DNA of 64,000 nt, from positions 35,332 to 99,331 of the forward strand of contig CACZMF010000007.1 in the NCBI GenBank assembly GCA_902782225.1, given 5' to 3'. The number at the start of each line of letters is the position of its first letter. Position 1 is the stretch's first letter. Below are positions 1 through 64,000 of the stretch, in pieces. The translations under genes and the position numbers were made by a program. Source of the DNA: an uncultured Bacteroidia bacterium (GTDB lineage: Bacteria > Bacteroidota > Bacteroidia > Bacteroidales > UBA932). The notes beneath the pieces are model-generated. The model ran no database searches. It saw nothing but the letters and a program-made list of their open reading frames with translations, and was not told the DNA's origin.

Positions 1-573
1 CTGGAGAAGCACGCTGAGAATCCCGTAGGTCTTGCTTCCGGGCTTCTCAGCGATGCGTTCTGCGACTTCTTTCTGTATCATACAGACGACCTCAGGGACG
101 CGGTCCTTGTCGTCGAGGATCTTGAAGAAAATCTGGGATGAGATGTTGTAGGGGAAGTTGCCGATGACCCTGTAGGGGCCGGGGAAAACTTTTTCCATCG
201 GGAGGCGGAGGTAGTCCGCCTGCAGCAGCCGGCCCTGTATTCCTGGGAAATGCGTCAGCAGATAATCCACGCTCTCCCCATCCACCTCAACTGCCTTCAG
301 GTCAATGTCTTCCCTCTGCAGCAGATACTGCGTCAGCACCCCCATCCCCGGCCCGATTTCCAGCACGTCCCTGTATAGCCCTGTGGCGCCCAACTCGCTC
401 TGTCCCAACACATTGCCAACTTTGCCTGCATCATTTTCCGTGCAGGCAAAATCGGCAAGCGATTGGCTATCAGACGGTTGAGGGGCGCGGGACAACGCGT
501 CAACGATACGGCGGGCGATCGACTGATCCGTCAGGAAATGCTGGCCAAGGGCTTTCTTCGCTCTGACTTCCAT
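1..573 (-). CDS. rsmA: 16S rRNA dimethyladenosine transferase RsmA/KsgA (3' end outside window)
   Basis: Dimethylates two adjacent adenines in helix 45 of 16S rRNA, a late 30S maturation step. I translated 191 codons by hand from an ATG at 573. The N-terminus has KKALGQHFLTDQ, followed by the SAM-binding motif LEIGPGMG and the catalytic-region motif GNFPYNIS, all typical of the family. The gene is open at the window edge, so about the last quarter is missing. Between the N-terminal motif and LEIGPGMG lie roughly 35-40 extra residues that family members I know do not have; a 10-bp perfect palindrome is embedded there. The ATG lies 1 nt after the mrp stop, so it is probably co-translated with mrp. 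Confidence 0.93.
   Translation of the reverse strand, partial: MEVRAKKALGQHFLTDQSIARRIVDALSRAPQPSDSQSLADFACTENDAGKVGNVLGQSELGATGLYRDVLEIGPGMGVLTQYLLQREDIDLKAVEVDGESVDYLLTHFPGIQGRLLQADYLRLPMEKVFPGPYRVIGNFPYNISSQIFFKILDDKDRVPEVVCMIQKEVAERIAEKPGSKTYGILSVLLQ
413..458. repeat. Palindrome inside rsmA coding sequence
   Basis: Perfect 10-bp arms TTTGCCTGCA (421-430) and TGCAGGCAAA (441-450) around a 10-nt loop. After a 3-nt internal mismatch the stem extends with TTGCC (413-417) and GGCAA (454-458). It sits in the extra segment of RsmA and keeps the reading frame open. Confidence 0.85.
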
Positions 574-574
574 A

Positions 575-1630
575 TCAGCCAAGTTTATGAGCCAGCCTCG
601 CGGCGAGATCGAGGAAAGCCTCGGCGTCGGGGCGGGTGCCGAGGGCTGCGGGCTCGCCGGCGTCGCCGCTCTCGCGTATGCTCTGCACCAGCGGGATGCG
701 CCCGAGCAGCTCTATGCCGAGCTGGCGGGCCATACGCTCGCCGCCGTCCTTTCCGAAGATGTAGTACTTTTCGTCCGGATGCTCGGCAGGGGTGAACCAC
801 GCCATATTCTCCACCAGACCGAAGACGGGACGGTTGATGTTCTTGTTGCTGAACATAGCCGCACCCTTCTCCACATCGGCGAGCGCGACCTCCTGGGGCG
901 TTGTCACGAGGATTGCGCCCTCCACGGGGATATCCTGCAGCAGGCTGATGTGGATGTCGCCGGTGCCAGGGGGCATGTCCACCAGCAGGAAGTCCAGCGG
1001 GCCCCATTCCACCTGCAGTATCATCTGTTTGAGGGCATTGCAAGCCATAGGACCGCGCCATATGAGCGCCTGTCCCCGTTCGGCGAAGTAGCCGATGCTC
1101 ATCCACTTGACCCCGTACTTCTCCAGCGGCACCATCATCTCCTTCCCGTCCACCTCTTCAGCCAGCGGCTGCTGCCCTTCGGTGCCCGTCATCAGGGGCA
1201 CGGAGGGGCCGTAGACGTCGGCGTCGGCAAGGCCAACCCTGTGGCCCAGGCGCGCAAGGGCGCACGCCAGGTTCACGGCCACGGTGGACTTCCCCACCCC
1301 GCCTTTTCCGGACGCCACACCGATGATGTGGCGCACGTAGCGCAGGCCCTCGGTGTCCAGGTCCAGCCCCTTCTTCTTCGGCGCAGCATCCTCGACCACG
1401 ACGGTCTCCACTTTTGGATCCTTCACCCCGCCGCGTATCAGGGCGGCGCGGGTGGCGCCTATGAGGTATTCAGCCAACGGGTCCCTTCGTTTCGGAAAAG
1501 CGAGCGTTACCGTGACCCCTTCGGAACTCACCCGCACGGAGGAGACCATGCCAAGGTCCACGATGTCGCGGTCCTGGCGGGCCGGGTGGCGCACCTCCCG
1601 GAGAATCTTCAGCACATCTTCGTTCGTCAT
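575..1630 (-). CDS. mrp: Mrp/NBP35-family iron-sulfur carrier ATPase
   Basis: Cytosolic P-loop ATPase believed to carry or insert Fe-S clusters. The 351-aa product begins with a MIP18/DUF59-type domain (about residues 1-85), then the deviant Walker A motif GKGGVGKST near residue 105 and the family motif DMPPGTGD. The segment ENMAWFTP matches the usual Bacteroidota form, in which the CxxC seen in some homologs is absent. I chose the ATG at 1630 because it overlaps the stop of the upstream S46 peptidase as ATGA; a longer frame starting at 1723 would run through that gene. It is third in the rnhB-DPP7-mrp-rsmA operon. The functional link to the peptidase is not evident. Confidence 0.93.
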   Translation of the reverse strand: MTNEDVLKILREVRHPARQDRDIVDLGMVSSVRVSSEGVTVTLAFPKRRDPLAEYLIGATRAALIRGGVKDPKVETVVVEDAAPKKKGLDLDTEGLRYVRHIIGVASGKGGVGKSTVAVNLACALARLGHRVGLADADVYGPSVPLMTGTEGQQPLAEEVDGKEMMVPLEKYGVKWMSIGYFAERGQALIWRGPMACNALKQMILQVEWGPLDFLLVDMPPGTGDIHISLLQDIPVEGAILVTTPQEVALADVEKGAAMFSNKNINRPVFGLVENMAWFTPAEHPDEKYYIFGKDGGERMARQLGIELLGRIPLVQSIRESGDAGEPAALGTRPDAEAFLDLAARLAHKLG

Positions 1631-3738
1631 TCCCGCACCAGATTCATTTCGTTCAACAGATAACCGGCGCCGCCGAATTTGTCCACCATCAGGAGCACGT
1701 AGCGGATGTCCACGCAGATGCACCTCTGGAGCTCCGGCTCGAACATCACGTCGCTGCTCATCGCCTCCCAGTTGCCGTCGAAGGCAAGTCCTATCAGGTT
1801 GCCGTCGGCATCGAGCACGGGGCTGCCGGAGTTGCCTCCGGTGATGTCGAGGTTGGTGAGGAAGCAGGTCACCAGCTCGCCCTTTGCGTTGGCGTACTGG
1901 CCGTAGTCCTTCTTCTGGTAGATTTCCTTGAGGCGCGCGGGCACGCGGAACTCATAGTTGTCGGGGTCTTCCTTCTCCATCACGCCCTTCAGTGTGGTGT
2001 AGTACTTGTAGAGCACGCCGTCCTTGGGTTCGTAGCTCTTCACCGTGCCGTAGGTGAAGCGGCAGGTGCTGTTTGCGTCCGGATAGGAGGGCTCGCCCTT
2101 CTTCCACTCCAGCAGGCTGGCAGCGTAGGCCTTGGTCGATTCGGCGAGTTTCTCGCTGCCGGCAGCGTTGGCCTGATGGAGCCCCATATACTTTTCCAGT
2201 ATGGCGTTGAACATCTGCACGGCGGGGTCGGCATCGAGCAACTTGTCCGTGATGGGCTTGGAAGCGAGCTTTTCGGGGCTCGTGAAGATACTCTTTTTGA
2301 AGAGCTTGTCCACGAATTTGCGGGTGTCGGTCTTCATGAAATCGACGCCTTTGACGGTGATTGCGTCCTGGGGAGCGACGTTCTGCTTGTAGAAGTCTAT
2401 CATCGCCACGGCCACGTCGCGGTCCACGTCGGCGTTGTAGTCCTTGTAGTTTTCGGAAATCTCCCGTATCAGCTCCTGGAGCGCCTCGGCTTCGGGCTTG
2501 GCGTGCTCAGGGTCCTTGCCGGCGGCGATGCGGGCAGCCTGCAGGCCGCGCTGGATGGCGCCGCCGAAGCTGAGCAGCTCGATCTGGAGCAGGCTCTCGG
2601 TGAGAAGGGTGGCGGCCTCACGGGTGGCCTTCGAGCCCCTGACGCTCTCTTCGATGCGTCCGATGGCTCCGCCCCAGGCGGCCTGGCGGGCAGGGTCGGC
2701 TGCAATCCAGGCTTCCAGTTCCTGCTCCTTCTGCTTTTCACGGCCGATGATGTCGAGGGCCTCGAAAGCTTCCTTCTCGCCTATCCACTTCTTCCAGCCG
2801 TTGGAAGATCCGGAATACTTGCTGGCGTACTGCAGCCCCACTTTCTCGTCGGCACGCATAGCTTTCCAGAGTATGTCCTGGCGCACGCCGCGGGCTGCGA
2901 TGCGGATGTTGTTGTTGTCCAGCATTTCCTCGAGCTGGGCGGCCGTCTGGAAACGCTGGGTGCGGCCCGGGTAGCCCATGATCATGGCGAAATCGCCTTC
3001 CTCGACGCCCTTGAGCGACACTCCGAGGAACTGGCGGGGCACGAAGGGCACGTTGACCTCAGAGTAGTCGGCCGGCTCGTTGTCGGGACCGGCATACACG
3101 CGGAACATCGAGAAATCGCAGGTGTGGCGGGGCCACATCCAGTTGTCGGTGTCGCCGCCGAACTTGCCGGAGGATGCCGGAGGGGCGCCGACAAAGCGGA
3201 CGTCGCGGTAGACCTTGGACACTATGAGATACTGGACGTTGCCGTTGTAGAACTCGGTGATGCGCACCTGGCAGTTGGGGTTGGCCGCCTGCGCGTCCTT
3301 GACCAGCTGCAGGCGGCTGGCGCCGGCCGCAAGGGTGTCGGTCACGTCCGTCATGCTCTGCAGGAAACGCACCGTGAGGCCGGGCACCGGGATCTCTTCG
3401 GCGAGGCTGCCGGCCCAATAGCCGTCTTCGAGGTAGTTGTGCTCCGTGGAAGAGAGGGACTGGATGCTGCCGTAGCCGCAGTGGTGGTTGGTCACGAGCA
3501 GGCCGCGGCCGGAGATGATTTCGCCGGTGCAGCCGCCTCCGAACTGGACGATGGCGTCCTTGATGGAGGAATTGTTGACGCTGTAGATTTGCTCGGGAGT
3601 GAGCCGGCAGCCGAGTTTCTGCATCGTTCCGGCATTCATTTTTTCGAGCAGGGGCAGCAGCCACATGCCTTCGTCCGCCCGGAGTGTGGCGGGCAGGAGC
3701 AGCAGGGCGCTGGCGAGGGTCAAAAGAACTCTTTTCAT
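1627..3738 (-). CDS. S46-family dipeptidyl-peptidase, DPP7-like
   Basis: Exported serine exopeptidase that removes dipeptides from the N-terminus of oligopeptides, used by asaccharolytic or proteolytic Bacteroidota. The 703-aa product has a signal peptide ending near ATLRA, and all three catalytic residues are visible: His in TNHHCGYG (about 86), Asp in HTCDFSMF (about 208) and Ser in GGNSGSP (about 637). In this family the residue 18 places after the serine sets P1 preference: Arg in DPP11 (Asp/Glu) and Gly in DPP7 (hydrophobic). Here it is Gly (LAFDGNW), so DPP7 type is inferred. I prefer the ATG at 3738 over a TTG six bases upstream. rnhB ends 2 nt before it. Confidence 0.93.
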   Translation of the reverse strand: MKRVLLTLASALLLLPATLRADEGMWLLPLLEKMNAGTMQKLGCRLTPEQIYSVNNSSIKDAIVQFGGGCTGEIISGRGLLVTNHHCGYGSIQSLSSTEHNYLEDGYWAGSLAEEIPVPGLTVRFLQSMTDVTDTLAAGASRLQLVKDAQAANPNCQVRITEFYNGNVQYLIVSKVYRDVRFVGAPPASSGKFGGDTDNWMWPRHTCDFSMFRVYAGPDNEPADYSEVNVPFVPRQFLGVSLKGVEEGDFAMIMGYPGRTQRFQTAAQLEEMLDNNNIRIAARGVRQDILWKAMRADEKVGLQYASKYSGSSNGWKKWIGEKEAFEALDIIGREKQKEQELEAWIAADPARQAAWGGAIGRIEESVRGSKATREAATLLTESLLQIELLSFGGAIQRGLQAARIAAGKDPEHAKPEAEALQELIREISENYKDYNADVDRDVAVAMIDFYKQNVAPQDAITVKGVDFMKTDTRKFVDKLFKKSIFTSPEKLASKPITDKLLDADPAVQMFNAILEKYMGLHQANAAGSEKLAESTKAYAASLLEWKKGEPSYPDANSTCRFTYGTVKSYEPKDGVLYKYYTTLKGVMEKEDPDNYEFRVPARLKEIYQKKDYGQYANAKGELVTCFLTNLDITGGNSGSPVLDADGNLIGLAFDGNWEAMSSDVMFEPELQRCICVDIRYVLLMVDKFGGAGYLLNEMNLVRE

Positions 3739-3740
3739 AT

Positions 3741-4352
3741 TCAAAATAACGTTGGTTCCAATTCTTTGGGGTGAAAACTGCGGCGGTGTTCGGGCGTAAG
3801 GCCCAGGCGCCGTATGGCATCGATGTGTTCCGGGGTGGGATAGCCGGCATTGTGGGCCCAGCCGTAGCCGGGATAGAGGCGGTCGAGCTCCTCCATCCTC
3901 TCGTCGCGCCAGGTCTTGGCGAGCACCGAAGCGGCCGCTATGCTGGCGTAGGTGGCGTCGCCGTGGACGACGGTCCGGTAGGGGTAGCCGCCGAAGGGCT
4001 TGAAACGGTTGCCGTCGATGAGCAGGAACTCCGGGCGCGTCTTCAGCGCGCCAACAGCTCTCTGCATGCCTATGATGCTGGCATTCAAAATGTTGATACG
4101 GTCTATCTCCTCGGCTTCCACGGCCACGACGGCCCAGGCCATGGCCTCCCGTTCGATGATGGGACGGAGGGTTTCGCGGGCCTTTCGCGACATCTGCTTG
4201 GAGTCGTTGAGAAGGGGATGGCTGAAGCCTTCGGGAAGAATCACGGCGGCAGCGTACACGGGACCGGCGAGCGGACCCCTGCCCGCTTCGTCACACCCCG
4301 CCTCGATACGGCCTGGTTGCATGCATCCCAACAACTGTACACTACGTGCCAT
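3741..4352 (-). CDS. rnhB: Ribonuclease HII
   Basis: Cleaves RNA in RNA-DNA hybrids and misincorporated ribonucleotides. The 203-aa product contains [13 protein letters not shown] (first acidic catalytic residues), LNDSKQMS, and the Asp of the later [13 protein letters not shown] motif; length and motifs fit bacterial RNase HII. A longer frame begins with TTG at 4388, but the ATG at 4352 is preferred. A TAACTTTG -7 box ends only 5 nt before it, suggesting a leaderless or nearly leaderless transcript. It is the first gene of the leftward operon continuing into the S46 peptidase. Confidence 0.95.
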
Positions 4353-4357
4353 AGTTG

Positions 4358-4389
4358 CAAAGTTACACACAAATGTGGAGAATGGCAAC
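4358..4389 (-). promoter_or_regulatory. Promoter of rnhB operon
   Basis: Minus-strand -7 box TAACTTTG (4358-4365) matches TAnnTTTG exactly. A GTTG at 4386-4389, 20 bp upstream, is one base off the -33 TTTG. The ATG follows 5 nt after the box. Confidence 0.6.
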
Positions 4390-4740
4390 TCAGTCTTCCT
4401 CTTTCTTGGAGAGGGACATGCCTGTGATTTTCTGGATGGCGGACGAGATTTGTTCCAGCTGCACGGACAAGAGGTCGAGCCTGGACCCGAGGTCCTGGAT
4501 CATGTCTTCGATGCTGCCCTCGCGAAGATAACCGGCAGGATTGTCTCCGAGCAGGATTTCTTCTTCGCTCATACCCATCATTTCGGCGAACAGCTGCATG
4601 TTTTCGCTGAACAGATGGGTCTTGCCGCGCTCAAACTTGTTGAATGTCGAGCGGTCTATACCCATTTTCTCGGCCGCCGCCAGCTGGGAAAGGCCTTTCT
4701 TGATTCGGGCGCGCCTTATGTTTTCATGAAAACGGTCCAT
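4390..4740 (-). CDS. XRE-family helix-turn-helix regulator
   Basis: A 116-aa DNA-binding protein. Residues about 5-60 form a Cro/C1-type HTH ([16 protein letters not shown], then [13 protein letters not shown]), with a possible coiled-coil segment behind it (IEDMIQDLG through IQKITGM) that could mediate dimerisation. A longer frame from a GTG at 4758 exists, but the ATG at 4740 is preferred and lies 20 nt downstream of a perfect -7 box. The divergent intergenic region carries repeated dyads that could be its operators (inference). Its targets are unknown; the 62-aa gene across the divergent spacer is the obvious candidate. Confidence 0.85.
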
Positions 4741-4760
4741 CCGTATGCAAAAAACCACTG

Positions 4761-4768
4761 CAAATTTA
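4761..4768 (-). promoter_or_regulatory. -7 box of the XRE regulator gene
   Basis: Minus-strand TAAATTTG, a perfect TAnnTTTG, 20 nt before the ATG. No clear -33 element is visible. Confidence 0.5.
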
Positions 4769-4804
4769 AGATTTCTTAACTTATTATGCTATAGCGACTT
4801 TCGC

Positions 4805-4911
4805 AACATTTGTGGCGCCCTTCGCCACATCCGGCTTAAAAAATCGTTAGAAAATGTTTTTACCCCCAGTTTTACCCCCGCCCAAATGTTGCATTTGCCG
4901 CCACAAATGTT
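4805..4911. promoter_or_regulatory. Candidate operator cluster between divergent genes
   Basis: AACATTTGTGGCG at 4805-4817 recurs inverted as CGCCACAAATGTT at 4899-4911 (13 bp, exact). Within the first site, TGTGGCG (4811-4817) and CGCCACA (4823-4829) form a 7-bp dyad with a 5-bp gap. CAAATG and CATTTG at 4883-4888 and 4892-4897 form another dyad. Binding by the neighbouring XRE protein is an inference. Confidence 0.55.
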
Positions 4912-4938
4912 AATCTTTGCGTCACAAAACGACCGTTT

Positions 4939-5127
4939 ATGAAAGAAGATACCTACATCCGTTTCGCTTCCCTGCTCCAGGGCGGGTCATTCAGCAGCTA
5001 CGAAGCCATCTGCCGGGCCCTGAGGGTATGCCCCGACGACCTTGACGAACTGCTCGTCGACGAGCTGGGATATGACGGGCGGCAAGTGTTCGATTATTAT
5101 TTTGGTATTCAGTGTGAAAATTATTAA
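4939..5127 (+). CDS. Small hypothetical protein (62 aa)
   Basis: Open reading frame starting MKEDTYIRFASLLQGG and ending DYYFGIQCENY. The product is acidic, with no signal peptide or membrane segment. The middle (YEAICRALRVCPDDLDELLVDELG) resembles a short helical DNA-binding or regulator-like fold, but I do not recognise a family. It lies divergent from the XRE gene across the operator cluster. The promoter of the following EF-G paralog overlaps its last codons, which supports a fixed gene order here. Codon use is like its neighbours, so I take it as real. Confidence 0.6.
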   Translation: MKEDTYIRFASLLQGGSFSSYEAICRALRVCPDDLDELLVDELGYDGRQVFDYYFGIQCENY

Positions 5128-5132
5128 ATTTG
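5101..5132 (+). promoter_or_regulatory. Promoter of the EF-G paralog
   Basis: TTTG at 5101-5104, 20-bp spacer, TAAATTTG at 5125-5132: a perfect match to the Bacteroidota primary promoter. It overlaps the 3' end of the preceding small gene and lies 31 nt before the ATG. Confidence 0.75.
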
Positions 5133-5163
5133 CAGACTTGGATAATTAACAACACATCATACA

Positions 5164-7257
5164 ATGAAAGAATACCAAAGCAAAGAAGTCCGCAACGTCG
5201 TTCTCCTCGGCGCCACCAAGTCGGGCAAAACCACACTCGCAGAAGCGATGCTCTTCGAGGGCAAAGTCATTTCACGTATGGGCACTGTCGAAGACAAGAA
5301 CACCTTGTCTGACAACAACGAGCTCGAGAAACTCAACCAGCGTTCCATCTACGCGACCCCTCTGTATGCAGAGTTCGCCGGCAGCAAGATCAATTTCATC
5401 GACGCTCCCGGTTCCGACGACTTCATCGGCGGGGCCTACTCCGCTTTCCGCGTGTGCGAGAGCGGCGTGCTCGTGGTGAATGCCCAGCAGGGCGTGGAAG
5501 TCGGCACCGAGAGTTTCGTGCGCAGGGCTGAAAGCCAGAAGCTCCCCATGATCATCGCAGTGGGCCAGCTCGACGCCGACAAGGCCGACTGGGACAATGT
5601 CCAGAACTCCCTGAAGGAGACCTTCGGCGGCAAGATGATCAACGTCCAGTTCCCTGCAGGTGCAGGCGCATCCTTCGACGGTGTCATCGACGTCCTGACC
5701 ATGAAATACTACAAGGGAGGCGACGTCCTCGACATCCCCGCCGAATATGCCGACCAGGCAGAAGAATACCGCGAGCAGCTCATTGAGAAGGCCGCAGAAT
5801 TCGACGACACCCTGATGGAGAAATACTTCGAAGAAGGCACCCTCAGCGAGGAGGAAATCCACAGCGGAATGAACAAGGGCATCACCAGCGGTGATCTCTA
5901 CCCCGTCTTCTGCGTCTGCGGAAAGAAGGACATCGGCGTGAAGCGCCTCATGGAGTTCATCAAGGACGTGGCTCCGGCTCCCGCATGCAAGGAAGACGGC
6001 CCCGCTTCCCTCTTCATCTACAAGAACGATGTCGAGCAGCACCTCGGCGAGGTTTCCTACTTCAAGGTGATGAGCGGCACCCTCACTACCGGCATGGATC
6101 TCGAGGATCCCGTCTCCGGCAACAAGGACCGCTTCTCCGCCATCTACGCCGTGGCCGGCTCCAAGAAAGAGGCCGTGACCAATCTCCACGCCGGAGATTT
6201 CGGCTGCGCCGTGAAGCTCAAGAACAGCCGTTCCAGCACCACCCTGTCCATCCCCGGATCGGGCATCGTCTATGACAAGATCCAGTATCCCGCTCCCAAG
6301 TACCGCTGCGCCATCAAGGCCAAGGTCCAGCAGGACGACCAGAAGCTGGGCGACGCCCTCAAGAAGATCGCCGCACAGGATCCCACCGTCGTCGTGGAAT
6401 ACTCCAAGGAGCTTCGCCAGACCATCCTCAGCGGCAACGGCGAGCAGCACATCAACATCGTCAAGTGGCGTCTGAACAACGAGTTCGGCCTCGAGGTCGA
6501 GCTCTTCGCCCCGAAGGTGCCCTACCGTGAGACCATCACCAAGGTGGCCTGCGCGCAGTACCGCCACAAGAAGCAGTCCGGCGGCGCCGGCCAGTTCGGC
6601 GAAGTCCACCTGCTTGTCTGCCCTGCCGAGGGTGAGCTCAACACCAAGTTCATGATCAACGGCAAGGAGACCCAGCTGAACATCAAGACCCAGGATATCA
6701 CCGAGCTCGAATGGGGCGGCAAACTGGAGTTCTACAACTGCGTCGTGGGTGGTTCCATCGACCTTGGCTTCATGCCCGCCATCCTCAAGGGTATCAAGGA
6801 GAGAATGGTCGAAGGCCCTCTGACCGGTTCCTACGCCCGTGACATCCGCGTCTTCGTCTACGACGGCAAAATGCACCCGGTGGATTCCAAGGAAATCGCC
6901 TTCATCATCGCTGGCCGCAACGCCTTCCGTGAGGCTTTCCGCAACGCCGGTCCGAAGATCCTCGAGCCTATCTACAACGTCGAGGTGATGACCCCGAGCG
7001 AGTACCAGGGCGCCGTGATGAGCGACCTGCAGAACCGCCGCGGCATGCTCGGCGACATGGGCGCCGACAAGGGCTTCGCAATCCTCAAGGCCCGCGTGCC
7101 TCTGGCAGAGCTCTACCGCTACTCCACCACCCTCAGCTCGCTGACCGCCGGCTCCGCCACCTTCACGATGGAATTCGCCGACTACCAGCCTGTCCCGGGT
7201 GACGTGCAGACCAAGCTCCTCGCCGACTACGCAGCCCAGGAGAAAGAGGAAGACTAA
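5164..7257 (+). CDS. fusA2: Elongation factor G paralog with degenerate GTPase motifs (EF-G2 type)
   Basis: A 697-aa full-length EF-G-like protein: G domain, domain II, and domains III-V with GQFGEVHL, AGRNAFREAF and GDLQ-like SDLQNRRGMLGDMG. The P-loop is kept (GATKSGKT, residues 16-23). However, G3 reads DAPGS (80-84) where active EF-G has DTPGH, so the histidine needed for GTP hydrolysis is missing, and G4 reads GQLD (134-137) instead of NKxD. Bacteroides thetaiotaomicron has a second EF-G reported to support translocation without GTP hydrolysis, and this gene looks like that class (family knowledge plus inference). It is monocistronic, with its own perfect promoter and a strong terminator. 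The housekeeping fusA would be elsewhere. Confidence 0.9.
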   Translation: MKEYQSKEVRNVVLLGATKSGKTTLAEAMLFEGKVISRMGTVEDKNTLSDNNELEKLNQRSIYATPLYAEFAGSKINFIDAPGSDDFIGGAYSAFRVCESGVLVVNAQQGVEVGTESFVRRAESQKLPMIIAVGQLDADKADWDNVQNSLKETFGGKMINVQFPAGAGASFDGVIDVLTMKYYKGGDVLDIPAEYADQAEEYREQLIEKAAEFDDTLMEKYFEEGTLSEEEIHSGMNKGITSGDLYPVFCVCGKKDIGVKRLMEFIKDVAPAPACKEDGPASLFIYKNDVEQHLGEVSYFKVMSGTLTTGMDLEDPVSGNKDRFSAIYAVAGSKKEAVTNLHAGDFGCAVKLKNSRSSTTLSIPGSGIVYDKIQYPAPKYRCAIKAKVQQDDQKLGDALKKIAAQDPTVVVEYSKELRQTILSGNGEQHINIVKWRLNNEFGLEVELFAPKVPYRETITKVACAQYRHKKQSGGAGQFGEVHLLVCPAEGELNTKFMINGKETQLNIKTQDITELEWGGKLEFYNCVVGGSIDLGFMPAILKGIKERMVEGPLTGSYARDIRVFVYDGKMHPVDSKEIAFIIAGRNAFREAFRNAGPKILEPIYNVEVMTPSEYQGAVMSDLQNRRGMLGDMGADKGFAILKARVPLAELYRYSTTLSSLTAGSATFTMEFADYQPVPGDVQTKLLADYAAQEKEED

Positions 7258-7278
7258 TCCATCTCCTCCCCCAGACAA

Positions 7279-7315
7279 ATGGGCTGGCCGAAATGGCCAG
7301 CCCATTTTGTCTTTT
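7279..7315 (+). terminator. Rho-independent terminator of the EF-G paralog
   Basis: 11-bp perfect stem ATGGGCTGGCC / GGCCAGCCCAT (7279-7289, 7295-7305) with a 5-nt loop, followed by a T-rich run (TTTGTCTTTT). It starts 21 nt after the stop codon. Confidence 0.9.
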
Positions 7316-7372
7316 ATACTGTCCTTCTGAACTGCACTGCATCATTCTGAGCGCAGCAAACTCCCTCCTCCC

Positions 7373-7432
7373 CGTGCCAGGTCTGCTTGAATGTGGCAGG
7401 AAAATCTTGGTCAGGACCTACCACTTTCGGAC
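7373..7432. repeat. Partial copy of REP-like element
   Basis: Starts CGTGCCAGGTCTGC and continues to match 9989-10016 with one mismatch over 28 bases. It ends in CAGGACCTACCAC, related to the inner arm of the same element. The copy overlaps the 3' end of the lipoprotein gene that stops at 7418. Confidence 0.75.
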
Positions 7433-7873
7433 AAAATCCACATCAGGAACAATAAAGTCCTTGGATATCATAAAACTGTCGAAATGGAGCGTCTTGTCGT
7501 CTGCCGTGAAAGTGCCCTCGTTGAAATAAACGGCATCCGAGCCTGATTCATCCTTATAATTGAACGGGATAGCAACTGAGGGATATTTATACTCTATCTC
7601 ACCCGAGAATTGCGTCTGACTCATAAAGTTGTTGCCGCTAGACATGCCATCCTGATCAGGCGTACCGGATCTGAGTTCGCATTGGAAAGTGTATCCTGTA
7701 AGGTTGAACTTATATCTCATCAACCCTTTGCTCAGGACTCCGTATCCCTCAATATCCCGGCCGGCAAGGTCCGCTTCCCAAATAGTAAGCTTAAGCCAAC
7801 CGTCGTTGGATTTATTGCAGGACGTAAACACGAACACCATCAAGATGGCAATTGCTTGAAACAGTTTCTTCAT
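7418..7873 (-). CDS. Hypothetical lipoprotein (151 aa)
   Basis: Begins MKKLFQAIAILMVFVFTSC, a signal peptide with a lipobox (FTSC), so the mature protein should be anchored through Cys19. The rest (about 130 residues) is rich in Phe, Tyr and polar residues and may form a small beta-rich domain; I recognise no family. Its 3' end runs into a REP-like repeat, so the last residues may be encoded by repeat sequence. No close operon partner: the next upstream gene on this strand, the S51/ATP-grasp fusion, ends 58 bp away and could be co-transcribed with it. Confidence 0.75.
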   Translation of the reverse strand: MKKLFQAIAILMVFVFTSCNKSNDGWLKLTIWEADLAGRDIEGYGVLSKGLMRYKFNLTGYTFQCELRSGTPDQDGMSSGNNFMSQTQFSGEIEYKYPSVAIPFNYKDESGSDAVYFNEGTFTADDKTLHFDSFMISKDFIVPDVDFVRKW

Positions 7874-7931
7874 GATTCCAATAATTGATGCAAATTAATA
7901 AGAATAATCAAAAGATGCAAGCCCCTGAATC

Positions 7932-9944
7932 TCAGGCCTTCTCGCAGACGTAATCAAAGAAGGCCTGGATGTCCTTGCGGGAGCTGAAGCGGGCCATATA
8001 GGCTTGGTTGCCAAGGTCGTCGGAGAGGGCGTCGGGCACCCTGCTGCACATACAGATGCCGAGCGCAGGATCGACCGGCGACCAGGCGCCAGCGCCGTAG
8101 CGGGAGAGGATGTCCCCGTGGGAATGGGCATAGGTGTAGCAGTCCCTGCGGCTTGCGTAGGCGCAGTAGTACTGCTCTCCCGAAGATTTGCGGTTCTCCC
8201 CGAACGCCACCATATCAGCCCAGATCCGGAACACGTCGGTGGAGTGGGCATAGTTCATCATATCCGGGGTGTAGCCTCCCGGGGGACGCATATTGACTTC
8301 CAGTCCCACATAATCACCCTTCTTTCCGAGGCCTTCCCTGTCGCGGTCGAGCTGGAAGAACTCCAGGTGCACAAAACGCCCGGTGACCCCGAACGCGCGG
8401 ACGGTCTTGCGCCCGATCCTCGCAAGGGCTGCCGGGACGTCCTTGTTGGTCCAGTAGCAGGTGTCCAGATTATTGTGCACTATGTCCATGATCGGAGTCG
8501 GGAAGATGGTGTTGTTCTCGAAAACGGGCTTCCCGTCCAGGTTGTAGATGGCGTCGTAGCTGACCAGCAGGCCCGTGATGAATTCCTCGATCACGAAGCC
8601 GCCGTAGTTGGATTCGTGGGCCTTGAACCAATCCTGTAACTCTTTATCAGAATTGATTTTAGCTGTGCCGCCGGCGCCCACGCCGTTGTCGGGCTTGGCT
8701 ATGATGGGGAAGCCGGTCTTGCGGCTGAAAGCCTGCACGGCCTTCAGCCCTTCGGATGCCTTTATCTGCCGGGCGGTTGGCACGCCTCCGAGGGCGTAGA
8801 ACTTCTTCATCTCCGACTTGTTCTTGATTCCGGAGATGCGGTCGGTATGGAGGCCTGTCGTGACGTTGAAGTCGGTCCGCAGGCGGGCATCCTGCTCAAG
8901 CCAGTATTCATTGTTGGACTCTATCCAGTCGATGCGGCCGTAGCGGTGGGCGAACCAGGCCACGGCGCGGTAGACCTCATCGTAGTCTTCCAGGTTGCGC
9001 ACCTGGTAATAGTCGGTCAGCGAGCTGCGGAGCTCATCGGTGAGTTCTCCGTAGGGGGTGTCCGCAATGCCGAGCACGTTCACGCCGTCGGCCTTGAGGC
9101 CGGCGCAGAAGTGGCTGTAGGTCTGAGGGAAGTGGGGGGAAATAAATACAACGTTCATAAAGGTGTACACTTTGTTTTCACTGCAAATCTGACGAATCTG
9201 TCCGTTCGCTATCTCCCAGGCGGTGCCGTGGAGCGTGCTGCGGCCGTCCTTGACAAGGATGTAGCCGCCGTCGGGGAAGGTGTAGAACGAGTGGTTCAGG
9301 CTGTCGGGGAACACCACGTCCTCGAACAGGCGCCTGCCGTCAAGGACCACGTCCCTGACCTGGTGGTAGTGCGGGATGATGCGGATGTCGGTAAGGCCGA
9401 GGCCGGGAAGCCAGCGGCGGTACTGCGGATCCACCGCCTCTCCGGGCATCTCAGGATGGGAATACACCAGGCCGGCGCAGTTCATGCTGCCGGCGCTGCA
9501 CCCCATCACTAGCCCGTCGAAGCCCTGCAGGAGCTCTTTGAGGCCGATTTCATGGATGAAGCGATTCTGCGTGGGCACGTGTCCGCCGCAAAGCACCACC
9601 CAGTCGGCATTCCGTACCAGCTCCGCAGCCATGCCGCAGTTGCGCCGGTCGAGCATCGTGATCCGCGAAGGGGTGATACCTGAGTTGCGCACGCACCGGC
9701 TCATGCCCTCCAGCACGCTGTCGGTGAAGGCCTGGTCGTCCGGGGCGGCGCTCACCATCAGGATGACCGGCCGACATGGCTCAGGACGCTCAGCCGCACG
9801 GCCGTGGGCCCGGCACGCCGCCTCGCTTCTACGGGCCCGGCACACCGCCTCCAGCTCAGCCTTGACGGTGGCCAGGAAGCCATTGTCGGTCGTGAACCTG
9901 TCCTCGCCGTAGCGGGTGGGACTGCCTGTAAGGATTAGCGTCAT
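7932..9944 (-). CDS. S51 peptidase-like / ATP-grasp ligase fusion protein
   Basis: A 670-aa cytosolic protein of two parts in one open frame. Residues about 1-250 look like peptidase family S51 (dipeptidase E/cyanophycinase), with the nucleophile elbow GCSAGSMN and the HVPTQN segment. From about residue 260 (MNVVFISPHFPQTYSH) to the end is an ATP-grasp ligase, with the lysine-bearing IIAKPDNGVGAGGT, the acidic VIEEF motif and the late metal-binding motif GLEVNMRPPGGY. I recognise the second part as a stand-alone protein in other Bacteroidales; here no stop separates it from S51. The frame stays open up to 10328, but that part is repeat sequence; the ATG at 9944 follows a perfect -7 box by 8 nt. 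Substrate unknown; a ligase joined to a peptidase suggests amide-bond making and breaking. Confidence 0.85.
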   Translation of the reverse strand: MTLILTGSPTRYGEDRFTTDNGFLATVKAELEAVCRARRSEAACRAHGRAAERPEPCRPVILMVSAAPDDQAFTDSVLEGMSRCVRNSGITPSRITMLDRRNCGMAAELVRNADWVVLCGGHVPTQNRFIHEIGLKELLQGFDGLVMGCSAGSMNCAGLVYSHPEMPGEAVDPQYRRWLPGLGLTDIRIIPHYHQVRDVVLDGRRLFEDVVFPDSLNHSFYTFPDGGYILVKDGRSTLHGTAWEIANGQIRQICSENKVYTFMNVVFISPHFPQTYSHFCAGLKADGVNVLGIADTPYGELTDELRSSLTDYYQVRNLEDYDEVYRAVAWFAHRYGRIDWIESNNEYWLEQDARLRTDFNVTTGLHTDRISGIKNKSEMKKFYALGGVPTARQIKASEGLKAVQAFSRKTGFPIIAKPDNGVGAGGTAKINSDKELQDWFKAHESNYGGFVIEEFITGLLVSYDAIYNLDGKPVFENNTIFPTPIMDIVHNNLDTCYWTNKDVPAALARIGRKTVRAFGVTGRFVHLEFFQLDRDREGLGKKGDYVGLEVNMRPPGGYTPDMMNYAHSTDVFRIWADMVAFGENRKSSGEQYYCAYASRRDCYTYAHSHGDILSRYGAGAWSPVDPALGICMCSRVPDALSDDLGNQAYMARFSSRKDIQAFFDYVCEKA

Positions 9945-9952
9945 ACGGAGTG

Positions 9953-9960
9953 CAAAGATA
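9953..9960 (-). promoter_or_regulatory. -7 box of the S51/ATP-grasp gene
   Basis: Minus-strand TATCTTTG, perfect TAnnTTTG, 8 nt before the ATG. This spacing would give a leaderless or nearly leaderless mRNA. Confidence 0.6.
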
Positions 9961-9988
9961 GCAATAATCCAAGAAACATAGCCCGCAG

Positions 9989-10118
9989 CGTGCCAGGTCT
10001 GCTTGAATGTGGTAGGACCTGCTGCGAAAAGGGCCCAAAACGTAGCAGGTCCTGCCAGCGGATGGCAGACCTGGCACGGGGAAATGGCAGAATCGGTCCG
10101 AAATGCAGACCTGGCACG
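9989..10118. repeat. Nested REP-like palindrome
   Basis: Outer 14-bp arms CGTGCCAGGTCTGC (9989-10002) and GCAGACCTGGCACG (10065-10078), exact. Inner 10-bp arms AGGACCTGCT (10014-10023) and AGCAGGTCCT (10044-10053), exact, each preceded by GT so that both read GTAG. The outer right arm occurs again at 10105-10118. The element fills the 223-bp space between the S51 fusion and the TSCPD gene. Confidence 0.85.
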
Positions 10119-10167
10119 GTTATGTCTTTGGGGAGAAAGCCACTTCCCGGAAACCTGACGGAGATGG

Positions 10168-10470
10168 CTACTTCCCGGAGACCTGGCGGAGGATGCGGGC
10201 GAGCTGGTCGGAGCAGGAGGTGCCGCGGCCGGCGCAGTTGATGCCGGAGAGGCGCTCCAGGGCGAATTCCACGGGGGCATCCTCCAGAAGGGCGCCGAGC
10301 GCCTGCAGGTTGCCGTTGCAGCCGCCAAGGTAATGAAGGTTGTGGATACGGCCGTCTACGAGGTCGAAATCTATGAGTTTCGAGCACACCAGGGCACTCG
10401 GCGCCGCCGTGATGTGCCGCACACCGTTCTCGACGGTGTCCACCATAATCTTAAAGTCGTTTCCTTCCAT
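10168..10470 (-). CDS. TSCPD-domain protein (TIGR03905-like)
   Basis: A 100-aa protein. After a short start (MEGNDFKIMV) nearly the whole length is a TSCPD domain, the cysteine-rich module also found at the end of some ribonucleotide reductases; visible cysteines are in LVCSKL, GGCNGN, GINCAG and GTSCSD. Stand-alone versions are common in Firmicutes and Bacteroidota and have no settled function. The longer frame up to 10596 is rejected because it crosses a 27-bp inverted-repeat element; the ATG at 10470 fits the domain boundary. It lies downstream of aspS on the same strand, but the inverted repeat stands between them. Confidence 0.8.
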   Translation of the reverse strand: MEGNDFKIMVDTVENGVRHITAAPSALVCSKLIDFDLVDGRIHNLHYLGGCNGNLQALGALLEDAPVEFALERLSGINCAGRGTSCSDQLARILRQVSGK

Positions 10471-10482
10471 ATCGTCATTCCT

Positions 10483-10596
10483 TTGGCGGGCTCCATTGCC
10501 CCTGAAAACGTCGCTTCGCGACCCCTCCCTAAAGGGCACCCTCCCTCTTATGTTGCCGAGGGTGGCACAGTTTTCAGGGGCAATGGAGCCCGCCAA
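10483..10596. repeat. 114-bp element with 27-bp perfect inverted repeats
   Basis: Left arm 10483-10509 (begins TTGGCGGGCTCCATTGCC) and right arm 10570-10596 are exact reverse complements over 27 bp, enclosing 60 bp. It lies between the aspS stop (10600) and the TSCPD start (10470). It looks like a miniature inverted-repeat element; no transposase gene is attached. As RNA it would fold into a very stable hairpin that could also end aspS transcription, although no clear U tract follows. Confidence 0.85.
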
Positions 10597-10599
10597 TAA

Positions 10600-12366
10600 T
10601 TATTCTTTCACCGTAGAGGCGAGGAAGAGTTCTTCCATCTGGGCATCGTCGATCTTGGACGGGGAGTCGATCATGACGTCGCGGCCCTGGTTGTTCTTCG
10701 GGAAGGCGATGTAGTCACGGATGGTCTCCTGGCCGCCGAAGAGGGCGCAGACGCGGTCGAAGCCGAAGGCGAGGCCGCCGTGGGGCGGGGCGCCGAACTT
10801 GAAGGCGTTGATGATGAAACCGAACTTGTATTCCGCTTCCTCGGGGCCGATCCCGAGCACCTCGAACATCCTCTTCTGCATATCTGCATTGTGGATACGG
10901 ATGGAGCCGCCGCCGAGCTCGGTGCCGTTGAGCACGAAGTCGTAGGCGTTGGCGCACACGCGCTCCAGGTCCTCTTTCTTATCGGAATAGAACCACTTCT
11001 CATGCTCCGGCTTGGGGGCGGTGAAGGGATGGTGCATCGCATAGAAGCGGCCGTCCTCCTCGCTCCACTCGAGCAGCGGGAAGTCCACGATCCACAGGGG
11101 CGCGAACACCTTCGGATCCCTGAGTCCCAGACGGTTACCCATCTCGATACGGAGCACGCCGAGGCGCGTCTGCGTCTTGCGCTTCTCGCCGCACATGATG
11201 AGCAGCAAGTCACCGGTGGAAGCGCCGCACTCGGCAGCGACCTTCTGCAACTGGTCCGGAGTATAGAACTTATCGACGGAAGATTTGACCGAACCGTCGG
11301 CATTCATCTTCACATACACCAGTCCGGCTGCACCCACCTGCGGACGCTTCACCCATTCGGTGAGTTCGTCCAGCTGCTTGCGGGTGTATTCCGCAGCGCC
11401 CGGCACAGCGATGGCGCCCACGTAGGCGGCGCTGTCAAACACGCTGAAGCCGCATCCCTGCACCAGGGGCGTGACCTCGTGGATCTCCATCCCGAAGCGG
11501 ATATCGGGCTTGTCGGAGCCGTAGCGGTCCATGGCATCGTACCAGCTCATGCGGGGGAGCGGATTGGGAATGTCGACGCCGAGGGCGTTCTTGAACATCT
11601 GCCGCATCATGCCCTCGAAGGTGTTCAGCACATCCTCCTGCTCCACGAAGCTCATCTCGCAGTCGATCTGGGTGAACTCGGGCTGGCGGTCGGCGCGCAG
11701 GTCCTCGTCGCGGAAGCAGCGAACGATCTGGAAGTAGCGGTCGTAACCGGCAACCATCAGAAGCTGCTTGAAGGTCTGGGGACTCTGCGGCAGGGCGTAG
11801 AATGTGCCAGGATTCATGCGGGAAGGTACGACGAAGTCGCGCGCTCCCTCGGGAGTGGACTTGATGAGGTACGGGGTCTCGATCTCCATGAAGCCCTCTC
11901 CGTCCAGGTAGGTGCGGATTTCCTGCGCGAGGCGGTGCCTCAGGGCGAGCGCCCGCTGAAGGGGCGGACGGCGCAGGTCGAGGTAGCGGTATTTGGCACG
12001 AAGGTCCTCGCCGCCGTCGGAATCCTCCTCGATGGTGAACGGGGGGACGGATGAACGATTCAATATATTGATGTCCAGCACTTTGATTTCAATGTCACCG
12101 GTCGGGATACGGGGGTTCTTGCTCTCACGTTCGAGCACCTCTCCCTCCACCTGGAGCACGAACTCACGCCCGAGCGAAGAAGCGGTCTCCACCAGCTCCG
12201 GCGCGGCGTCGGCCTCCACCACCAGCTGCGTGATGCCGTAGCGGTCGCGCAGGTCAATGAATGTCATACCTCCGAGTTTGCGGGATTTCTGCACCCATCC
12301 CGCCAGGGTGACTTTCTTGCCTTTATCGGCTATGCGGAGCTCTCCGCAAGTGTGGGTTCTGTACAT
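10600..12366 (-). CDS. aspS: Aspartyl-tRNA synthetase
   Basis: Class II synthetase charging tRNA-Asp, 588 aa, the usual bacterial length. An OB-fold anticodon-binding domain comes first ([24 protein letters not shown]). The catalytic core has motif 2 ([18 protein letters not shown]), a GAD-type insertion in the middle, and motif 3 ([13 protein letters not shown]). It starts at the ATG at 12366, 21 nt after a perfect -7 box. Monocistronic or read through into the TSCPD gene. Whether it is discriminating (Asp only) or non-discriminating (Asp/Asn) cannot be decided from what I can see. Confidence 0.97.
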
Positions 12367-12387
12367 ATTCGTCTAAATTCCGAACTG

Positions 12388-12395
12388 CAAAGGTA
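12388..12395 (-). promoter_or_regulatory. -7 box of aspS
   Basis: Minus-strand TACCTTTG, perfect TAnnTTTG, 21 nt before the aspS ATG. No convincing -33 motif. Confidence 0.5.
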
Positions 12396-12477
12396 GTAAA
12401 AATTGCGGTATTATGTCTGCGTTTGTGCGTAAATGACTTGTTGGCCGTCATTTTAATAAATCTTTAATAGTTCGAAA

Positions 12478-15400
12478 ATGAAAAGAAAACGGGTAACCAT
12501 GGCGGCCACTATTCTGGCCATATTGCTATGCTCTTCTTTTTCCGCTTTTGCGCAGATGCCGAAAGTATCCCTGAACCTTCAGCAAGTGCCCGCAAGACAA
12601 TTGTTGAAGGCTATTGAGGAGATGTCAGACTACACCTTCGCCTATGTGGACTCGGAGCTCGATCTGGATAAAACAGTATCTGTCAAAGCAAACAACAAAG
12701 ACGTATCCGCCATCCTGGCGGAAGTCTGGCCCGGTGTCAAGGTTACGATGAACGGCAGGCAGCTTGTGTTGAATCTGCCCCCAAAGCAACAGGCGCAAAC
12801 CCGGAAGCAAAGCGAGGACGACAGCCCTTTCCGGCGAGTAACCGGCGTGGTGACTGATGATTCAGACCAGCCGGTTATCGGTGCCGTGGTGATGGTGAAT
12901 GGCACAAAGAATGCCGCATTGACCAGCGCCACGGGTTATTATGCCCTGGACGACGTCGACGGCCCTGCCACTATCACGGTCTCCTGCCTTGGCTACAAGT
13001 CAATGGAAGTCGCCATCTCCGAAAAGCAGTCGGAATGCAACATAAGGATAGAGCAGGAACTGATCGCCCTTGACGACGTCGTGGTGGTGGGATACGCCAC
13101 CATGAAAAAGCGGGACCTCGTGGGCTCCGTGGATGCCGTCGGCAGTGAGGTGGTGGGCAACCGCGCCAACTCCAACCTGCTGCGCTCCCTGCAAGGCGAG
13201 ATCCCCGGCCTGAACGTCACCATCAGCGACAGCAAGCCCTCACACGAAGGTTCCTACAATGTCAGAGGCGAGACCTCCGTCGGCGCCGGCGGTGATGCGC
13301 TGGTGCTGATCGACGGCGTGGAGGGAAGCCTCAGTTCCGTGAACCCGCAGGATGTGGAAAGCATCTCCGTGCTGAAAGACGCATCCTCCGCCGCGGTCTA
13401 TGGTGCCAGGGGCGCTTTCGGCGTGATACTCGTGACCACGAAAGCAGCGCAGAAAGGCCGCCCCGTCATCAACTACAGCGGCTCCTACAGCATCAACCGC
13501 AGAACAGTCATTCCCGACGGCATCACCGACCCCAATGAATGGCTGGACTGGTGGAAAGCAGCCTACACTGGCTACTACAACGCCTCCCGTACCCTCCTGA
13601 ACCACCTGGACTCCAAGGCCCCGTATTCGGAGAACATCTACAATGAAATCATAAGGCGCAAGAACGACCCGTCGCTTGCCAAAGTGGTGCGGTCCAACGA
13701 AGTGCCGGGATTCGGATATGTCTATCTCGACAGCCACGAATGGATGCAGGAGTTCTACAATGACTGGCACGGCTCCACGGAACACAACATCTCCGTGTCC
13801 GGCGGCAACGAGAACGCAGACTACTATGTGTCCGGCCGCTACTACGGTTCCGATGGCGTTTTCAGGATCGGCAACGAGAAATACAAAAAATTCAGTATGC
13901 GAGCCAAGGGCACCTTGAAGATTCGTCCCTGGCTGACCCTGACCAACAACACGAGCGTCAGCACCAATTTCTCCCACATTCCCCGCACCCAGTCGGGCCA
14001 GTCGCCTTACCGTTACATACAGCACTGCCTCCAGCCGATGACGCCCCTCAAGAACCCTGACGGCACCTGGACCCCCGCAGCGGGTATCTCCGGCTACGCC
14101 GCTTTCGTGGAGGGCAAAAACTACCTGGAGAATGACTACATCTACCTGCGCAACAAGGTAGGACTGGATGCCAGCATAATCCGGGACGTGCTCAAACTCC
14201 AGGCCGACTACTCCTACAACTACACCGGACGCACGAGGCTGCTGGTCCAGAACCCGGTATCCTATTCCAAGGAACCTGGCGTCATTCTTTATGAAAGCGA
14301 CAAGTACGGCGACGGCCTCACCCAGACCACCTACAGGACGGACTACCAGGCGGCGAACATCTATGCGACCTGGACCCCGAAATTAGGCGAAAAACATAGT
14401 CTCACGACCCTCGTGGGCTACAACGTCGAATGGCGCACCTACAAGACGACGACCGCTGAAAGGGTGGGATTCATTTCTGAGAAGCCCTCCTTCGCGCTAA
14501 TGGAAGGCGAAGCCAGCGTAACCTCAGGCGGCAATGAATGGTCCTACCTGGGAGCATTCTTCCGCGTCAACTATTCCTTCCTCGGACGCTTCCTGCTGGA
14601 AGTGAGCGGCCGCTATGACGGTTCATCCAAGTTCCCCATCAACAGCCGCTGGGGCTTCTTCCCTTCAGCATCATTCGGGTGGCGGCTCTCGGACGAGCCC
14701 TGGATGAAGTGGAGCCGCGGCGTGCTCGACAACGCCAAGATAAGGCTATCCGCCGGCTCGATGGGCAACGGCAACGTCGACCCTTATAAATACACGTCCA
14801 CGATGACCATCAAGAAGGCCGAGGACATAGTCATCGACGGTTCCCTGCCGTCCTACACGACCGTGGCCAGCCTGGTGCCCTCATCCCTGACCTGGGAGAC
14901 AGCATCCACCTATGACGCCGGTATCGACATAGATATGTTCAAGAACCGCTTCTCCGCCACCTTCGACTACTATATCCGCAATACGACCAATATGTACACC
15001 ACCGGCGTCACCCTGCCCCCGGTGTACGGTGCCTCCGCCCCGAAAGGAAACTACGCTGCGATGCAGACCAGGGGCTGGGAACTTTCACTCCAGTGGCGCG
15101 ACCAGTTCCAGATGGGCGGCAAGCCATTCAAGTACAGCATTAAAGGCACTCTCTGGGACAGCCGATCATTCATAACCAAGTACGACGGCAACGACGGCAA
15201 CTCGCTCGGAACAATTTCCAACATCATAGCCGGAGATCCCCAGTACTATGTGGGAATGGAACTCGGCGAACTCTGGGGTTACGAAGTGGAAGGCCTGTTC
15301 CGGGATTATGAAGACATCGCCACCCACGCCACACAGACCTTCCAGCAGTCTTCCGATAAAGTCACGAGGCCCGGACAGGTCAAGGTCGCAAACCTCAACG

Positions 15401-16056
15401 ATGACGACGTAATCGACTGTGGCAACCTGACGCTCGCAGACCACGGAGATATGAGGATCGTGGGCAACAAGTCCCCGAGATACCGCTACGGCATCAATAT
15501 GTCTGCAATGTGGAACGGAATCGGGCTCTCCGTATTCCTGCAGGGCGTGGGCAAGAGGGACTGGTATCCCGGCTCCGACGCCAGTTACTTCTGGGGCAAA
15601 TACGACAGGCCGTTCCTTTATTTCCTGCCGAAAATCCACGCTATGGACAGCCCTACGATGTGCCAGCTCTCCGAAGACGGCTCCGAATGCCTCAACCCCG
15701 ACACCGCCTACTGGCCGAGAATCACCAGCTATCAGTCCAGAGGCACGAACAGCAAGGACCTGCTGCTGGAAATTCCCAATACCAGATACATACAGAATGC
15801 AGCCTACCTGAGAGTCAAGAACATACAGATAGACTACAGTTTCAGTCAGAAAGTCTGCAATGCCATCGGCGTGTCAGGGCTCAAACTCTTCCTGAACGGT
15901 GAAAACCTGTTCACGATCACCCCTATGTGGAAATGGGCCCCGAACATCGACCCTGAAACCGCGGGAAGCGGAGACTCCGACTACAGCGACGTGATAGACG
16001 GAAACTCATACCCGATGATCAAGACCATCACACTCGGAATGAACCTTAAATTCTAA
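12478..16056 (+). CDS. SusC/RagA-family TonB-dependent transporter with STN domain
   Basis: Outer-membrane transporter of 1192 aa taking up oligomeric nutrients with its SusD partner. Order: signal peptide (to SAFAQ), STN/secretin-like domain (about 30-100), carboxypeptidase-like beta-sandwich (VTGVVTDDSDQPVIGAVV, about 120-200), plug with the SusC signature (DVVVVGYATMKKRDLVGSV) and SVLKDASSAAVYGARGA, then the beta-barrel ending in LNLKF-type residues. The STN domain is the part that contacts a FecR-type anti-sigma factor, which fits the sigma/FecR pair at 30802-32362. First gene of a long plus-strand operon. The substrate is not readable from sequence, but the downstream M14 and MBL enzymes hint at peptide- or phosphoester-containing material. 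Confidence 0.95.
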   Translation: MKRKRVTMAATILAILLCSSFSAFAQMPKVSLNLQQVPARQLLKAIEEMSDYTFAYVDSELDLDKTVSVKANNKDVSAILAEVWPGVKVTMNGRQLVLNLPPKQQAQTRKQSEDDSPFRRVTGVVTDDSDQPVIGAVVMVNGTKNAALTSATGYYALDDVDGPATITVSCLGYKSMEVAISEKQSECNIRIEQELIALDDVVVVGYATMKKRDLVGSVDAVGSEVVGNRANSNLLRSLQGEIPGLNVTISDSKPSHEGSYNVRGETSVGAGGDALVLIDGVEGSLSSVNPQDVESISVLKDASSAAVYGARGAFGVILVTTKAAQKGRPVINYSGSYSINRRTVIPDGITDPNEWLDWWKAAYTGYYNASRTLLNHLDSKAPYSENIYNEIIRRKNDPSLAKVVRSNEVPGFGYVYLDSHEWMQEFYNDWHGSTEHNISVSGGNENADYYVSGRYYGSDGVFRIGNEKYKKFSMRAKGTLKIRPWLTLTNNTSVSTNFSHIPRTQSGQSPYRYIQHCLQPMTPLKNPDGTWTPAAGISGYAAFVEGKNYLENDYIYLRNKVGLDASIIRDVLKLQADYSYNYTGRTRLLVQNPVSYSKEPGVILYESDKYGDGLTQTTYRTDYQAANIYATWTPKLGEKHSLTTLVGYNVEWRTYKTTTAERVGFISEKPSFALMEGEASVTSGGNEWSYLGAFFRVNYSFLGRFLLEVSGRYDGSSKFPINSRWGFFPSASFGWRLSDEPWMKWSRGVLDNAKIRLSAGSMGNGNVDPYKYTSTMTIKKAEDIVIDGSLPSYTTVASLVPSSLTWETASTYDAGIDIDMFKNRFSATFDYYIRNTTNMYTTGVTLPPVYGASAPKGNYAAMQTRGWELSLQWRDQFQMGGKPFKYSIKGTLWDSRSFITKYDGNDGNSLGTISNIIAGDPQYYVGMELGELWGYEVEGLFRDYEDIATHATQTFQQSSDKVTRPGQVKVANLNDDDVIDCGNLTLADHGDMRIVGNKSPRYRYGINMSAMWNGIGLSVFLQGVGKRDWYPGSDASYFWGKYDRPFLYFLPKIHAMDSPTMCQLSEDGSECLNPDTAYWPRITSYQSRGTNSKDLLLEIPNTRYIQNAAYLRVKNIQIDYSFSQKVCNAIGVSGLKLFLNGENLFTITPMWKWAPNIDPETAGSGDSDYSDVIDGNSYPMIKTITLGMNLKF

Positions 16057-16060
16057 TAAG

Positions 16061-17887
16061 ATGAAGAAATCAATCATACTCCCGGCACTTCTTTCCCTGC
16101 TTGCCGTTTCCTGCACTGATTTCCTGACCAAGGTCAGCCCCAATGCAATTGAGAGTGAATACTTCTTCACCGACGAATCTTCGCTCCAGATCTACACCAA
16201 CGGTCTCATCCGTTCATACGCAACGGAAATCAAGGATCTCCTGGATGCGGACAAATATGTGGACGCACAGGCGTGGGACGGGGAATACCTGTTCTTCACC
16301 GGCCGCTACGGCGTCTCCGACAACAGTTCCTGGAGCTGGACATCTCTGCGGTCCATAAACTATTTCATAGAGAATATGGGCGCTGCGGAGACGAGTCCGA
16401 CCATTATGGCCCACTATGAAGGCGTGGGCCGGTTCTTCAGGGCAATGTTCTACATAGCCAAACTCCAGCGCTATGGAGCCGTCCCGTGGTACGACCACGT
16501 CCTGGACCCCACCGATGAAGCGGAGCTCTACAGGACAAGGGACGACAGGTCCGTGGTTGCCGCCAAGATACTGGAAGACCTGGACTATGCCTGCAAGAAC
16601 TGCCTTGGCGACGACAAGTACAGGGTCCGCAGCACCAACATCAACAAGTATGTAGCCCTTGGCATCAAGGCTCGCTTCTGCCTCTACGAAGGCACCTACC
16701 GCAAATACCACGAGACCGACCCGTCCAAAGGCACCCCCTGGACCGCCGCCGAAAAGGAGGAAGGCAATATGTACCTGCGGGAATGCATTAAGGCCTGCCA
16801 AGAGATAATGGACTCCAAGCTCTACTCCCTCACCGACAATGCGGCAAAACGGCAGACCCAGTACAGGGATATGTTCACAAACGCGGATGCCTGCGCATAC
16901 TACACCAATGAGTTCATCTGGGCGAGGGACTATGACGAAGCGTTGAGAGTCAACAACAAGGAATACTCCATCAATGACTACCTCAACAACACCGGCCACT
17001 ACATTTGGGCCCTCAACAGGGACTTTATGCTGACCTACCTCTGCCTTGACGGCACCCCCTTCACAGACAGATATTCAGGCAAGGACTACTATTCCGCCAC
17101 CCTGGCCGATGAGATAAAGGACCGCGACTACCGTTTCGCCCAGACAGTCCGCACCCCCGGATTCAAGCGCGACAACGGCACCAAGGCATACCCGCCCAAC
17201 CTTGCGTGCGCCAAGACCGGCTACCAGCCCGTGAAATGGCTCACCGACGCCATCAAGGACGAGATTTCCGACGGTACCTACTCCGACGTCCCCCTCATAC
17301 GCTATGCGGAGATCCTCCTAAGTTACGCAGAAGCGAAGGCCGAACTCGGCGAATGCACCCAGGAGGTCTGGGACAAGTCGGTCAAGCTCGTCCGCGAAAG
17401 GGCCGGAGTCAAAAGCATATATCCGACCACGGCCGACCCGTACCTCGTGGAATACTTCCTCAAGACAGTCACGGACCCCGTGATCCTCGAAATACGCCGG
17501 GAGCGCGGGACCGAGTTCGTTATGGAAGGCCTCAGGATGCAGGACGTGATGCGCTGGCATATCGGCGAGCGCCTGATAATGCCCAAGACCGGCATCTGGA
17601 TTCCCGGAATCGAGCAGAACCTCGACCTTGACGGAGACGGCCAGCCGGACAATTACGTGTCGGCTAAAGTGGTTGAGAAATCAGGCATCAACGTGCTTGC
17701 TATCAACCACAACGGCTCTTCCCTCTCCTCCGCAGGCCACTACCTTTCCGAAGGCGACCACGGCTACATCATTGCCTATTCCGCTTTCTGCAGCGGCTAC
17801 ACCTGGTCGGAGAAAAAGTATCTCTACCCCATCCCCTCCGCCGACGTCACGCTCAACGAGGGACTTGGACAGAATTATGGTTGGTAA
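16061..17887 (+). CDS. SusD/RagB-family nutrient-binding lipoprotein
   Basis: Surface lipoprotein of 608 aa that caps the SusC barrel and binds substrate. It has a signal peptide with lipobox (LLAVSC, Cys18), then the SusD start TDFLTKVSPNAIESEYFFTDESS, the helical repeat segment FRAMFYIAKLQRYGAVPWYD (about 130-150), and the late SusD/RagB motif LIRYAEILLSYAEAKAELG and ILEIRRERGTEFVMEGLRMQDVMRW. It lies 4 nt after susC, which is the standard arrangement. A region rich in Asp/Asn (NLDLDGDGQPDNY) near residue 530 may bind calcium. Confidence 0.95.
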   Translation: MKKSIILPALLSLLAVSCTDFLTKVSPNAIESEYFFTDESSLQIYTNGLIRSYATEIKDLLDADKYVDAQAWDGEYLFFTGRYGVSDNSSWSWTSLRSINYFIENMGAAETSPTIMAHYEGVGRFFRAMFYIAKLQRYGAVPWYDHVLDPTDEAELYRTRDDRSVVAAKILEDLDYACKNCLGDDKYRVRSTNINKYVALGIKARFCLYEGTYRKYHETDPSKGTPWTAAEKEEGNMYLRECIKACQEIMDSKLYSLTDNAAKRQTQYRDMFTNADACAYYTNEFIWARDYDEALRVNNKEYSINDYLNNTGHYIWALNRDFMLTYLCLDGTPFTDRYSGKDYYSATLADEIKDRDYRFAQTVRTPGFKRDNGTKAYPPNLACAKTGYQPVKWLTDAIKDEISDGTYSDVPLIRYAEILLSYAEAKAELGECTQEVWDKSVKLVRERAGVKSIYPTTADPYLVEYFLKTVTDPVILEIRRERGTEFVMEGLRMQDVMRWHIGERLIMPKTGIWIPGIEQNLDLDGDGQPDNYVSAKVVEKSGINVLAINHNGSSLSSAGHYLSEGDHGYIIAYSAFCSGYTWSEKKYLYPIPSADVTLNEGLGQNYGW

Positions 17888-17902
17888 AAAACACACCCGA
17901 AT

Positions 17903-19660
17903 ATGAAAAAGACTTTTTCAATAATCTGCCTGGGCCTCCTGTTCCTCACAGAATGCCAAAAAGAAGTTGATGTGTTTCAAAGGGAATACGACGCCATATC
18001 CTGCGACTGCTTCGAGCAGAACATTTCCCAGTATCTCCTCTGCTCCGGAGAATGGACTTCGGAGTGCGACCTGGACTGGCTGCGCCTCAATCCCGACAGC
18101 GGTTCGGGCAACGGCTCCGAATACCAGGTATATTACATCCAGGTGTCCGGCAATATGGGCGAAGCCAGGGAGGGGACGTTCTACCTGGTCCACGGCGGGC
18201 AGCGTTATCCCGTAGTGGTCCGGCAGGACAAGACCAATTTCGAATTCGGCGAACTGTATATGTCCGGCCTGCTGAAGCAGAACCAGCCCAGCAACGCCTT
18301 CCTCGCCATACCCTACAAGAATGCCACAGGTGCCGAAACTATATCTATCGCCTGTTCGATGAGCGGCGCCACGGATGGCCTGTCGGTCTCCGGAGGCAAT
18401 TTCACCCTGACTGCGGGCAATAATTCCATAGTCATTCCCATTGACGGCACCCCGTCCGGAGCTGGCGAAATCACCTTCAACGTGAATATCAACGGGAAGC
18501 CCCTCAACCCCATAGTGACCACAATCAAGGAGTTCACCAACAAGAAGATAAACGTCTTCCTGAACGGCGAGGACTGCGGCAGTTGCACTGAGAGCCAGCC
18601 CGGCGTGTGGGAACTTACCATCGACGCACCCGCCGTGGGAGAAATCACCATCAAGAACGAAGAGCAGGAACTGGGCTTCACTTCCTATTCCGGAGCCGGC
18701 GGCCTCGGCACCTGCAAGAATATGAATTCAGCACTGCCCTTCTATAATTTCACGCCCCAGCACACCCGCTTCTATAAGGTGGACAAGGCCATTGGCGCTC
18801 TCCAGCCCATTTCTGAAGGCGGCAACAAGCTATGGCTGAATTTGGACGCCCCCGGCAAGGTGAAAGTGGCCTACGATGAGACCTACAAGCAGTACGGCTC
18901 CTACTATCTGGAACTTGTCAAGGATGACGACCCGACTCTCATCTTTGACGAGCAGTTCGACCTCTTCACTTACGGCGGCGACGCTATCAACTACCTTCTG
19001 GGCACCATCTACAACGGCACCGCCGAATCTTTTGACGGACTTGAACCGGGTACCAACAACAGCGGAAAATGGTCCTCTTCCGGAAGCATCGGGCAGATGT
19101 GGGACTATCCCACGCTCAAGGTGAATATCAGGGCGTGCGACGACTATATCAAGAACCGCGGCGTCCAGGACTGGGAATTCGTCTATGTCGACGAGCGTCC
19201 CGGAGCCATCCAGATGAACAACACCGGCCAGCAGGACAATTATATGATAACGCCCAAATTCTCAAAGATTTCCGGCACGCAGAACATAGTCCTGACCCTG
19301 GATATCGCCAGGTACTCCTCAACCTCGAAGGCAGACATCCCCGTGACCATACTCGGGGCCGGAAGTTTCACCGGCGGCAAAGCCAGTCAGACCGAAGGCC
19401 AGGACGCCAACGGCGTGAAGGTGGAAGCAAAGAGCGGCGACCTGGGCAGTCTGAGCGGAACGAAGTACAACATCGGGACCGATTACCTGATGACCGCTGG
19501 TTCCTCCTACAACGCAAGTATATACAAACCCACTTCAAGGTTCGAATTCTACATTTCCGGAGCGACCTCCGAGACCCAGATCAAGATTGCTGCGTCTTCA
19601 GCATCCGGAGGGAATGCACCCCGGTGCTTCATATATGGAATAAAAGCCACACTGCAATGA
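17903..19660 (+). CDS. Surface lipoprotein with BACON-like domain (585 aa)
   Basis: Third gene of the SusC/SusD operon. Signal peptide and lipobox LLFLTEC (Cys18). Residues about 30-110 resemble a BACON or related Ig-like domain: a Trp, then DWLRLNPDSGSGNGSEYQV and VRQD at the end. A second Ig-like stretch follows, and the C-terminal half (from about 320) contains a beta-sandwich-like region with Trp and Gly (GKWSSSGSIGQMWDYP). No catalytic motif is visible. By position it is the likely surface substrate-binding protein (SGBP-like) of this locus; that is inference. The stop overlaps the next start as ATGA. Confidence 0.8.
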   Translation: MKKTFSIICLGLLFLTECQKEVDVFQREYDAISCDCFEQNISQYLLCSGEWTSECDLDWLRLNPDSGSGNGSEYQVYYIQVSGNMGEAREGTFYLVHGGQRYPVVVRQDKTNFEFGELYMSGLLKQNQPSNAFLAIPYKNATGAETISIACSMSGATDGLSVSGGNFTLTAGNNSIVIPIDGTPSGAGEITFNVNINGKPLNPIVTTIKEFTNKKINVFLNGEDCGSCTESQPGVWELTIDAPAVGEITIKNEEQELGFTSYSGAGGLGTCKNMNSALPFYNFTPQHTRFYKVDKAIGALQPISEGGNKLWLNLDAPGKVKVAYDETYKQYGSYYLELVKDDDPTLIFDEQFDLFTYGGDAINYLLGTIYNGTAESFDGLEPGTNNSGKWSSSGSIGQMWDYPTLKVNIRACDDYIKNRGVQDWEFVYVDERPGAIQMNNTGQQDNYMITPKFSKISGTQNIVLTLDIARYSSTSKADIPVTILGAGSFTGGKASQTEGQDANGVKVEAKSGDLGSLSGTKYNIGTDYLMTAGSSYNASIYKPTSRFEFYISGATSETQIKIAASSASGGNAPRCFIYGIKATLQ

Positions 19661-20895
19661 AAAACAAACTGATTATATTCACCTTGCTGGCCGCCGTCGC
19701 CTGCGAGCCCCAAATCGACCCTGACAACGGAGGCAAGAACAACAACAATCCGACCGACACCCGAGGCGCTTTCGAGGTGGAGGTCGGGAAGCCGCTTCCG
19801 CACTGGCAGGAAGGCGTGCTGGATATCCACGCCATCAATACCGGAAGCGGTGAATGCACCTTCTTCATCCTGCCCGACGGCACCACGATGCTCGTGGACG
19901 CAGGCGACCTGTATATGAACAAGAAGTCCAACAGGGTGCCGGTACGTCCCACTTCGGAGTCCATCCCCTACAAGACCTACGGTTCTTATATCAAGTACTT
20001 TATTCCGAGCGGGCACCCGAAGATCGACTACTTCGTGCTGACCCATTTCCACATTGACCATATGGCCTACCTGGGCACCGGGCGCATAAACAACACCGCG
20101 GGAAGCTACTGCTATGCCGGCCCTATGGGGCTCTATCAGGACATACAGTTCGCCAAGTCGATCGACAGGCTTTACCCCGACTATGCGACGAACAGCGAAG
20201 ACGACGACGCCAACGCCTCGCCTGATTCCAGGAGTATGTTTGCAAACTTCCTGGACTATCAGGCAAGGACCTCGGGCCTCACGGCCGAGCGGTTCAAGAT
20301 CGGCACCGACCAGCAGCTCGCAATGAAATACAACGCCGCCAAGTACCCTTCCTGCAAGGTCTTTGGTTATGCCGTCAACGGAAAGGTCTGGGACGGGGCA
20401 AAGGAATATGACACCCACGCCCGCTACGAAAACGGCCTGTCCTGCGCCTTCCTACTGAGTTACGGCAAGTTCGACTATTTCACCAGCGGCGACCTGAACG
20501 AGAAGAGCACCTGCACTGCAATCGCCAAATCCATAGGGAAGAACATCGAAGCCATGAAGGCCCACCACCATATGTCCAACGAAGCCACCTACGACGTGGA
20601 GGCAGAGGCCTACAAGCCCAAGGTCGTGGTCACGCAGAGTTTCTATGCCCTGACGACACAGCCACAGCAAAGCATCATTCAGAAATATTCAGGAACTCAA
20701 GACCTGTATTTCACCAACATAGACCAGAGCATCATCACGGCCCGCTCCGACATCTACGGCGCCTGCAAGGGCCTCAACGGCCACGTCGTCATCCGTGTTG
20801 CGGAAAACGGCGACAAGTTCTGGGTCTATATGCTTGACGACACTGACAAGAAATATAAAGTAAAATCCATCAACGGTCCTTATACCTGCGAATAA
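19657..20895 (+). CDS. MBL-fold metallohydrolase lipoprotein (copy 1)
   Basis: A 412-aa protein with an N-terminal signal peptide and lipobox (LLAAVAC, Cys16) and a Thr/Asn-rich linker. The domain starts at LPHWQEGVLDIHAINTG and carries GECTFFILPDGTTMLVDAGD, the zinc motif THFHIDH, then SGDLNEK and KAHHHMSNE, which give the further metal ligands of the metallo-beta-lactamase fold. It resembles the ComEC/phosphorylcholine-esterase branch rather than beta-lactamases. ATG at 19657 overlaps the previous stop; the frame upstream of it is part of another gene. Copies 2 and 3 share the core and the end motif (LDDTDxxYKVKSI.GPY). Substrate unknown; a phosphodiester is a fair guess. Confidence 0.88.
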   Translation: MKNKLIIFTLLAAVACEPQIDPDNGGKNNNNPTDTRGAFEVEVGKPLPHWQEGVLDIHAINTGSGECTFFILPDGTTMLVDAGDLYMNKKSNRVPVRPTSESIPYKTYGSYIKYFIPSGHPKIDYFVLTHFHIDHMAYLGTGRINNTAGSYCYAGPMGLYQDIQFAKSIDRLYPDYATNSEDDDANASPDSRSMFANFLDYQARTSGLTAERFKIGTDQQLAMKYNAAKYPSCKVFGYAVNGKVWDGAKEYDTHARYENGLSCAFLLSYGKFDYFTSGDLNEKSTCTAIAKSIGKNIEAMKAHHHMSNEATYDVEAEAYKPKVVVTQSFYALTTQPQQSIIQKYSGTQDLYFTNIDQSIITARSDIYGACKGLNGHVVIRVAENGDKFWVYMLDDTDKKYKVKSINGPYTCE

Positions 20896-22053
20896 ATGTC
20901 CTTAGTTTTACCATTTGTCCTGACGCTCCTGTCGGTCCTGCAGCCTTCGCCCACATCAGTCGGGGCGACCCTGCCGGACTGGCAGGAAGGCATGCTGGAC
21001 ATCCACGCCATAAACACGGGACGCGGAGAATGCACGTTCTTCATTTTCCCGGACGGAACCACGCTCCTCGTGGACGCCGGCGACTTACATGGCTACAATC
21101 CTTCGAAATATGCCATGGTGCCGGCCCGGCCGTCCGGAGATGAGGAACCGTGGAAGGTTTATGCGGACTATATCCTGCACTTCCTTCCTGATGGGCACAA
21201 GAGCCTGGACTATTTCCTTCTCACACATTTCCATATCGACCATTCCGCCTATATCGGAGAGGGGCGGACAATCCATCCCGAAGGGGGCTATGCCCTTGCC
21301 GGGCCCATGGGCCTATACTCGATTGTGCCGTTTGATGTGTTGATAGACCGTGCATCTCCCGAGTATCCGGAGTATAAAGAGAACGCGTCCACCGACCATT
21401 ATCTCAGATTCGCCAAATACAATGCGGAGCACAACGGGCTTCGCGTCGAGCGTTTTCTCGTGGGCTCCGACCGCCAGATCGTTCCAAGATACAGTCCTGA
21501 AGCATACCCCTGCTTCAAGGTATTCGGTTACGCGGCCAGCGGTATGGTGTGGAACGGGCGTGAAATAGTGGACACCAAGGCCCGCTACGAAAACGGGATG
21601 TCCTGCGCATTCCTTTTGAGTTACGGCAAATTCGATTATTTCACCAGCGGCGACATGAACCAGAAGAACACCTGCCATGTGACAGCCCGGTCGATTGGAA
21701 GGAAGATCGAAGCCATGAAGGCTCATCACCATATGTCTAATGAAGGGACCTACGCCATCGAGGCTGAAGATTATCATCCGCAGGTGGTCGTGACGCAAAG
21801 CTTCTATGAGCGGGATATACAGCCCCACCAGGATATCATTAAAAAATACTCCGAAAGCCAGGACATGTTCTTCACCAACCTCCCGATGACTTTTGCGGAG
21901 GCGGCTCCGGAAATCTACAAAGACTGCAAATGCACCGGCGGCCACATAGTCATACGCGTCTCTCCTGAGGGTGAATTCTACGTCTATGTGCTTGACGACA
22001 CCGACAAAGATTATAAAGTGAAATCAATCTACGGACCATATAAAAGCGAATAG
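20896..22053 (+). CDS. MBL-fold metallohydrolase (copy 2), exported
   Basis: A 385-aa relative of the preceding gene, starting directly after its stop (no gap). It begins MSLVLPFVLTLLSVL, a signal-like hydrophobic segment without a clear lipobox, so it may be periplasmic or secreted rather than lipid-anchored. The MBL core is complete: LPDWQEGMLDIHAINTG, DGTTLLVDAGD, LTHFHIDHSAYIG, TSGDMNQ and KAHHHMSNEG. It is more compact than copy 1. The tandem position and close match indicate duplication, and the kept metal ligands suggest both are active. Different localisation may divide the work between surface and periplasm (inference). Confidence 0.87.
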   Translation: MSLVLPFVLTLLSVLQPSPTSVGATLPDWQEGMLDIHAINTGRGECTFFIFPDGTTLLVDAGDLHGYNPSKYAMVPARPSGDEEPWKVYADYILHFLPDGHKSLDYFLLTHFHIDHSAYIGEGRTIHPEGGYALAGPMGLYSIVPFDVLIDRASPEYPEYKENASTDHYLRFAKYNAEHNGLRVERFLVGSDRQIVPRYSPEAYPCFKVFGYAASGMVWNGREIVDTKARYENGMSCAFLLSYGKFDYFTSGDMNQKNTCHVTARSIGRKIEAMKAHHHMSNEGTYAIEAEDYHPQVVVTQSFYERDIQPHQDIIKKYSESQDMFFTNLPMTFAEAAPEIYKDCKCTGGHIVIRVSPEGEFYVYVLDDTDKDYKVKSIYGPYKSE

Positions 22054-22055
22054 CA

Positions 22056-23234
22056 ATGAAACGTCTCTATCTGATTATCCTGGCCGCTTTCCTGGCCGTT
22101 CTCTCCGCTTGCGGGCCGAGCGGCGAAGTGGTGGTGGACAAGAACCTTCCCGCCGGCAACATAGTGTTCGAGCGGATGGTCGGCGACACAGTCTATGTGC
22201 ATCAGGAGCTCAGGGGCTCCAAGAAGGCCTGGTTCTACTGGGCATTCCGCGTGACCGGAGCACAGGGGAAGAAACTCACTTTCGTGTTCACGAAGAGTTT
22301 CGCCATCTGCGAGCGCGGCCCTGTCGTTTCCCTGGACAAGGGCAAGAGCTATGATTATCTTGCCGAAGAAGGAGCCACCAAGTTCCAGTTCACCTATGCC
22401 TTCCCTAAGGACGCAAAGGAGGTCTGGTTCTACGAATGCCATCCCTACACTCCTGAAATGTGGTATTCATTCATCAATGCTCCCCACAAAGGACAATATG
22501 AGACCGGAGTCCTGTGCAAGAGTCCCAAGGGCAGGGACGTTCCTTTCTTCAGGATCATGCCGAAGAAATCTGCCCCGAAACTCTCCGTGGTGGTCAGCTG
22601 CCGCCACCACTGCTCGGAAGCCCCTGCCGGATACGTAGTCGAAGGCATCACCGCCGCTTTCCTGGAAGACAGTGAACTTGGCCAGTGGCTCAGGGACAAC
22701 ATAGAACTGCACGTCGTTCCCTTCGTGGATATGGACGGCGCCGTGGAGGGCGACCAGGGCAAATGGAGGCTCCCGCACGACCACAACAGGGATTACACCG
22801 AATTCCGCTATCCCGAAACAGCCGCCCTGGCCAGCCTCATGGCCGAGATCCAGCCGGACATTTACCTGGACTGCCACAATCCCAAGCTTTATAAGTACAA
22901 CGACAATTACATATATACTCCGTACCGTGAGAACCCGAATCCCAAGGAGTTCGTATTCTCCAGCCTGCTTGAAAAATATCAGGAAGGCGGACTTAACTAC
23001 CGGACGTCTGACAACCTGCCGTTCGGGACGAGCTGGAATTCCTCCAGCAACTACCAGGACGGTCTGAACGCAACACAATGGGTATATGCCAACATCCAGG
23101 ACATTAAAGTCGCCCGCACTATTGAATTCCCGTTTGCCTATTCCAACGGCGCGCTTGTCTATCCCGGCAAGTTACGCCAGTTCGGCCACGGAATAGCCAG
23201 GACCCTGAAAGCTTTCGCCCAAGGAGAAGAATAA
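22056..23234 (+). CDS. M14-type zinc carboxypeptidase-like lipoprotein
   Basis: A 392-aa lipoprotein (lipobox VLSAC, Cys19). Visible M14-family features: first zinc ligands in SCRHHCSEAP (H..E), the NR substrate-clamp-like HDHNRDYTEF, the third zinc His in IYLDCHNP, and the late Glu candidate in ARTIEFPFAYSNG. An N-terminal beta-sandwich (residues about 25-150) precedes the catalytic domain, as in cytosolic-carboxypeptidase-like proteins. It would trim C-terminal residues or cleave an amide in a cell-wall-type peptide. It starts 2 nt after MBL copy 2 and closes the enzyme part of the operon; the micropeptide/GLUG pairs follow. Confidence 0.85.
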   Translation: MKRLYLIILAAFLAVLSACGPSGEVVVDKNLPAGNIVFERMVGDTVYVHQELRGSKKAWFYWAFRVTGAQGKKLTFVFTKSFAICERGPVVSLDKGKSYDYLAEEGATKFQFTYAFPKDAKEVWFYECHPYTPEMWYSFINAPHKGQYETGVLCKSPKGRDVPFFRIMPKKSAPKLSVVVSCRHHCSEAPAGYVVEGITAAFLEDSELGQWLRDNIELHVVPFVDMDGAVEGDQGKWRLPHDHNRDYTEFRYPETAALASLMAEIQPDIYLDCHNPKLYKYNDNYIYTPYRENPNPKEFVFSSLLEKYQEGGLNYRTSDNLPFGTSWNSSSNYQDGLNATQWVYANIQDIKVARTIEFPFAYSNGALVYPGKLRQFGHGIARTLKAFAQGEE

Positions 23235-23252
23235 CAATTAAAACATATCATT

Positions 23253-23384
23253 ATGATAAAACAGTTAATAGCTTATTTGCCCCCACGCTGCGGACAGGCA
23301 AAGTGGGAGGAAGAGCAGATTCTTTGCTCTTCTGATATGGTTGAGGCGGAGGATTTCAACAGTTTAACGGAATATGAATGGTAG
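23253..23384 (+). CDS. Micropeptide 1 (43 aa) upstream of GLUG lipoprotein
   Basis: Hand-translated open frame from ATG 23253 to TAG 23382-23384. It begins MIKQLIAYLPPRC, has a central EEEQILCSSDM and an acidic/aromatic tail SLTEYEW. No signal peptide. The stop lies 4 nt before the ATG of the GLUG lipoprotein gene. Three further frames of 40-45 codons lie in the same position before other GLUG lipoproteins of this window (25804, 60499, 63692). All have a short hydrophobic stretch ending in Ser near residue 25-30 and an acidic C-terminus. I recall similar unnamed small proteins in other Bacteroidales. Function unknown. Confidence 0.6.
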   Translation: MIKQLIAYLPPRCGQAKWEEEQILCSSDMVEAEDFNSLTEYEW

Positions 23385-23388
23385 CCTT

Positions 23389-25791
23389 ATGAAAAGATCA
23401 GCATTATTTATCGCTGCAGCTGTGACTTTGATACTGACTGCGGCCTGCGCAAAAGAAGCCGTTCTCGAACCCGTTCCTTCCCGGGATGGTATGAAGGCCA
23501 TTGAATTCACGGTCCAGCTGGAAGATGCAGGCACTAAAGCCTGGCTCGACGGCCTCAGCGTCCGATGGAGCAATGGAGAAAAGGTTGCCGTCTTCGACGG
23601 GATCAAGTCCGAGCCCAATGAATTCACCGTCTGGAACGCCAGCGGCAATACCGCTACAATAAGCGGAACCGTGTCTGACGGCGCGACTGATTTTTGCGCC
23701 GTGTATCCTTTCAGCGCAGCAAAGAGCCGCACAGAGACCGGCGTAAACATAAGCCTGAGCCAGTACCAGGAGGTTCCTGCCGGCAGGAATGTGGCTCCGG
23801 ACGCACTCATTTCCGTTGCCAAGTCATCAGGAACTTCATTTTTGTTCAGGAATGTCGTTTCACTTGTGGCATTCGACATCAACTCGGACAACGTCCGTAG
23901 CGTCACCTTCTATGGAAATGGTGAAGAGCTGATCACCGGAGCGGCTTCCGTGGACTTGGGCGGCAGCGACCCTGCCTCGACGGCAACCGGGTCCTCCTAT
24001 GTATCCGTGTCCCCTGAGAGCGGCAGCACTTTCAGCCAGGGCAGGTATTATGCTACGGTCCTGCCTGCCGAATTAAACAGCGGCGTGACCTTCGCAGTCA
24101 CCACCGACAGCGGAAAATTCATACGCACGAGCAGCAAAAAGGCCGTGCTTCCCATCAACGGCGGCGTTTCTTTCGGCAGTATGGGCTCCGGAACGGAACT
24201 TCCTATGTCGATAGGCAGCAAGGCTGAGCTCCAGACCTGGGCTGAAAACATCACCGCCTACGTCAGGGGCGACGTCGTCAAGCTCACGGCCGACATCGAC
24301 TGGGGAGGCGACGAATGGGCTCCCCTCCCCGGACGTTGCAGCTTTGACGGCCAGGGCCACAGCATCTACAATTTCGTAATCCACACCTCCAAGCATCCCG
24401 ACATCGACCGCTTCGGCATCTTCCAGACCCTAAGCGACGACAACGCGATCGTGAACCTGAAGCTCGGATGCACCCCGTCCGGAGAATATGACGGAGTCAG
24501 CGCCATCACCATCGATTCTGCCGCAGACAGTTATTATGTCGGACCTCTTGCCGGTATTATCAAGAACAACAAAGGCAGCGACAAAGTGCTTGTATCCGAT
24601 GTCTGGTCTTATGTGCCCGTGACAATGGAATTGCCTGCAGCCGCTACTATGGGACTCCGTGCAGGCGGTATCATTGGTTGTGTCACGACCGGCGAAGCTG
24701 CCGTCATCTCCGGATGCCGGAACTACGGCGACGTGAAAAACGCCAGCGGCGTGAAAATGTCCGGAAGTATGTATCTCGGCGGCATTGTCGGGCAGCTCAC
24801 CAACGCAAACTCCACAGTTGAGAACTGCTCCAACTATGCCGAAATCAACCTTTCCTCGAAAGCCAACGGTCTGATCAGCACCTCTTTTGCCGGCGGCATC
24901 GTGGGACGTATCGGTTCCGTTGACGGCATTACCATCGACGGATGCCACAACGAAGGTAAAGTCACTGCAGGCATAAACATCAAGGTGGCACATTACATCG
25001 GCGGCATCGTCGGAATGGATCACCAGCCTACGGAAGGCAGCGCCTATAATGTCGTGATCAGCGAGTGCACCAATGCCGGAGAAGTTGGCGCCGGATCCCA
25101 GAGCAAATCCGGTTATTATGGCGGAATCATAGGCTGCACGTTGTCCAGGACGCTCATCACCGACTGCGACAATCTTGCGACCGGCATCATATTCAAAAAG
25201 AACAACCATACGGCAGAATCAGCTTATGGCGGAATCATCGGAAAGGCTTCGGGATGCGAAGGTGCCCTCGTTGCAAGTTGCACCAACGCCGCAGACATCA
25301 CTGAAAGCGGAAACGTGACCAACGGCACAGAAGTGTACCACGCCTTCGGCGGCATCGCCGGAATCGGCAATATAGACATCCTCAATTGCTCCAACTCAGG
25401 CGCCATCACGGTCTCTTACACTCTGAACACCACCCTGCACTGCGCAGGTGGCATTGCCGGCCTGCACGAAGGTTATCAAATCAACGGATGCTCCAACACC
25501 GGTGCAATCAGCACTACCCTCAACTGCCCTACCGGCGGACTTATCGGCCTTCAGCTGGACTCTTCCATAGCCACCGGAGAAGGATGCTCCGTCAACTGCG
25601 ACATCACTTCCGGCCAGGATTCCACCGGCGGTATGCTGGTGGGTGTGTACCAGGGCTCATCTTCACTCACGATAGGCAGTGCAGCACGCCCCATCAACGT
25701 GGCCGGCACCATCAACGGAGCTGCGGCAAGCCAGAGCAACCTCTGCGGCAGCGCCAGCACCAGCCAGCCCCATTTCAATGTAAATCTTTAA
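23389..25791 (+). CDS. Fimbrillin-like lipoprotein with GLUG-type repeats (copy 1)
   Basis: An 800-aa surface lipoprotein (lipobox LTAAC, Cys20). Residues about 30-270 are fimbrillin-like: TKAWLDG, then WSNGEKVAVFDG and the YPFSAAKS segment. Next comes a linker with the ELQTWAENI pattern, and from about 320 a series of GLUG-like repeats, each with a GGIVG-type turn and a C/N-rich segment (for example GGIVGRIGSVDG, ISECTNAGEVG, GGIAGLHEGYQINGC). These repeats are expected to form a beta-helix. I prefer the ATG at 23389 over the one at 23374, because the latter overlaps the micropeptide. No catalytic motif; a binding or structural role at the cell surface is inferred. Confidence 0.85.
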   Translation: MKRSALFIAAAVTLILTAACAKEAVLEPVPSRDGMKAIEFTVQLEDAGTKAWLDGLSVRWSNGEKVAVFDGIKSEPNEFTVWNASGNTATISGTVSDGATDFCAVYPFSAAKSRTETGVNISLSQYQEVPAGRNVAPDALISVAKSSGTSFLFRNVVSLVAFDINSDNVRSVTFYGNGEELITGAASVDLGGSDPASTATGSSYVSVSPESGSTFSQGRYYATVLPAELNSGVTFAVTTDSGKFIRTSSKKAVLPINGGVSFGSMGSGTELPMSIGSKAELQTWAENITAYVRGDVVKLTADIDWGGDEWAPLPGRCSFDGQGHSIYNFVIHTSKHPDIDRFGIFQTLSDDNAIVNLKLGCTPSGEYDGVSAITIDSAADSYYVGPLAGIIKNNKGSDKVLVSDVWSYVPVTMELPAAATMGLRAGGIIGCVTTGEAAVISGCRNYGDVKNASGVKMSGSMYLGGIVGQLTNANSTVENCSNYAEINLSSKANGLISTSFAGGIVGRIGSVDGITIDGCHNEGKVTAGINIKVAHYIGGIVGMDHQPTEGSAYNVVISECTNAGEVGAGSQSKSGYYGGIIGCTLSRTLITDCDNLATGIIFKKNNHTAESAYGGIIGKASGCEGALVASCTNAADITESGNVTNGTEVYHAFGGIAGIGNIDILNCSNSGAITVSYTLNTTLHCAGGIAGLHEGYQINGCSNTGAISTTLNCPTGGLIGLQLDSSIATGEGCSVNCDITSGQDSTGGMLVGVYQGSSSLTIGSAARPINVAGTINGAAASQSNLCGSASTSQPHFNVNL

Positions 25792-25803
25792 AGCAAAAAC
25801 GAT

Positions 25804-25941
25804 ATGAACATCAAAAAACAACCGACCTACATCCAGCCGCTTGTGAATATAATCACCATACAGGCCGGCTACATCGTGTGTAATTCCCCTGGCCCCAACA
25901 ACATTGCCAATGTGGGTGAAGATGATTATGGAACATATTAA
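25804..25941 (+). CDS. Micropeptide 2 (45 aa) upstream of GLUG lipoprotein
   Basis: Hand-translated frame from ATG 25804 to TAA 25939-25941, 12 nt after one GLUG gene and 12 nt before the next. It begins MNIKKQPTYIQPLVN, has the hydrophobic core YIVCNSPG and ends GEDDYGTY. The layout (basic/aromatic start, hydrophobic core ending in Ser, acidic-aromatic tail) is like micropeptides 1, 3 and 4. No known domain. The larger frame at 25386-25883 is a shadow of the neighbouring gene. Confidence 0.6.
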   Translation: MNIKKQPTYIQPLVNIITIQAGYIVCNSPGPNNIANVGEDDYGTY

Positions 25942-25953
25942 TCCAAAGAAGCC

Positions 25954-28464
25954 ATGAGAAGAATTACTATCATACTGATGTCGATCGCCGCACTGGCCAT
26001 CGCATCCTCCTGCAACAAGAACATCAACCCGGAACCCCCCGGAGACGGACTGGTCTACAAGACCATCCATCTTTCCGCATCCGAGACTCTCACGAATAAA
26101 GCCGCCTTCGGTGAAAAAGAAGGCACATCATATCCCATACTCTGGTCTTCTGAAGACAAGGTGATCATCTGCGTCAACAATGATCCCGATCTCACCCAGG
26201 AGCTCTCCGTCACTCCTACTGATGGCGGAAAGTCCGCAGAATTCGGGGCACGCACTCTGGCCCTTCCCAAGTCAGGTGAAATCACCATCCGCGTGACCAC
26301 CAACACCACTATAGCCTCCGGTGGCACGGCGGCAACGGTGAAATACAAACCGAATGTGGGAGAATCTCAAGCCCCCCAGCCGGCTTCCTGTGACCCGGAA
26401 TCCATTATTTTGTTCGCAAAAGAGACTTATTCCAGCGCAGCAGTAGTTCCTGACAAAATAGAGATGAGTTTCTCACACGCTACCGCGTACGGCCTTTTGA
26501 ACATAAGCGGTATCGACCTTGGCGGCGAGACCGTGAAGTTCGTGGAGCTTCAGGCAATGTCGCCTGACATCAGGATTGCAGGCGACGTGACGATCGACGG
26601 CAACGGCGTTCTCTCTCCCGGAAGCCACACCTCATTGACGATGAGGGGGATAAGCGATCTGAGCAACCCCATCTGGTTTGCAATCGCCCCATCCCAGTTT
26701 AACACGGCATCTGCCCTTGCAATCCACGTGGTCACATCTGCAGACCGCCATTTCGAGAAAATTCTTGATTGCTCGTCGAATCCCCTTAAATTCCAGGCCG
26801 GCCGAATCAGCAAGTTCGGCGTCAATTTCAGCGGGATAGAGCCGGAAGCAAGACAGGTTAAGACTATACGAGACTTGGTTCTGCTCAAGAATGCTTTGCA
26901 AAATAATGATTATGCTTATTGGATGAATTCCAACAAAGAGATTAAGCTTGCCAACGACATCAACTATAACAATGAGGAGGTTAAAGGAAATGCCACAACG
27001 CTTCACGAAGGTGTTACATTCAACGGACAGAACTATGCCATAAAAAATGCTGATATAAGTGCTACCATTTTCAAAATTGTAAAAGGCACAGTCAAGAATC
27101 TAAAGATTGAAGGAGGCACCAATTCCACGTATTTATTCAATACAATTGAAGGTTCTCTTGATGGATTGGAAATCAGCGGCCTTACCTCAAATGCATCTCT
27201 AATCAATACCATTTCAAGTACTGGCACAGCTGAGAATCTTTCGATAGAAGGAGGTGAGAATTCAGATTATTTATTCAACACAATTGAAGGCTCTCTTGAT
27301 GGCTTGACAATCAGCGGCCTTACTTCCTCAAAATCTCTTCTCAATACAATTGCGAGCACTGGCACTGTCAAGAATCTGACAGTAGACAACACCTCGGAAT
27401 ATACTTGTCCCTGGTCTGGAAACAACATGGGTTACGTGACTCTCACAAATCATGGATTAATAGAAGATTGTGAAGTGGCTGCAACGATTAATGTTGGAGA
27501 TCCTGAACGCGGTTCATTCAATTTCGGCGTCTTCTCGCCTAAGTGCATAGACGGACGTTTTGTCAGGTGTAAGAATAATGGTACCGTAACCTGCTCAACA
27601 ACAACTACGATATCTACAGGGTGCAGTCTTGGGGGAATTGTCGGTGTTATAGAGAGCACTCAGGATAATTCTGTTTATATACTTGAGAATTGTGGCAATG
27701 GAGAAAACGGGTCTGTGTCATTAACTGTAAACACTAGTGAAGGCAGTCGCATTTGTTGTGTTGGCGGAGTCGCGGGGGGCAATTATAAAGGTGGCATTTC
27801 CGACGTTACCGGACGATGGCTGGAAGAATCTTTACCCAGTCATGGGGTTATTTATGAATGCTATAATGAGGGAAATGTAGAACTAAACTACAATTGTCCT
27901 AATAGCCTTTCAAAATCAGACACTAAAGGTTCCCCAGGCACAGCTGCCGGCGGTGTTATTGGAACAACTATAAACGATCTGAGCGGATGCTGGAATGAAG
28001 GATCAGTTACAGCTACGTTTGGGACATCATCCAGTAATGCTGTCATTGCGCCAAAAATCGGTGGCGTTGTGGGTGATGCTCATAATAAAGTCATTGGTTG
28101 CATTAACAAAGCCAAAGCATCAATATCCGTTTCAGGTCGAGTAAGAAATTATTATACAGCCTTATATCATGGCGGGGGAACATATTACTTAGCTTGTATT
28201 GGAGGGGTTTGCGGAGCAGTAGGTTGCGGAGGATATGACCCAGACGGCAATGTTTTTGATAATGATGCAGCTATCGCCAACTCTACTTCAGCCGGTTCCA
28301 GAATTCAGGATTGCGATAATTATTCTACAAGTATTGTCACTGCTCTTACTTATAATAATAATAGTACCCCTCAAATCGGTGCTGTTTGTGGCTGGACGTC
28401 AGCAACTAATTCAGGTTGTAATGACTTTGCTAATACGGGCCTAACGGCCGTCGGAGGGATATGA
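25954..28464 (+). CDS. Fimbrillin-like lipoprotein with GLUG-type repeats (copy 2), mosaic composition
   Basis: An 836-aa lipoprotein (lipobox ASSC, Cys20). The first 300 residues are fimbrillin-like (TNKAAFGEKEG, LWSSEDKVIICVN, YGLLNISGIDLGG) with GC-rich codons like the neighbours. From about residue 305 the DNA becomes clearly AT-rich and the protein switches to GLUG-like and beta-helix repeats, including two 46-residue units (YLFNTIEGSLDGL...ISGLTS). A TGA at 28462-28464 ends the frame, but the same frame continues without another stop into MBL copy 3. The tail therefore looks like a recent graft, and the protein may once have been fused to the enzyme (inference). Confidence 0.82.
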   Translation: MRRITIILMSIAALAIASSCNKNINPEPPGDGLVYKTIHLSASETLTNKAAFGEKEGTSYPILWSSEDKVIICVNNDPDLTQELSVTPTDGGKSAEFGARTLALPKSGEITIRVTTNTTIASGGTAATVKYKPNVGESQAPQPASCDPESIILFAKETYSSAAVVPDKIEMSFSHATAYGLLNISGIDLGGETVKFVELQAMSPDIRIAGDVTIDGNGVLSPGSHTSLTMRGISDLSNPIWFAIAPSQFNTASALAIHVVTSADRHFEKILDCSSNPLKFQAGRISKFGVNFSGIEPEARQVKTIRDLVLLKNALQNNDYAYWMNSNKEIKLANDINYNNEEVKGNATTLHEGVTFNGQNYAIKNADISATIFKIVKGTVKNLKIEGGTNSTYLFNTIEGSLDGLEISGLTSNASLINTISSTGTAENLSIEGGENSDYLFNTIEGSLDGLTISGLTSSKSLLNTIASTGTVKNLTVDNTSEYTCPWSGNNMGYVTLTNHGLIEDCEVAATINVGDPERGSFNFGVFSPKCIDGRFVRCKNNGTVTCSTTTTISTGCSLGGIVGVIESTQDNSVYILENCGNGENGSVSLTVNTSEGSRICCVGGVAGGNYKGGISDVTGRWLEESLPSHGVIYECYNEGNVELNYNCPNSLSKSDTKGSPGTAAGGVIGTTINDLSGCWNEGSVTATFGTSSSNAVIAPKIGGVVGDAHNKVIGCINKAKASISVSGRVRNYYTALYHGGGTYYLACIGGVCGAVGCGGYDPDGNVFDNDAAIANSTSAGSRIQDCDNYSTSIVTALTYNNNSTPQIGAVCGWTSATNSGCNDFANTGLTAVGGI
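27097..27372 (+). repeat. Two tandem 138-bp coding repeats
   Basis: Units 27097-27234 and 27235-27372 encode two 46-residue copies in GLUG copy 2. Shared sequence includes the stretch coding for LFNTIEGSLDGL and ISGLTS. The period is a multiple of 3, so copy number could change without breaking the frame. Confidence 0.85.
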
Positions 28465-28497
28465 AGAGATAATGCTGTAGCCTATGACGAAGCGTCA

Positions 28498-29628
28498 GTG
28501 GGAGCCCCCCTGCCCTTGTGGCAGGAGGGAGTCCTTGACATCCATGCGATAAGTACCGGAAGGGGAGAATGTTTTTATTACATTTTCCCCGACGGTACCA
28601 CCATGATGGTGGATGCCGGGGACTTGTACGGACATTCCAACAAGTACACCCAAGTTGACTCAAAACCCAGCGCGGGCGCCCTGCCATGGCAGACCCAGGC
28701 GGCATACGTCAGATATTTCATGCCTGCCGGCCATAATGCGCTGGACTATTTCCTCGGCACCCACTACCATATTGACCACCTCGGCAAATTCGGCAGCGGA
28801 CGGGAAGTACATTCAGAGGGCGACTATAAACTTGCCGGCGTGACCGCACTGTATGAACGAGTTAAGTTCAACAAAACTCTTGACAGGTCATATCCGGTCT
28901 ACGGCAACGATGAATACGAGGAAGAAGGAGAGGACAACAAAGACTCGGACCTGATTGAGAACTACCGCAAGTTCATCACTTACAACACCGCCAACTCAGG
29001 ATTGGTAGCAGAGAAGTTCGAAGTAGGCTCCAACAGCCAGATTGTGCAGCTCTACAATGCTGCCGCGTATCCCAACTTCCAGATCCGGAATTATGCCGGC
29101 AGCGGCCTGGCATGGAACGGCAGCAACGTGGTGGACAAGAATCCCAACGGGACACTGTCCGAGAATGCTCTGTCCTGCGCCTTCCTGCTTAGTTACGGTA
29201 ACTTCGACTTCTTCGCCAGCGGAGACTTGAATAACCAGAACATCTGCAGTACTGTGGCAAGTGCTATAGGCAAGCATATCGAGGCAATGAAGGCACATCA
29301 CCACATGTCCAACGATGCGTCTTATGGAATCGAAGCCAACGTATACACTCCGAATGTAGTGGTTACCCAAAGCTTCTATGAGCGCGCAGATCAGCCGCAG
29401 CAGAGCATTATACAGGCTTATGCCGGGACTCAGGATATGTTCTTCACCGGCATCCCTGCCAGCCTGGTCTCAGCGTATCCACAGGTATATGGGGCCTGCA
29501 AATGCACCGAAGGCCACGTGGTTATACGCGTATGGCCCGGAGGAAATCAGTTCTACGTGTATGTGCTTGACGACACCGACTACGCCTACCGGATAAAAGC
29601 CATCCACGGCCCTTACCAGTGCGATTAA
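28498..29628 (+). CDS. MBL-fold metallohydrolase (copy 3), no signal peptide of its own
   Basis: A 376-aa MBL domain related to copies 1 and 2, with all metal motifs kept: LPLWQEGVLDIHAISTG, DGTTMMVDAGD, GTHYHIDHLG, SGDLNNQ and KAHHHMSND. The best available start is a GTG at 28498, only two residues before the domain begins, so it lacks the signal peptide seen in its relatives. It is in the same frame as the upstream GLUG lipoprotein, 11 codons past that gene's TGA, with no other stop between. Either it is a separate, unexported enzyme, or it is the severed or read-through half of a GLUG-MBL fusion. An acidic insertion (YEEEGEDNKDSD) is specific to this copy. Confidence 0.75.
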   Translation: MGAPLPLWQEGVLDIHAISTGRGECFYYIFPDGTTMMVDAGDLYGHSNKYTQVDSKPSAGALPWQTQAAYVRYFMPAGHNALDYFLGTHYHIDHLGKFGSGREVHSEGDYKLAGVTALYERVKFNKTLDRSYPVYGNDEYEEEGEDNKDSDLIENYRKFITYNTANSGLVAEKFEVGSNSQIVQLYNAAAYPNFQIRNYAGSGLAWNGSNVVDKNPNGTLSENALSCAFLLSYGNFDFFASGDLNNQNICSTVASAIGKHIEAMKAHHHMSNDASYGIEANVYTPNVVVTQSFYERADQPQQSIIQAYAGTQDMFFTGIPASLVSAYPQVYGACKCTEGHVVIRVWPGGNQFYVYVLDDTDYAYRIKAIHGPYQCD

Positions 29629-29665
29629 TGTAAAACGCAACTCTCTCGCTGACAATCCTTTAACA

Positions 29666-29708
29666 GCAGGGGCGACTAAAGAGTCTTATGACACTTAGCC
29701 GCCCCTGC
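29666..29708. terminator. Hairpin between convergent operons
   Basis: GCAGGGGCG (29666-29674) and CGCCCCTGC (29700-29708) form a 9-bp perfect stem; ACTAA and TTAG inside it can extend the pairing. It lies between the plus-strand SusC operon and the minus-strand Rpn gene and may serve both directions. No long T run follows. Confidence 0.65.
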
Positions 29709-29726
29709 AAACTACTTGGAACTATG

Positions 29727-30671
29727 CTATAATGCAGCAATCTCCTCCTGACTCAAGCCAGAAACCCGAGCAATCTTATCATCAGAATCTCCAAGTTCTT
29801 TAAGGGCTTTTGCCATTTCTGCTTTCCCGGCATCAACCCCCTTAGCGAAGAACTCTTCGGCTATTTCCTGACGATCCTCATCAGTGAGATATGAACGCAC
29901 ATCATTTTCGAACATAGAGCGGAAGTATTGTATTTTTTCTTTATCCGGAATCGGAGACTGCAGGCTTGACTCGAACACCGAATCATACTTGTGACCATAC
30001 TGCTCCGGTCTGCTGGCAAAATTACTCATATTTTGGAGAATATCAAACCATACTTCTACAGGGGTTTTAGCCTTTCCAGTCTCTCCGGCAAACCGTGGCA
30101 GTTCGCACATGTAAATGTTCTGAATATTGTTATACACTTCACCGTCTTCCTCCCGTCCGCCATAACGGTATATCAACTTATCGCATTCATGTTTCGTCCG
30201 GAAATTCATGAAGCAGATTACATACACAGGCTTGAGCTTTCCATAGGATTCCCCTTTTGCCAATTGCGTATATATCATTGCTGATTGATAAAACAGAAGT
30301 CTGTTTCGGATGAAAGACTTGTCTCCACGCTGCATTTCCACAATAATCTTTCTCCCGTCTTTCGTGTGGCACAGGACATCCATTATGACTTTCTTGTCAT
30401 CAGCCTTCCACGTGTCAAGCTCATTGGTATCGTACTCAATATGAACGATTTCTTCAGGCAGGATATCGTTGAGAAGTAACATAAGATTCTTCTCGTTGTG
30501 CCCGAAAACGTGTTTGAAGGCCCAGTCGCATAACAAATCAATGTAAGTGCTGGTAGCAATCTTGATAATTAGGTCTTCTTTCTCCTCTTGGGAAAGTTTG
30601 CGAAAGCGGTCGTACTCGTTGACGATGGCTTCATACTGAGCGAATTGCTCTGGGGATAGAGATGTTTTCAT
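29727..30671 (-). CDS. Rpn-family PD-(D/E)XK nuclease (transposase-like)
   Basis: A 314-aa protein of the recombination-promoting nuclease (Rpn)/PDDEXK transposase family, which is widespread in Bacteroidales. Visible: the N-terminal DWAFKHVFGHNEKNLMLLLN motif, the metal-binding Asp in VIMDVLCHTKDG, and the E-x-Q of IIVEMQRGDKSFI. The C-terminus has the typical charged tail with alternating acidic/basic helices (AEMAKALKELGDSDDKIARVSGLS), ending in a short helical repeat. E. coli Rpn proteins cut DNA and raise RecA-independent recombination. Lower GC than its neighbours, as is usual for this mobile-type family. Own promoter at 30699-30706. Confidence 0.88.
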   Translation of the reverse strand: MKTSLSPEQFAQYEAIVNEYDRFRKLSQEEKEDLIIKIATSTYIDLLCDWAFKHVFGHNEKNLMLLLNDILPEEIVHIEYDTNELDTWKADDKKVIMDVLCHTKDGRKIIVEMQRGDKSFIRNRLLFYQSAMIYTQLAKGESYGKLKPVYVICFMNFRTKHECDKLIYRYGGREEDGEVYNNIQNIYMCELPRFAGETGKAKTPVEVWFDILQNMSNFASRPEQYGHKYDSVFESSLQSPIPDKEKIQYFRSMFENDVRSYLTDEDRQEIAEEFFAKGVDAGKAEMAKALKELGDSDDKIARVSGLSQEEIAAL

Positions 30672-30698
30672 AGTTTGAACGATTATAAAAAATCATCG

Positions 30699-30706
30699 CA
30701 AAACTA
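30699..30706 (-). promoter_or_regulatory. -7 box of the Rpn gene
   Basis: Minus-strand TAGTTTTG, perfect TAnnTTTG, 27 nt before the ATG. An ATTG 20 bp upstream (30727-30730) is a near match to the -33 element. Confidence 0.5.
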
Positions 30707-30801
30707 TGAAAAGAAATGGGCTTCGGCAATAGCCGGATGCATTATTTGCGAATTTTTAAAGCGAAAGAAAACTATAAAGAAAAACTTTCGAAAAAAACAT
30801 A

Positions 30802-31755
30802 TTATTTCCAGACGATAAACCTGTTGCCTTCCTCGCGGGAGTATGAAATGCCAGTGAGGAGGGCAATCGATTCAAGGATGTTTTCCGGAGTTTCCTGACG
30901 GACTGTCATAGAGATGCGGGTGTTGTCCAGGAATTCCTTGTTGGGACAAATCACGGAAATGTGGTACCAGTGCTCCAGGCTGGTGAATACGTCGGAGAGG
31001 GCGGTGTTCGTGAACACAAGGCGCTCCTGGGTCCAGCAGGTGTGGTCTTTGGCAAGGATGGGGATCTTCTTCCAGGAAAGGGTGCTGTCGTCGAAAATGA
31101 TTCCCTGACCGGGGGCGAGTTGCGTTTCCGGGAAGGCCTCTCCCTTAACAGTCACGGAGCCCTCTTCGAGGTAGACGGCGCCGGACTGTTCAGGATAGGA
31201 GGTGACGGTGAATCGTGTGCCAGTCACGGTGATGTCCATATCCTTGCTGTGCACGATGAAGGGACGGTTCGTGTCGTGACTAACATCAAAGAAGGCCTCG
31301 CCGTCAAGCGTAACTCTCCTTGTGCGGCCGTCAAGACCACCTCTGAAAGAAAGCGAACTACCCTTATTGAGCCACACTGAGCTGCCGTCGGGGAGGGTGA
31401 AGTAACCTTTTGAAACTGAGGAGGAAACCAGGCGGGTCTCAGGCTCCGGGCTAAACACGTAAACCGCAACTACGGCGAGCAGCGCACAAGCAGCAGCCAG
31501 AGCCCACGGTATAAAGCTGAATTGCCGGTCATATCCATTCATCGCCCTCTCGGTCTTCCGCGCCTTTGAAAACACCTTGCTTGCCTTCGGCATCTTGACA
31601 ACCGTATCCGATGGGGTCTCTGCCCAAATTTCCTCAAGAGCCTCTTCCTTGGACTGGCTATCCTGAGGGTCACGCATCCATCGGTGAAAAGCATCATCGA
31701 CCTCAGGGGATCCTGAACTATGGCTGTACAACTCTATCAGTTCTTTTTCTGTCAT
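30802..31755 (-). CDS. fecR: FecR-family anti-sigma factor
   Basis: Inner-membrane anti-sigma factor, 317 aa. An N-terminal cytoplasmic part (about 1-85) is followed by a single membrane segment (FIPWALAAACALLAVVAVYVF). The periplasmic FecR domain (about 120-220) contains the conserved TLPDGSSVWLNKGSSLSF, GEAFFDVSHDTNRPFIVHS and VTGTRFTV. The DUF4974-type C-terminus (LVFTNTALSDVFTSLEHWYHI) follows. I used ATG 31755 because it sits 4 nt after the sigma stop. Such proteins take a signal from the STN domain of a TonB-dependent transporter; the SusC at 12478 has one, and it starts the only such operon in the window. Confidence 0.95.
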   Translation of the reverse strand: MTEKELIELYSHSSGSPEVDDAFHRWMRDPQDSQSKEEALEEIWAETPSDTVVKMPKASKVFSKARKTERAMNGYDRQFSFIPWALAAACALLAVVAVYVFSPEPETRLVSSSVSKGYFTLPDGSSVWLNKGSSLSFRGGLDGRTRRVTLDGEAFFDVSHDTNRPFIVHSKDMDITVTGTRFTVTSYPEQSGAVYLEEGSVTVKGEAFPETQLAPGQGIIFDDSTLSWKKIPILAKDHTCWTQERLVFTNTALSDVFTSLEHWYHISVICPNKEFLDNTRISMTVRQETPENILESIALLTGISYSREEGNRFIVWK

Positions 31756-31759
31756 ATAA

Positions 31760-32362
31760 TTAAGACGATAAAGTGGCAGCAAGCGCACAAATCAAAGGGA
31801 TCAGAACACTCACTTTATCGGATATTTCTTTCTTTATGTCCCGCAACGCGTTGGAAAGATGGTTTTCGACAGTGCGTTTGTCGATTCCGAACATCTTCGC
31901 AATCTCATTATTCGGCACGCCCTTGAAGCGGCTAAGCCTGAAAATACGCTGCCTCTGCCTAGGCATTTTAGTTAAGGCGCTTTCAATTCTTTCCATCAAC
32001 TCACCGGCGTTTATATCTTCATTCACAATGTCCGCAAAATCCGACGCAGAATACCTCAGCCTTGCCAGATATCGGTATTTGACCAATTCAGAATCAAAGT
32101 GGTCCAGGACCGCGTTCTTGAGCATTGAGAACAGATAAGAGCTGAATGAACTGACCATAGAAATGGTGCTTCTCTTCAGATAGACCTTTATGAATGTGTC
32201 CTGAACGATATCCTTGGCTATTTCCTCATCTTTCACAAGAGAAAAGACAAAGTTGTAGCTTTTGCCGACATACGCATTGTATATCAGCGCAAAAGCCTTC
32301 TCGTCGCCTCGTTTCAGCGCGGCAAGCAACTGCTCTTCCTGGAATGATTTCTGGTTAGCCAT
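31760..32362 (-). CDS. ECF RNA polymerase sigma factor (FecI-like)
   Basis: A 200-aa sigma-70 family factor. Region 2 includes AFALIYNAYVGKSYNFVFSLV and the DIVQDTFIKVYL motif; region 4 includes LPRQRQ-like KMPRQRQRIFRLSRFKG and NEIAKMFGIDKRTVENHLSNAL, an HTH. It is followed at 4 nt by fecR, the standard pair. It has an unusual C-terminal hydrophobic tail (VSVLIPLICALAATLSS), as in many Bacteroidota members. Transcribed after the small membrane gene and murA with only 20 bp between, so it may be partly driven by that operon. Confidence 0.95.
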   Translation of the reverse strand: MANQKSFQEEQLLAALKRGDEKAFALIYNAYVGKSYNFVFSLVKDEEIAKDIVQDTFIKVYLKRSTISMVSSFSSYLFSMLKNAVLDHFDSELVKYRYLARLRYSASDFADIVNEDINAGELMERIESALTKMPRQRQRIFRLSRFKGVPNNEIAKMFGIDKRTVENHLSNALRDIKKEISDKVSVLIPLICALAATLSS

Positions 32363-32382
32363 AGGACTGCCACTGAGGGACT

Positions 32383-32712
32383 TTATGCCCTGGCGGGGCG
32401 CTTTTCGCGGAGGAAGGCGTAGACCACCCAGACGAGCGTGAGGACAAGGGACATCGGCACGCCGACGGTGAGCATTTCGCGGAGCATGGTGGCGGCTCCG
32501 CCTTCGACGCCAAGGGCCGTGAAGAACGGGAAGCGCCAGGTCAGCTCGCCGCTGATCACATGGTCCACGATCAGCATCACGGTGCCTCCCCAGAGCATCT
32601 TCTCAAGGGCGGGAATATTGCGGCCAAGCACGCTTGAAGCCGGTTTGTGCATCGATTTTCTGTAGATGCTCGTGGCGACCGCCTGGAGCATGGGAACTAT
32701 AAAACAAGCCAT
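32383..32712 (-). CDS. Small membrane protein, conserved type (109 aa)
   Basis: Starts MACFIVPMLQAVATS and has at least two predicted membrane helices: around MLWGGTVMLIVDHVIS and MLTVGVPMSLVLTLVWVVYAF. The C-terminus is basic (LREKRPARA), which would be cytoplasmic. I do not recognise a named family. It sits 12 nt after murA and 20 nt before the ECF sigma gene in the same direction, so it is part of the thrA-dapB-dapA-murA transcription unit. An envelope role is possible from its location only. Confidence 0.7.
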   Translation of the reverse strand: MACFIVPMLQAVATSIYRKSMHKPASSVLGRNIPALEKMLWGGTVMLIVDHVISGELTWRFPFFTALGVEGGAATMLREMLTVGVPMSLVLTLVWVVYAFLREKRPARA

Positions 32713-32724
32713 ATCTTTAAAAAT

Positions 32725-34032
32725 TTATTGTCTTTTTATGCAGGCACCCAGGGCATTGAGGCGGGTGTCTATGTCTTCATAACCACGGTCGATCTGGTCG
32801 ATATTGTCGATGATGGACGTGCCCTTGGCGGACATCGCCGCAAGCAGCATGGCGATACCGGCGCGGATATCGGGCGAGGTCATGCGGCCGCCGCGCAGCT
32901 GCACGCGGTGGTCGTGGCCTATCACCACGGCCCTGTGGGGGTCGCAGAGGATGATCTGCGCGCCCATGTCTATCAGTTTGTCCACGAAGAACAGTCGGCT
33001 CTCGAACATCTTCTGATGGATCAGCACCGAGCCGCGGCACTGCACGGCCGTCACGAGCATCACCGACAGCAGGTCGGGAGTGAGGCCGGGCCAGGGAGCG
33101 TCGGCAAGTGTCATGATGGAGCCGTCGATGAAGGACTCGATCACGTAGCTCTCCTGCGCGGGGATGTAGATGTCGTCGCCGCGCTGCTCGAGGCGTATGC
33201 CCAGGCGCCGGAAGCACTCCGGGATGATGCCTAGCTCGCCGTAGTGGACATTCGTGATGGTCAGTTCGCTCTGGTTGATGGCGGCCATTCCGATGAATGA
33301 ACCCACCTCGATCATATCGGGAAGGACGGTGTGCGAGGCCCCGTGGAGCGAAGGCACGCCGGTCACTGTGAGCAGGTTGGATCCTATGCCCTCGATCTGT
33401 GCGCCCATGGCCACGAGGAGCTTGCAGAGCTGCTGCACGTAGGGCTCGCAGGCGGCGTTGTAGATGGTGGTCCTGCCCCTTGCGAGCGTTGCGGCCATCA
33501 CGATATTGGCCGTGCCGGTCACGGAGGCCTCGTCCAGCAGCATGTAGCTGCCCTGCAGCGGGCCCTCGGAGCTGAGCTTGTAGGCGCGGCGGGAAGTGTC
33601 GTATGAGCAGTCGGCGCCCAGTTTGATGAAGCCGTCGATGTGGGTGTCCACCCTGCGGCGGCCTATCTTGTCGCCGCCCGGCTTCGGGAAGTAGGCGAGA
33701 CCGAAACGGGCGAGCAGCGGGCCCACCACCATCACGGAGCCGCGCAGGCGGGCGCACTTCTCCACGAATTCGGCGCTCGACACGTAGAACTCATTGATAT
33801 GTGCAGCATTGAAGGTATATTCCCCCTTGCTGCGACGCGTCACCCTGACGCCCATCCCTTCGAGAAGCGAGATGAGGTTGCGGATGTCCAGGATGTCGGG
33901 GATATTGGAGATGGTCACGTCTTCCGAGGTCAGCAGCACGGCGCTGATCACCTCGAGAGCCTCGTTCTTCGCCCCCTGCGGAGCGATGCTGCCACTGAGC
34001 CGGTGGCCGCCTTCTACGATGAATGAACCCAT
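32725..34032 (-). CDS. murA: UDP-N-acetylglucosamine 1-carboxyvinyltransferase (Asp at catalytic Cys position)
   Basis: First committed step of peptidoglycan synthesis: enolpyruvyl transfer from PEP to UDP-GlcNAc. 435 aa, with GAKNEALEVISAVLL at the start, the LRGSVMVVGPLLARFG helix and the catalytic loop. In E. coli the loop has PGGCTIG with Cys115, the target of fosfomycin; here it reads PGGDKIG with Asp121. The same replacement in mycobacteria and chlamydia gives natural fosfomycin resistance, so the same is expected here. It is 3 nt downstream of dapA, tying cell-wall UDP-sugar and diaminopimelate supply into one operon. Confidence 0.96.
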   Translation of the reverse strand: MGSFIVEGGHRLSGSIAPQGAKNEALEVISAVLLTSEDVTISNIPDILDIRNLISLLEGMGVRVTRRSKGEYTFNAAHINEFYVSSAEFVEKCARLRGSVMVVGPLLARFGLAYFPKPGGDKIGRRRVDTHIDGFIKLGADCSYDTSRRAYKLSSEGPLQGSYMLLDEASVTGTANIVMAATLARGRTTIYNAACEPYVQQLCKLLVAMGAQIEGIGSNLLTVTGVPSLHGASHTVLPDMIEVGSFIGMAAINQSELTITNVHYGELGIIPECFRRLGIRLEQRGDDIYIPAQESYVIESFIDGSIMTLADAPWPGLTPDLLSVMLVTAVQCRGSVLIHQKMFESRLFFVDKLIDMGAQIILCDPHRAVVIGHDHRVQLRGGRMTSPDIRAGIAMLLAAMSAKGTSIIDNIDQIDRGYEDIDTRLNALGACIKRQ

Positions 34033-34035
34033 ATC

Positions 34036-34917
34036 CTACTTCAGGGCGTCCATGACTTCACGCAGCAGAGCACGTGTACTTTCCACGGCGGGGACCAGAG
34101 GGAGGCGCATCGTATCGGTGCATAGGCCGAGCAGCGAAAGGGCAGCCTTTGCGGGGATGGGATTCGGCTCCACGAAGCAGGCCTTCCAGAGGGGCTTCAG
34201 GGCCTCGTCCAGGGCTTCAGCCTCTTCCCAGCGGCCGTCGATGGCGGCGCGGGTCATGGCCGACACCTTGTCGGGGAACACATTGGAAGCCACGGAGATA
34301 ACTCCCTTGCCCCCGAGCTTCATCATGCGGAGCGTCAGGTCGTCGTCGCCGCTGAGCACAATAAAATCGGCGGGAGCGCCTTCGATGATGGCCTGCGCCT
34401 GCTCGATCTTGCCGGAAGCCTCCTTGATGCCGATGATGCCGGGCACCTCGCGGGCCAGGCGTATGCAGGTCTCGGGAAGCATGTTGGCCCCGGTGCGGCC
34501 GGGCACGTTATAGACTATTATCGGCTTGGTGCTCTCTTCGGCCACAGCCTTGAAATACCGGAACTGGCCTTCCTGGTTGGGCTTGTTGTAGAACGGCACC
34601 ACCACGAGCCAGGCATCCACGGCAGCTCCGTCCAGCATGTTCATCTGGGCAAGCGTACCGGGCACGCTGTTGCTTCCGCATCCGACCAGCAGCGGCCTGC
34701 CGCCGGCGTTGTCGTGGGCAATCTCGAGGAGGGAAACCCTCTCCACGGGATCGAGGGTGGGAGTCTCGCTGGTGGTCGCAAGCGGCACCAGGAAATCGGC
34801 TCCGCCTTCAATCTGGCGGGCAACCAGGGCGGCATAGGCCTCGTAATCGACCTCGCCGTCTTCGAGGAACGGGGTCACAAGGGCCGTTCCGCATCCTTTC
34901 AATTCGGGAATTTTCAT
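34036..34917 (-). CDS. dapA: 4-hydroxy-tetrahydrodipicolinate synthase
   Basis: Condenses pyruvate with aspartate semialdehyde, the entry to diaminopimelate and lysine. 293 aa, an aldolase-type TIM barrel. The Schiff-base Lys is in IIGIKEASGK (about 163), the Tyr in IIVYNVPGRTG (about 135), and the Thr pair in ATTSETPTL, where many homologs have GTTGESATL. The start overlaps the dapB stop as ATGA, so the two are translationally coupled. Length is normal for the family. Confidence 0.96.
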   Translation of the reverse strand: MKIPELKGCGTALVTPFLEDGEVDYEAYAALVARQIEGGADFLVPLATTSETPTLDPVERVSLLEIAHDNAGGRPLLVGCGSNSVPGTLAQMNMLDGAAVDAWLVVVPFYNKPNQEGQFRYFKAVAEESTKPIIVYNVPGRTGANMLPETCIRLAREVPGIIGIKEASGKIEQAQAIIEGAPADFIVLSGDDDLTLRMMKLGGKGVISVASNVFPDKVSAMTRAAIDGRWEEAEALDEALKPLWKACFVEPNPIPAKAALSLLGLCTDTMRLPLVPAVESTRALLREVMDALK

Positions 34918-35579
34918 TTGAGCAGCAATTCTTTAAACGCGTGCACACCAGTCAGGCCTTCGGTCATCGTGGCGGCAACCACCGCCCCTTCGGCAAAGCC
35001 GGCGCGGGAAAACGCTTCGTGGGATATTTTGATCTTGTCGACTTCGGATTTGAGCTTCACCACATGTGTGCCGGGCACCTCTCCCTCGCGGATGGAAGTG
35101 ATGTCGGGCTTAATGCCGAGATGGTCCTCGACGATGCGGGCCATGGTCTTGGCCGTGCCGGAAGGGGCGTCCAGCTTGTGGATGTGGTGCGTCTCCTCGA
35201 TGTGGGGCACGTAGCCGTAGCCCTTCAGGGTGTCGCATACCTTCTCCAAGGCGGCAAATACGGCATTCACGCCAATGGAAAAATTGGAGGAATAGATCAT
35301 CGGGGTGCCGGAGGAGCAGAAAGCCTCCACCACATCGCCCATGATGTCTTCCCAGCCCGTGGTGCCCACCACGGCGGCCTTGAAATGCTCCGCAATCCAC
35401 TTGTAGTTGGCCCTGAAGGCGGCCGGAGTCGTGAAATCTATGCACACGCACTCCCGGGCCACGGCAGGGTCGGTGGCGCAGACGTCCTCGGAGGCCTCGA
35501 CGAGCTCAATGCCCCTGCGGAGCAGGACCTCTTCTATCATGTGGCCCATACGGCCGTATCCGCTGATGATTACTTTCAT
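34914..35579 (-). CDS. dapB: 4-hydroxy-tetrahydrodipicolinate reductase
   Basis: NAD(P)H-dependent second step of the diaminopimelate branch. 221 aa, shorter than the E. coli enzyme (about 270) but usual for Bacteroidota. Nucleotide-binding start MKVIISGYGRMGHMI, active-site HHxxKxDAPSGTA motif visible as ETHHIHKLDAPSGTA, and the GTTGWE segment. The ATG overlaps the thrA stop (ATGA), and its own stop overlaps the dapA start, so thrA-dapB-dapA form a coupled run. Confidence 0.96.
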   Translation of the reverse strand: MKVIISGYGRMGHMIEEVLLRRGIELVEASEDVCATDPAVARECVCIDFTTPAAFRANYKWIAEHFKAAVVGTTGWEDIMGDVVEAFCSSGTPMIYSSNFSIGVNAVFAALEKVCDTLKGYGYVPHIEETHHIHKLDAPSGTAKTMARIVEDHLGIKPDITSIREGEVPGTHVVKLKSEVDKIKISHEAFSRAGFAEGAVVAATMTEGLTGVHAFKELLLK

Positions 35580-37657
35580 TGCAGTATGTTTCTGATTATG
35601 CCGGTCGCAGCAAGGCGGGCGCCTTCTCCGGAGCCCTTGATGACCAGCGGGTAACTTTCCGAACGGTGTATGACGGTCACGTTTTCAGTGCCCGTGATCC
35701 AGTAGAACGGGCTGTCGATGCCCACGAGGCGCATGCGGATATCGGCCTTGAAAGTGCCGTCCGGGTGCTTGACGAGCCGGGCCACGAAACGCTGGCGTAC
35801 GCCTTTGGCATCCAGCTCGTCTTCGCGCCTGACGAAATACGGCTCGTCTTCGTCCAGCATCTTGTAGAAGTCGTCCAGGCTGCCCCTGAAGTACTTGGCG
35901 GCAAGCATAGGCACTATTTCCACGTCCTTCTCCTCCAGCGGCACTCCGGCCTCGCGGGCAAGGATAAGGAGCTTACGGAGGGCGTCGCGGCCGGCCAGGT
36001 CGGTGCGGGGGTCATGCTCCGTGAGCCCGCTCTCCTGCGCCCGGCGGAGGAGAGTGGAGAAGGTCTCCCCGCGGGAGCCGTCGTAGCTCGTGATTATATG
36101 GTTCAGGGTGCAGGACACCACGGCCTCGATCATGGTCACGTCGTCGCCGCAGCCCGCTCCGTCGGAAATGGACTGGAGTATGGGAAGGGCGTTGCCGACG
36201 GTCGTGTCGTAGCGGAAGAAGCATCCGTTCTCGGCGGCGGCAGCCTTGATTGCGGCGTAGTCCACGTAGGGAATCGCCAGCGAACGGCGGTTGGAGGTGA
36301 CTATGTTGATGCCGGCGCCAAGCAGCGGCACGAACTTGCGCCAGATGTCCTTGCTGTTGGTGCAGTCAACGAACACAGAGCGGCTGCGGGCGGTCGCGAG
36401 CACCTTGTCGATAAAGAGGTGGTCGCTGGAAATGTCCATCAGGCGTATCTGCTTGCCGGCGGACGGGAAGATGCCCCCGCAGGCATCCAGGATGGACTTG
36501 AGAGCCTGCCCGACGGCACCTGCGCCGGCCACATAGACCTCCAGCGCGCTGAGGCTCCTCTCCTCGAAGAACTCGCGGTGGATGGCGGCCACTGCGCTCC
36601 TGCCCACGCGGGCACGTACGGTTACGAAGAAGTTGCGTCCCTGCGCCGCCACATCGTAGAGCGGTTTGATGCCGGCCTCGCGCAGGGCGTTGCCGATACG
36701 GCGCACGGTGGCTACCGGGCTGACGGGGCCTTCACCGGTCAGGCACAGGCGGGTGGTGCCGGCAAGGGTGTCGTCCAGCGAGGAGACGCCCTTCCATTCC
36801 GGGATTTCGGACTCCTTGCCGCTGATCACGGTGCCGGGATGCGCCGGGTCGAAGGTGTTGCGTATGTTGATGGCGATGCCCTTTTCCTGCGCGGGTGCGA
36901 CGGCGGGCGCATACAGCACCTTGGCGCCGTTGCTGGCCATTTCGAAGGCCGCTTCATAACTGATTGCAGGTATGCTGCAGGCCGTGGGCACGACCTTGGG
37001 GTTGGCGGTCATGATGCCGGGCACGTCGGTCCAGATCTGCAGGTCGGAGGCGTCCAGGGCGGCGGCAAAGAGCGAGGCGCTGTAGTCGGAGCCGCCGCGG
37101 CCGAGGGTGGTGACGGCGCCCTTACTGTCTTTCGCTATGAAGCCGGGGGCCACGAACACCTGCACGTCCGGAGCCGCTTCGACGGCTTCACGTATGGCGG
37201 CGTAGGTCTTTGCAGTGTCCACGGGGCCGCCCACGGATCCGCTTCCGGGAGCCGTGGTCACGAGTTCGCGGGAGTCCAGCCAGAGGGTCTTTACGCCCTC
37301 GCAGGAAAGCTTCCTTGCGATGATATTGGTGGAGAGCACCTCCCCGAAGGCCTCGATTACGGGAGGGATGCACCGCACGTCCGAGAACACGCTGCGGCAT
37401 TCGGCGATCGCATCGCCCCGCTCCTTGCCGGTGAACAGGCGGTTGATTATCGAAATATGTCTACCTTCGAGGCTTTCGATCAGATGCTCGGGATCCTCGG
37501 ATTTTCCTATCTGCAGCAAAGCGTCGGTGCAGCCGCTGATCGCGGAGCAGACGAGAACCACTTTATCTTTGGAAGAGGCCTCTTCGACAATGTCCAGCAC
37601 CCTGGACATTGCAGTGGCGCTGGCCACCGACGAGCCTCCGAATTTCAGTACAATCAT
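35576..37657 (-). CDS. thrA: Bifunctional aspartokinase / homoserine dehydrogenase
   Basis: Catalyses the first and third steps from aspartate toward threonine, methionine and lysine. 693 aa. The kinase is first (VLKFGGSSVA at the start, GRGGSDYSASLFAAAL near 205), then an ACT-containing regulatory part (about 310-385). Homoserine dehydrogenase is C-terminal (VYVAGAGAVGQAL, then VDCTNSKDIW and a GRDALRKLLILAR motif). It is shorter than E. coli ThrA (820 aa). I use ATG 37657; the upstream frame begins with a TTG. Divergent from murB, with a perfect -7 box between. Confidence 0.95.
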   Translation of the reverse strand: MIVLKFGGSSVASATAMSRVLDIVEEASSKDKVVLVCSAISGCTDALLQIGKSEDPEHLIESLEGRHISIINRLFTGKERGDAIAECRSVFSDVRCIPPVIEAFGEVLSTNIIARKLSCEGVKTLWLDSRELVTTAPGSGSVGGPVDTAKTYAAIREAVEAAPDVQVFVAPGFIAKDSKGAVTTLGRGGSDYSASLFAAALDASDLQIWTDVPGIMTANPKVVPTACSIPAISYEAAFEMASNGAKVLYAPAVAPAQEKGIAINIRNTFDPAHPGTVISGKESEIPEWKGVSSLDDTLAGTTRLCLTGEGPVSPVATVRRIGNALREAGIKPLYDVAAQGRNFFVTVRARVGRSAVAAIHREFFEERSLSALEVYVAGAGAVGQALKSILDACGGIFPSAGKQIRLMDISSDHLFIDKVLATARSRSVFVDCTNSKDIWRKFVPLLGAGINIVTSNRRSLAIPYVDYAAIKAAAAENGCFFRYDTTVGNALPILQSISDGAGCGDDVTMIEAVVSCTLNHIITSYDGSRGETFSTLLRRAQESGLTEHDPRTDLAGRDALRKLLILAREAGVPLEEKDVEIVPMLAAKYFRGSLDDFYKMLDEDEPYFVRREDELDAKGVRQRFVARLVKHPDGTFKADIRMRLVGIDSPFYWITGTENVTVIHRSESYPLVIKGSGEGARLAATGIIRNILQ

Positions 37658-37675
37658 ATATCTTTTACGACTGAA

Positions 37676-37683
37676 CAAATATA
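37676..37683 (-). promoter_or_regulatory. -7 box of the thrA-dap-murA operon
   Basis: Minus-strand TATATTTG, perfect TAnnTTTG, 18 nt before the thrA ATG. It is back-to-back with the murB -7 box at 37695-37702, leaving 11 bp between them. Confidence 0.5.
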
Positions 37684-37694
37684 GCAATTTTTGT

Positions 37695-37702
37695 TATCTT
37701 TG
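37695..37702 (+). promoter_or_regulatory. -7 box of murB
   Basis: TATCTTTG, perfect TAnnTTTG, 7 nt before the murB ATG, so the transcript would be leaderless or nearly so. Confidence 0.55.
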
Positions 37703-37709
37703 CCATAAT

Positions 37710-38711
37710 ATGCGAAAGGAATTGAATTTCGATCTGACGCCGCTCAACACCTTCAGGATGAAGGTCCGGTGCGCCTGCTTTATAGAATACGACAGCGAGG
37801 AGGAGCTCACAAGCCTTGATTTTGAATCACTTCCAAAGCCTCTCAAACACATTGGCGGAGGCTCCAACCTGCTCTTCACCGGCGACTTTCCCGGCACGAT
37901 ACTACACTCCCGGATCAGGCACGTCAAATACGTGGACCTGGGCCTGGACGAAGTGCCCGTGATAGCCGGCTCCGGGGTGGTCTGGGACAAGCTGGTCGAA
38001 GAGCTCTGCGGCCACGGCCTCTGGGGCGCCGAGAACCTTTCGCTGATTCCCGGGGAAGTGGGAGCTGCGGCCGTGCAGAACATCGGGGCCTACGGCGTGG
38101 AATTCAAGGACATAGTGACCGGCGTGGTGTGCTACGACCTCAAGGAGAGGCGCAAATGCAAGTTCACCGCGGCGGAGTGCGCCTACGGCTACCGCGAATC
38201 AATGTTCAAGGAGTTCCCGGGCCGCTACATCATCACCTCGGTGCTCCTGCGCCTCTCCCGCAAGCCCAGGCCGAGACTGTCCTACAAGGGCCTCGAAGGG
38301 GTGGACGCCTCCTCCCCCGCCGCCGTGCGTGAGGCCGTAATCAAGATACGCCGCAGCAAACTGCCCGACCCCGAAGAACTGGGCAGCGCCGGCTCCTTCT
38401 TCAAGAATCCCGTCATCAGCGCCATGGACTTTGCGAAGGTGATCGATGCCGCGCAGGGCGAGGCGGTGCCGCATTTTCTGCTGGAGGGGGGCTTCGTCAA
38501 GGTGCCCGCCGCCTGGCTCATCGACCAGTGCGGCTTCAAGGGCGAGAAGGAAGGCGGAGCGCAGGTCTATGAGAAGCAGCCGCTGGTGATCGTGAACGGG
38601 AGCGGAGAGGCCTCGCCCGCCGACGTGCTGGAGCTCGAGCGCCGCATCATAGCCAGCGTCCACGAGCGTTTCGGAATCACCCTCCATCCCGAAGTCGAAC
38701 ATATAATTTAA
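37710..38711 (+). CDS. murB: UDP-N-acetylenolpyruvoylglucosamine reductase
   Basis: Second step of UDP-MurNAc synthesis, reducing the enolpyruvyl group made by MurA, whose gene lies just across the divergent promoter region. 333 aa flavoprotein of the type I (E. coli-like) class: TPLNTFRMKV near the N-terminus, FAD loop IGGGSNLLF, SLIPGEVGAAAVQNIGAYGVE, the catalytic Ser in GSAGSFFKNP, and a late Glu in LHPEVEHI. The open frame extends upstream to 37215, but this runs through thrA on the other strand; ATG 37710 matches the protein start. Confidence 0.96.
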   Translation: MRKELNFDLTPLNTFRMKVRCACFIEYDSEEELTSLDFESLPKPLKHIGGGSNLLFTGDFPGTILHSRIRHVKYVDLGLDEVPVIAGSGVVWDKLVEELCGHGLWGAENLSLIPGEVGAAAVQNIGAYGVEFKDIVTGVVCYDLKERRKCKFTAAECAYGYRESMFKEFPGRYIITSVLLRLSRKPRPRLSYKGLEGVDASSPAAVREAVIKIRRSKLPDPEELGSAGSFFKNPVISAMDFAKVIDAAQGEAVPHFLLEGGFVKVPAAWLIDQCGFKGEKEGGAQVYEKQPLVIVNGSGEASPADVLELERRIIASVHERFGITLHPEVEHII

Positions 38712-38737
38712 TATTCCGCCGGAAAGTGGTATATTTG
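38707..38737 (+). promoter_or_regulatory. Promoter of cdaA
   Basis: TATATTTG (38730-38737), perfect TAnnTTTG, with TTTA (38707-38710) 19 bp upstream as a near -33. The ATG is 7 nt after the box, again pointing to a leaderless mRNA. It overlaps the murB stop codon. Confidence 0.65.
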
Positions 38738-38744
38738 CAGACTT

Positions 38745-39515
38745 ATGGGCTTCTTGCACTTCACATTCATCGACCTGATCGACATCATCCTGGTGGCGGC
38801 GGTCATCTTCATAATATTCCGTTGGATACGCGGCTCGTCGGCCATGAACATCTTCATAGCCATCATCATCCTCTTCCTGGTGCGCGTGCTCGCTACTGCC
38901 CTGAACATGAGGATGATATCCGCGCTGCTGGGAGCGATACTGGACGTCGGCGCGCTGGCGATAATCATCATCTTCCAGCCTGAAATACGCCGTTTCCTCA
39001 ACAACATAGGGAAGACCGCCGGCAACAACACCCTGGTCAAGCACCTGCTGCGCAACCGCAATGCCGAAAGCATAGACAGTTCGGTCATCTCCGACGTGGT
39101 GTCGGCCGTGGACCAGATGTCCCGGAAGAAGACCGGAGCCCTGATAGTGATACGCCGCAGGGACAACCTCCAGAGCATCATCGCCACCGGCGACAGCATC
39201 GACGCCAAGGTCGGAGAGCGCCTGATAATGAACATCTTCTTCAAGAATTCCCCGCTCCACGACGGAGCGATGATCATAGGCGGCGACCGCATCGTGGCAG
39301 CCCGCTGCACTCTTCCCATCACCGAACGCCTCGACCTTCCGGCCAGCTACGGAATGCGCCACCGCGCCGCCATAGGCATTGCCGAGCAGTGCGACGCCGA
39401 CGTCATCGTGGTGTCCGAGGAGACAGGCCATGTCAGCTTCGTGCGCGGCTCCGAATTGACCCGCATCGAGAATCCCAACACCCTCAAACTTAAACTCCAG
39501 GCAAATGACGAATGA
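38745..39515 (+). CDS. cdaA: Diadenylate cyclase CdaA
   Basis: Membrane-bound enzyme making the second messenger c-di-AMP from two ATP. 256 aa: three membrane helices in the first 90 residues (LIDIILVAAVIFIIF, NIFIAIIILFLVRVLA, LLGAILDVGALAIIIIF), then the DAC domain with LHDGAMIIGG and RHRAAIGIAEQ, the two signature motifs. c-di-AMP governs osmotic balance and cell-wall turnover, which suits its place beside murB. The 3' end overlaps mutS2 by 11 nt. Confidence 0.96.
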   Translation: MGFLHFTFIDLIDIILVAAVIFIIFRWIRGSSAMNIFIAIIILFLVRVLATALNMRMISALLGAILDVGALAIIIIFQPEIRRFLNNIGKTAGNNTLVKHLLRNRNAESIDSSVISDVVSAVDQMSRKKTGALIVIRRRDNLQSIIATGDSIDAKVGERLIMNIFFKNSPLHDGAMIIGGDRIVAARCTLPITERLDLPASYGMRHRAAIGIAEQCDADVIVVSEETGHVSFVRGSELTRIENPNTLKLKLQANDE

Positions 39516-41976
39516 CAGGCTTGAGGCCAAGCTGGGCTTCGACAAGGTGCGGGAAATAATTGCCGGAAAATGCCGGACGGACTACGCCTCCGCACGCGTG
39601 GCCACGGAAAAATTTTCCACTTCCAAAGGCACCATACGCAAGCGCCTGCTCCTGACCGACGAGATGCGCCTGGTGCTCATGTTCGAAGAGAACTTCCCCA
39701 CCACCGGCTACATCGACGGCCTGCCGTTCCTGGAGCCCCTGCGCAAGGAAGGCAGCAGCATAGACGCCCTCGGGCTAGCCAAGCTAAAGACCCTGCTGGA
39801 CACCGTCCGCCGCGTGACCAATTTCTTCGGCAGCATCAAGGACGGCGTGTATCCCAACCTCAAGGCCCTCAGCTCGCCCATAATCATCTTCCCTGAAGTG
39901 CTCAGGCGCATCGAAGGCATACTGGACCGCTACGGCGACATCAAGGACTCCGCCTCCGACGCCCTGTTCGACATACGCAGGCAGCTCCGCGAAAAGGAAA
40001 ACACCGTCTCCAGACGCGCCGGAGCCATACTCCGCCAGGCGCAAGAAGCCGGCATAGTGGACCCGGAGGCCTCGGTGGCGATGCGCGACGGCAAGTACCT
40101 CATCCCGGTGAGCACCGGCTCGAAGCGCAAGATAAGCGGCTTCGTCTATGATGAATCCGCCACCGGAAAGACCACCTACATAGAGCCTGCGGAAATCGTG
40201 GAGCTGGAGAACGAAATCATCGAGCTCCATTTTGCAGAGACCCGGGAAATCGCCCGCATCCTTCGGGAATTCACCGACTTCCTGCGCCCCTACCTCGCCG
40301 AAATAATGGAAAGCGCCCGCTTCCTCGGCGAGCTGGACTTCATCATGGCGAAGGCCCAGACCGCCCTGGATTTCATCGCCGGCATGCCCGTCATTTCATC
40401 GGACGGAAGCGTGAACCTGCGCAAGGCCCGCCACCCGCTGCTCGAAAGGGCGCTCAAACGGGAAGGCAAGGCCATAGTGCCCCTGACGATTACCCTCAAC
40501 CCCGCCAAGCGCCTGCTACTGATATCTGGCCCCAACGCCGGCGGCAAGTCGGTGTGTCTCAAGACGGTGGGCCTGCTGCAGTATATGTTCCAGTGGGGTA
40601 TGCTTATCCCCACGTCAGAGACTTCCGAGCTGCCGGTTTTCGAGCGTATCGACGTGAGCATAGGCGACGACCAGTCGCTGGAAAACGACCTCAGCACCTA
40701 CAGTTCGTTCCTTTCCGACATGCGGGAAATGCTCTCCGGAGCCGACGAACACACGCTCGTGCTGATAGATGAATTCGGGGCCGGCACCGAGCCCGCAGCC
40801 GGCGGAGCCATCGCAGAAGCCATACTTGCAGAAATCGACCGCAGGGGCGTGTGGGGCGTGATCACCACCCACTACACCAACCTGAAGCTCTACGCCTCCG
40901 GCGCCGAGACCCGCGTCATCAACGGGGCGATGCTCTACGATTCTTCGAAGATAGCCCCGATGTTCGCCCTCGAAATCGGCCTTCCCGGCAATTCCTTCGC
41001 CTTCGAGCTGGCCCGCAAGATGCGCCTTCCCGAATCCATCGTGAAGGATGCCGAAGCCAGGGCGGGCGAGGAATTCGTGGGCATAGAGCGCAACCTGCGC
41101 AAGATAGCGCGGGGCCGCCGCCAGATAGACGAGCGCCTGCAGAAGATCAAGCACACCGACAAGGCCCTCGAAGGCCTGACGGAGCGCTACCAGCAGGAAC
41201 TTGAAGACATACGCCGCCAGCGCAAGGACATACTCGACGAGGCCCGCAAGGAGGCCGAGGAGATAGTCAGGGGCGCCGGCGCGCAGGTGGAAAAGACCAT
41301 ACGCGTGATCAAGGAATCGCAGGCCGACAAGGAACAGACCAAGGCCGCACGCTCCGAACTCCAGGGCTTCCTCGGAGCCCTCCAGGAGCATAAATCCCGG
41401 CAGCAGAAGGCCCGCGAAGAATACATAGACCGCAAACTCACCAAACTGGAGAAGCACCGCAAGAAGGAAGAGGCATCCCCGGAAGAGGCCAAGGTCCGCA
41501 CCGAGCCGCTGAAAGTGGGCGAAAAGGTGCGGGTGCGCAGCAATGGCCTCGTGGGCGAAGTGACCCGCGTCAGCGGCAAGAACGTGACCATATCCGTAGG
41601 CAACATCTCCAGCACCATGAAGGCCGACACCCTGGAACGCATATCCTCCAACGAGTTCCGGGAAATCTCCCGCAAGGTGTTCAAGCCCGCAGAGCAGCGC
41701 GTGGACGCCTCCATAACCAAACGCAAACTGAACTTCTCCCCCGAAATCGACATACGCGGAGCCCGCCTTGCCGACGCCCTCGACATAGTGACCCACTTCA
41801 TCGACGATGCCATAATGCTCAGCGTCGGCGAGGTGCGCATCATCCACGGCAAAGGCACGGGAGTGCTCCACGAAGAAATACAGAAATACGTACGGACCAT
41901 CCCCGGCGTGGCCAGAGTCAGCGACGAAGACATACGCACGGGCGGTTCCGGAGTAACCATAGTGACACTGGAATGA
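39505..41976 (+). CDS. mutS2: MutS2 family ATPase / endonuclease
   Basis: Anti-recombination or ribosome-rescue ATPase, 823 aa. N-terminal core, lever and clamp regions come first, then the Walker A GPNAGGKS (about 338) and Walker B VLIDEFGAG. A long charged coiled coil follows (about 510-640, many K/E/R), then a KOW-like segment (VGEKVRVRSNGLVGEV) and a C-terminal Smr domain (IDIRGARLADAL, then IIHGKGTGVL). Smr domains cleave nucleic acid. The start overlaps cdaA and the stop overlaps manC, so the run cdaA-mutS2-manC is tightly coupled. Confidence 0.95.
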   Translation: MTNDRLEAKLGFDKVREIIAGKCRTDYASARVATEKFSTSKGTIRKRLLLTDEMRLVLMFEENFPTTGYIDGLPFLEPLRKEGSSIDALGLAKLKTLLDTVRRVTNFFGSIKDGVYPNLKALSSPIIIFPEVLRRIEGILDRYGDIKDSASDALFDIRRQLREKENTVSRRAGAILRQAQEAGIVDPEASVAMRDGKYLIPVSTGSKRKISGFVYDESATGKTTYIEPAEIVELENEIIELHFAETREIARILREFTDFLRPYLAEIMESARFLGELDFIMAKAQTALDFIAGMPVISSDGSVNLRKARHPLLERALKREGKAIVPLTITLNPAKRLLLISGPNAGGKSVCLKTVGLLQYMFQWGMLIPTSETSELPVFERIDVSIGDDQSLENDLSTYSSFLSDMREMLSGADEHTLVLIDEFGAGTEPAAGGAIAEAILAEIDRRGVWGVITTHYTNLKLYASGAETRVINGAMLYDSSKIAPMFALEIGLPGNSFAFELARKMRLPESIVKDAEARAGEEFVGIERNLRKIARGRRQIDERLQKIKHTDKALEGLTERYQQELEDIRRQRKDILDEARKEAEEIVRGAGAQVEKTIRVIKESQADKEQTKAARSELQGFLGALQEHKSRQQKAREEYIDRKLTKLEKHRKKEEASPEEAKVRTEPLKVGEKVRVRSNGLVGEVTRVSGKNVTISVGNISSTMKADTLERISSNEFREISRKVFKPAEQRVDASITKRKLNFSPEIDIRGARLADALDIVTHFIDDAIMLSVGEVRIIHGKGTGVLHEEIQKYVRTIPGVARVSDEDIRTGGSGVTIVTLE

Positions 41977-43058
41977 ATGACCCCCACTACTACTGCGTGA
42001 TTATGGCCGGCGGCCTCGGCACCAGATTCTGGCCCGTGAGCCGGGACTCGCGTCCGAAGCAGTTCCTGACCGTAACCAAGACAGGGAAAAGCTTTCTGAG
42101 GCTGGCCTACGAAAGGGCCAGGACCGTAGCGGACCCGTCCAACATCATAGTCGTGACGTTGGAGCGCTACCGCGAACTCGTGCTCGCGGAACTGCCGGAG
42201 CTCGAGTACCGCAACCTACTTATGGAGCCCTACAACCGCAACACCGCATCCTGCATCGCCTACGCCACCTACACCATCCTGAAACGGGATCCCGCCGCCG
42301 TGGCTCTGGTCACCCCGGCCGACCAGGTGGTCGAAGACGAACCCCTTTTCACCAGCACCGCCCTCGAAGGCCTGGACTATGCCGCAGGCTCCGACGTGCT
42401 GCTCACCCTGGGCATACTGCCCCGCCGCCCCGACCCGAATTTCGGCTACATCCAGACCGACGGGCCTGCAGGCGACGGACGCCCCGTGCGCGTGAAAACA
42501 TTCACCGAAAAGCCCAGCCGGGACCTGGCGCAGGTCTTTGTGGACAGCGGTGAATTCCTCTGGAACTCAGGCATTTTCATCTGGAAGGCCAGCGTGATTT
42601 CCCAGGAACTGGAGCGCTACGCCCCCGAGGTGGCGCGCCAATGGAACGGATGGGAGCTCTTCCTGGGCGGGGACAATGAGCACGAATACCTGCAGCGCAT
42701 CTATGCCGACATGCCCCGCACCTCCATCGACTACGCCGTCATGGAAAAGTCGGAGCGGGTGATGGCCATTCCGGCCTATTTCGGATGGAACGACCTCGGC
42801 AACTGGGACTCCTTCTATGAATACTTCGCCGGCGGCGACGGCAATGCCGTGAAGACTGGCTGCGACACCCTGCTGCGCGAGTCGAGCAACACGGTGGTGA
42901 CTTCCCCGCTGAAGCATAAACTGCTGGTGGTCAAAGGCCTGGACAACTTTATCGTGTACGACAGCGAGGACATCCTGATGATATGTCCCCGGGACGAGAA
43001 AAGCATCGCCGACCTGCTCGCCACCATCACCCTTCCCGAATATGAAAAATATAGATAA
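41973..43058 (+). CDS. manC: Mannose-1-phosphate guanylyltransferase
   Basis: Makes GDP-mannose for surface polysaccharides and O-glycans. 361 aa, nucleotidyltransferase fold: the signature MAGGLGTRFWPVSR near residue 11, the PKQFL motif, the TPADQVV metal-binding segment and FTEKP, plus WNSGIFIW. The ATG overlaps the mutS2 stop as ATGA. The isomerase domain found in long ManC proteins is absent, so this is the single-function form. Confidence 0.95.
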   Translation: MNDPHYYCVIMAGGLGTRFWPVSRDSRPKQFLTVTKTGKSFLRLAYERARTVADPSNIIVVTLERYRELVLAELPELEYRNLLMEPYNRNTASCIAYATYTILKRDPAAVALVTPADQVVEDEPLFTSTALEGLDYAAGSDVLLTLGILPRRPDPNFGYIQTDGPAGDGRPVRVKTFTEKPSRDLAQVFVDSGEFLWNSGIFIWKASVISQELERYAPEVARQWNGWELFLGGDNEHEYLQRIYADMPRTSIDYAVMEKSERVMAIPAYFGWNDLGNWDSFYEYFAGGDGNAVKTGCDTLLRESSNTVVTSPLKHKLLVVKGLDNFIVYDSEDILMICPRDEKSIADLLATITLPEYEKYR

Positions 43059-43059
43059 T

Positions 43060-44223
43060 ATGGAAAACAGCTTGCTGATTAAGAACGTCCTGCTCGACGG
43101 AGAGCGCCGCAACATCCTTGTGCGCGACGGCCGCTTCGTGTGCCTGGACGCAGCTCCCGGCGCAGAAGCCGCCCGTACGATCGAGGCCGACGGACTCGGC
43201 ATCCTGCCGGCCTTTTACAACACCCACACCCACGCCGCGATGACCCTGATGAGGGGCTACGGCGACGACCGCCCGCTGCACGAGTGGCTGGAGGAATGGG
43301 TCTGGCCCTATGAAGACAAACTCGGGGCCGGCGACATCAGGCACGGCTCCGAAATCGCCATAAAGGAAATGATCTCCACCGGCACCGTGTTCTTCAACGA
43401 CATGTACTTCGACATAGACGAGACGATGGAGCTCGTGGAAGCCGCCGGGATGCGTGCAGCCATAGGAGTGACCCTCATGGACAACCATCCGAAGGTGCTG
43501 CGCGACGAAAAGGCCGCCCGCGTCCGGTCCTGGAAAGACAGTTCCAGGCTGCTGCTGACAGTGGCCCCGCATTCGGTGTATACCGCCAGCAGGGACACCC
43601 TGCTGGAAGCGGCGAAGCTCGCGCGCGAGAACGGCCGCAGGATCCACATCCACGTGTCCGAGACCACGAAGGAGGTGCAGGACTGCATCGCCGCCACAGG
43701 AATGACCCCGGTGCGCTACCTGGACAGTCTCGGGCTGCTCGGCCCGGACGTGATTGCCGCGCACTGCGTCCACGTGGACAAGGAAGAGTGGGACATCCTC
43801 GCCGAACGGGGGGTCACCGTGAGCCACTGCCCCTGTTCCAACATGAAGCTCGGAAGCGGCCGCTTCCCCTATGAGCTCGCCCTCGCGAGCGGCGCCCGCA
43901 TCACCCTGGGCACCGACGGCTGCAGTTCCAACAACAACCTCGACATGCGCGAGGAGATGAAGGTCGCCGCCCTGCTTGCAAAGGTCACGGGCGACGCCGC
44001 CCTGCTCAGTGCCTCCCAGGTGCTGCAGTGGGCCACGCGCAACGGCGCGGAGGCCTTCGGGTTCGACGCCGGCGTGGTGGCTGAAGGCAAGCTTGCCGAC
44101 GCCGTGCTGGTGGATATGGGCAACCCCAAGATGACGCCCTGCCACAACCTGATATCGAACTGGGTGTATTCGGCGGATTCGTCGTGCATCAAATATGTAA
44201 TCTGTAACGGTAATATATTATGA
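43060..44223 (+). CDS. Amidohydrolase, 5'-methylthioadenosine/S-adenosylhomocysteine deaminase-like
   Basis: Metal-dependent deaminase of the amidohydrolase superfamily, 387 aa from ATG 43060 (an earlier ATG at 43042 lies inside manC). The TIM-barrel metal ligands are visible: NTHTHAAM (HxH), HIHVSE, AAHCVHVD and TDGCSSNNN. It most resembles MTA/SAH deaminases (MtaD, TRZ/ATZ type), though chlorohydrolase-like relatives with other substrates cannot be excluded. It sits between manC and the aminopeptidase with overlaps at both ends, so it is probably co-expressed with them. Confidence 0.85.
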   Translation: MENSLLIKNVLLDGERRNILVRDGRFVCLDAAPGAEAARTIEADGLGILPAFYNTHTHAAMTLMRGYGDDRPLHEWLEEWVWPYEDKLGAGDIRHGSEIAIKEMISTGTVFFNDMYFDIDETMELVEAAGMRAAIGVTLMDNHPKVLRDEKAARVRSWKDSSRLLLTVAPHSVYTASRDTLLEAAKLARENGRRIHIHVSETTKEVQDCIAATGMTPVRYLDSLGLLGPDVIAAHCVHVDKEEWDILAERGVTVSHCPCSNMKLGSGRFPYELALASGARITLGTDGCSSNNNLDMREEMKVAALLAKVTGDAALLSASQVLQWATRNGAEAFGFDAGVVAEGKLADAVLVDMGNPKMTPCHNLISNWVYSADSSCIKYVICNGNIL

Positions 44224-45632
44224 ATAAATTCAGTGAAAGACGCTCCAGGCTGCGCTCGCTGCTTGCCGGGGAATCGGGAATAGTGCTTTTCATCGGCAAT
44301 GTGGAGTCGGCGGCGCAGTACCGCGACAACGGCTACAAATGGCGTCAGGACAGCAACTGGCTCTATTATTTCGGTATAGACGAGCCCCGCTTCGCCGCCA
44401 TCATGGACCTCGATTCCGGCTCCGAGACGGTCTATGCCGACGACTACGACATCGACGACATCATCTGGACCGGCCCCATGCCGAGCGTGGCTTCGCTGGC
44501 CGCGGGAGCCGGGGTGCAGCAGTCCGCAGGCTATGCGGCATTCGAGGCAGACGCCTCCGCCGCCGTTGCAGCAGGCCGCAAGGTGCATTTCCTCCCCGTG
44601 TCCCGCTACTACAACGCCGTGCTGCTTTCCCGCATAGTCGGGGCGGCACCCGATGCGCTTTTCAGCGCCGGGAAGAAGGGCTGCCCGCTGGCTTCTGTGC
44701 CTCTTGTGCGCGCCGTGGTGCAGATGCGCCTCGTCAAGGACGCGGAAGAGATCGCCCTGCTCGACAAGGCCGGAGAGCTGGGCTACAGGATGCACACCGT
44801 GGCCCGCAAGGGCATACGGATTGGCCGCATCGAGCAGGAAATCGTGGGCGATATGGAAGGCGTCACGCTTGCCGGAGGCTGGGGCACTTCGTTTGCCACC
44901 ATCCTCACGCAGCACGGCGAGATTTTCCACTGCCATTCGCATGCGAACCCCATCGAGCCCGGCAGGCTGCTGCTGATCGACGCCGGCGCCGAAAGCAACG
45001 AGCACTACGCCTCCGACCACACCCGCACCTATCCAACCGGCGGCCGCTTCACGCCCCGCCAGAGGGACATCTATCAGATTGTGTATGAATGCAATGAGCT
45101 GGCCTTTAATATGACCGGGCCCGGCGTGGCTTATCTCGACTGCCACCTTGCCTCCGCCCGCCATATGCTGGAGGGGCTCGGACAGTTGGGCCTTGTGCAC
45201 GGCGATCTCGACGAGATGGTGGCAGACGGCATCGCCGGCCTGTTCATGCCGCACGGGCTCGGCCACAACATGGGCCTGGACGTCCATGACATGGAAGACC
45301 TGGGCGAAGACCTCGTGGGCTACGATCCCGGCCAGAAGCGCTCGTCGCAGCTGGGCCTGGGCAGCCTCCGCATGGCGCGCAGGCTGGTGCCCGGCAACGT
45401 GGTCACCGATGAGCCCGGAATCTACTTCATCCCGGCCCTGATTGCCAAATGGAAGGCGGAAGGCACCGACAAGGGCCGCGTGTGCTACGGCAAACTGGAA
45501 GAATACCTCGATTTCGGCGGCATCAGGCTGGAGGACGACGTGCTTGTGACTCCGGACGGAGCGCGCAGGATAGGCCCCTCAAGGCTTCCCGCCTCGCCCG
45601 AAGAAGTGGAGGAAGCAATGGCTAACGACTGA
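44220..45632 (+). CDS. Xaa-Pro aminopeptidase (M24B family)
   Basis: Removes N-terminal residues preceding proline; cytosolic, 470 aa. The N-terminal creatinase-like domain includes WRQDSNWLYYFGI. The pita-bread catalytic domain shows the five metal ligands: Asp in IDAGAESNEHYASDHTRTYP (two), His in MPHGLGHNMGLDVHD, Glu in VTDEPGIY and Glu in GGIRLEDDVLV. The start overlaps the amidohydrolase stop (ATGA). Together with the S46 peptidase and the M14-like protein this points to an organism that uses peptides. Confidence 0.94.
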   Translation: MNKFSERRSRLRSLLAGESGIVLFIGNVESAAQYRDNGYKWRQDSNWLYYFGIDEPRFAAIMDLDSGSETVYADDYDIDDIIWTGPMPSVASLAAGAGVQQSAGYAAFEADASAAVAAGRKVHFLPVSRYYNAVLLSRIVGAAPDALFSAGKKGCPLASVPLVRAVVQMRLVKDAEEIALLDKAGELGYRMHTVARKGIRIGRIEQEIVGDMEGVTLAGGWGTSFATILTQHGEIFHCHSHANPIEPGRLLLIDAGAESNEHYASDHTRTYPTGGRFTPRQRDIYQIVYECNELAFNMTGPGVAYLDCHLASARHMLEGLGQLGLVHGDLDEMVADGIAGLFMPHGLGHNMGLDVHDMEDLGEDLVGYDPGQKRSSQLGLGSLRMARRLVPGNVVTDEPGIYFIPALIAKWKAEGTDKGRVCYGKLEEYLDFGGIRLEDDVLVTPDGARRIGPSRLPASPEEVEEAMAND

Positions 45633-45637
45633 CGCTT

Positions 45638-46372
45638 ATGGGACTTTTAGACGGTAAGATCGCCCTGGTGACAGGCGGTTCCAGGGGAATCGGCCTGACT
45701 GTAGTGCGCCGTTTCCTCGAGGAAGGCGCGAGCGTGGCTTTCACGTGCAGGCATCTCCCGGAAGGGCTTCTGGATGAACTTTCCGGGCTTGGCACCGTGT
45801 GCGCCTTCGAATCCGACGCCGTGTCTTTCGAGGCGGCGCAGGAGGTGGTTGCGGAAGTGGCGCAGCGCTTCGGGCGCATCGACGTGCTGGTCAACAACGC
45901 CGGCATCAACAAGGACACGCTCCTTCTGCGTATGACCGAGGACGTGTGGGATGAAGTGATTGCGAACAACTTGAAATCGGCGTTCAACTACACCAAGGCC
46001 GTGAGCGGGATAATGGCCCGCCAGCGCAGCGGGAGCATTATTTTTATGGGTTCTTCCGCCGGGCAGCACGGCAACATCGGACAGACCAACTACGCCGCCT
46101 CGAAGGGCGGGCTCGTGGGCCTCGCCAAGTCGGTGGCCAAGGAACTGGGAGGCCGCGGGGTGCGCGCCAACGTGCTGGCCCCCGGATTCATCGACGCCGG
46201 GCTGCTGGAGTCGCTCAGCGAGAGGGTCAAGGAATACTGGCTCAACTACATTCCCCTGCACCGCTGGGGCACGAAGGACGAGGTGGCCGGAGTGGCGCTC
46301 TTCCTTGCAAGCGACCTTTCCACATATGTGACCGGTCAGGTGCTGGACTGCTGCGGAGGGCTCACGAGCTGA
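45638..46372 (+). CDS. fabG: Short-chain dehydrogenase, 3-oxoacyl-ACP reductase type
   Basis: A 244-aa SDR: NAD(P) motif TGGSRGIG near residue 12, NNAG at about 88, catalytic Ser in GSSAGQHGNIG and the YAASK pair with Tyr/Lys near 151-155. The nearest description is FabG, the keto reduction of fatty-acid elongation, but SDR substrate assignment from motifs alone is uncertain. It lies 5 nt after the aminopeptidase and 1 nt before comF, in the same operon. Confidence 0.85.
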   Translation: MGLLDGKIALVTGGSRGIGLTVVRRFLEEGASVAFTCRHLPEGLLDELSGLGTVCAFESDAVSFEAAQEVVAEVAQRFGRIDVLVNNAGINKDTLLLRMTEDVWDEVIANNLKSAFNYTKAVSGIMARQRSGSIIFMGSSAGQHGNIGQTNYAASKGGLVGLAKSVAKELGGRGVRANVLAPGFIDAGLLESLSERVKEYWLNYIPLHRWGTKDEVAGVALFLASDLSTYVTGQVLDCCGGLTS

Positions 46373-46373
46373 T

Positions 46374-47198
46374 ATGGACCCCCGCTTGACCAGACTTAGA
46401 CTTGAAACTCTTCTCCGCTCGCTGCCCGACCTGCTTATGCCAAGGGTCTGCCTTGTGTGCGGCAGGCAGTTGCTGCCCTCCGAGCGGCACCTGTGCGTGT
46501 GCTGCGAAGCGGACCTTCCGCTGACCCATTTCGAAAGTAATTCCCGCAACCCCATGGCCGACAGCTACAACGCCCGGCTCGTGGTAGCGGGCTGCGGAAT
46601 GTGCTACCAGTATGCAGTTTCCCTTTTCTACTATGGCTCCGGCAGCGGCTATGACTATATCCCCCAGGCACTTAAGTATGACCGCAACTTCGGGGCGGGC
46701 CGGCATTTCGCCCGCATGCTCGGAAGGCTGGTCGCCGGCGCGGAGCACTTCCGGGACGTGGACCTCGTGACCTGCGTCCCGCTGCACTGGACCCGCCGCT
46801 ACCGCCGCGGCTACAACCAGGCCGCCGTCATCGCCTCCGAGCTCGCCCGCGCCCTGCAGGCGGATCGGCCCGGCCGTGTGCTCTTCGACCCTTGGCTACT
46901 GCGCCGAACCCGCCGCACCGCCACCCAAACCCGCCTCTCAGTCGCCGACAAGGCCCTCAACGTCGCCGGCGCCTTCGCCGTCCGCCCTTCCCGACTCAAC
47001 CGCATCCTACGATTCAACCACACCTCCCGACTTAACCGCCCCTCCCGACTCAACAGCCTCCCCCGCCACATCCTCCTTGTCGACGACGTCTACACCACCG
47101 GCTCCACCCTGTCGGCCTGCGCAGAAGCCCTCTTCGAAGCCTTCGGCCCCGAAGTCCGCGTCAGCATTGCCACCCTCGCCTGCGTGCCGCAGCGCTGA
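46374..47198 (+). CDS. ComF-family phosphoribosyltransferase-like protein with repeat insertion
   Basis: Related to ComF, needed for natural transformation in some bacteria; many Bacteroidota carry it without known competence. 274 aa: zinc-finger-like cysteines (VCLVCGR...LCVCCE), the middle RRYRRGYNQA motif, and the PRPP-loop-like HILLVDDVYTTGSTL. Between GAFAVRP and HILLVDDV lies an extra stretch of about 22 residues with repeated SRLN (PSRLNRI, TSRLNRP, PSRLNSL), coded by a near-repeating CCTCCCGACTCAAC. In relatives I know this linker is short. The final bases run straight into tandem repeats. Confidence 0.88.
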   Translation: MDPRLTRLRLETLLRSLPDLLMPRVCLVCGRQLLPSERHLCVCCEADLPLTHFESNSRNPMADSYNARLVVAGCGMCYQYAVSLFYYGSGSGYDYIPQALKYDRNFGAGRHFARMLGRLVAGAEHFRDVDLVTCVPLHWTRRYRRGYNQAAVIASELARALQADRPGRVLFDPWLLRRTRRTATQTRLSVADKALNVAGAFAVRPSRLNRILRFNHTSRLNRPSRLNSLPRHILLVDDVYTTGSTLSACAEALFEAFGPEVRVSIATLACVPQR

Positions 47199-47346
47199 TG
47201 GACGCCGAGAGAACAGAGCAGAGGGCAGCAGAGGAGCGCAGAACGGAGGGACGCCGAGAGAACAGAGCAGAGGGCCGCAGAGGAGCACAGAGCAGAGGGC
47301 CGCAGCGTTAAACAGCCTCGGCACCCGAAAGCCCCCTCCCCTGTAC

Positions 47347-47551
47347 GGCGCAGGTCCCCCAACTGTCCGGCGCAGGTACCGAGGCATCATGGCGCATGTC
47401 CGAAAAAATGGTGGAGTCCTGCGCCATTGGAAAGCACAGAAGCCACATTTGCGGCGCAGGTCCCATCTATAAAAACTGACCTGCGCCAAGAAACCTCTGA
47501 ACCTGCGCCATCCCCCTGAAGACATGCGCCATCCCCATGAAGACCTGCGCC
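47347..47551. repeat. Left array of GGCGCAGGTCC motifs
   Basis: Nine copies with up to three mismatches: forward at 47347, 47369, 47391 and 47453; reverse (GGACCTGCGCC) at 47415, 47477, 47499, 47520 and 47541. Most neighbouring copies start 21-22 bp apart, which is two helical turns. Forward copies lie mostly to the left and reverse copies to the right. Confidence 0.85.
47418..47487. repeat. 70-bp direct repeat, left copy
   Basis: Matches 49354-49423 at 66 of 70 positions, same orientation, no gaps, 1936 bp apart. It contains ATTGGAAAGCACAGAAGCC between two motif copies. Confidence 0.9.
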
Positions 47552-47553
47552 AC

Positions 47554-48486
47554 CTACAATCCAGGCCTGGACATTCTGATGGCACTTTCCACATCTTCTT
47601 TCCCCATCTGAAGACATCGCGCAAGTTGGGCCGGGGATGTGCTACAGGTGCGGTACAGGTGAAGCAGGATGCGCAATTTCTGCTCCTTGCTCAAACTGGG
47701 AATGTCTTTGCCGTACCATCTGGTGGCGGTATCGCCTACGGTCACGTAAAAAGCAGCATCGTTTCGCCGGGTGCGGGGTCCGGAAACAAGCTTTTCGTGC
47801 ATTTCGGCATTATTCAGGCTGCCAATGGTCCTTAGGAAAAATGCCTGATCTCCAAGAAATGCACTCTCCAGGTATTTGTAGTCACACGCAGTCTCCGGGA
47901 GAAGCAGTCCTCCCGTGCTTATTTTCCAGGGGACGCGGCTGAGATCCGCGTGGGTGTGAAAGATGCTTTCCTTATCCCGGCGCGACAGGGCAGACACTTG
48001 CATAGCACTGATGTCGGAGCGGCCTTTTGCAAACATCGCATTGTAGGACGACCACCGGTAGTCTTCTATCCTGCAACCGGCATCCAGTGCGTTACGGGGG
48101 ATATATGCCAGTGCATTGCGGAGGTACTTGTCCGAATCCAGATACAATACTTTCACGTCCGAGCGTGCCAGCACCCTCTTTTCTCCGTACTTGTGGGATA
48201 TGTACTGCGAATGGTTCTTTTTTATGGCCTCACCGGCACGGACAGCAGAGTCGAGGCTGTCGGCCAGCACGGCGAGGTGGCCGTGGTTCGACATTTCTAT
48301 GTCAATGATTACCAATACGTTATTTACCCAGCTGCAAACGTGGAAATACTTCTGCATCACATCAAAATCCTCATCGTCACGACACAGTAGCACTGACTCC
48401 ATCCCTTCCAGGCTGATGTGGAAGGGATAGACTTTGGTCACAGTGCCGTCCGGTAGTTCCCTAAGAGTAATCCGCTGGAACTGCAT
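47554..48486 (-). CDS. REP-associated tyrosine transposase (RAYT, Y1/HUH family)
   Basis: A 310-aa single-strand DNA transposase-like protein. The HUH metal motif is HGH (residues 68-70) in IDIEMSNHGHLAVL. After it come YLRNALAYIPRNALDAG, equivalent to the YI.LNPVRAG of known RAYTs (catalytic Tyr probably 121 or 128), and YRWSSY. A C-terminal extension (SKEQKLRILLHLYR...QLARCLQMGKEDVESAI) looks like an HTH. RAYTs act on REP palindromes; here arrays of an 11-bp motif flank the gene on both sides, the last left motif ending 2 bp from the stop. All key residues are intact. Its start overlaps the upstream gene by 26 bp. Confidence 0.88.
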   Translation of the reverse strand: MQFQRITLRELPDGTVTKVYPFHISLEGMESVLLCRDDEDFDVMQKYFHVCSWVNNVLVIIDIEMSNHGHLAVLADSLDSAVRAGEAIKKNHSQYISHKYGEKRVLARSDVKVLYLDSDKYLRNALAYIPRNALDAGCRIEDYRWSSYNAMFAKGRSDISAMQVSALSRRDKESIFHTHADLSRVPWKISTGGLLLPETACDYKYLESAFLGDQAFFLRTIGSLNNAEMHEKLVSGPRTRRNDAAFYVTVGDTATRWYGKDIPSLSKEQKLRILLHLYRTCSTSPAQLARCLQMGKEDVESAIRMSRPGL

Positions 48487-48898
48487 CTTCTTTGGTCTTT
48501 ATGGGCATGATTCCGCCTGACATTAATGCGCCGGGGTCTCCGAAGGTCAGCGGCCTGATGACCTGCTTTGGATTAAAGCCATAAGGAGACTTCACTTTCG
48601 TGCAAAATTTTTCATAATGAGGCAGATAGCTGAACATCATCGTCGCCCAGAACTCTTCAGCCATCTCGTATGGCTCAGCAGTAGCGGCGATTTCAGCCAT
48701 GCTCAACAGCCTGACAGCCTTCGAAGGTTCATTGTCTCGGTTCTTCCAAATGCACTCAGCGAATGCCTTTATGGCAGATTTAATAAGAGGCTCTCCCAAT
48801 TCCGGTTGATCAAGAGACAAAATGGAGCTAAAATCCATTTCGGTATCGATGTGCAACTGTCCGTTGTCATCGATCAATACTTCCAAGAACTTTTTCAT
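48461..48898 (-). CDS. Hypothetical partner gene of the RAYT (145 aa)
   Basis: Starts MKKFLEVLIDDNGQLHIDTE at ATG 48898; a longer frame to 48964 lacks support. No signal peptide; mostly helical and acidic. Near the end is FNPKQVIRPLTFGDPGALMSG. I do not recognise the family. It overlaps the RAYT start by 26 bp, so it is translated just before the transposase and probably coupled to it. Lower GC than the surrounding genes, like the RAYT itself. It might modulate the transposase or be a cargo; both are guesses. Confidence 0.65.
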   Translation of the reverse strand: MKKFLEVLIDDNGQLHIDTEMDFSSILSLDQPELGEPLIKSAIKAFAECIWKNRDNEPSKAVRLLSMAEIAATAEPYEMAEEFWATMMFSYLPHYEKFCTKVKSPYGFNPKQVIRPLTFGDPGALMSGGIMPIKTKEDAVPADYS

Positions 48899-49134
48899 AG
48901 TTTTATAGTATAATGGCCATTTCGGCCGGTTATAATTCTGGGCTGCTTCAGCCTGTTGTTGCAAAGGAAGGAATAATTATCCGTTTTAAAAATTATTGCA
49001 ACGTTTATTTACAAAAAACGCCATATGGCGACCCCAGAGAGCGATTTCAGCAAAATAGGCAGCTTTTTTTCATGGAGAAAAATACCCAGAATGACTTAGC
49101 CCTCCCCCTTGACTGAATAGTTTCCCTACTGTGT

Positions 49135-49616
49135 GGCGCAGGTCCCTGGGGAGAGCGGCGCAGGACTCCGAAGAAAATGGCGCAGGTCCCTGGGGAGAGC
49201 GGCCACCGGTTCTGTTCCCTTCCACAGTGTGGCGCAGGTCCCTGGGGAGAGCGGCCACCGGTTCTGTTCCCTTCCACTGTGCGGCGCAGGTCCCCCACCC
49301 AAGTGGTGCAGGTCTCCCAACTCTCCGGTGCAGGTCCGATTTTTCCTATAGGACCTGCGCCATTGGAAAGCACAGAAGCCACATTTGCGGTGCAGGCCCC
49401 CTCTATAAAAACGGACCTGCGCCAGGGAGCCATAGGACCTGCGCCAGCAATGGAGGGACGGACGTCATGCAATGGAGGGACCTGCGCCATGCGGGAGGGC
49501 CGCAGCAGAGGCGCCACTGCACAGAGGACTGCAGAACGGAGGGCCGCAGCAGAGAGGGTCGCTGCTCCTGCGCCAGAAGATAGGGGCCGGACGAAAGCAA
49601 TGGAGGGACCTGCGCC
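49135..49616. repeat. Right array of GGCGCAGGTCC motifs
   Basis: About 14 copies. Forward starts: 49135, 49157, 49179, 49231, 49283, 49305, 49327, 49389. Reverse starts: 49351, 49413, 49435, 49478, 49564, 49606. Spacing is 22 bp, or 52 bp where a 30-bp block intervenes. As on the left, forward copies precede reverse copies. Confidence 0.85.
49354..49423. repeat. 70-bp direct repeat, right copy
   Basis: Partner of 47418-47487, 66 of 70 identical. The pair brackets the RAYT and its partner gene. Confidence 0.9.
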
Positions 49617-49623
49617 ATACGGG

Positions 49624-49753
49624 AGCGCTGCAGCGCTGAGGGCCAGCGGCCTGGGCCGCAGCACACAGGAACGGAGGCCAGCGGCCTGGGCCGCAGCACA
49701 CAGGAACGGAGGCCAGCGGAGGCCAGCGGCTTGGGCGCGTACACAGGAACGGA
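49624..49753. repeat. 35-bp tandem repeat and 14-bp palindrome
   Basis: AGCGCTGCAGCGCT (49624-49637) is a perfect palindrome. Units 49641-49675 and 49676-49710 are identical 35-mers (start GGCCAGCGGCCTGGGCCGCA); a degenerate third is at 49721-49753. The repeat ends just before the phosphatase-NAGPA gene. Confidence 0.88.
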
Positions 49754-49813
49754 GGGCAGCGGAGGGCTGCAACACAGAGGGCCACGGAGGCCGCTAAGGG
49801 CCGCGGAGGGCCG

Positions 49814-51949
49814 CTACTCCCGGACCAGGATGAAGTGGGAGTAGAGGTGGCGCTCGCCGGCGTGGTCGTAGCGCTTGTTGTCGGTGGGGTAGTTGACGAC
49901 GTGGGTGGCGGGGTCGCCCTGGCCCTCGATGCAGAGGGTGGAGGAGCCGCCGCCGTCCATGTTGAGGGCGTAGCGGGGGTTGAAGTTGGCCTTCAGGAAG
50001 CGGGTGAGTTCGCGGCAGGTCATGCCTTCGCTGACTCCTGCCCTGCGGCCGTCCACCACGACCATCAGCAGATGGTTGTCGGCGGTCAGCGCTACGGCGG
50101 TGCGGGGATGGCGCACGCCCTGGTGGCGCTTGCCGTCTTCGTAGTTGAATTCCTTGAGGGCGTCCTCATTGTAGAATCCGGCGAAACTCTCGCCCACGGG
50201 CACGTAGTCGTCGATGAGCATAGGAGAGCTGGTGAATATGTTCGGCGCGGTGCAGGAAGAGTAGAACTTCCGTATACCGGCCAAGTCCTTGCCCTTGCCG
50301 TCGTAGGATATGCTCACGCTGCGGCCGTCGGTGCAGATGGCCCCCTCGCTCTTCCACTGCGGCACGCCGGAGTCCATCACGGCGCCGTTCGGCACCACGG
50401 AGTAGTAGTCGCCGTCCACCTTGAGCACCACGGAAGCGGGCTCGTAGCACGCATTCATGGCCACCACAGCGCCGCGCTCCTTCATCACCTGCGAGGTCGG
50501 TTTGGCCTCCGCCGTGTAGTTGAACTTCAGGGCGCAGCCGGGCACGGACATGTCCCAGTCCGCCACATACACGTGCTGCACGCTGCCGGACACGGGATCG
50601 GCGCCGTGGAACTCCCTGTACACCACGCCCGGAGCCACATCGGTAGCCTTCCAGGCCTGCCTGCCCATACGGGACACGAAGCGGTCCACGCGGCCGGCAA
50701 GGTAGTCCCGCACGTCGGCCCACCTGTAGTACGGTCCGGAAACGGCCTCAAGCCGCCCGAGGCGCACTTCCTCCCCGTTCAGCAGGAACTTCACGAGCAC
50801 GTCGCCCGGCTTGTTCTTCCTGGGGGCGTAGAACACCATCTGGATGTTGGTGGACATGGGGGAACGGAAGGTCTGGAAATAATAGACAAGGTCGTCGGCC
50901 GCCTCCGGAATATGGTCGAAGTCGTCGATGTCCATGATCATCAGCAGGGCCATCAGCACGTGGTCGTGGCCGAAACGAAGGTCGGCTCCGCGCACCCCGC
51001 CCATGAGCGCCGCATCGGCCTTCTCCACCATATCGTCCACGATGGAGCTGCAGGGCGTGCGGTAGGAGAAATACTCCCTGAAGCGTTCGTAATTATCAAT
51101 CTCCCAGAGGGTTGCGAATTCCTGCGGGGTCACCAGGCCGCTCAGGTCCAGGCGCTGCTCCTTCGGCAGGCTGTTCTGGCCGGCCACGAGCATATAGATG
51201 TTGAAAAACAGATCGTAGGGGTTGACGCTGCCCAGGCACGAGTCAGTATCCTTGAACACGCGGGCGAGTATGTCCTTGTAGCCCGGAAGGTGCCGCAGGA
51301 AAAAGGTCTCGGAGCTTTCGGGATACGGAAACGCGAGCGCCGGGCCCTTGTAGGCGAATATGTTGCGTCCCTGGTTGGGGCGGGTGGCCTGGATGTCCGT
51401 CTTGCCCTGATGCTCATAGACGGAGCTTTGGGGCGACAGGCGCGACAGAGCGGCGCAGCACGACGACATGCTCAGTATCGACCGCACGCTGGACGAGGAG
51501 CACGCATCCACCACGCTCCCCTTCCCGAACACGGTGGGGAAACTCTTCACCATGATTTCAGCTATCCTCTGCTGTTGCTCCCAGCCTATGGGCGTGAGGT
51601 CGCCCACGCGGTAGCGGACGTTGTCCCAGAACGGCTGCACGCGCTCCAGCAGCGCCTCACCGTAGGGCGTCAGGTTATCCTGCCTGCGGCCTTCCGAAAG
51701 GAGGTTGAAGAACACCGTGTAGGCCGACTCCGTGTAGGCGTAACGGGAGCCGTGGCGCCCGTAGTGGCTGATATACACGGCCTCGTAGCCCTTGGGGGCG
51801 GGCGTGGATGCCTTTGGGGTGAAATCATAGAGGCCGTCGAGGCCGGAAGCCTTGTTCCAGTCGGAAAGCACTTCCTCGCGTACGCCGGTGCGCTGAGCAA
51901 ACGCCGCCGCGCTCCACAATGCCAGACAAATCAGGATAACTCTTTTCAT
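49814..51949 (-). CDS. Histidine acid phosphatase - NAGPA phosphodiester glycosidase fusion
   Basis: An exported 711-aa protein with signal peptide (MKRVILICLALWSAAAFAQ). Residues about 40-420 are a histidine acid phosphatase of the phytase/MINPP type: nucleophile motif YISHYGRHGSRY, and the HD proton-donor motif in LRFGHDHVL. Residues about 460-711 resemble the NAGPA domain (phosphodiester alpha-N-acetylglucosaminidase), with PRTAVALT and MDGGGSSTL. In animals NAGPA removes GlcNAc from GlcNAc-P-mannose, exposing the phosphate that a phosphatase could then take. The frame continues to 52060 but I use ATG 51949 at the signal peptide. Last gene of the leftward operon. Confidence 0.87.
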   Translation of the reverse strand: MKRVILICLALWSAAAFAQRTGVREEVLSDWNKASGLDGLYDFTPKASTPAPKGYEAVYISHYGRHGSRYAYTESAYTVFFNLLSEGRRQDNLTPYGEALLERVQPFWDNVRYRVGDLTPIGWEQQQRIAEIMVKSFPTVFGKGSVVDACSSSSVRSILSMSSCCAALSRLSPQSSVYEHQGKTDIQATRPNQGRNIFAYKGPALAFPYPESSETFFLRHLPGYKDILARVFKDTDSCLGSVNPYDLFFNIYMLVAGQNSLPKEQRLDLSGLVTPQEFATLWEIDNYERFREYFSYRTPCSSIVDDMVEKADAALMGGVRGADLRFGHDHVLMALLMIMDIDDFDHIPEAADDLVYYFQTFRSPMSTNIQMVFYAPRKNKPGDVLVKFLLNGEEVRLGRLEAVSGPYYRWADVRDYLAGRVDRFVSRMGRQAWKATDVAPGVVYREFHGADPVSGSVQHVYVADWDMSVPGCALKFNYTAEAKPTSQVMKERGAVVAMNACYEPASVVLKVDGDYYSVVPNGAVMDSGVPQWKSEGAICTDGRSVSISYDGKGKDLAGIRKFYSSCTAPNIFTSSPMLIDDYVPVGESFAGFYNEDALKEFNYEDGKRHQGVRHPRTAVALTADNHLLMVVVDGRRAGVSEGMTCRELTRFLKANFNPRYALNMDGGGSSTLCIEGQGDPATHVVNYPTDNKRYDHAGERHLYSHFILVRE

Positions 51950-51981
51950 ATCTGTAAATTTAACAATAATCTCGCTTACAA

Positions 51982-53061
51982 TCACCTGCGCAGCGCCCGT
52001 TTCAGCACCGGCAGCACGGCCCCGGCAAAGCGCATTGCGCCGAGGTCCGTCAGGTGGCAACCGTCCACGGACGATTCGGCGTCGGCAAAAGAGGCCGTCG
52101 CTCCCGGGTCGGCAAAATAGACCCTCTTTTCTCCGGACTTCCGCAGGGAATCGTATAACTTCTTATAGGCGGCCATCCTCTGCCCCATCTCCTCCGCGGC
52201 CTTCCGGTCACACAGCAGATAGGAATAGCGGACCGCCTGCACAAAGACCACCGGCACATCCGGATGCGCATCCCGGAGGATACGGAAGAAAGCCTCCCCC
52301 CGCTCCTCTATCTGCGCCACTTTTGCATTCTCCACTGCAGCAATCACAAAGCACCCCGGATCGGGCACCGAAGCCATCAGGCGGGCGATTTCCAGATCGA
52401 AAAGCGCATTGCCGCTGAAGCCCAGGTTCACGAATTCACGGTCCAGCTCACGGCTCAGGATGCTGGTGTAGAGCATTCCGGGACGGGATACGCAGCCTCC
52501 CTGCGTGATGCTTGTTCCATACATCACGACGGGCCTGCCGCTACGCGGAGAAGGCACTTGCCCGGGCTCGACCGGATGTCCCTCCTCGGAGCCGATTTCC
52601 AGCGCCGACACCCCGTCGTACAGCGACAGATACAGCATATATTCACGCATCTGCGGCTCCATGCCGGACATGATCTTCCGTTCGGAGACGGCCTTCTTGA
52701 GCTCGGGCCTCGCTGCGGTCAGGAAACGCCACCCGCCATCGGACAGCACATACAGGTCAAGCCCCCGGGATCCCGTCGGGCTCATATGGTTCATTACGTG
52801 CGAAGTCGCTGATTCCCAGCGCACCCAGAGCGTCGGAGAGTCGGTGCGGAAGCGCACGTACAGGCCGGCAGAATTCTGGCCGAGCCGCCACACGGGGGGC
52901 CGGCACACGTCGGCAAGCGCTGCGGGAAGGCGCGAGTAGCGGCTCGCGGTCTCCTCCACCGCCTTGCCAAAGAGCGGCAGCGACGCCGCATCGGTCCACA
53001 CCTGCGCCCGAGAGGAAAGAGCGCAGCAAAGCAGGACAAGCAGCAATAGAGTCTTTTTCAT
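51982..53061 (-). CDS. SGNH/GDSL-type esterase with N-terminal jelly-roll domain
   Basis: An exported 359-aa hydrolase (signal peptide to SSRAQ). The first domain (about 25-165) carries the GxDLY motif (RGLDLYV) typical of the beta-sandwich before certain SGNH esterases. The catalytic domain has Ser in MYGTSITQGGC (block I), an NLGFSGNALFD block and DGCHLTDLG with the Asp/His pair. Such enzymes often remove acetyl groups from sugars. It stands between the two phosphatase genes, 7 nt and 32 nt from its neighbours, so it is in the same transcript. Confidence 0.9.
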   Translation of the reverse strand: MKKTLLLLVLLCCALSSRAQVWTDAASLPLFGKAVEETASRYSRLPAALADVCRPPVWRLGQNSAGLYVRFRTDSPTLWVRWESATSHVMNHMSPTGSRGLDLYVLSDGGWRFLTAARPELKKAVSERKIMSGMEPQMREYMLYLSLYDGVSALEIGSEEGHPVEPGQVPSPRSGRPVVMYGTSITQGGCVSRPGMLYTSILSRELDREFVNLGFSGNALFDLEIARLMASVPDPGCFVIAAVENAKVAQIEERGEAFFRILRDAHPDVPVVFVQAVRYSYLLCDRKAAEEMGQRMAAYKKLYDSLRKSGEKRVYFADPGATASFADAESSVDGCHLTDLGAMRFAGAVLPVLKRALRR

Positions 53062-53068
53062 ATGGCAC

Positions 53069-54397
53069 TTATTCCAAAATCCGGGCTTTTTCTTCGCTGA
53101 TGACGGGAAGATAATGCGCCTTGAAGTCTTCCCAGCTGTAGAATGTGTCCGCCACAGGGGTCAGGGGAAGGGAGGCTTCACGCTCGTTAAGAAGGACCTT
53201 GAGCAGCGTCTCCTTGCCGGGCTTCCGGTAGAAAATGAACTGTATGGAGCAGCCCATAGGGACGTTGTAGTCGGGGAAGATGGAAACTGCCTCCTCCAGG
53301 GAAGAAGTGCTGCGGCCAAAACCGTTGACGTCCAGCAGCGTAAGAAGGGGCATGACGCCAGAATCGTGGCCGAATCGGAGCCGGAGTTGCGTGGCCCCGG
53401 AACGCATGTCGGCATCGGCGGATTCGATGATCTGCTCCAGCGTCCAGCCGGCGTATCCGACGGCAAGACTCTCCGAGCCTTCGAAGCGTCCCATTTGCAG
53501 GAAGTGCCTTGCTGCGAGCACTTTCCATATCAGGAAAGACTCTTCTTCAGTCAGCACTCCCTCGAAGATATCAAGGTCTTCATCCATGCAGGGTGCGGAA
53601 AACACCACGCTGTGGAGAAATCGGATAAAGACTTCCGGGGTGGTCTTGAGCACATCCTGCACCACCTCCGGGCCGGAAAAGAAACGGGAGACTATATCCT
53701 TCCACGGCACCGTCGCGAACAAATAATCCTCCAGCGCCGCTTCGGCCTTCTCCCCCAGGCGGAAAGTGCCCCTGCGGTAGTATGGATTCAGGGAGAGCGA
53801 AGGCTGCAGCCAGGGTGCATACTCCGCTGAGGCGTCGGCGCTGATGTCGATATTCCTGTCCAGCGACTGGAGACTCGAAAGGAAGGACCACATGCTCATG
53901 ATCACCCTGGGAGCTTCAGTGGCCACGGCCTCGACGTGGGTCGGACCGCAGAACACTTGCGGGAAACGCCTGTACATACGCGCGGCGATGCCGCGATGCT
54001 GCTCCTTGCCCACTCCGGTCAGATTGCCTCCGTGGAGCCTTGCCTTACGGTAGAACGGTTCGTAACGGGAAAGCAGCTCCCGGCCGGCCCGGGTCAGCAC
54101 TTCCGCCTTTGCAGCTTTGGAGAGCCATACATACAGCGAATCGTATTCGCTGAAGCACCAGCGCGCTCCGTGCCGTCCGAAATGGCTGATATAAAACGGC
54201 TTATATCCGGCGGGCGGCGCCGTGGGAGCTGGCAGGGCCGAACTGTCATACACGTAGTAGACGCCCCCGGCCTTCTGCGGGTCCATCCGCACGGCTTCCG
54301 CCGGGGATTGGGGCTTGTATGAATTATCTGCTGCCGGGAGGCTTAAAGCCGCTGCTGCAGAAAGAATTATGGATAGGAGGAAGTGCCTGGTCGTCAT
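53069..54397 (-). CDS. Histidine acid phosphatase, exported
   Basis: A 442-aa phosphatase with a signal peptide (MTTRHFLLSIILSAAAALSLPA), of the histidine acid phosphatase/MINPP type. Nucleophile motif FYISHFGRHGARW and proton donor in RLRFGHDSGVMPLL. It is a paralog of the N-terminal half of the fusion protein at 49814, without the NAGPA part. The frame extends upstream to 54757, but that part lies within the GH20 gene and is out of its frame; ATG 54397 begins the signal peptide. Substrates of the group include inositol phosphates and sugar phosphates. Confidence 0.88.
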   Translation of the reverse strand: MTTRHFLLSIILSAAAALSLPAADNSYKPQSPAEAVRMDPQKAGGVYYVYDSSALPAPTAPPAGYKPFYISHFGRHGARWCFSEYDSLYVWLSKAAKAEVLTRAGRELLSRYEPFYRKARLHGGNLTGVGKEQHRGIAARMYRRFPQVFCGPTHVEAVATEAPRVIMSMWSFLSSLQSLDRNIDISADASAEYAPWLQPSLSLNPYYRRGTFRLGEKAEAALEDYLFATVPWKDIVSRFFSGPEVVQDVLKTTPEVFIRFLHSVVFSAPCMDEDLDIFEGVLTEEESFLIWKVLAARHFLQMGRFEGSESLAVGYAGWTLEQIIESADADMRSGATQLRLRFGHDSGVMPLLTLLDVNGFGRSTSSLEEAVSIFPDYNVPMGCSIQFIFYRKPGKETLLKVLLNEREASLPLTPVADTFYSWEDFKAHYLPVISEEKARILE

Positions 54398-54483
54398 AAG
54401 GAATCCTTTATTTTTCAAAATTACGAAAAATCCTATTCTATCCAAAGAGCGGAAAGCATTTCTCTTTCGCACCCGGCCGCCTC

Positions 54484-57400
54484 CTAGAAATCCACGGTGC
54501 TCCTGTAGTTGTAGCCCAGGACATCGTAGATGCCGAAGTGCTTGGAAACCACTGATTCCTTCAGGCGCGCATAGTCTTTCCGGGACTGCGGCGTCCACGC
54601 CACCTCGCTGATGGAGCCAAGGCGCGGCAGGAGCCTGAACTCCAGCTCGCTCAGCGAAGAGACGCTCTCGGTCCACATGCAGGCCTCGGTGCCCAGGAAG
54701 CGGGACTCCTGCTCCGCCGTGAGCCCGGTGCTGCCGTTGAGCGTGAGTGTGTAGCATTCATTCATCAGCACGTTGCTGCCGGCATCTCCCGCCGGATCCT
54801 GGCCATAGGACAGGTAGTGGGAGTAGCTGGGAGCCACGATGCCGCAGAGACCCGCCTTGACTGCGTTGAGGCCGTGGCCGGCCTGCGTCCATGATTCCAC
54901 GCATAGGCCGGGAAGGTCGGAAGGATTGAAATCGGAGTGGTTGCGGATGTCGGTCCAGACTTCCTGCCATCCTATCACCTTCTTGCCGTACTTGGCGGCA
55001 AGTCCGCACAGGTACTTTGTGAAGTGGTACTGCAGGCGCATCTTTTTCGTGACGCTTCCGTCGGTCTGAAGTCCAAGGCTCTGAATCAGGGCATTGCAGT
55101 CTTCACAGCCGTCCCATGTCGTGGTGTAACTAGCTCCTGCGCGGGTCTCGTCGCCGCCGAAGTGGAGATACTCCGAATCAGGGAACATCCGGGCCAGCTG
55201 CCGGACTATGTTGTCGAGCACGGCTGCGGTCTCGCCCGTAGTGGCCTTTGCCACGCAAAGCAGGTCCCTGTTGATGCCCGTCTTGGTCCACACCCCGAAA
55301 TCCCCGAAACTGCCGTGCGTGGTGCAGGCAAGCTCGTTGTGCGCATTGAGTATCGCGGCCGCATGCCCCGGAAGGTCAACTTCGGGCACCACTATAATGC
55401 AGCGCTCATGGGCGTAGGCCACTATTTCAGCTATCTGCTCCCGGGTGTAGAAGCCGTTGTCGCGGTTCCAGCCCGGATACAGTATGGGATTCTGGCCACG
55501 GTAGGCGCCCAGCCTTGTCAGGGCGTCGTCGCCTTCTATCTCAACCCTCCACCCCTGGTCGTCCGTAAGATGCCAATGGAAGCGGTTGAGCTTGTAGATG
55601 GCCATGATATCCAGGTACTCCTTAATTTCATCCACCGGGAAGAAATGGCGGGACACGTCCAGGTGCAGGCCGCGCCAGACGAACCTGGGGGCGTCTTCGA
55701 TGGACAGGCAGGGCACGGTCCAGTCGGGCGCGACGGCGGCAGAACCATACACGGCGGAGGGCATCAGCTGCCTGAGCGTCTGCCAGGCGTAAAAAACGCC
55801 CGTGCGGCCAGAAGCCCGGATGACCACCCTGTCGGACGACACGTCGAGCTTGTAGGCCTCCTCGCCCAAAGCGCTGTCTTTCAATATATTGACGCCGCCC
55901 GCCCCGCCGCTGCCGGACGTGCTTTCCACCGTAGTGCCCAGCCTTGAAGCAATCAGGCCGGCAACATCTTCTCCGTCACCCCCGAAGGAAGTGTCGAAAC
56001 GGACCGCCGTCCCGTAGATGCTGAAGCTGCCGCTGCCGGGAGTGAGGGACGCAGGATACGGAATCAGGTGATAGGCGTAAGTCTGCTCAGGGTCATCTCC
56101 CCCGGAGCTGCCGGCGCCTATGATCACGGGGAACGGGGTGCTGAAATCCCACACGTCCGTGGGCCAGCTGCGGGGAGCCTCCTGCGCATGGGAGGAGACG
56201 CTGCCGCTCTCGGATGCCGCCTTGGCGTAGCAGTCGCTCACGCTGCCGCTGTTCGAGCCGCACAGGGGCAGGTCCGGGTTCCAAGACACGCACCCGATCA
56301 CGGTGGCACCTGAATTGACGGCGCCCACGAGGCCGCCTGCATCGCCGGAAGATGAAGGCGTGCCGGAAGCGTAACAATTACGCAGGGAGCCGGACAACCT
56401 GCCAACAAGGCCGCCCACGTTGTCGGAGCCGGACATATCGGCACGGGAGTAGGAATTCACCACCGCGGCTGCGGCATCCTGTATGCCGGTGATGCCGCCC
56501 ACGTCGTAGCTGGGAGAAGAGACGGTCACGTCCTGCTCCACTCCGCAGGCCGAAATAGTGCCGGCCTGATGCCAGCCGGCGATGCCGCCGACCCTGCGGT
56601 ACGAGCCGTGGACGGTGGTGTTGTCCACGAAACACAGGGAGCAGCCGGGAGCCTGCGAGGCAGTGCCGAGGCTGCCGAACATCCCGCCGGAAATGTCTTT
56701 ACCGCTGACGGAGCAGCCCGACACGCGGCAGCCCCGGATATCCGATGCAAAGCGCACATATCCGATCAGGCCGCCCACATAGTTGTTTTGGGAAGTGACG
56801 TCGCTGCCGGACACGACCACGTCCTTGACGGAGGTGCCGGCCTTCCTGATATTGCCGGCGAGGATGCCGCCCACGCCATTGAAATCGCCGCCGCCCACGT
56901 GGCAGCCGGTGATTGTGACCCCTTCCACAACGGCATCCTCACTGCCGCTGTTGCCGAGGTCGCCGGCAAGGATGCCGGAGGCTCCGGTGGTGGCGGTGAC
57001 GCTGGCCCCGGAGATGGTGAGGTCCCTCACCTGGCCGTTCAGGGTGGAGAAGAGGCCGGCCGGGTCGGTGCCACCAGCTACGGTGAAGCCGCTTAGCGTC
57101 TTGCCGCCTCCGTCAAGGCAGACATAGGCGCTCCTGGCATCCACTGGCGTCCAGGCGGCGCCCTCCATGTCCACGTCGGCAACCATCTTGAAGTGCGTCT
57201 TCTCACCTGCCGCCAGCAGGCCGGGCATGGCCTGCATCTGGTATTTGTCGGCGATGAGGTATGGGGCGGATGCGCTGCCGCTGTCGGCGGCTCCGGCATA
57301 ACGGTCCGTATTCCGGCAGTCCAGCCTGATTACGTGGAGCTTGCCGGAATCGAAGGAGCCGGCGGGAAGGAAGAAATAGCGTGAATACACGGTGTGGGCC

Positions 57401-58092
57401 GTGCCGGGGGCGTTGAAACGCACCAGCATTGCCGTGCCTGCGGGTATGGCCTGACTTCCGGCGGGAAGGTAGGCATAGAGGTCCAGGATGGAGTCCGCGC
57501 CTTCGTCGAGTTTCGCAGACAGGTTGATGGTCAGCGACTTGCCGCCGTTGTGGAAAATGGGCTCGCTGGCGGTGATATCCACGGAAGCGACGGAAGCCAC
57601 GGCTTCGGACGAAGGGAGCTTCGCCTGGATGCGCAGCACACTGGAGATGTCGGTAAAGGTCACGGTCGAGTAGCCGGGGATGTTTTCGGCAGACGCTATG
57701 TATTTCAGGTCACCGGTATCGCCGTCCTTTGGCTGAGTCTGTCCGGAATAGTTGACCGAGGCGTTCAGGACCGCCACGTCGTAGGATGCGGCGGTGATCT
57801 GCGGGCCGCTGAATCTGCCCTGCTTCTTGCCTATGCAGGAGGCATCCAGCACGAAGTCGCTGAATTGGCTGTGGTCTTCGTGGTCATATACCCGCAGTAT
57901 GTCTCCTTCCGCCCAGGCAAGGCTCATATATGGCTTCCCGTCCTTTTCTCCGGGGGTGAACGCCACCTTCGTGATGGCGTCTGAAAGGATTGCGCTGATA
58001 CTGACAGACCCGGAGGGTCCGTCTTCAGATTCCGGCTTTGCGCAGGAAACCGCGGCAAGAGCCGCAAGGCAAATGATCCACTTGTTTTTCAT
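54484..58092 (-). CDS. GLUG-repeat lipoprotein fused to GH20 beta-hexosaminidase
   Basis: A 1202-aa surface protein, lipobox AAVSC (Cys17). Residues about 25-270 form a fimbrillin-like domain (TKVAFTPGEKDG, LAWAEGDILRVYDHED); 280-650 carry GLUG-like repeats (GGLIGYVRFASDIRGC, GGIAGWHQAGTISAC, GGLVGRLSGSLRNC). The same module occurs alone in the next two upstream lipoproteins, whose ends (WDxS..xPKLK) resemble the WDFSTPFP join here. From about 680 is a GH20 N-terminal domain, then the catalytic barrel: WRGLHLDVSRHF, WHLTDDQGWR, and the Asp-Glu pair in HFGGDET. It would release terminal GlcNAc/GalNAc. Start ATG 58092; an upstream TTG is less likely. Confidence 0.92.
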   Translation of the reverse strand: MKNKWIICLAALAAVSCAKPESEDGPSGSVSISAILSDAITKVAFTPGEKDGKPYMSLAWAEGDILRVYDHEDHSQFSDFVLDASCIGKKQGRFSGPQITAASYDVAVLNASVNYSGQTQPKDGDTGDLKYIASAENIPGYSTVTFTDISSVLRIQAKLPSSEAVASVASVDITASEPIFHNGGKSLTINLSAKLDEGADSILDLYAYLPAGSQAIPAGTAMLVRFNAPGTAHTVYSRYFFLPAGSFDSGKLHVIRLDCRNTDRYAGAADSGSASAPYLIADKYQMQAMPGLLAAGEKTHFKMVADVDMEGAAWTPVDARSAYVCLDGGGKTLSGFTVAGGTDPAGLFSTLNGQVRDLTISGASVTATTGASGILAGDLGNSGSEDAVVEGVTITGCHVGGGDFNGVGGILAGNIRKAGTSVKDVVVSGSDVTSQNNYVGGLIGYVRFASDIRGCRVSGCSVSGKDISGGMFGSLGTASQAPGCSLCFVDNTTVHGSYRRVGGIAGWHQAGTISACGVEQDVTVSSPSYDVGGITGIQDAAAAVVNSYSRADMSGSDNVGGLVGRLSGSLRNCYASGTPSSSGDAGGLVGAVNSGATVIGCVSWNPDLPLCGSNSGSVSDCYAKAASESGSVSSHAQEAPRSWPTDVWDFSTPFPVIIGAGSSGGDDPEQTYAYHLIPYPASLTPGSGSFSIYGTAVRFDTSFGGDGEDVAGLIASRLGTTVESTSGSGGAGGVNILKDSALGEEAYKLDVSSDRVVIRASGRTGVFYAWQTLRQLMPSAVYGSAAVAPDWTVPCLSIEDAPRFVWRGLHLDVSRHFFPVDEIKEYLDIMAIYKLNRFHWHLTDDQGWRVEIEGDDALTRLGAYRGQNPILYPGWNRDNGFYTREQIAEIVAYAHERCIIVVPEVDLPGHAAAILNAHNELACTTHGSFGDFGVWTKTGINRDLLCVAKATTGETAAVLDNIVRQLARMFPDSEYLHFGGDETRAGASYTTTWDGCEDCNALIQSLGLQTDGSVTKKMRLQYHFTKYLCGLAAKYGKKVIGWQEVWTDIRNHSDFNPSDLPGLCVESWTQAGHGLNAVKAGLCGIVAPSYSHYLSYGQDPAGDAGSNVLMNECYTLTLNGSTGLTAEQESRFLGTEACMWTESVSSLSELEFRLLPRLGSISEVAWTPQSRKDYARLKESVVSKHFGIYDVLGYNYRSTVDF

Positions 58093-58127
58093 ATAGCACA
58101 AATATGCTGCTTTCAGCGCTGTTTTGC

Positions 58128-58169
58128 CATAATAGGCGTCGTCCCTTTGCAGGAGCGGCGCCTATTATG
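58128..58169. repeat. Hairpin between GLUG gene and GLUG-GH20 gene
   Basis: CATAATAGGCG (58128-58138) and CGCCTATTATG (58159-58169) are exact complements, with a 20-nt loop. No U run follows in either direction, so it may be an attenuator, RNA-stability hairpin or binding site rather than a standard terminator. It is 36 nt before the GH20 fusion start. Confidence 0.75.
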
Positions 58170-58184
58170 AAACGACATGGAAAA

Positions 58185-60485
58185 CTACTTGAGTTTGGGC
58201 TCGGTAGCGGAAAGATCCCAGACAGAGCCGTCCCATCCAAGGACCGTGGCCTGCGAGGAGATAGTGCCGGAGTTTCCGATGTAGTTGTCGGTGTACTTGG
58301 AGACGTCCACATATACCGTACTCTCATCGACAACCTTCGAACTCACTGCGCCATAGAAAGGCAACGAGCCGTTCCAGGCGATGCACTTGGTAATAACAGT
58401 TGCTTTTGCAGCGTCATATCCATCCGTAGCTCCACCGACGAAGGCGCCGACGCTTGCCGCGGAACCGGAAATGGTGCCGGACTCATAACAGCAGGTCACC
58501 GTGTTCAGTTCCAGACAGTTACCAACGAAGCCGCCGATGTTCGCGAATGCGCCGCCATCGACATTGGCATTGGTGTAGCAATCCGTGACGACAGCCTTCT
58601 GGAGATATCCGACGAAACCGCCGTTGTTGATGTCGTTGGCATTCACAGCTGTGTTTTCCACGGAGCACTTCTCCGCCTTGGTGTATAAAACGCCTGCAAA
58701 TCCGCCGCAGTGCTGGGCGCCGGAGATGCTTGTATTCTTGACCGAGCAGGAGGTGAAAGTGGTCACGGCATCGGTCACGCTTCCGGAGTCTCCGATGAAA
58801 CCGGCGACACGGCCGCTGGCAGTCGCGATGATAGTCGCTCCGTCAACACTGCAATTGGTGAACTGAGCACCTGCATTACCGGCAACCCTTCCCACGAAAC
58901 CGGCGACGGGAGAGTTCTTGACACTGTTCCTGGTTGCGGTAATTGTTCCGCCCAGATATGCACAATCGCTTATCTTCGCCGCGACAGCTCCGCCGACCTG
59001 GCCGATAACGCCACCGCAATAATAGCTGGTGTTGTTGATGTCGGCCTTGGCGGTGCAACCGGTAATCGTGCCGGCCGCCGCCACGTTTCCGACGAGACCG
59101 CCGACACTGCATCCCGTATTGGTGGTGTTCTGGGAGAAGGTATTGTTGCCCGTCACGTGACAGTTGGTGATTGTGGATGCCTCCGAACCAAGCACGCCGG
59201 CAATTCCACCCGTATTCCTGTTGTTAGAGGTGGCGGCAGCGGTGATGGTCGAATTGCTCACGGTCACGCCTTCGCAATGTCCGACTATCATGGAATCTCC
59301 GGAGCCGGTGCCGATGTAACCCGCCACGACGCCGGTATTGTTGCTGCCTGCATCAATGCTGGCCTTGTCGAAGGTCACGTTGCAGATGGTGCCGTTGAGC
59401 ACGCCGGCAAAGCTGGGATAACCGACCGAGTGTCCGACGGTCAGTTTGCTGATGGTGTGGCCCTTTCCGTCGAAGTACATCGCCTTGAGATAACCGTTGG
59501 ACGGATTGAGGGCGGTCCAGTCCTTGCCGGTCATGTCGATGTCGTCGGCAAGCTCGAAATAGATGGTCTTGCCATCTTCCATGACCTCATGCATATTCAC
59601 CAGCTGCTGGGCAGTAGCGATCAGGTAGGGATTCGCCTGGGTGCCGTCGCCGCCTGCAAAGAGATGCTTCTCGATGCCCTTGGTGAACTTGAACACGCTC
59701 ACGCGGCCCTGCTTGAGGGGCGTAGTGGCGGCAAGGGTGAAGGTGGTGCTGTAGATGTCCCCTATGCCGTCGGTGATGGAAAGGGTGACGGGCTCGCCGC
59801 CGGGAAGGCCTGCGCCGCCCCAGGGAAGCATCGCATAAGCGGTCAGGACCTGGGAAGATGCCGACACGTCAACATTCTTTAGGCCGATGGAGAACTTGCC
59901 CAGTGAGCAGGACATTTCGGCCTTGGAGAGCGTGGTCACGCCGGAGGGCATGGTGGCGATTATCTTCACGATTGCGGGCACCTGGAGTGAGCCGCCGTGG
60001 GCGGTGGCCCACTCTTCGGAGAAGGTGAAGTTCTCGTAGGTGTCCACTCCCTGCAGGCAGGCTATGTAGCGCAGATGGTCGGTGTTGCCGTTGCCGCTCT
60101 GCACCTGGTTTTCATAATTGTAGGCAATCGCCTCATCCACGGTGCTGAATTCATCGCCGGGATAGAGGATGGAGAAGGAAGAGCCGGAAACGGCGGTGCC
60201 GGTGAATTCGGCTTCGTGGTCGGTGTAGCCGTCCTTGATGTAGAACTCCTGCGAATCGCTGCCGGAGATGACGCGAAGCACGTCGTCGTCCGTCCACTTG
60301 AGGTGGAGGTTGTCGTTCTCGGTGTTGGCTTCGTATTCCACCTTGGTGGCCTCGGGGATTGAAGCCTTGATAGTGATCTGCTCGCCGGCTGCAGGCTGGG
60401 CAGGGGTCTCCTGAATCTTGTTGCAGGAAGCGGCAAGAATCATCGCGGCAACGGCCGGGACGAAAATACTGATAATCTTTTTCAT
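58185..60485 (-). CDS. Fimbrillin-like lipoprotein with GLUG-type repeats (copy 3)
   Basis: A 766-aa surface lipoprotein, lipobox LAASC (Cys20). Fimbrillin-like domain about 30-260 (TKVEYEANTEN, LKWTDDDVLRVISG), then an ATAQQLVNMHEV segment and GLUG-like repeats from about 350 (GGLVGNVAAAGTITGC, GGFAGVLYTKAEKC, GGFVGNCLELNTVTCC). The end reads LGWDGSVWDLSATEPKLK, close to the end of copy 4. No catalytic motif. I use ATG 60485; the frame upstream runs through micropeptide 3 out of frame. In the operon between copy 4 and the GH20 fusion. Confidence 0.86.
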   Translation of the reverse strand: MKKIISIFVPAVAAMILAASCNKIQETPAQPAAGEQITIKASIPEATKVEYEANTENDNLHLKWTDDDVLRVISGSDSQEFYIKDGYTDHEAEFTGTAVSGSSFSILYPGDEFSTVDEAIAYNYENQVQSGNGNTDHLRYIACLQGVDTYENFTFSEEWATAHGGSLQVPAIVKIIATMPSGVTTLSKAEMSCSLGKFSIGLKNVDVSASSQVLTAYAMLPWGGAGLPGGEPVTLSITDGIGDIYSTTFTLAATTPLKQGRVSVFKFTKGIEKHLFAGGDGTQANPYLIATAQQLVNMHEVMEDGKTIYFELADDIDMTGKDWTALNPSNGYLKAMYFDGKGHTISKLTVGHSVGYPSFAGVLNGTICNVTFDKASIDAGSNNTGVVAGYIGTGSGDSMIVGHCEGVTVSNSTITAAATSNNRNTGGIAGVLGSEASTITNCHVTGNNTFSQNTTNTGCSVGGLVGNVAAAGTITGCTAKADINNTSYYCGGVIGQVGGAVAAKISDCAYLGGTITATRNSVKNSPVAGFVGRVAGNAGAQFTNCSVDGATIIATASGRVAGFIGDSGSVTDAVTTFTSCSVKNTSISGAQHCGGFAGVLYTKAEKCSVENTAVNANDINNGGFVGYLQKAVVTDCYTNANVDGGAFANIGGFVGNCLELNTVTCCYESGTISGSAASVGAFVGGATDGYDAAKATVITKCIAWNGSLPFYGAVSSKVVDESTVYVDVSKYTDNYIGNSGTISSQATVLGWDGSVWDLSATEPKLK

Positions 60486-60498
60486 AATCTTCGGCCGT

Positions 60499-60621
60499 TT
60501 AGTTTTCAAACACAAGATCTGAAGGCATGTCTTCCAGACTGCCGTCCGGAGACTGTGCCAGAAGACTCTCAAGAGCCACTTTCACCTCCTCGCTGAGAGG
60601 AGCATAATACTTGAATTTCAT
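60499..60621 (-). CDS. Micropeptide 3 (40 aa) upstream of GLUG lipoprotein
   Basis: Hand-translated from ATG 60621 to TAA 60499-60501. It begins MKFKYYAPLSEEVK, has the core ESLLAQSPDG and ends DMPSDLVFEN. It is 13 nt before the copy 3 lipoprotein ATG and 22 nt after the copy 4 stop. Basic/aromatic start, short hydrophobic stretch ending in Ser and acidic tail match the other three micropeptides, and codon use resembles a real gene. Confidence 0.6.
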   Translation of the reverse strand: MKFKYYAPLSEEVKVALESLLAQSPDGSLEDMPSDLVFEN

Positions 60622-60643
60622 CCTGTATGTGGTTTAAAGTATG

Positions 60644-63600
60644 CTATTTCAATTTGGGGAACTCGCCGCTGAAATCCCAGATGGCGCTGTCCCAGCCGAG
60701 AGTGGCGGAGGCAAGCTGGGAAAGGGTCTTGCCTGCTTCAACCTTACCTTGGTAAGCCCACCTGCAGGCCTGGCCGTCACTACTGTTGAAAGCTGTTAGA
60801 GTAGTTGGATCTTCCATATCGGAATTATCTGCATTCCGGCGCACCAGCGGATGAGTCGTACCGTCAACATCAGGATGACTATAACCGCTGTCCGGCACCC
60901 ACCAGGCGGTGAGATTCAATCCGGGCTTACGATAATTGTCCGTCAAATGGCAATTGGGATGGGCGGTGGCGACCACGGCTCCGGAGCTCCATTTACTGGT
61001 TGAACAGTCGCTCGCCGTGACCTCGCTGTTCCAGGCGACGCAGCGCTCGACTACAGGAGTGGCCGTACCGATGATACTGATAAAGCCGCCCAGCCTGAAC
61101 GAACCGACCACGGCTCCTGAAGCGTAGCAGTTGGAAATGCGGGCGGAAGTCACTGTGGAAATCTGTCCGATAAAACCGCCGCGGATATAGTTCGAGCCGA
61201 CTATATTACCTGTAGCATAACAGTTCTCTATGACCACTTTTATGGTGTTGGTCGCGTGATGTATGTTTCCGATGAAAGAAGCAACATAACGCTTGTCGGA
61301 GTATATGTCACCGGTTGCGAAACAGCGGGTAATAGTTGCGGTTCCGTTGTTGATTGCGCCTATGAAACCGCCGCTGTAATCACCCTTGTTGTTCGTGACC
61401 TTGCTGCTTGTGGAGCACTTGTCAATTGTTGCCGTGCCACCGTTAGTGATAAGTCCGCAGAAGCCTGCGTACGTGCCTCCTCCGTTCGCAGTCACATCTC
61501 CGGAAGAAGAACATCCTGTCAGGGTGCCGCCGCAGATCCATCCTGCGAAACCGCCGTTGTTGCTGCCAGTGTAGGTGCATACGGCTGACGTGGAACAGTT
61601 GACAAAGACTCCGGTATTGGTCTGTCCTGTGAAACCGCCGCATCCGCTCTGTCCCAGGACGGTGCCGCTTGAAGTAGAGTTGGAGATTACAGGCACGACT
61701 TCTTCCACCTTGCCCTCCACAAAGGCGGCGAAACCGGCGGTGAAGTTGTTGCCGGACACGTCTCCATCAGCGGTGCAATTGTCGATTTTGGCATACCTTG
61801 CACCGGAGCCGGGAACTACGTACCCGGCAAATCCACCGATATACTGTCCCTTAATGTTGGTCATATCAACGATCGCGTCGCAGTACTCAATAGTTCCAGA
61901 GTGATAACCCACGAAGCCGCCGAGCTTGAGGGGTGTTCCCTGGGTATTGGTGGATGTGATTTTCGCATAGGCCTTGCTGCGGACATCGCCATTCTTGGTG
62001 ATGGTGCCGTAGCAAACGCCGGTGAAGCCGCCCACGTTGATGACATTGAATTTATCATCCGTCTTCGTGGGTTCTTTAGTATTGATGACGACCTTGGCGG
62101 AAGGTGTACCGACCGTGCATCCGCTGATGACAACTTTGTCCTGCACCATTCCGGCGAAACCGCCACCACGGGCGTCATTCGTGCAATTGACATTGATGGT
62201 GGCATCCTCAACCTGGCAATCGGTGAATGTGGAGAAGTCGTTTCCCATCGAGCCCGCAAAACCGCCGACATAACGGTCGCTGGCCGTGACGGTGCCGCCG
62301 GTGTACTTACAACCGGACACGACGACCATAGCTTCCGGGAAACCAATCACGCCGCCTACAATGCCTGCGCCCGTCACGTTGGTGCCGGAAACGGTGCAGC
62401 CAGTGATGGTTACGGTGGCAGTGCCTGCGGTGCCGCTGTTGATACGTCCTATCATACCGCCGACATTGGAGCTTGTGCAGTTCACGGATCCGTTGGTGAT
62501 ATTCACGTTAGTGACCTTATGGCCTGTCCCCTGGATATACTCGGCAAAGATGCCCCTGCCGGTAACGGTGGAATGGTCCAGCGTAAGGTCCCGGATTGAG
62601 CCCTTGAACACATAAAACAGGTTCTTGCTGAGGTTGCTGATGGTCTTGCCGTTGCCGTCGAAATCGACCAGTCTCTTATAACCGGAGCCGGCATTGAGGT
62701 GGGTCCAGGTCTCGCCGGCCATATCGATGTCGTCGATCATCTTGAAATAGGTGGTGGCGTCGTCGACCATAAAGCCGTCAACTGCGAGAAGCTGGTACTT
62801 GTCGCCGATGAGGTATGCCTTGGCCCCGGAAGTGCCGTCGCAGGAGGTGAGGCCGGCGTGCTTGTCGGACTTGGAGGCGTTGATGCTGATGGCGTTGAAC
62901 GCTCCGTCGGAGAAGCTGTCCGCAGGCAGCTCGATGTAGCGGGTGTATACGGTGTGGTCCGTGCCGGGGGCATTGAAACGCACGAGCAGAGAAGTGCCGG
63001 CAGCAATTGCCTGTCCGCCCGAAGGGAGGGTTGCGAAGAAATGCAGGATGCCGTCTGCACCGGCGTCCCCGGCTGTATCGAAGGTGATGGCCAGGGTCTT
63101 GCCGCCGTTGAAGATGGCTTCGCTCGCAGCGATTTCCACGGACTTGATTGCAGCCGCGACCTCCGTGGAGGGCATCTTGGCGGTGATGGCCAAGACGCTG
63201 GAGCAGTCGGTGAAGTCGATGGAATCGTAACTTGCTATGTTGCTTGCACTTGCCAGATACTTTAGGCCAGATGTTTCGCCGTCGGAGGGCTGGGTCTGGG
63301 AGGCATAGTCGAAGGAGGCGTTGATCACTTCCACGTCGTAGGCAGAGGCCGTGATGGCCGTGCCGGTGAAGATGCCTTTCTTCTGGCCCACGCTGGCGGG
63401 GTCGAGAGTGAAGTCTTCGTACTTGGTCCTGTCGGAGTGGTCATAGACGCGGATGGCGTCGCCGTCGGCCCAGGCAAGGGCCACGGTGCCAGTGGGCTTG
63501 TTGCCGGCGTCATAGCCGACGCCGAAACTGACCTTGGTCTGGATATCGCTAAGGGTGGCGCTGATGGAGATTTTCTCTCCGGCAGCGGGGGTGGCGGGCA

Positions 63601-63676
63601 CATCGGTGACGGCCTTGTTGCAGGAGACGGCGAAGAGGGCGAGAATGCCGCAGGAAATGGATAAGATCTTTTTCAT
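60644..63676 (-). CDS. Fimbrillin-like lipoprotein with GLUG-type repeats (copy 4)
   Basis: The largest of the group, 1010 aa, lipobox FAVSC (Cys19). The fimbrillin-like domain (about 30-260: TKVSFGVGYDAG, LAWADGDAIRVYDHSD) is close to that of the GH20 fusion. From about 330 follow at least ten GLUG-like repeats (for example GGFVGYHSGTIEYC, GGFTGQTNTGVFVNC, GGFAGWICGGTLTGC), predicted to stack into a long beta-helix. It ends LGWDSAIWDFSGEFPKLK. No enzyme motif is visible. It is preceded at 15 nt by micropeptide 4 and is the first lipoprotein of this leftward operon. Adhesion or glycan binding are possible roles. Confidence 0.87.
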   Translation of the reverse strand: MKKILSISCGILALFAVSCNKAVTDVPATPAAGEKISISATLSDIQTKVSFGVGYDAGNKPTGTVALAWADGDAIRVYDHSDRTKYEDFTLDPASVGQKKGIFTGTAITASAYDVEVINASFDYASQTQPSDGETSGLKYLASASNIASYDSIDFTDCSSVLAITAKMPSTEVAAAIKSVEIAASEAIFNGGKTLAITFDTAGDAGADGILHFFATLPSGGQAIAAGTSLLVRFNAPGTDHTVYTRYIELPADSFSDGAFNAISINASKSDKHAGLTSCDGTSGAKAYLIGDKYQLLAVDGFMVDDATTYFKMIDDIDMAGETWTHLNAGSGYKRLVDFDGNGKTISNLSKNLFYVFKGSIRDLTLDHSTVTGRGIFAEYIQGTGHKVTNVNITNGSVNCTSSNVGGMIGRINSGTAGTATVTITGCTVSGTNVTGAGIVGGVIGFPEAMVVVSGCKYTGGTVTASDRYVGGFAGSMGNDFSTFTDCQVEDATINVNCTNDARGGGFAGMVQDKVVISGCTVGTPSAKVVINTKEPTKTDDKFNVINVGGFTGVCYGTITKNGDVRSKAYAKITSTNTQGTPLKLGGFVGYHSGTIEYCDAIVDMTNIKGQYIGGFAGYVVPGSGARYAKIDNCTADGDVSGNNFTAGFAAFVEGKVEEVVPVISNSTSSGTVLGQSGCGGFTGQTNTGVFVNCSTSAVCTYTGSNNGGFAGWICGGTLTGCSSSGDVTANGGGTYAGFCGLITNGGTATIDKCSTSSKVTNNKGDYSGGFIGAINNGTATITRCFATGDIYSDKRYVASFIGNIHHATNTIKVVIENCYATGNIVGSNYIRGGFIGQISTVTSARISNCYASGAVVGSFRLGGFISIIGTATPVVERCVAWNSEVTASDCSTSKWSSGAVVATAHPNCHLTDNYRKPGLNLTAWWVPDSGYSHPDVDGTTHPLVRRNADNSDMEDPTTLTAFNSSDGQACRWAYQGKVEAGKTLSQLASATLGWDSAIWDFSGEFPKLK

Positions 63677-63691
63677 ACTACGTTCCTCCCA

Positions 63692-63829
63692 CTAAAAATC
63701 TTCATCGTAGATGGATTTCACATCCATGTCCCGCAGATCGCCGCTTGCTGCGATGAACTGCTCATAATCAGCCTCGCAGGCACACGCCAGCGGCTTGACG
63801 TATACCTCTTTAACAAATGTTTTGCTCAT
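63692..63829 (-). CDS. Micropeptide 4 (45 aa), first gene of the operon
   Basis: Hand-translated from ATG 63829 to TAG 63692-63694. It begins MSKTFVKEVYVKPL, has CACEADYEQFIAASGD in the middle and ends VKSIYDEDF. It is the first open frame after a perfect promoter, which is good evidence that it is translated. The stop is 15 nt before the copy 4 lipoprotein ATG. Related in layout, not closely in sequence, to micropeptides 1-3. Confidence 0.68.
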   Translation of the reverse strand: MSKTFVKEVYVKPLACACEADYEQFIAASGDLRDMDVKSIYDEDF

Positions 63830-63869
63830 TGTCACTATTGCTTTATAATTAGATACTTACTGAAAGTTT

Positions 63870-63901
63870 CAAAAATAATGATTTTTTCCTCAATTTCCAA
63901 A
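63870..63901 (-). promoter_or_regulatory. Promoter of the micropeptide/GLUG operon
   Basis: Minus strand: TTTG (63898-63901), 20-bp spacer, TATTTTTG (63870-63877). Both elements match the Bacteroidota consensus perfectly. The 5' leader to the micropeptide ATG would be about 35 nt. Confidence 0.75.
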
Positions 63902-63927
63902 TCGCTACAATTCTATAAAGGGGGGGG

Positions 63928-64000
63928 CGCCAGGTCGGCACGCCAGTTAAGCAGACGGCGTGCCCGGTCTGCCGCCCACTGGTAGGACCTGGCACGTTTT
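63928..64000. repeat. REP-like element at window end
   Basis: Contains CGCCAGGTCGGCACG, CAGACGGCGTGCCCGGTCTG and GGTAGGACCTGGCACG, the same motif family as 9989-10118 and 7373-7432. It may continue past the window. A run of eight G (63920-63927) adjoins it. Confidence 0.65.

Follow-up and report, generated by a model that had tools for sequence, protein, structure and literature searches.

Closest described systems

The described system closest to the locus presented here is the REPtron, represented by the RAYT (REP-associated tyrosine transposase, or TnpA-REP) of E. coli (PDB 4er8). Both share the HUH/Tyr fold, the position of the gene between inverted palindromes, the presence of dispersed intergenic REPIN copies, and the co-evolution of RAYT and REP, which was reported at the level of trees in 2010 (Nunvar 2010, PMC2817692). 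For three known TnpA-REP enzymes, experiments have shown that recognition relies, to an extent that varies among them, on GTAG, the bulge, the loop, and a few positions of the stem (PMC8266576). The locus described here differs from a REPtron in its palindrome of 34–35 nt, with a loop of 12–13 nt that often holds an A/T tract, in the arrays of half-sites that extend outward in steps of 21–22 bp, and in that bases 3–5 of these half-sites follow RAYT residues 169/173/179. Moreover, inspection by eye of the four bases outside the palindrome foot in 13 cores, on either strand, revealed neither GTAG nor GTGG, the sequences of canonical REPs (RAYT groups 2 and 3).

The TIRYTs (TIRtrons) and TnpA-Y1 subclass 2.1 are also Y1 HUH transposases with flanking inverted repeats able to form dispersed families, and subclass 2.1 shares with the RAYT studied here a C-terminal HTH-like extension (PMC3733652, PMC6006769). 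The passages that deal with them in these two papers describe no phased arrays, and they report GGGGWSAS in the terminal repeats of many, but not all, TIRYTs; the half-sites found here have instead the consensus GNNNNAGGT, with AGGT as the constant part. TnpA-Y1 subclass 2.6 comprises RAYTs from Bacteroidetes, the same phylum, with "atypical secondary structures", and shares repeats without GTAG, but its signature, NH[LIV]H plus YIH[QN]NP (PMC6006769), differs from the NHGH and YIPRNA present here.

At the ends of IS607/IS1535, the transposase has been reported to bind cooperatively to short direct repeats that are in helical phase (PMC6188088), whereas for the arrays described here we infer such binding; in addition, that enzyme is a serine recombinase unrelated to RAYTs. 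In the pMV158 origin, with its bind and nic loci, RepB combines a catalytic Tyr with duplex-bound direct repeats and a hairpin locus that is cut, and by binding to these repeats, three of 11 bp, it apparently favours extrusion of the hairpin next to them (PMC5030251). This arrangement is analogous to the one proposed below, with the differences that RepB is a plasmid replication initiator and that the account of the origin in PMC5030251 describes no REPIN-like palindrome pair. Within the open-licence PMC set, no comparable layout was found in print.

Organization of the locus

The window, that is, the whole stretch of 64,000 nucleotides that was analysed, encodes a RAYT/TnpA-REP-like HUH transposase of 310 aa (47554..48486, minus strand) and a partner protein of 145 aa, whose gene (48461..48898, minus strand) overlaps the RAYT start. 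As the initial annotation had claimed, this pair of genes is flanked by 9 copies of GGCGCAGGTCC on the left and 14 on the right (up to 2 mismatches). The left array (47347..47551, no strand) reads F-22-F-22-F-24-R-38-F-24-R-22-R-21-R-21-R, with spacings of 22, 22, 24, 38, 24, 22, 21, and 21 bp, and its last half-site lies 2 bp from the RAYT stop codon. The right array (49135..49616, no strand) shows spacings of 22, 22, 52, 52, 22, 22, 24, 38, 24, 22, 43, 86, and 42 bp. Between this array and the partner start lies an AT-rich leader (48899..49134), which by its position and composition is a probable promoter region. The rule that forward copies precede reverse ones holds roughly, the real order being F...F-24-R-38-F-24-R...R.

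The earlier description of a layout without classical palindromes has to be given up, as it overlooked the REPIN core at the centre of each array, made of two 35-nt palindromes in inverted orientation. The left core (47391..47487, no strand) consists of palindromes at 47391-47425 and 47453-47487 separated by a 27-bp linker (47426-47452), while the right core (49327..49423, no strand) consists of palindromes at 49327-49361 and 49389-49423 and a linker (49362-49388) identical to that of the left core. The two palindromes of a core are inverted copies, since in 13 aligned cores the A/T-rich stretch adjoins the left arm in loop 1 but the right arm in loop 2, and these two inverted REPs form the dispersed unit that characterizes a REPIN. 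From this centre, single half-sites with the same sequence as the palindrome arms extend outward, mostly in steps of 21–22 bp.

The transposase is a RAYT in the broad sense (TnpA-Y1 class 2), with the TnpA-REP fold, an HxH motif plus a putative catalytic tyrosine, and inverted palindromic repeats that flank its gene and also occur as dispersed copies. Residues H68, H70, and Y128 are invariant in 32 sequences; in a larger set of 59, Y128 is again invariant and H68 and H70 are conserved in at least 90%. Judging by its position in the motif, Y128 would be the catalytic tyrosine. No PDB match to the fold of the partner was obtained at E 0.001. A phage or defence origin was rejected, as neither protein matched PHROGs or PADLOC, and 20 pattern matches in viral contigs included no relative. 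An Rfam RNA element was likewise discarded (no match at gathering score in 46800-50200), and a CRISPR was set aside by inspection of the 11-bp repeat with its 11-bp spacers.

Distribution in the genome and in the genus

Across the whole window, 24 matches to GGCGCAGGTCC with at most one mismatch were found, of which 17 belong to the arrays; shuffles gave an expectation of 2.15 and a maximum of 6. The genome-wide count, a check named beforehand in the initial annotation, gave 70 exact copies of the motif and 3 of the reversed pattern; when one mismatch is allowed, the contrast is weaker (278 vs. 156). Twelve further arrays, for a total of 14, are found elsewhere in the genome, far from any RAYT gene found there; array L040 is a four-site fragment without a core. 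Abundance of the motif far from RAYT genes had been named as an observation that would speak against the association, and within this genome it does occur, but the distant copies keep the same REPIN-plus-array layout and are to be expected, since this is the behaviour of REP elements. At the level of the genus, palindrome and RAYT tend to occur together, the palindrome being present in 27 of 61 RAYT-positive genomes vs. 12 of 339 others. The number of palindrome-bearing genomes (n = 39) without a RAYT is 12 at E 1e-85 and 18 at E 1e-95. Six of the 39 carry a single palindrome, a match that may be due to chance, since the reversed-pattern control gives one match in each of 6 genomes.

Related RAYTs of the genus show the same layout with other half-sites. 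The full core was called at 57 of 81 loci (vs. 0 of 243 shuffles), and on both sides of the RAYT at 31 of 81, counts that are lower bounds because the caller missed a 34-nt geometry (F-23-R; 28 pairs in 10 loci). This caller has F-24-R built in and called something in 38 of the 243 shuffles, and the only features independent of it are the FRFR core and the 20–23 bp steps. Array length differs widely among loci. The linkers between palindromes (R to F) fall into classes of 38–39, 49–51, and 60, and their interpretation as clean one-turn steps was rejected because the classes are not separated by clean single turns. Among 295 genomes drawn from the order, the RAYT subfamily was detected at E 1e-40 only in the window's own genome; to date, this TnpA-REP subfamily has been found in one genus.

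Residue-to-base coupling

The main new result is a coupling between individual RAYT residues and half-site bases, co-evolution of RAYT and REP at tree level being already known (PMC2817692). Residue 173 and base 4 change on the same tree branches in 11 of 13 cases, residue 179 and base 5 in 4 of 5, and residue 169 and base 3 in 8 of 14. According to these data, it is probably the RAYT itself that reads the motif. The three residues belong to a helix and turn encoded by codons 169-179 (47950..47982, minus strand). At base 4, E173 is found with G and R173 with C; at base 5, H179 is found with C and G179 with A. L166, with 57% identity to the window RAYT, has R173 and C4, and relatives of the window RAYT at about this identity have E173 and G4. 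Residue 169 is loosely coupled (R169 with C in 20 cases, A in 6, T in 2, and G in 2). D173 occurs with C in 5 of 5 cases, a pairing at odds with the simple chemistry that accounts for E173 and G, and the D173 loci have near self-complementary arms. Other exceptions are R179 with T (1 of 7), F173 with C, and one of two G173 with C.

The covariation set comprised 58 of the 81 loci, with an arm holding G1 and GGT at 7–9, at least 4 sites, and a protein of 285–345 aa. In 15 of 76 loci the predicted dinucleotide does not stand alone at the top, and in the two HEH loci the prediction fails outright. The held-out set consisted of 43 RAYTs less than 95% identical to the 58; 21 of them were retained on the grounds that their called arm resembled a half-site, a subjective choice that can favour the code. 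The remaining 22 comprised four distant RAYTs, which were excluded, and 18 in which hexamers were simply counted; of the 17 with a prediction, 16 had the predicted dinucleotide in first rank. A set that overlaps with these 18, namely the 21 loci without a call among the 81, gave it first rank in 15 of the 19 for which there was a prediction, including one tie.

The initial annotation had described a RAYT with an extra C-terminal HTH, and the TnpA-REP fold is indeed followed by a predicted three-helix, HTH-like domain (codons 263-306; 47569..47700, minus strand). Its role in recognition was not sustained, as covariation points to residues 169–179: columns 263–306 do not covary (mean partial correlation of -0.01 over 40 columns) and supply 2 of the top 25 covarying columns. 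The RAYT probably reads the motif through the helix that follows the catalytic core, and not through the C-terminal HTH.

Phasing of the half-sites and nature of the arrays

Same-orientation spacings near RAYTs, measured between exact predicted hexamers (n = 340), fall at 20–23 bp in 230 cases and at 31–34 bp in 15, with none at 24–30 or 35–38 bp. A lax count (up to 2 mismatches) gives 31 spacings at 24–38 bp, 17 of them at 31–34 bp and 14 off phase, and the L043 array has off-phase spacings of 28 and 29 bp, with two exact copies 29 bp apart. Spacings of 42–44 and 61–63 bp are not independent evidence, since they may reflect skipped 22-bp units and a missed core partner, respectively. Polarity relative to the core is kept 204 to 15, nearly all outer half-sites pointing one way. 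The phasing is strong but imperfect, with most half-sites on one face of the helix, so that the helically phased array first described beside the RAYT is mostly confirmed, apart from its off-phase spacings. A first phase statistic was discarded, as skipped units (multiples of 22) inflate its value and eight loci have near self-complementary arms, and a 4-of-15 spacing test was given no weight, being post hoc and weakened by the off-phase values of the lax count.

It is unlikely, though worth weighing, that the outer half-sites are by-products in which a REPIN arm and its 11-bp neighbour were duplicated by slippage and then decayed without function. Such an origin would agree with the spacers often common to neighbouring units (e.g., L041, L038, and L053), with the variable array length and off-phase spacings, and with recent 22-bp duplicates (16 pairs), which show no extra conservation of the motif and differ equally in motif and spacer (19 and 16 differences). 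However, in 80 pairs of adjacent units, picked by motif similarity, the motif differs at 13% of sites and the spacer at 60%, and the constraint is position-specific, with 0, 3, and 3 differences at positions 2, 4, and 5 and 27 and 29 at positions 3 and 11. The clustering of steps at 20–23 and 31–34 bp, the conserved polarity, and the recurrence of arrays with new motifs beside diverged RAYTs also argue against slippage.

We regard as improbable that the array constitutes one large single-stranded structure, in which outer F would pair with outer R to give a long interrupted hairpin processed by the RAYT. The arrangement is inverted (F left, R right), known TnpA-REP enzymes act on ssDNA hairpins (PMC8266576), and both cores fold as ssDNA better than shuffles, the left one into two hairpins (z of -3.15) and the right one into one long hairpin (z of -3.79). 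Nevertheless, outer F and R are often strongly unequal in number (L041 has seven F but two or three R, and the first L049 array has fifteen F but two R), so many outer sites have no pairing partner, and pairing does not require steps that cluster at two and three turns.

A mainly regulatory function appears similarly improbable; the arrays would be an operator of the partner-RAYT operon and, elsewhere, BIME-like gene-end sites acting on termination, gyrase, or mRNA stability. The right array is situated upstream of the partner start, at a distance of about 237 bp, and all 14 arrays are intergenic, 7 between convergent and 7 between tandem genes, with none between divergent ones. A position 3' of genes is, however, unlike that of an operator. 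Furthermore, the L044 array, absent at the orthologous site of a relative, lies between hairpin-plus-T-run sequences that, read by eye, resemble terminators of both neighbours, one of which is kept in the relative without the array. Finally, it is very improbable that the partner or a host protein, and not the RAYT, reads the arrays: although genes of the partner family lie upstream of 45 of the 81 RAYTs, and several other loci have another or a diverged small ORF at that place, it is the RAYT residues that predict the bases, and in L213, L214, L225, L227, L235, and L239, which still carry cores or arrays, the nearest upstream half-site ends 2–105 bp before the RAYT, with no room there for a partner.

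Proposed mechanism

The interpretation we favour, and consider reasonably probable, is that of a REPtron with hybrid REPs, in which central REPIN hairpins are combined with outward phased half-sites read and loaded by the RAYT. The two inverted 35-bp palindromes would supply the hairpins, and half-sites placed outward every 21–22 bp (sometimes 31–34) would leave most of them on one helix face. It is likely that segment 165–180 of the RAYT makes base-specific contacts with the half-site, alike in the hairpin stem and in plain duplex. Several RAYT monomers may also occupy neighbouring half-sites of the duplex array, in analogy to RepB and to the IS607-family transposase on their repeats, a step whose chances we place somewhat below even. 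Loaded RAYTs would raise the local concentration and assist in hairpin extrusion or capture; at the hairpins, the HUH/Tyr centre would cut single-stranded DNA. The partner gene would be accessory.

On a broader scale, it is nearly an even question whether the RAYTs of this genus are both sequence-specific duplex binders and ssDNA-hairpin enzymes, with a recognition code and origin-like loading platforms. Such platforms would consist of phased half-site iterons that surround a cleavable pair of hairpins, a design intermediate between the REPtron and the HUH replication origin. In that code, residue 173 would set base 4, residue 179 would set base 5, and residue 169 would influence bases 2–3.

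Implications for RAYTs and REP families

The residue-to-base code is underlain by 79 natural enzyme/site pairs, which make it testable by single swaps, and the phased arrays predict that RAYTs load on the duplex, which none of the passages on RAYTs consulted in the open-licence PMC set describes. In this way, the question of how REP-type transposases pick their repeats becomes directly testable. Should the proposal hold, it would become possible to retarget RAYTs by design and to tell from sequence which enzyme a REP family belongs to.

Anatomy of the cassette and its arrays

The RAYT cassette with its arrays occupies positions 47347-49616 of the window, which belongs to a draft genome of 2.58 Mb in 34 contigs. 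The RAYT gene (310 aa) and the partner gene (145 aa) overlap on the minus strand; the left array starts 2 bp past the stop codon of the RAYT, and the right one begins about 237 bp upstream of the partner ATG. Copies of GGCGCAGGTCC with at most two mismatches number 9 in the left array and 14 in the right one, and the exact 11-mer is found 70 times genome-wide, versus 3 times for the reversed pattern. Low-complexity repeats resembling GCAGAGGGCCGCAG are abundant in the intergenic stretch 47199-47340, outside the left array, and at 49490-49820, covering the outer portion of the right array and the DNA past its end. No clean empty site for the cassette was found, its neighbours sitting in other contexts in the matched genomes.

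The initial annotation had described each array as forward copies followed by reverse copies. The arrays are indeed present, but their layout is stricter and includes a REPIN core of two palindromes that had gone unnoticed. If F and R denote 11-bp half-sites in forward and reverse orientation and the numbers their spacing in bp, the general formula in this genome is (F,22)n F-24-R-38-F-24-R (22,R)n. Departures from it are steps of 21, 28-29, 43 or 52, an additional palindrome in one array at locus L049, and a fragment at locus L040 that has no core. Each F-24-R unit forms a 35-nt palindrome, its two 11-nt arms enclosing a loop of 13 nt. In 13 aligned cores, the two loops have their A/T-rich parts on opposite sides, next to the left arm in the first and next to the right arm in the second; the 97-98 bp core is therefore a REPIN, two inverted REPs around a linker of 27-28 bp. 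In 176 palindromes taken from 55 relatives' loci, the bases at loop positions 14-17 are T throughout in 66, A throughout in 24 and a mixture of A and T in 16; the other 70 include at least one G or C. Single half-sites extend the outer arms of the core outward, and base preferences are similar in core arms (n=56) and outer sites (n=109), position 11 being variable in both and position 3 also among the variable ones.

The model of the RAYT (mean pLDDT 92) finds its best match, with both structure aligners, in 4er8, a TnpA-REP bound to a REP hairpin. tRNA-His guanylyltransferases follow close behind in Foldseek (3.7e-3) and, because they score nearly as well, the TnpA-REP assignment depends in part on the motifs HxH and Tyr. 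For the window partner, the model (pLDDT 84) has no match in the PDB at E 0.001, and the protein has none in Pfam at E 0.1.

Recurrence in related genomes

RAYTs matching at E 1e-85 or better are found in 61 of 400 genomes of the genus, and the related loci in the named collection belong to records titled uncultured Bacteroidales or Bacteroidia, many of whose titles point to ruminant stomachs. A profile search of 295 genomes of the order recovered the subfamily, at E 1e-40, in the window's own genome only. Three short contigs binned as Fibrobacter (L189, L201 and L219) each carry a RAYT of this subfamily, by either mis-binning or transfer.

Arrays were called automatically around 81 RAYT loci (L031 and the best 80 of 147). 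At least one side shows F-24-R in 70 loci, and both sides do in 46; the full FRFR core was called in 57 loci, 31 of which have it on both sides, and 38 loci have a same-orientation step of 20-23 bp. Neither the full core nor this step appeared in 243 dinucleotide shuffles. Of 219 outer sites, 204 have the expected orientation. The half-sites vary between RAYTs (GGCGCAGGTC, GTCGCAGGTC, GGGCAAGGTC, GGGGAAGGTC, GGACCAGGTC, GGGAGAGGTG and others), AGGT being their nearly constant part. The partner family accompanies 45 of the 81 RAYTs, ending within 8 bases of the start of the RAYT match in 40; several of the remaining loci have a different or diverged small ORF in its position, and some lack room for one.

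The palindrome GGCGCAGGT-N17-ACCTGCGCC, with at most one mismatch, occurs in 39 of the 400 genomes, and the reversed pattern in 6, with one match each. It is present in 27 of the 61 genomes with a RAYT at E 1e-85, versus 12 of the 339 without (Fisher 3e-16). Six of the 39 hold a single palindrome (four with the RAYT, two without), and leaving these out gives 23/61 versus 10/339. Genome G272 (L114/L198) has the most copies, 76, and its RAYT locus shows 21-bp arrays with a longer linker (R to F 60). Genome G077 has 24 GGCGCAGGT palindromes, but for the RDR residues of its best RAYT match, L065, the prediction is CC rather than GC; the matching RAYT may be absent from that draft. A second geometry, F-23-R, with 34-nt palindromes and the same 22-bp arrays, accompanies RAYTs of the REH class (L170, L176-L180, L182, L183 and L185).

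Helical phasing

Spacings of 12-75 bp between same-orientation neighbours were counted near RAYTs of 14 residue classes, using only the exact predicted hexamer. Out of 340, 230 fall at 20-23, 15 at 31-34, 39 at 39-45 and 36 at 59-63; the ranges 24-30 and 35-38 are empty. A degenerate site in the middle could make two steps look like one spacing of 42-44, and a core with one arm unrecognised could give 61-63; given these alternative origins, the useful evidence for phasing is the 21-22 mode together with the 31-34 class, a step used nearly throughout (32-33) at locus L165. With a laxer caller, in loci with unambiguous arms, 31 spacings lie at 24-38, of which 17 belong to the 31-34 class and the other 14 do not, and exact copies 29 bp apart occur in the window's genome (L043). 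Clean one-turn steps were not found in the linker lengths. The helical phasing initially proposed is therefore upheld by the mode and the 31-34 class and tempered by the off-phase spacings and the linkers: it is strong, not absolute.

A proposed residue-to-base code

Covariation between RAYT residues and half-site positions was computed over 58 loci with overall protein similarity removed. The top pairs are residue 173 with base 4 (0.88; next-best column 0.34), 179 with base 5 (0.80; 0.37) and 169 with base 3 (0.60; 0.32). Over 79 loci, including 21 held-out ones with less than 95% identity to the discovery set, residue 173 pairs with base 4 as E-G (41/41), R-C (23/23), D-C (5/5) and K-C (2/2), and residue 179 with base 5 as G-A (42/42), H-C (25/25), R-C (6/7) and N-T (2/2). 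Held-out loci, scored by hand only where the residue had been met in the discovery set, were predicted correctly in 17/17 cases for base 4 and 21/21 for base 5; the residues at 173 without such a precedent (I, L, M and F) go with A, A, A and C, respectively.

On a tree built without residues 160-185, residue and base change on the same branch in 11/13 cases for 173/base 4, 4/5 for 179/base 5 and 8/14 for 169/base 3, each residue being the best of the variable columns. Locus L166, whose RAYT is 57% identical to that of the window, combines R173 with C4, whereas loci of similar identity have E173 with G4. Plain hexamer counts agree: among 76 loci from the 81-locus set, mostly shared with the discovery set, the predicted dinucleotide ranks first without a tie in 61; the two HEH loci contradict the prediction.

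Glu is known to prefer C, Arg and His G, and Asn A. Most pairings agree with these preferences if the opposite strand is read; D173-C disagrees. A helix spans residues 169-176 in the predicted structure, and the C-terminal HTH-like domain gave no comparable covariation signal. Covariation strongly supports recognition of the half-site by the RAYT.

Dispersal of the arrays

With genes predicted by a simple hexamer model, all 14 arrays examined, the two flanking the RAYT among them, are intergenic: 7 lie between convergent, 7 between tandem and none between divergent genes (chance about 0.018 if a quarter of sites were divergent). In relative G153, the site orthologous to the L044 array has no array, the aligned flanks being 22 bp apart versus 392 bp here; arrays are therefore gained or lost between species, as judged from this one site.

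Other repeats, partly tandem, border several arrays and are common to loci at 68-96% identity over 20-205 bp (L037, L049 with both arrays, and L052; L038, L040 and L053; others besides), as if arrays and other repeats accumulated at common sites. At L046 and L047 (C9, 37.9k, 40.7k and 49.6k), GGACCTGCGCC copies spaced 33 bp apart seem to belong to another repeat family and not to arrays of this type. At least four further, distant RAYTs (L033-L036) are encoded in this genome, surrounded by other repeated words with spacings such as 66-71, 18/33, 51 and 72 bp.

Relation to known systems and proposed mechanism

Broadly defined, the transposase counts as a RAYT, and the array core is a REPIN. The system does not belong to the canonical GTAG REP type; it lacks the GGGGWSAS motif shared by many TIRYTs (PMC3733652, PMC6006769), and the signature of TnpA-Y1 subclass 2.6 (PMC6006769) is unmatched by its RAYT. 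In a study using selection in vitro, three TnpA-REP enzymes recognise single-stranded REPs via GTAG, the bulge, the loop and some stem features (PMC8266576). Searches of open-licence PMC papers turned up neither phased half-site arrays nor a residue-to-base code.

In the mechanism we favour, RAYT monomers would occupy neighbouring duplex half-sites, most of them on one helix face, and would thereby help hairpins of the REPIN core to be extruded or captured; the HUH/Tyr site would then cut there. Duplex loading is suggested by the phasing, the polarity and the many outer sites without pairing partners, and the cleavage step by what is known of the family. IS1535 TnpA likewise binds helically phased repeats (PMC6188088), and RepB binds 11-bp direct repeats adjoining its hairpin (PMC5030251). 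As a side effect of such loading, the right array could possibly provide autoregulation.
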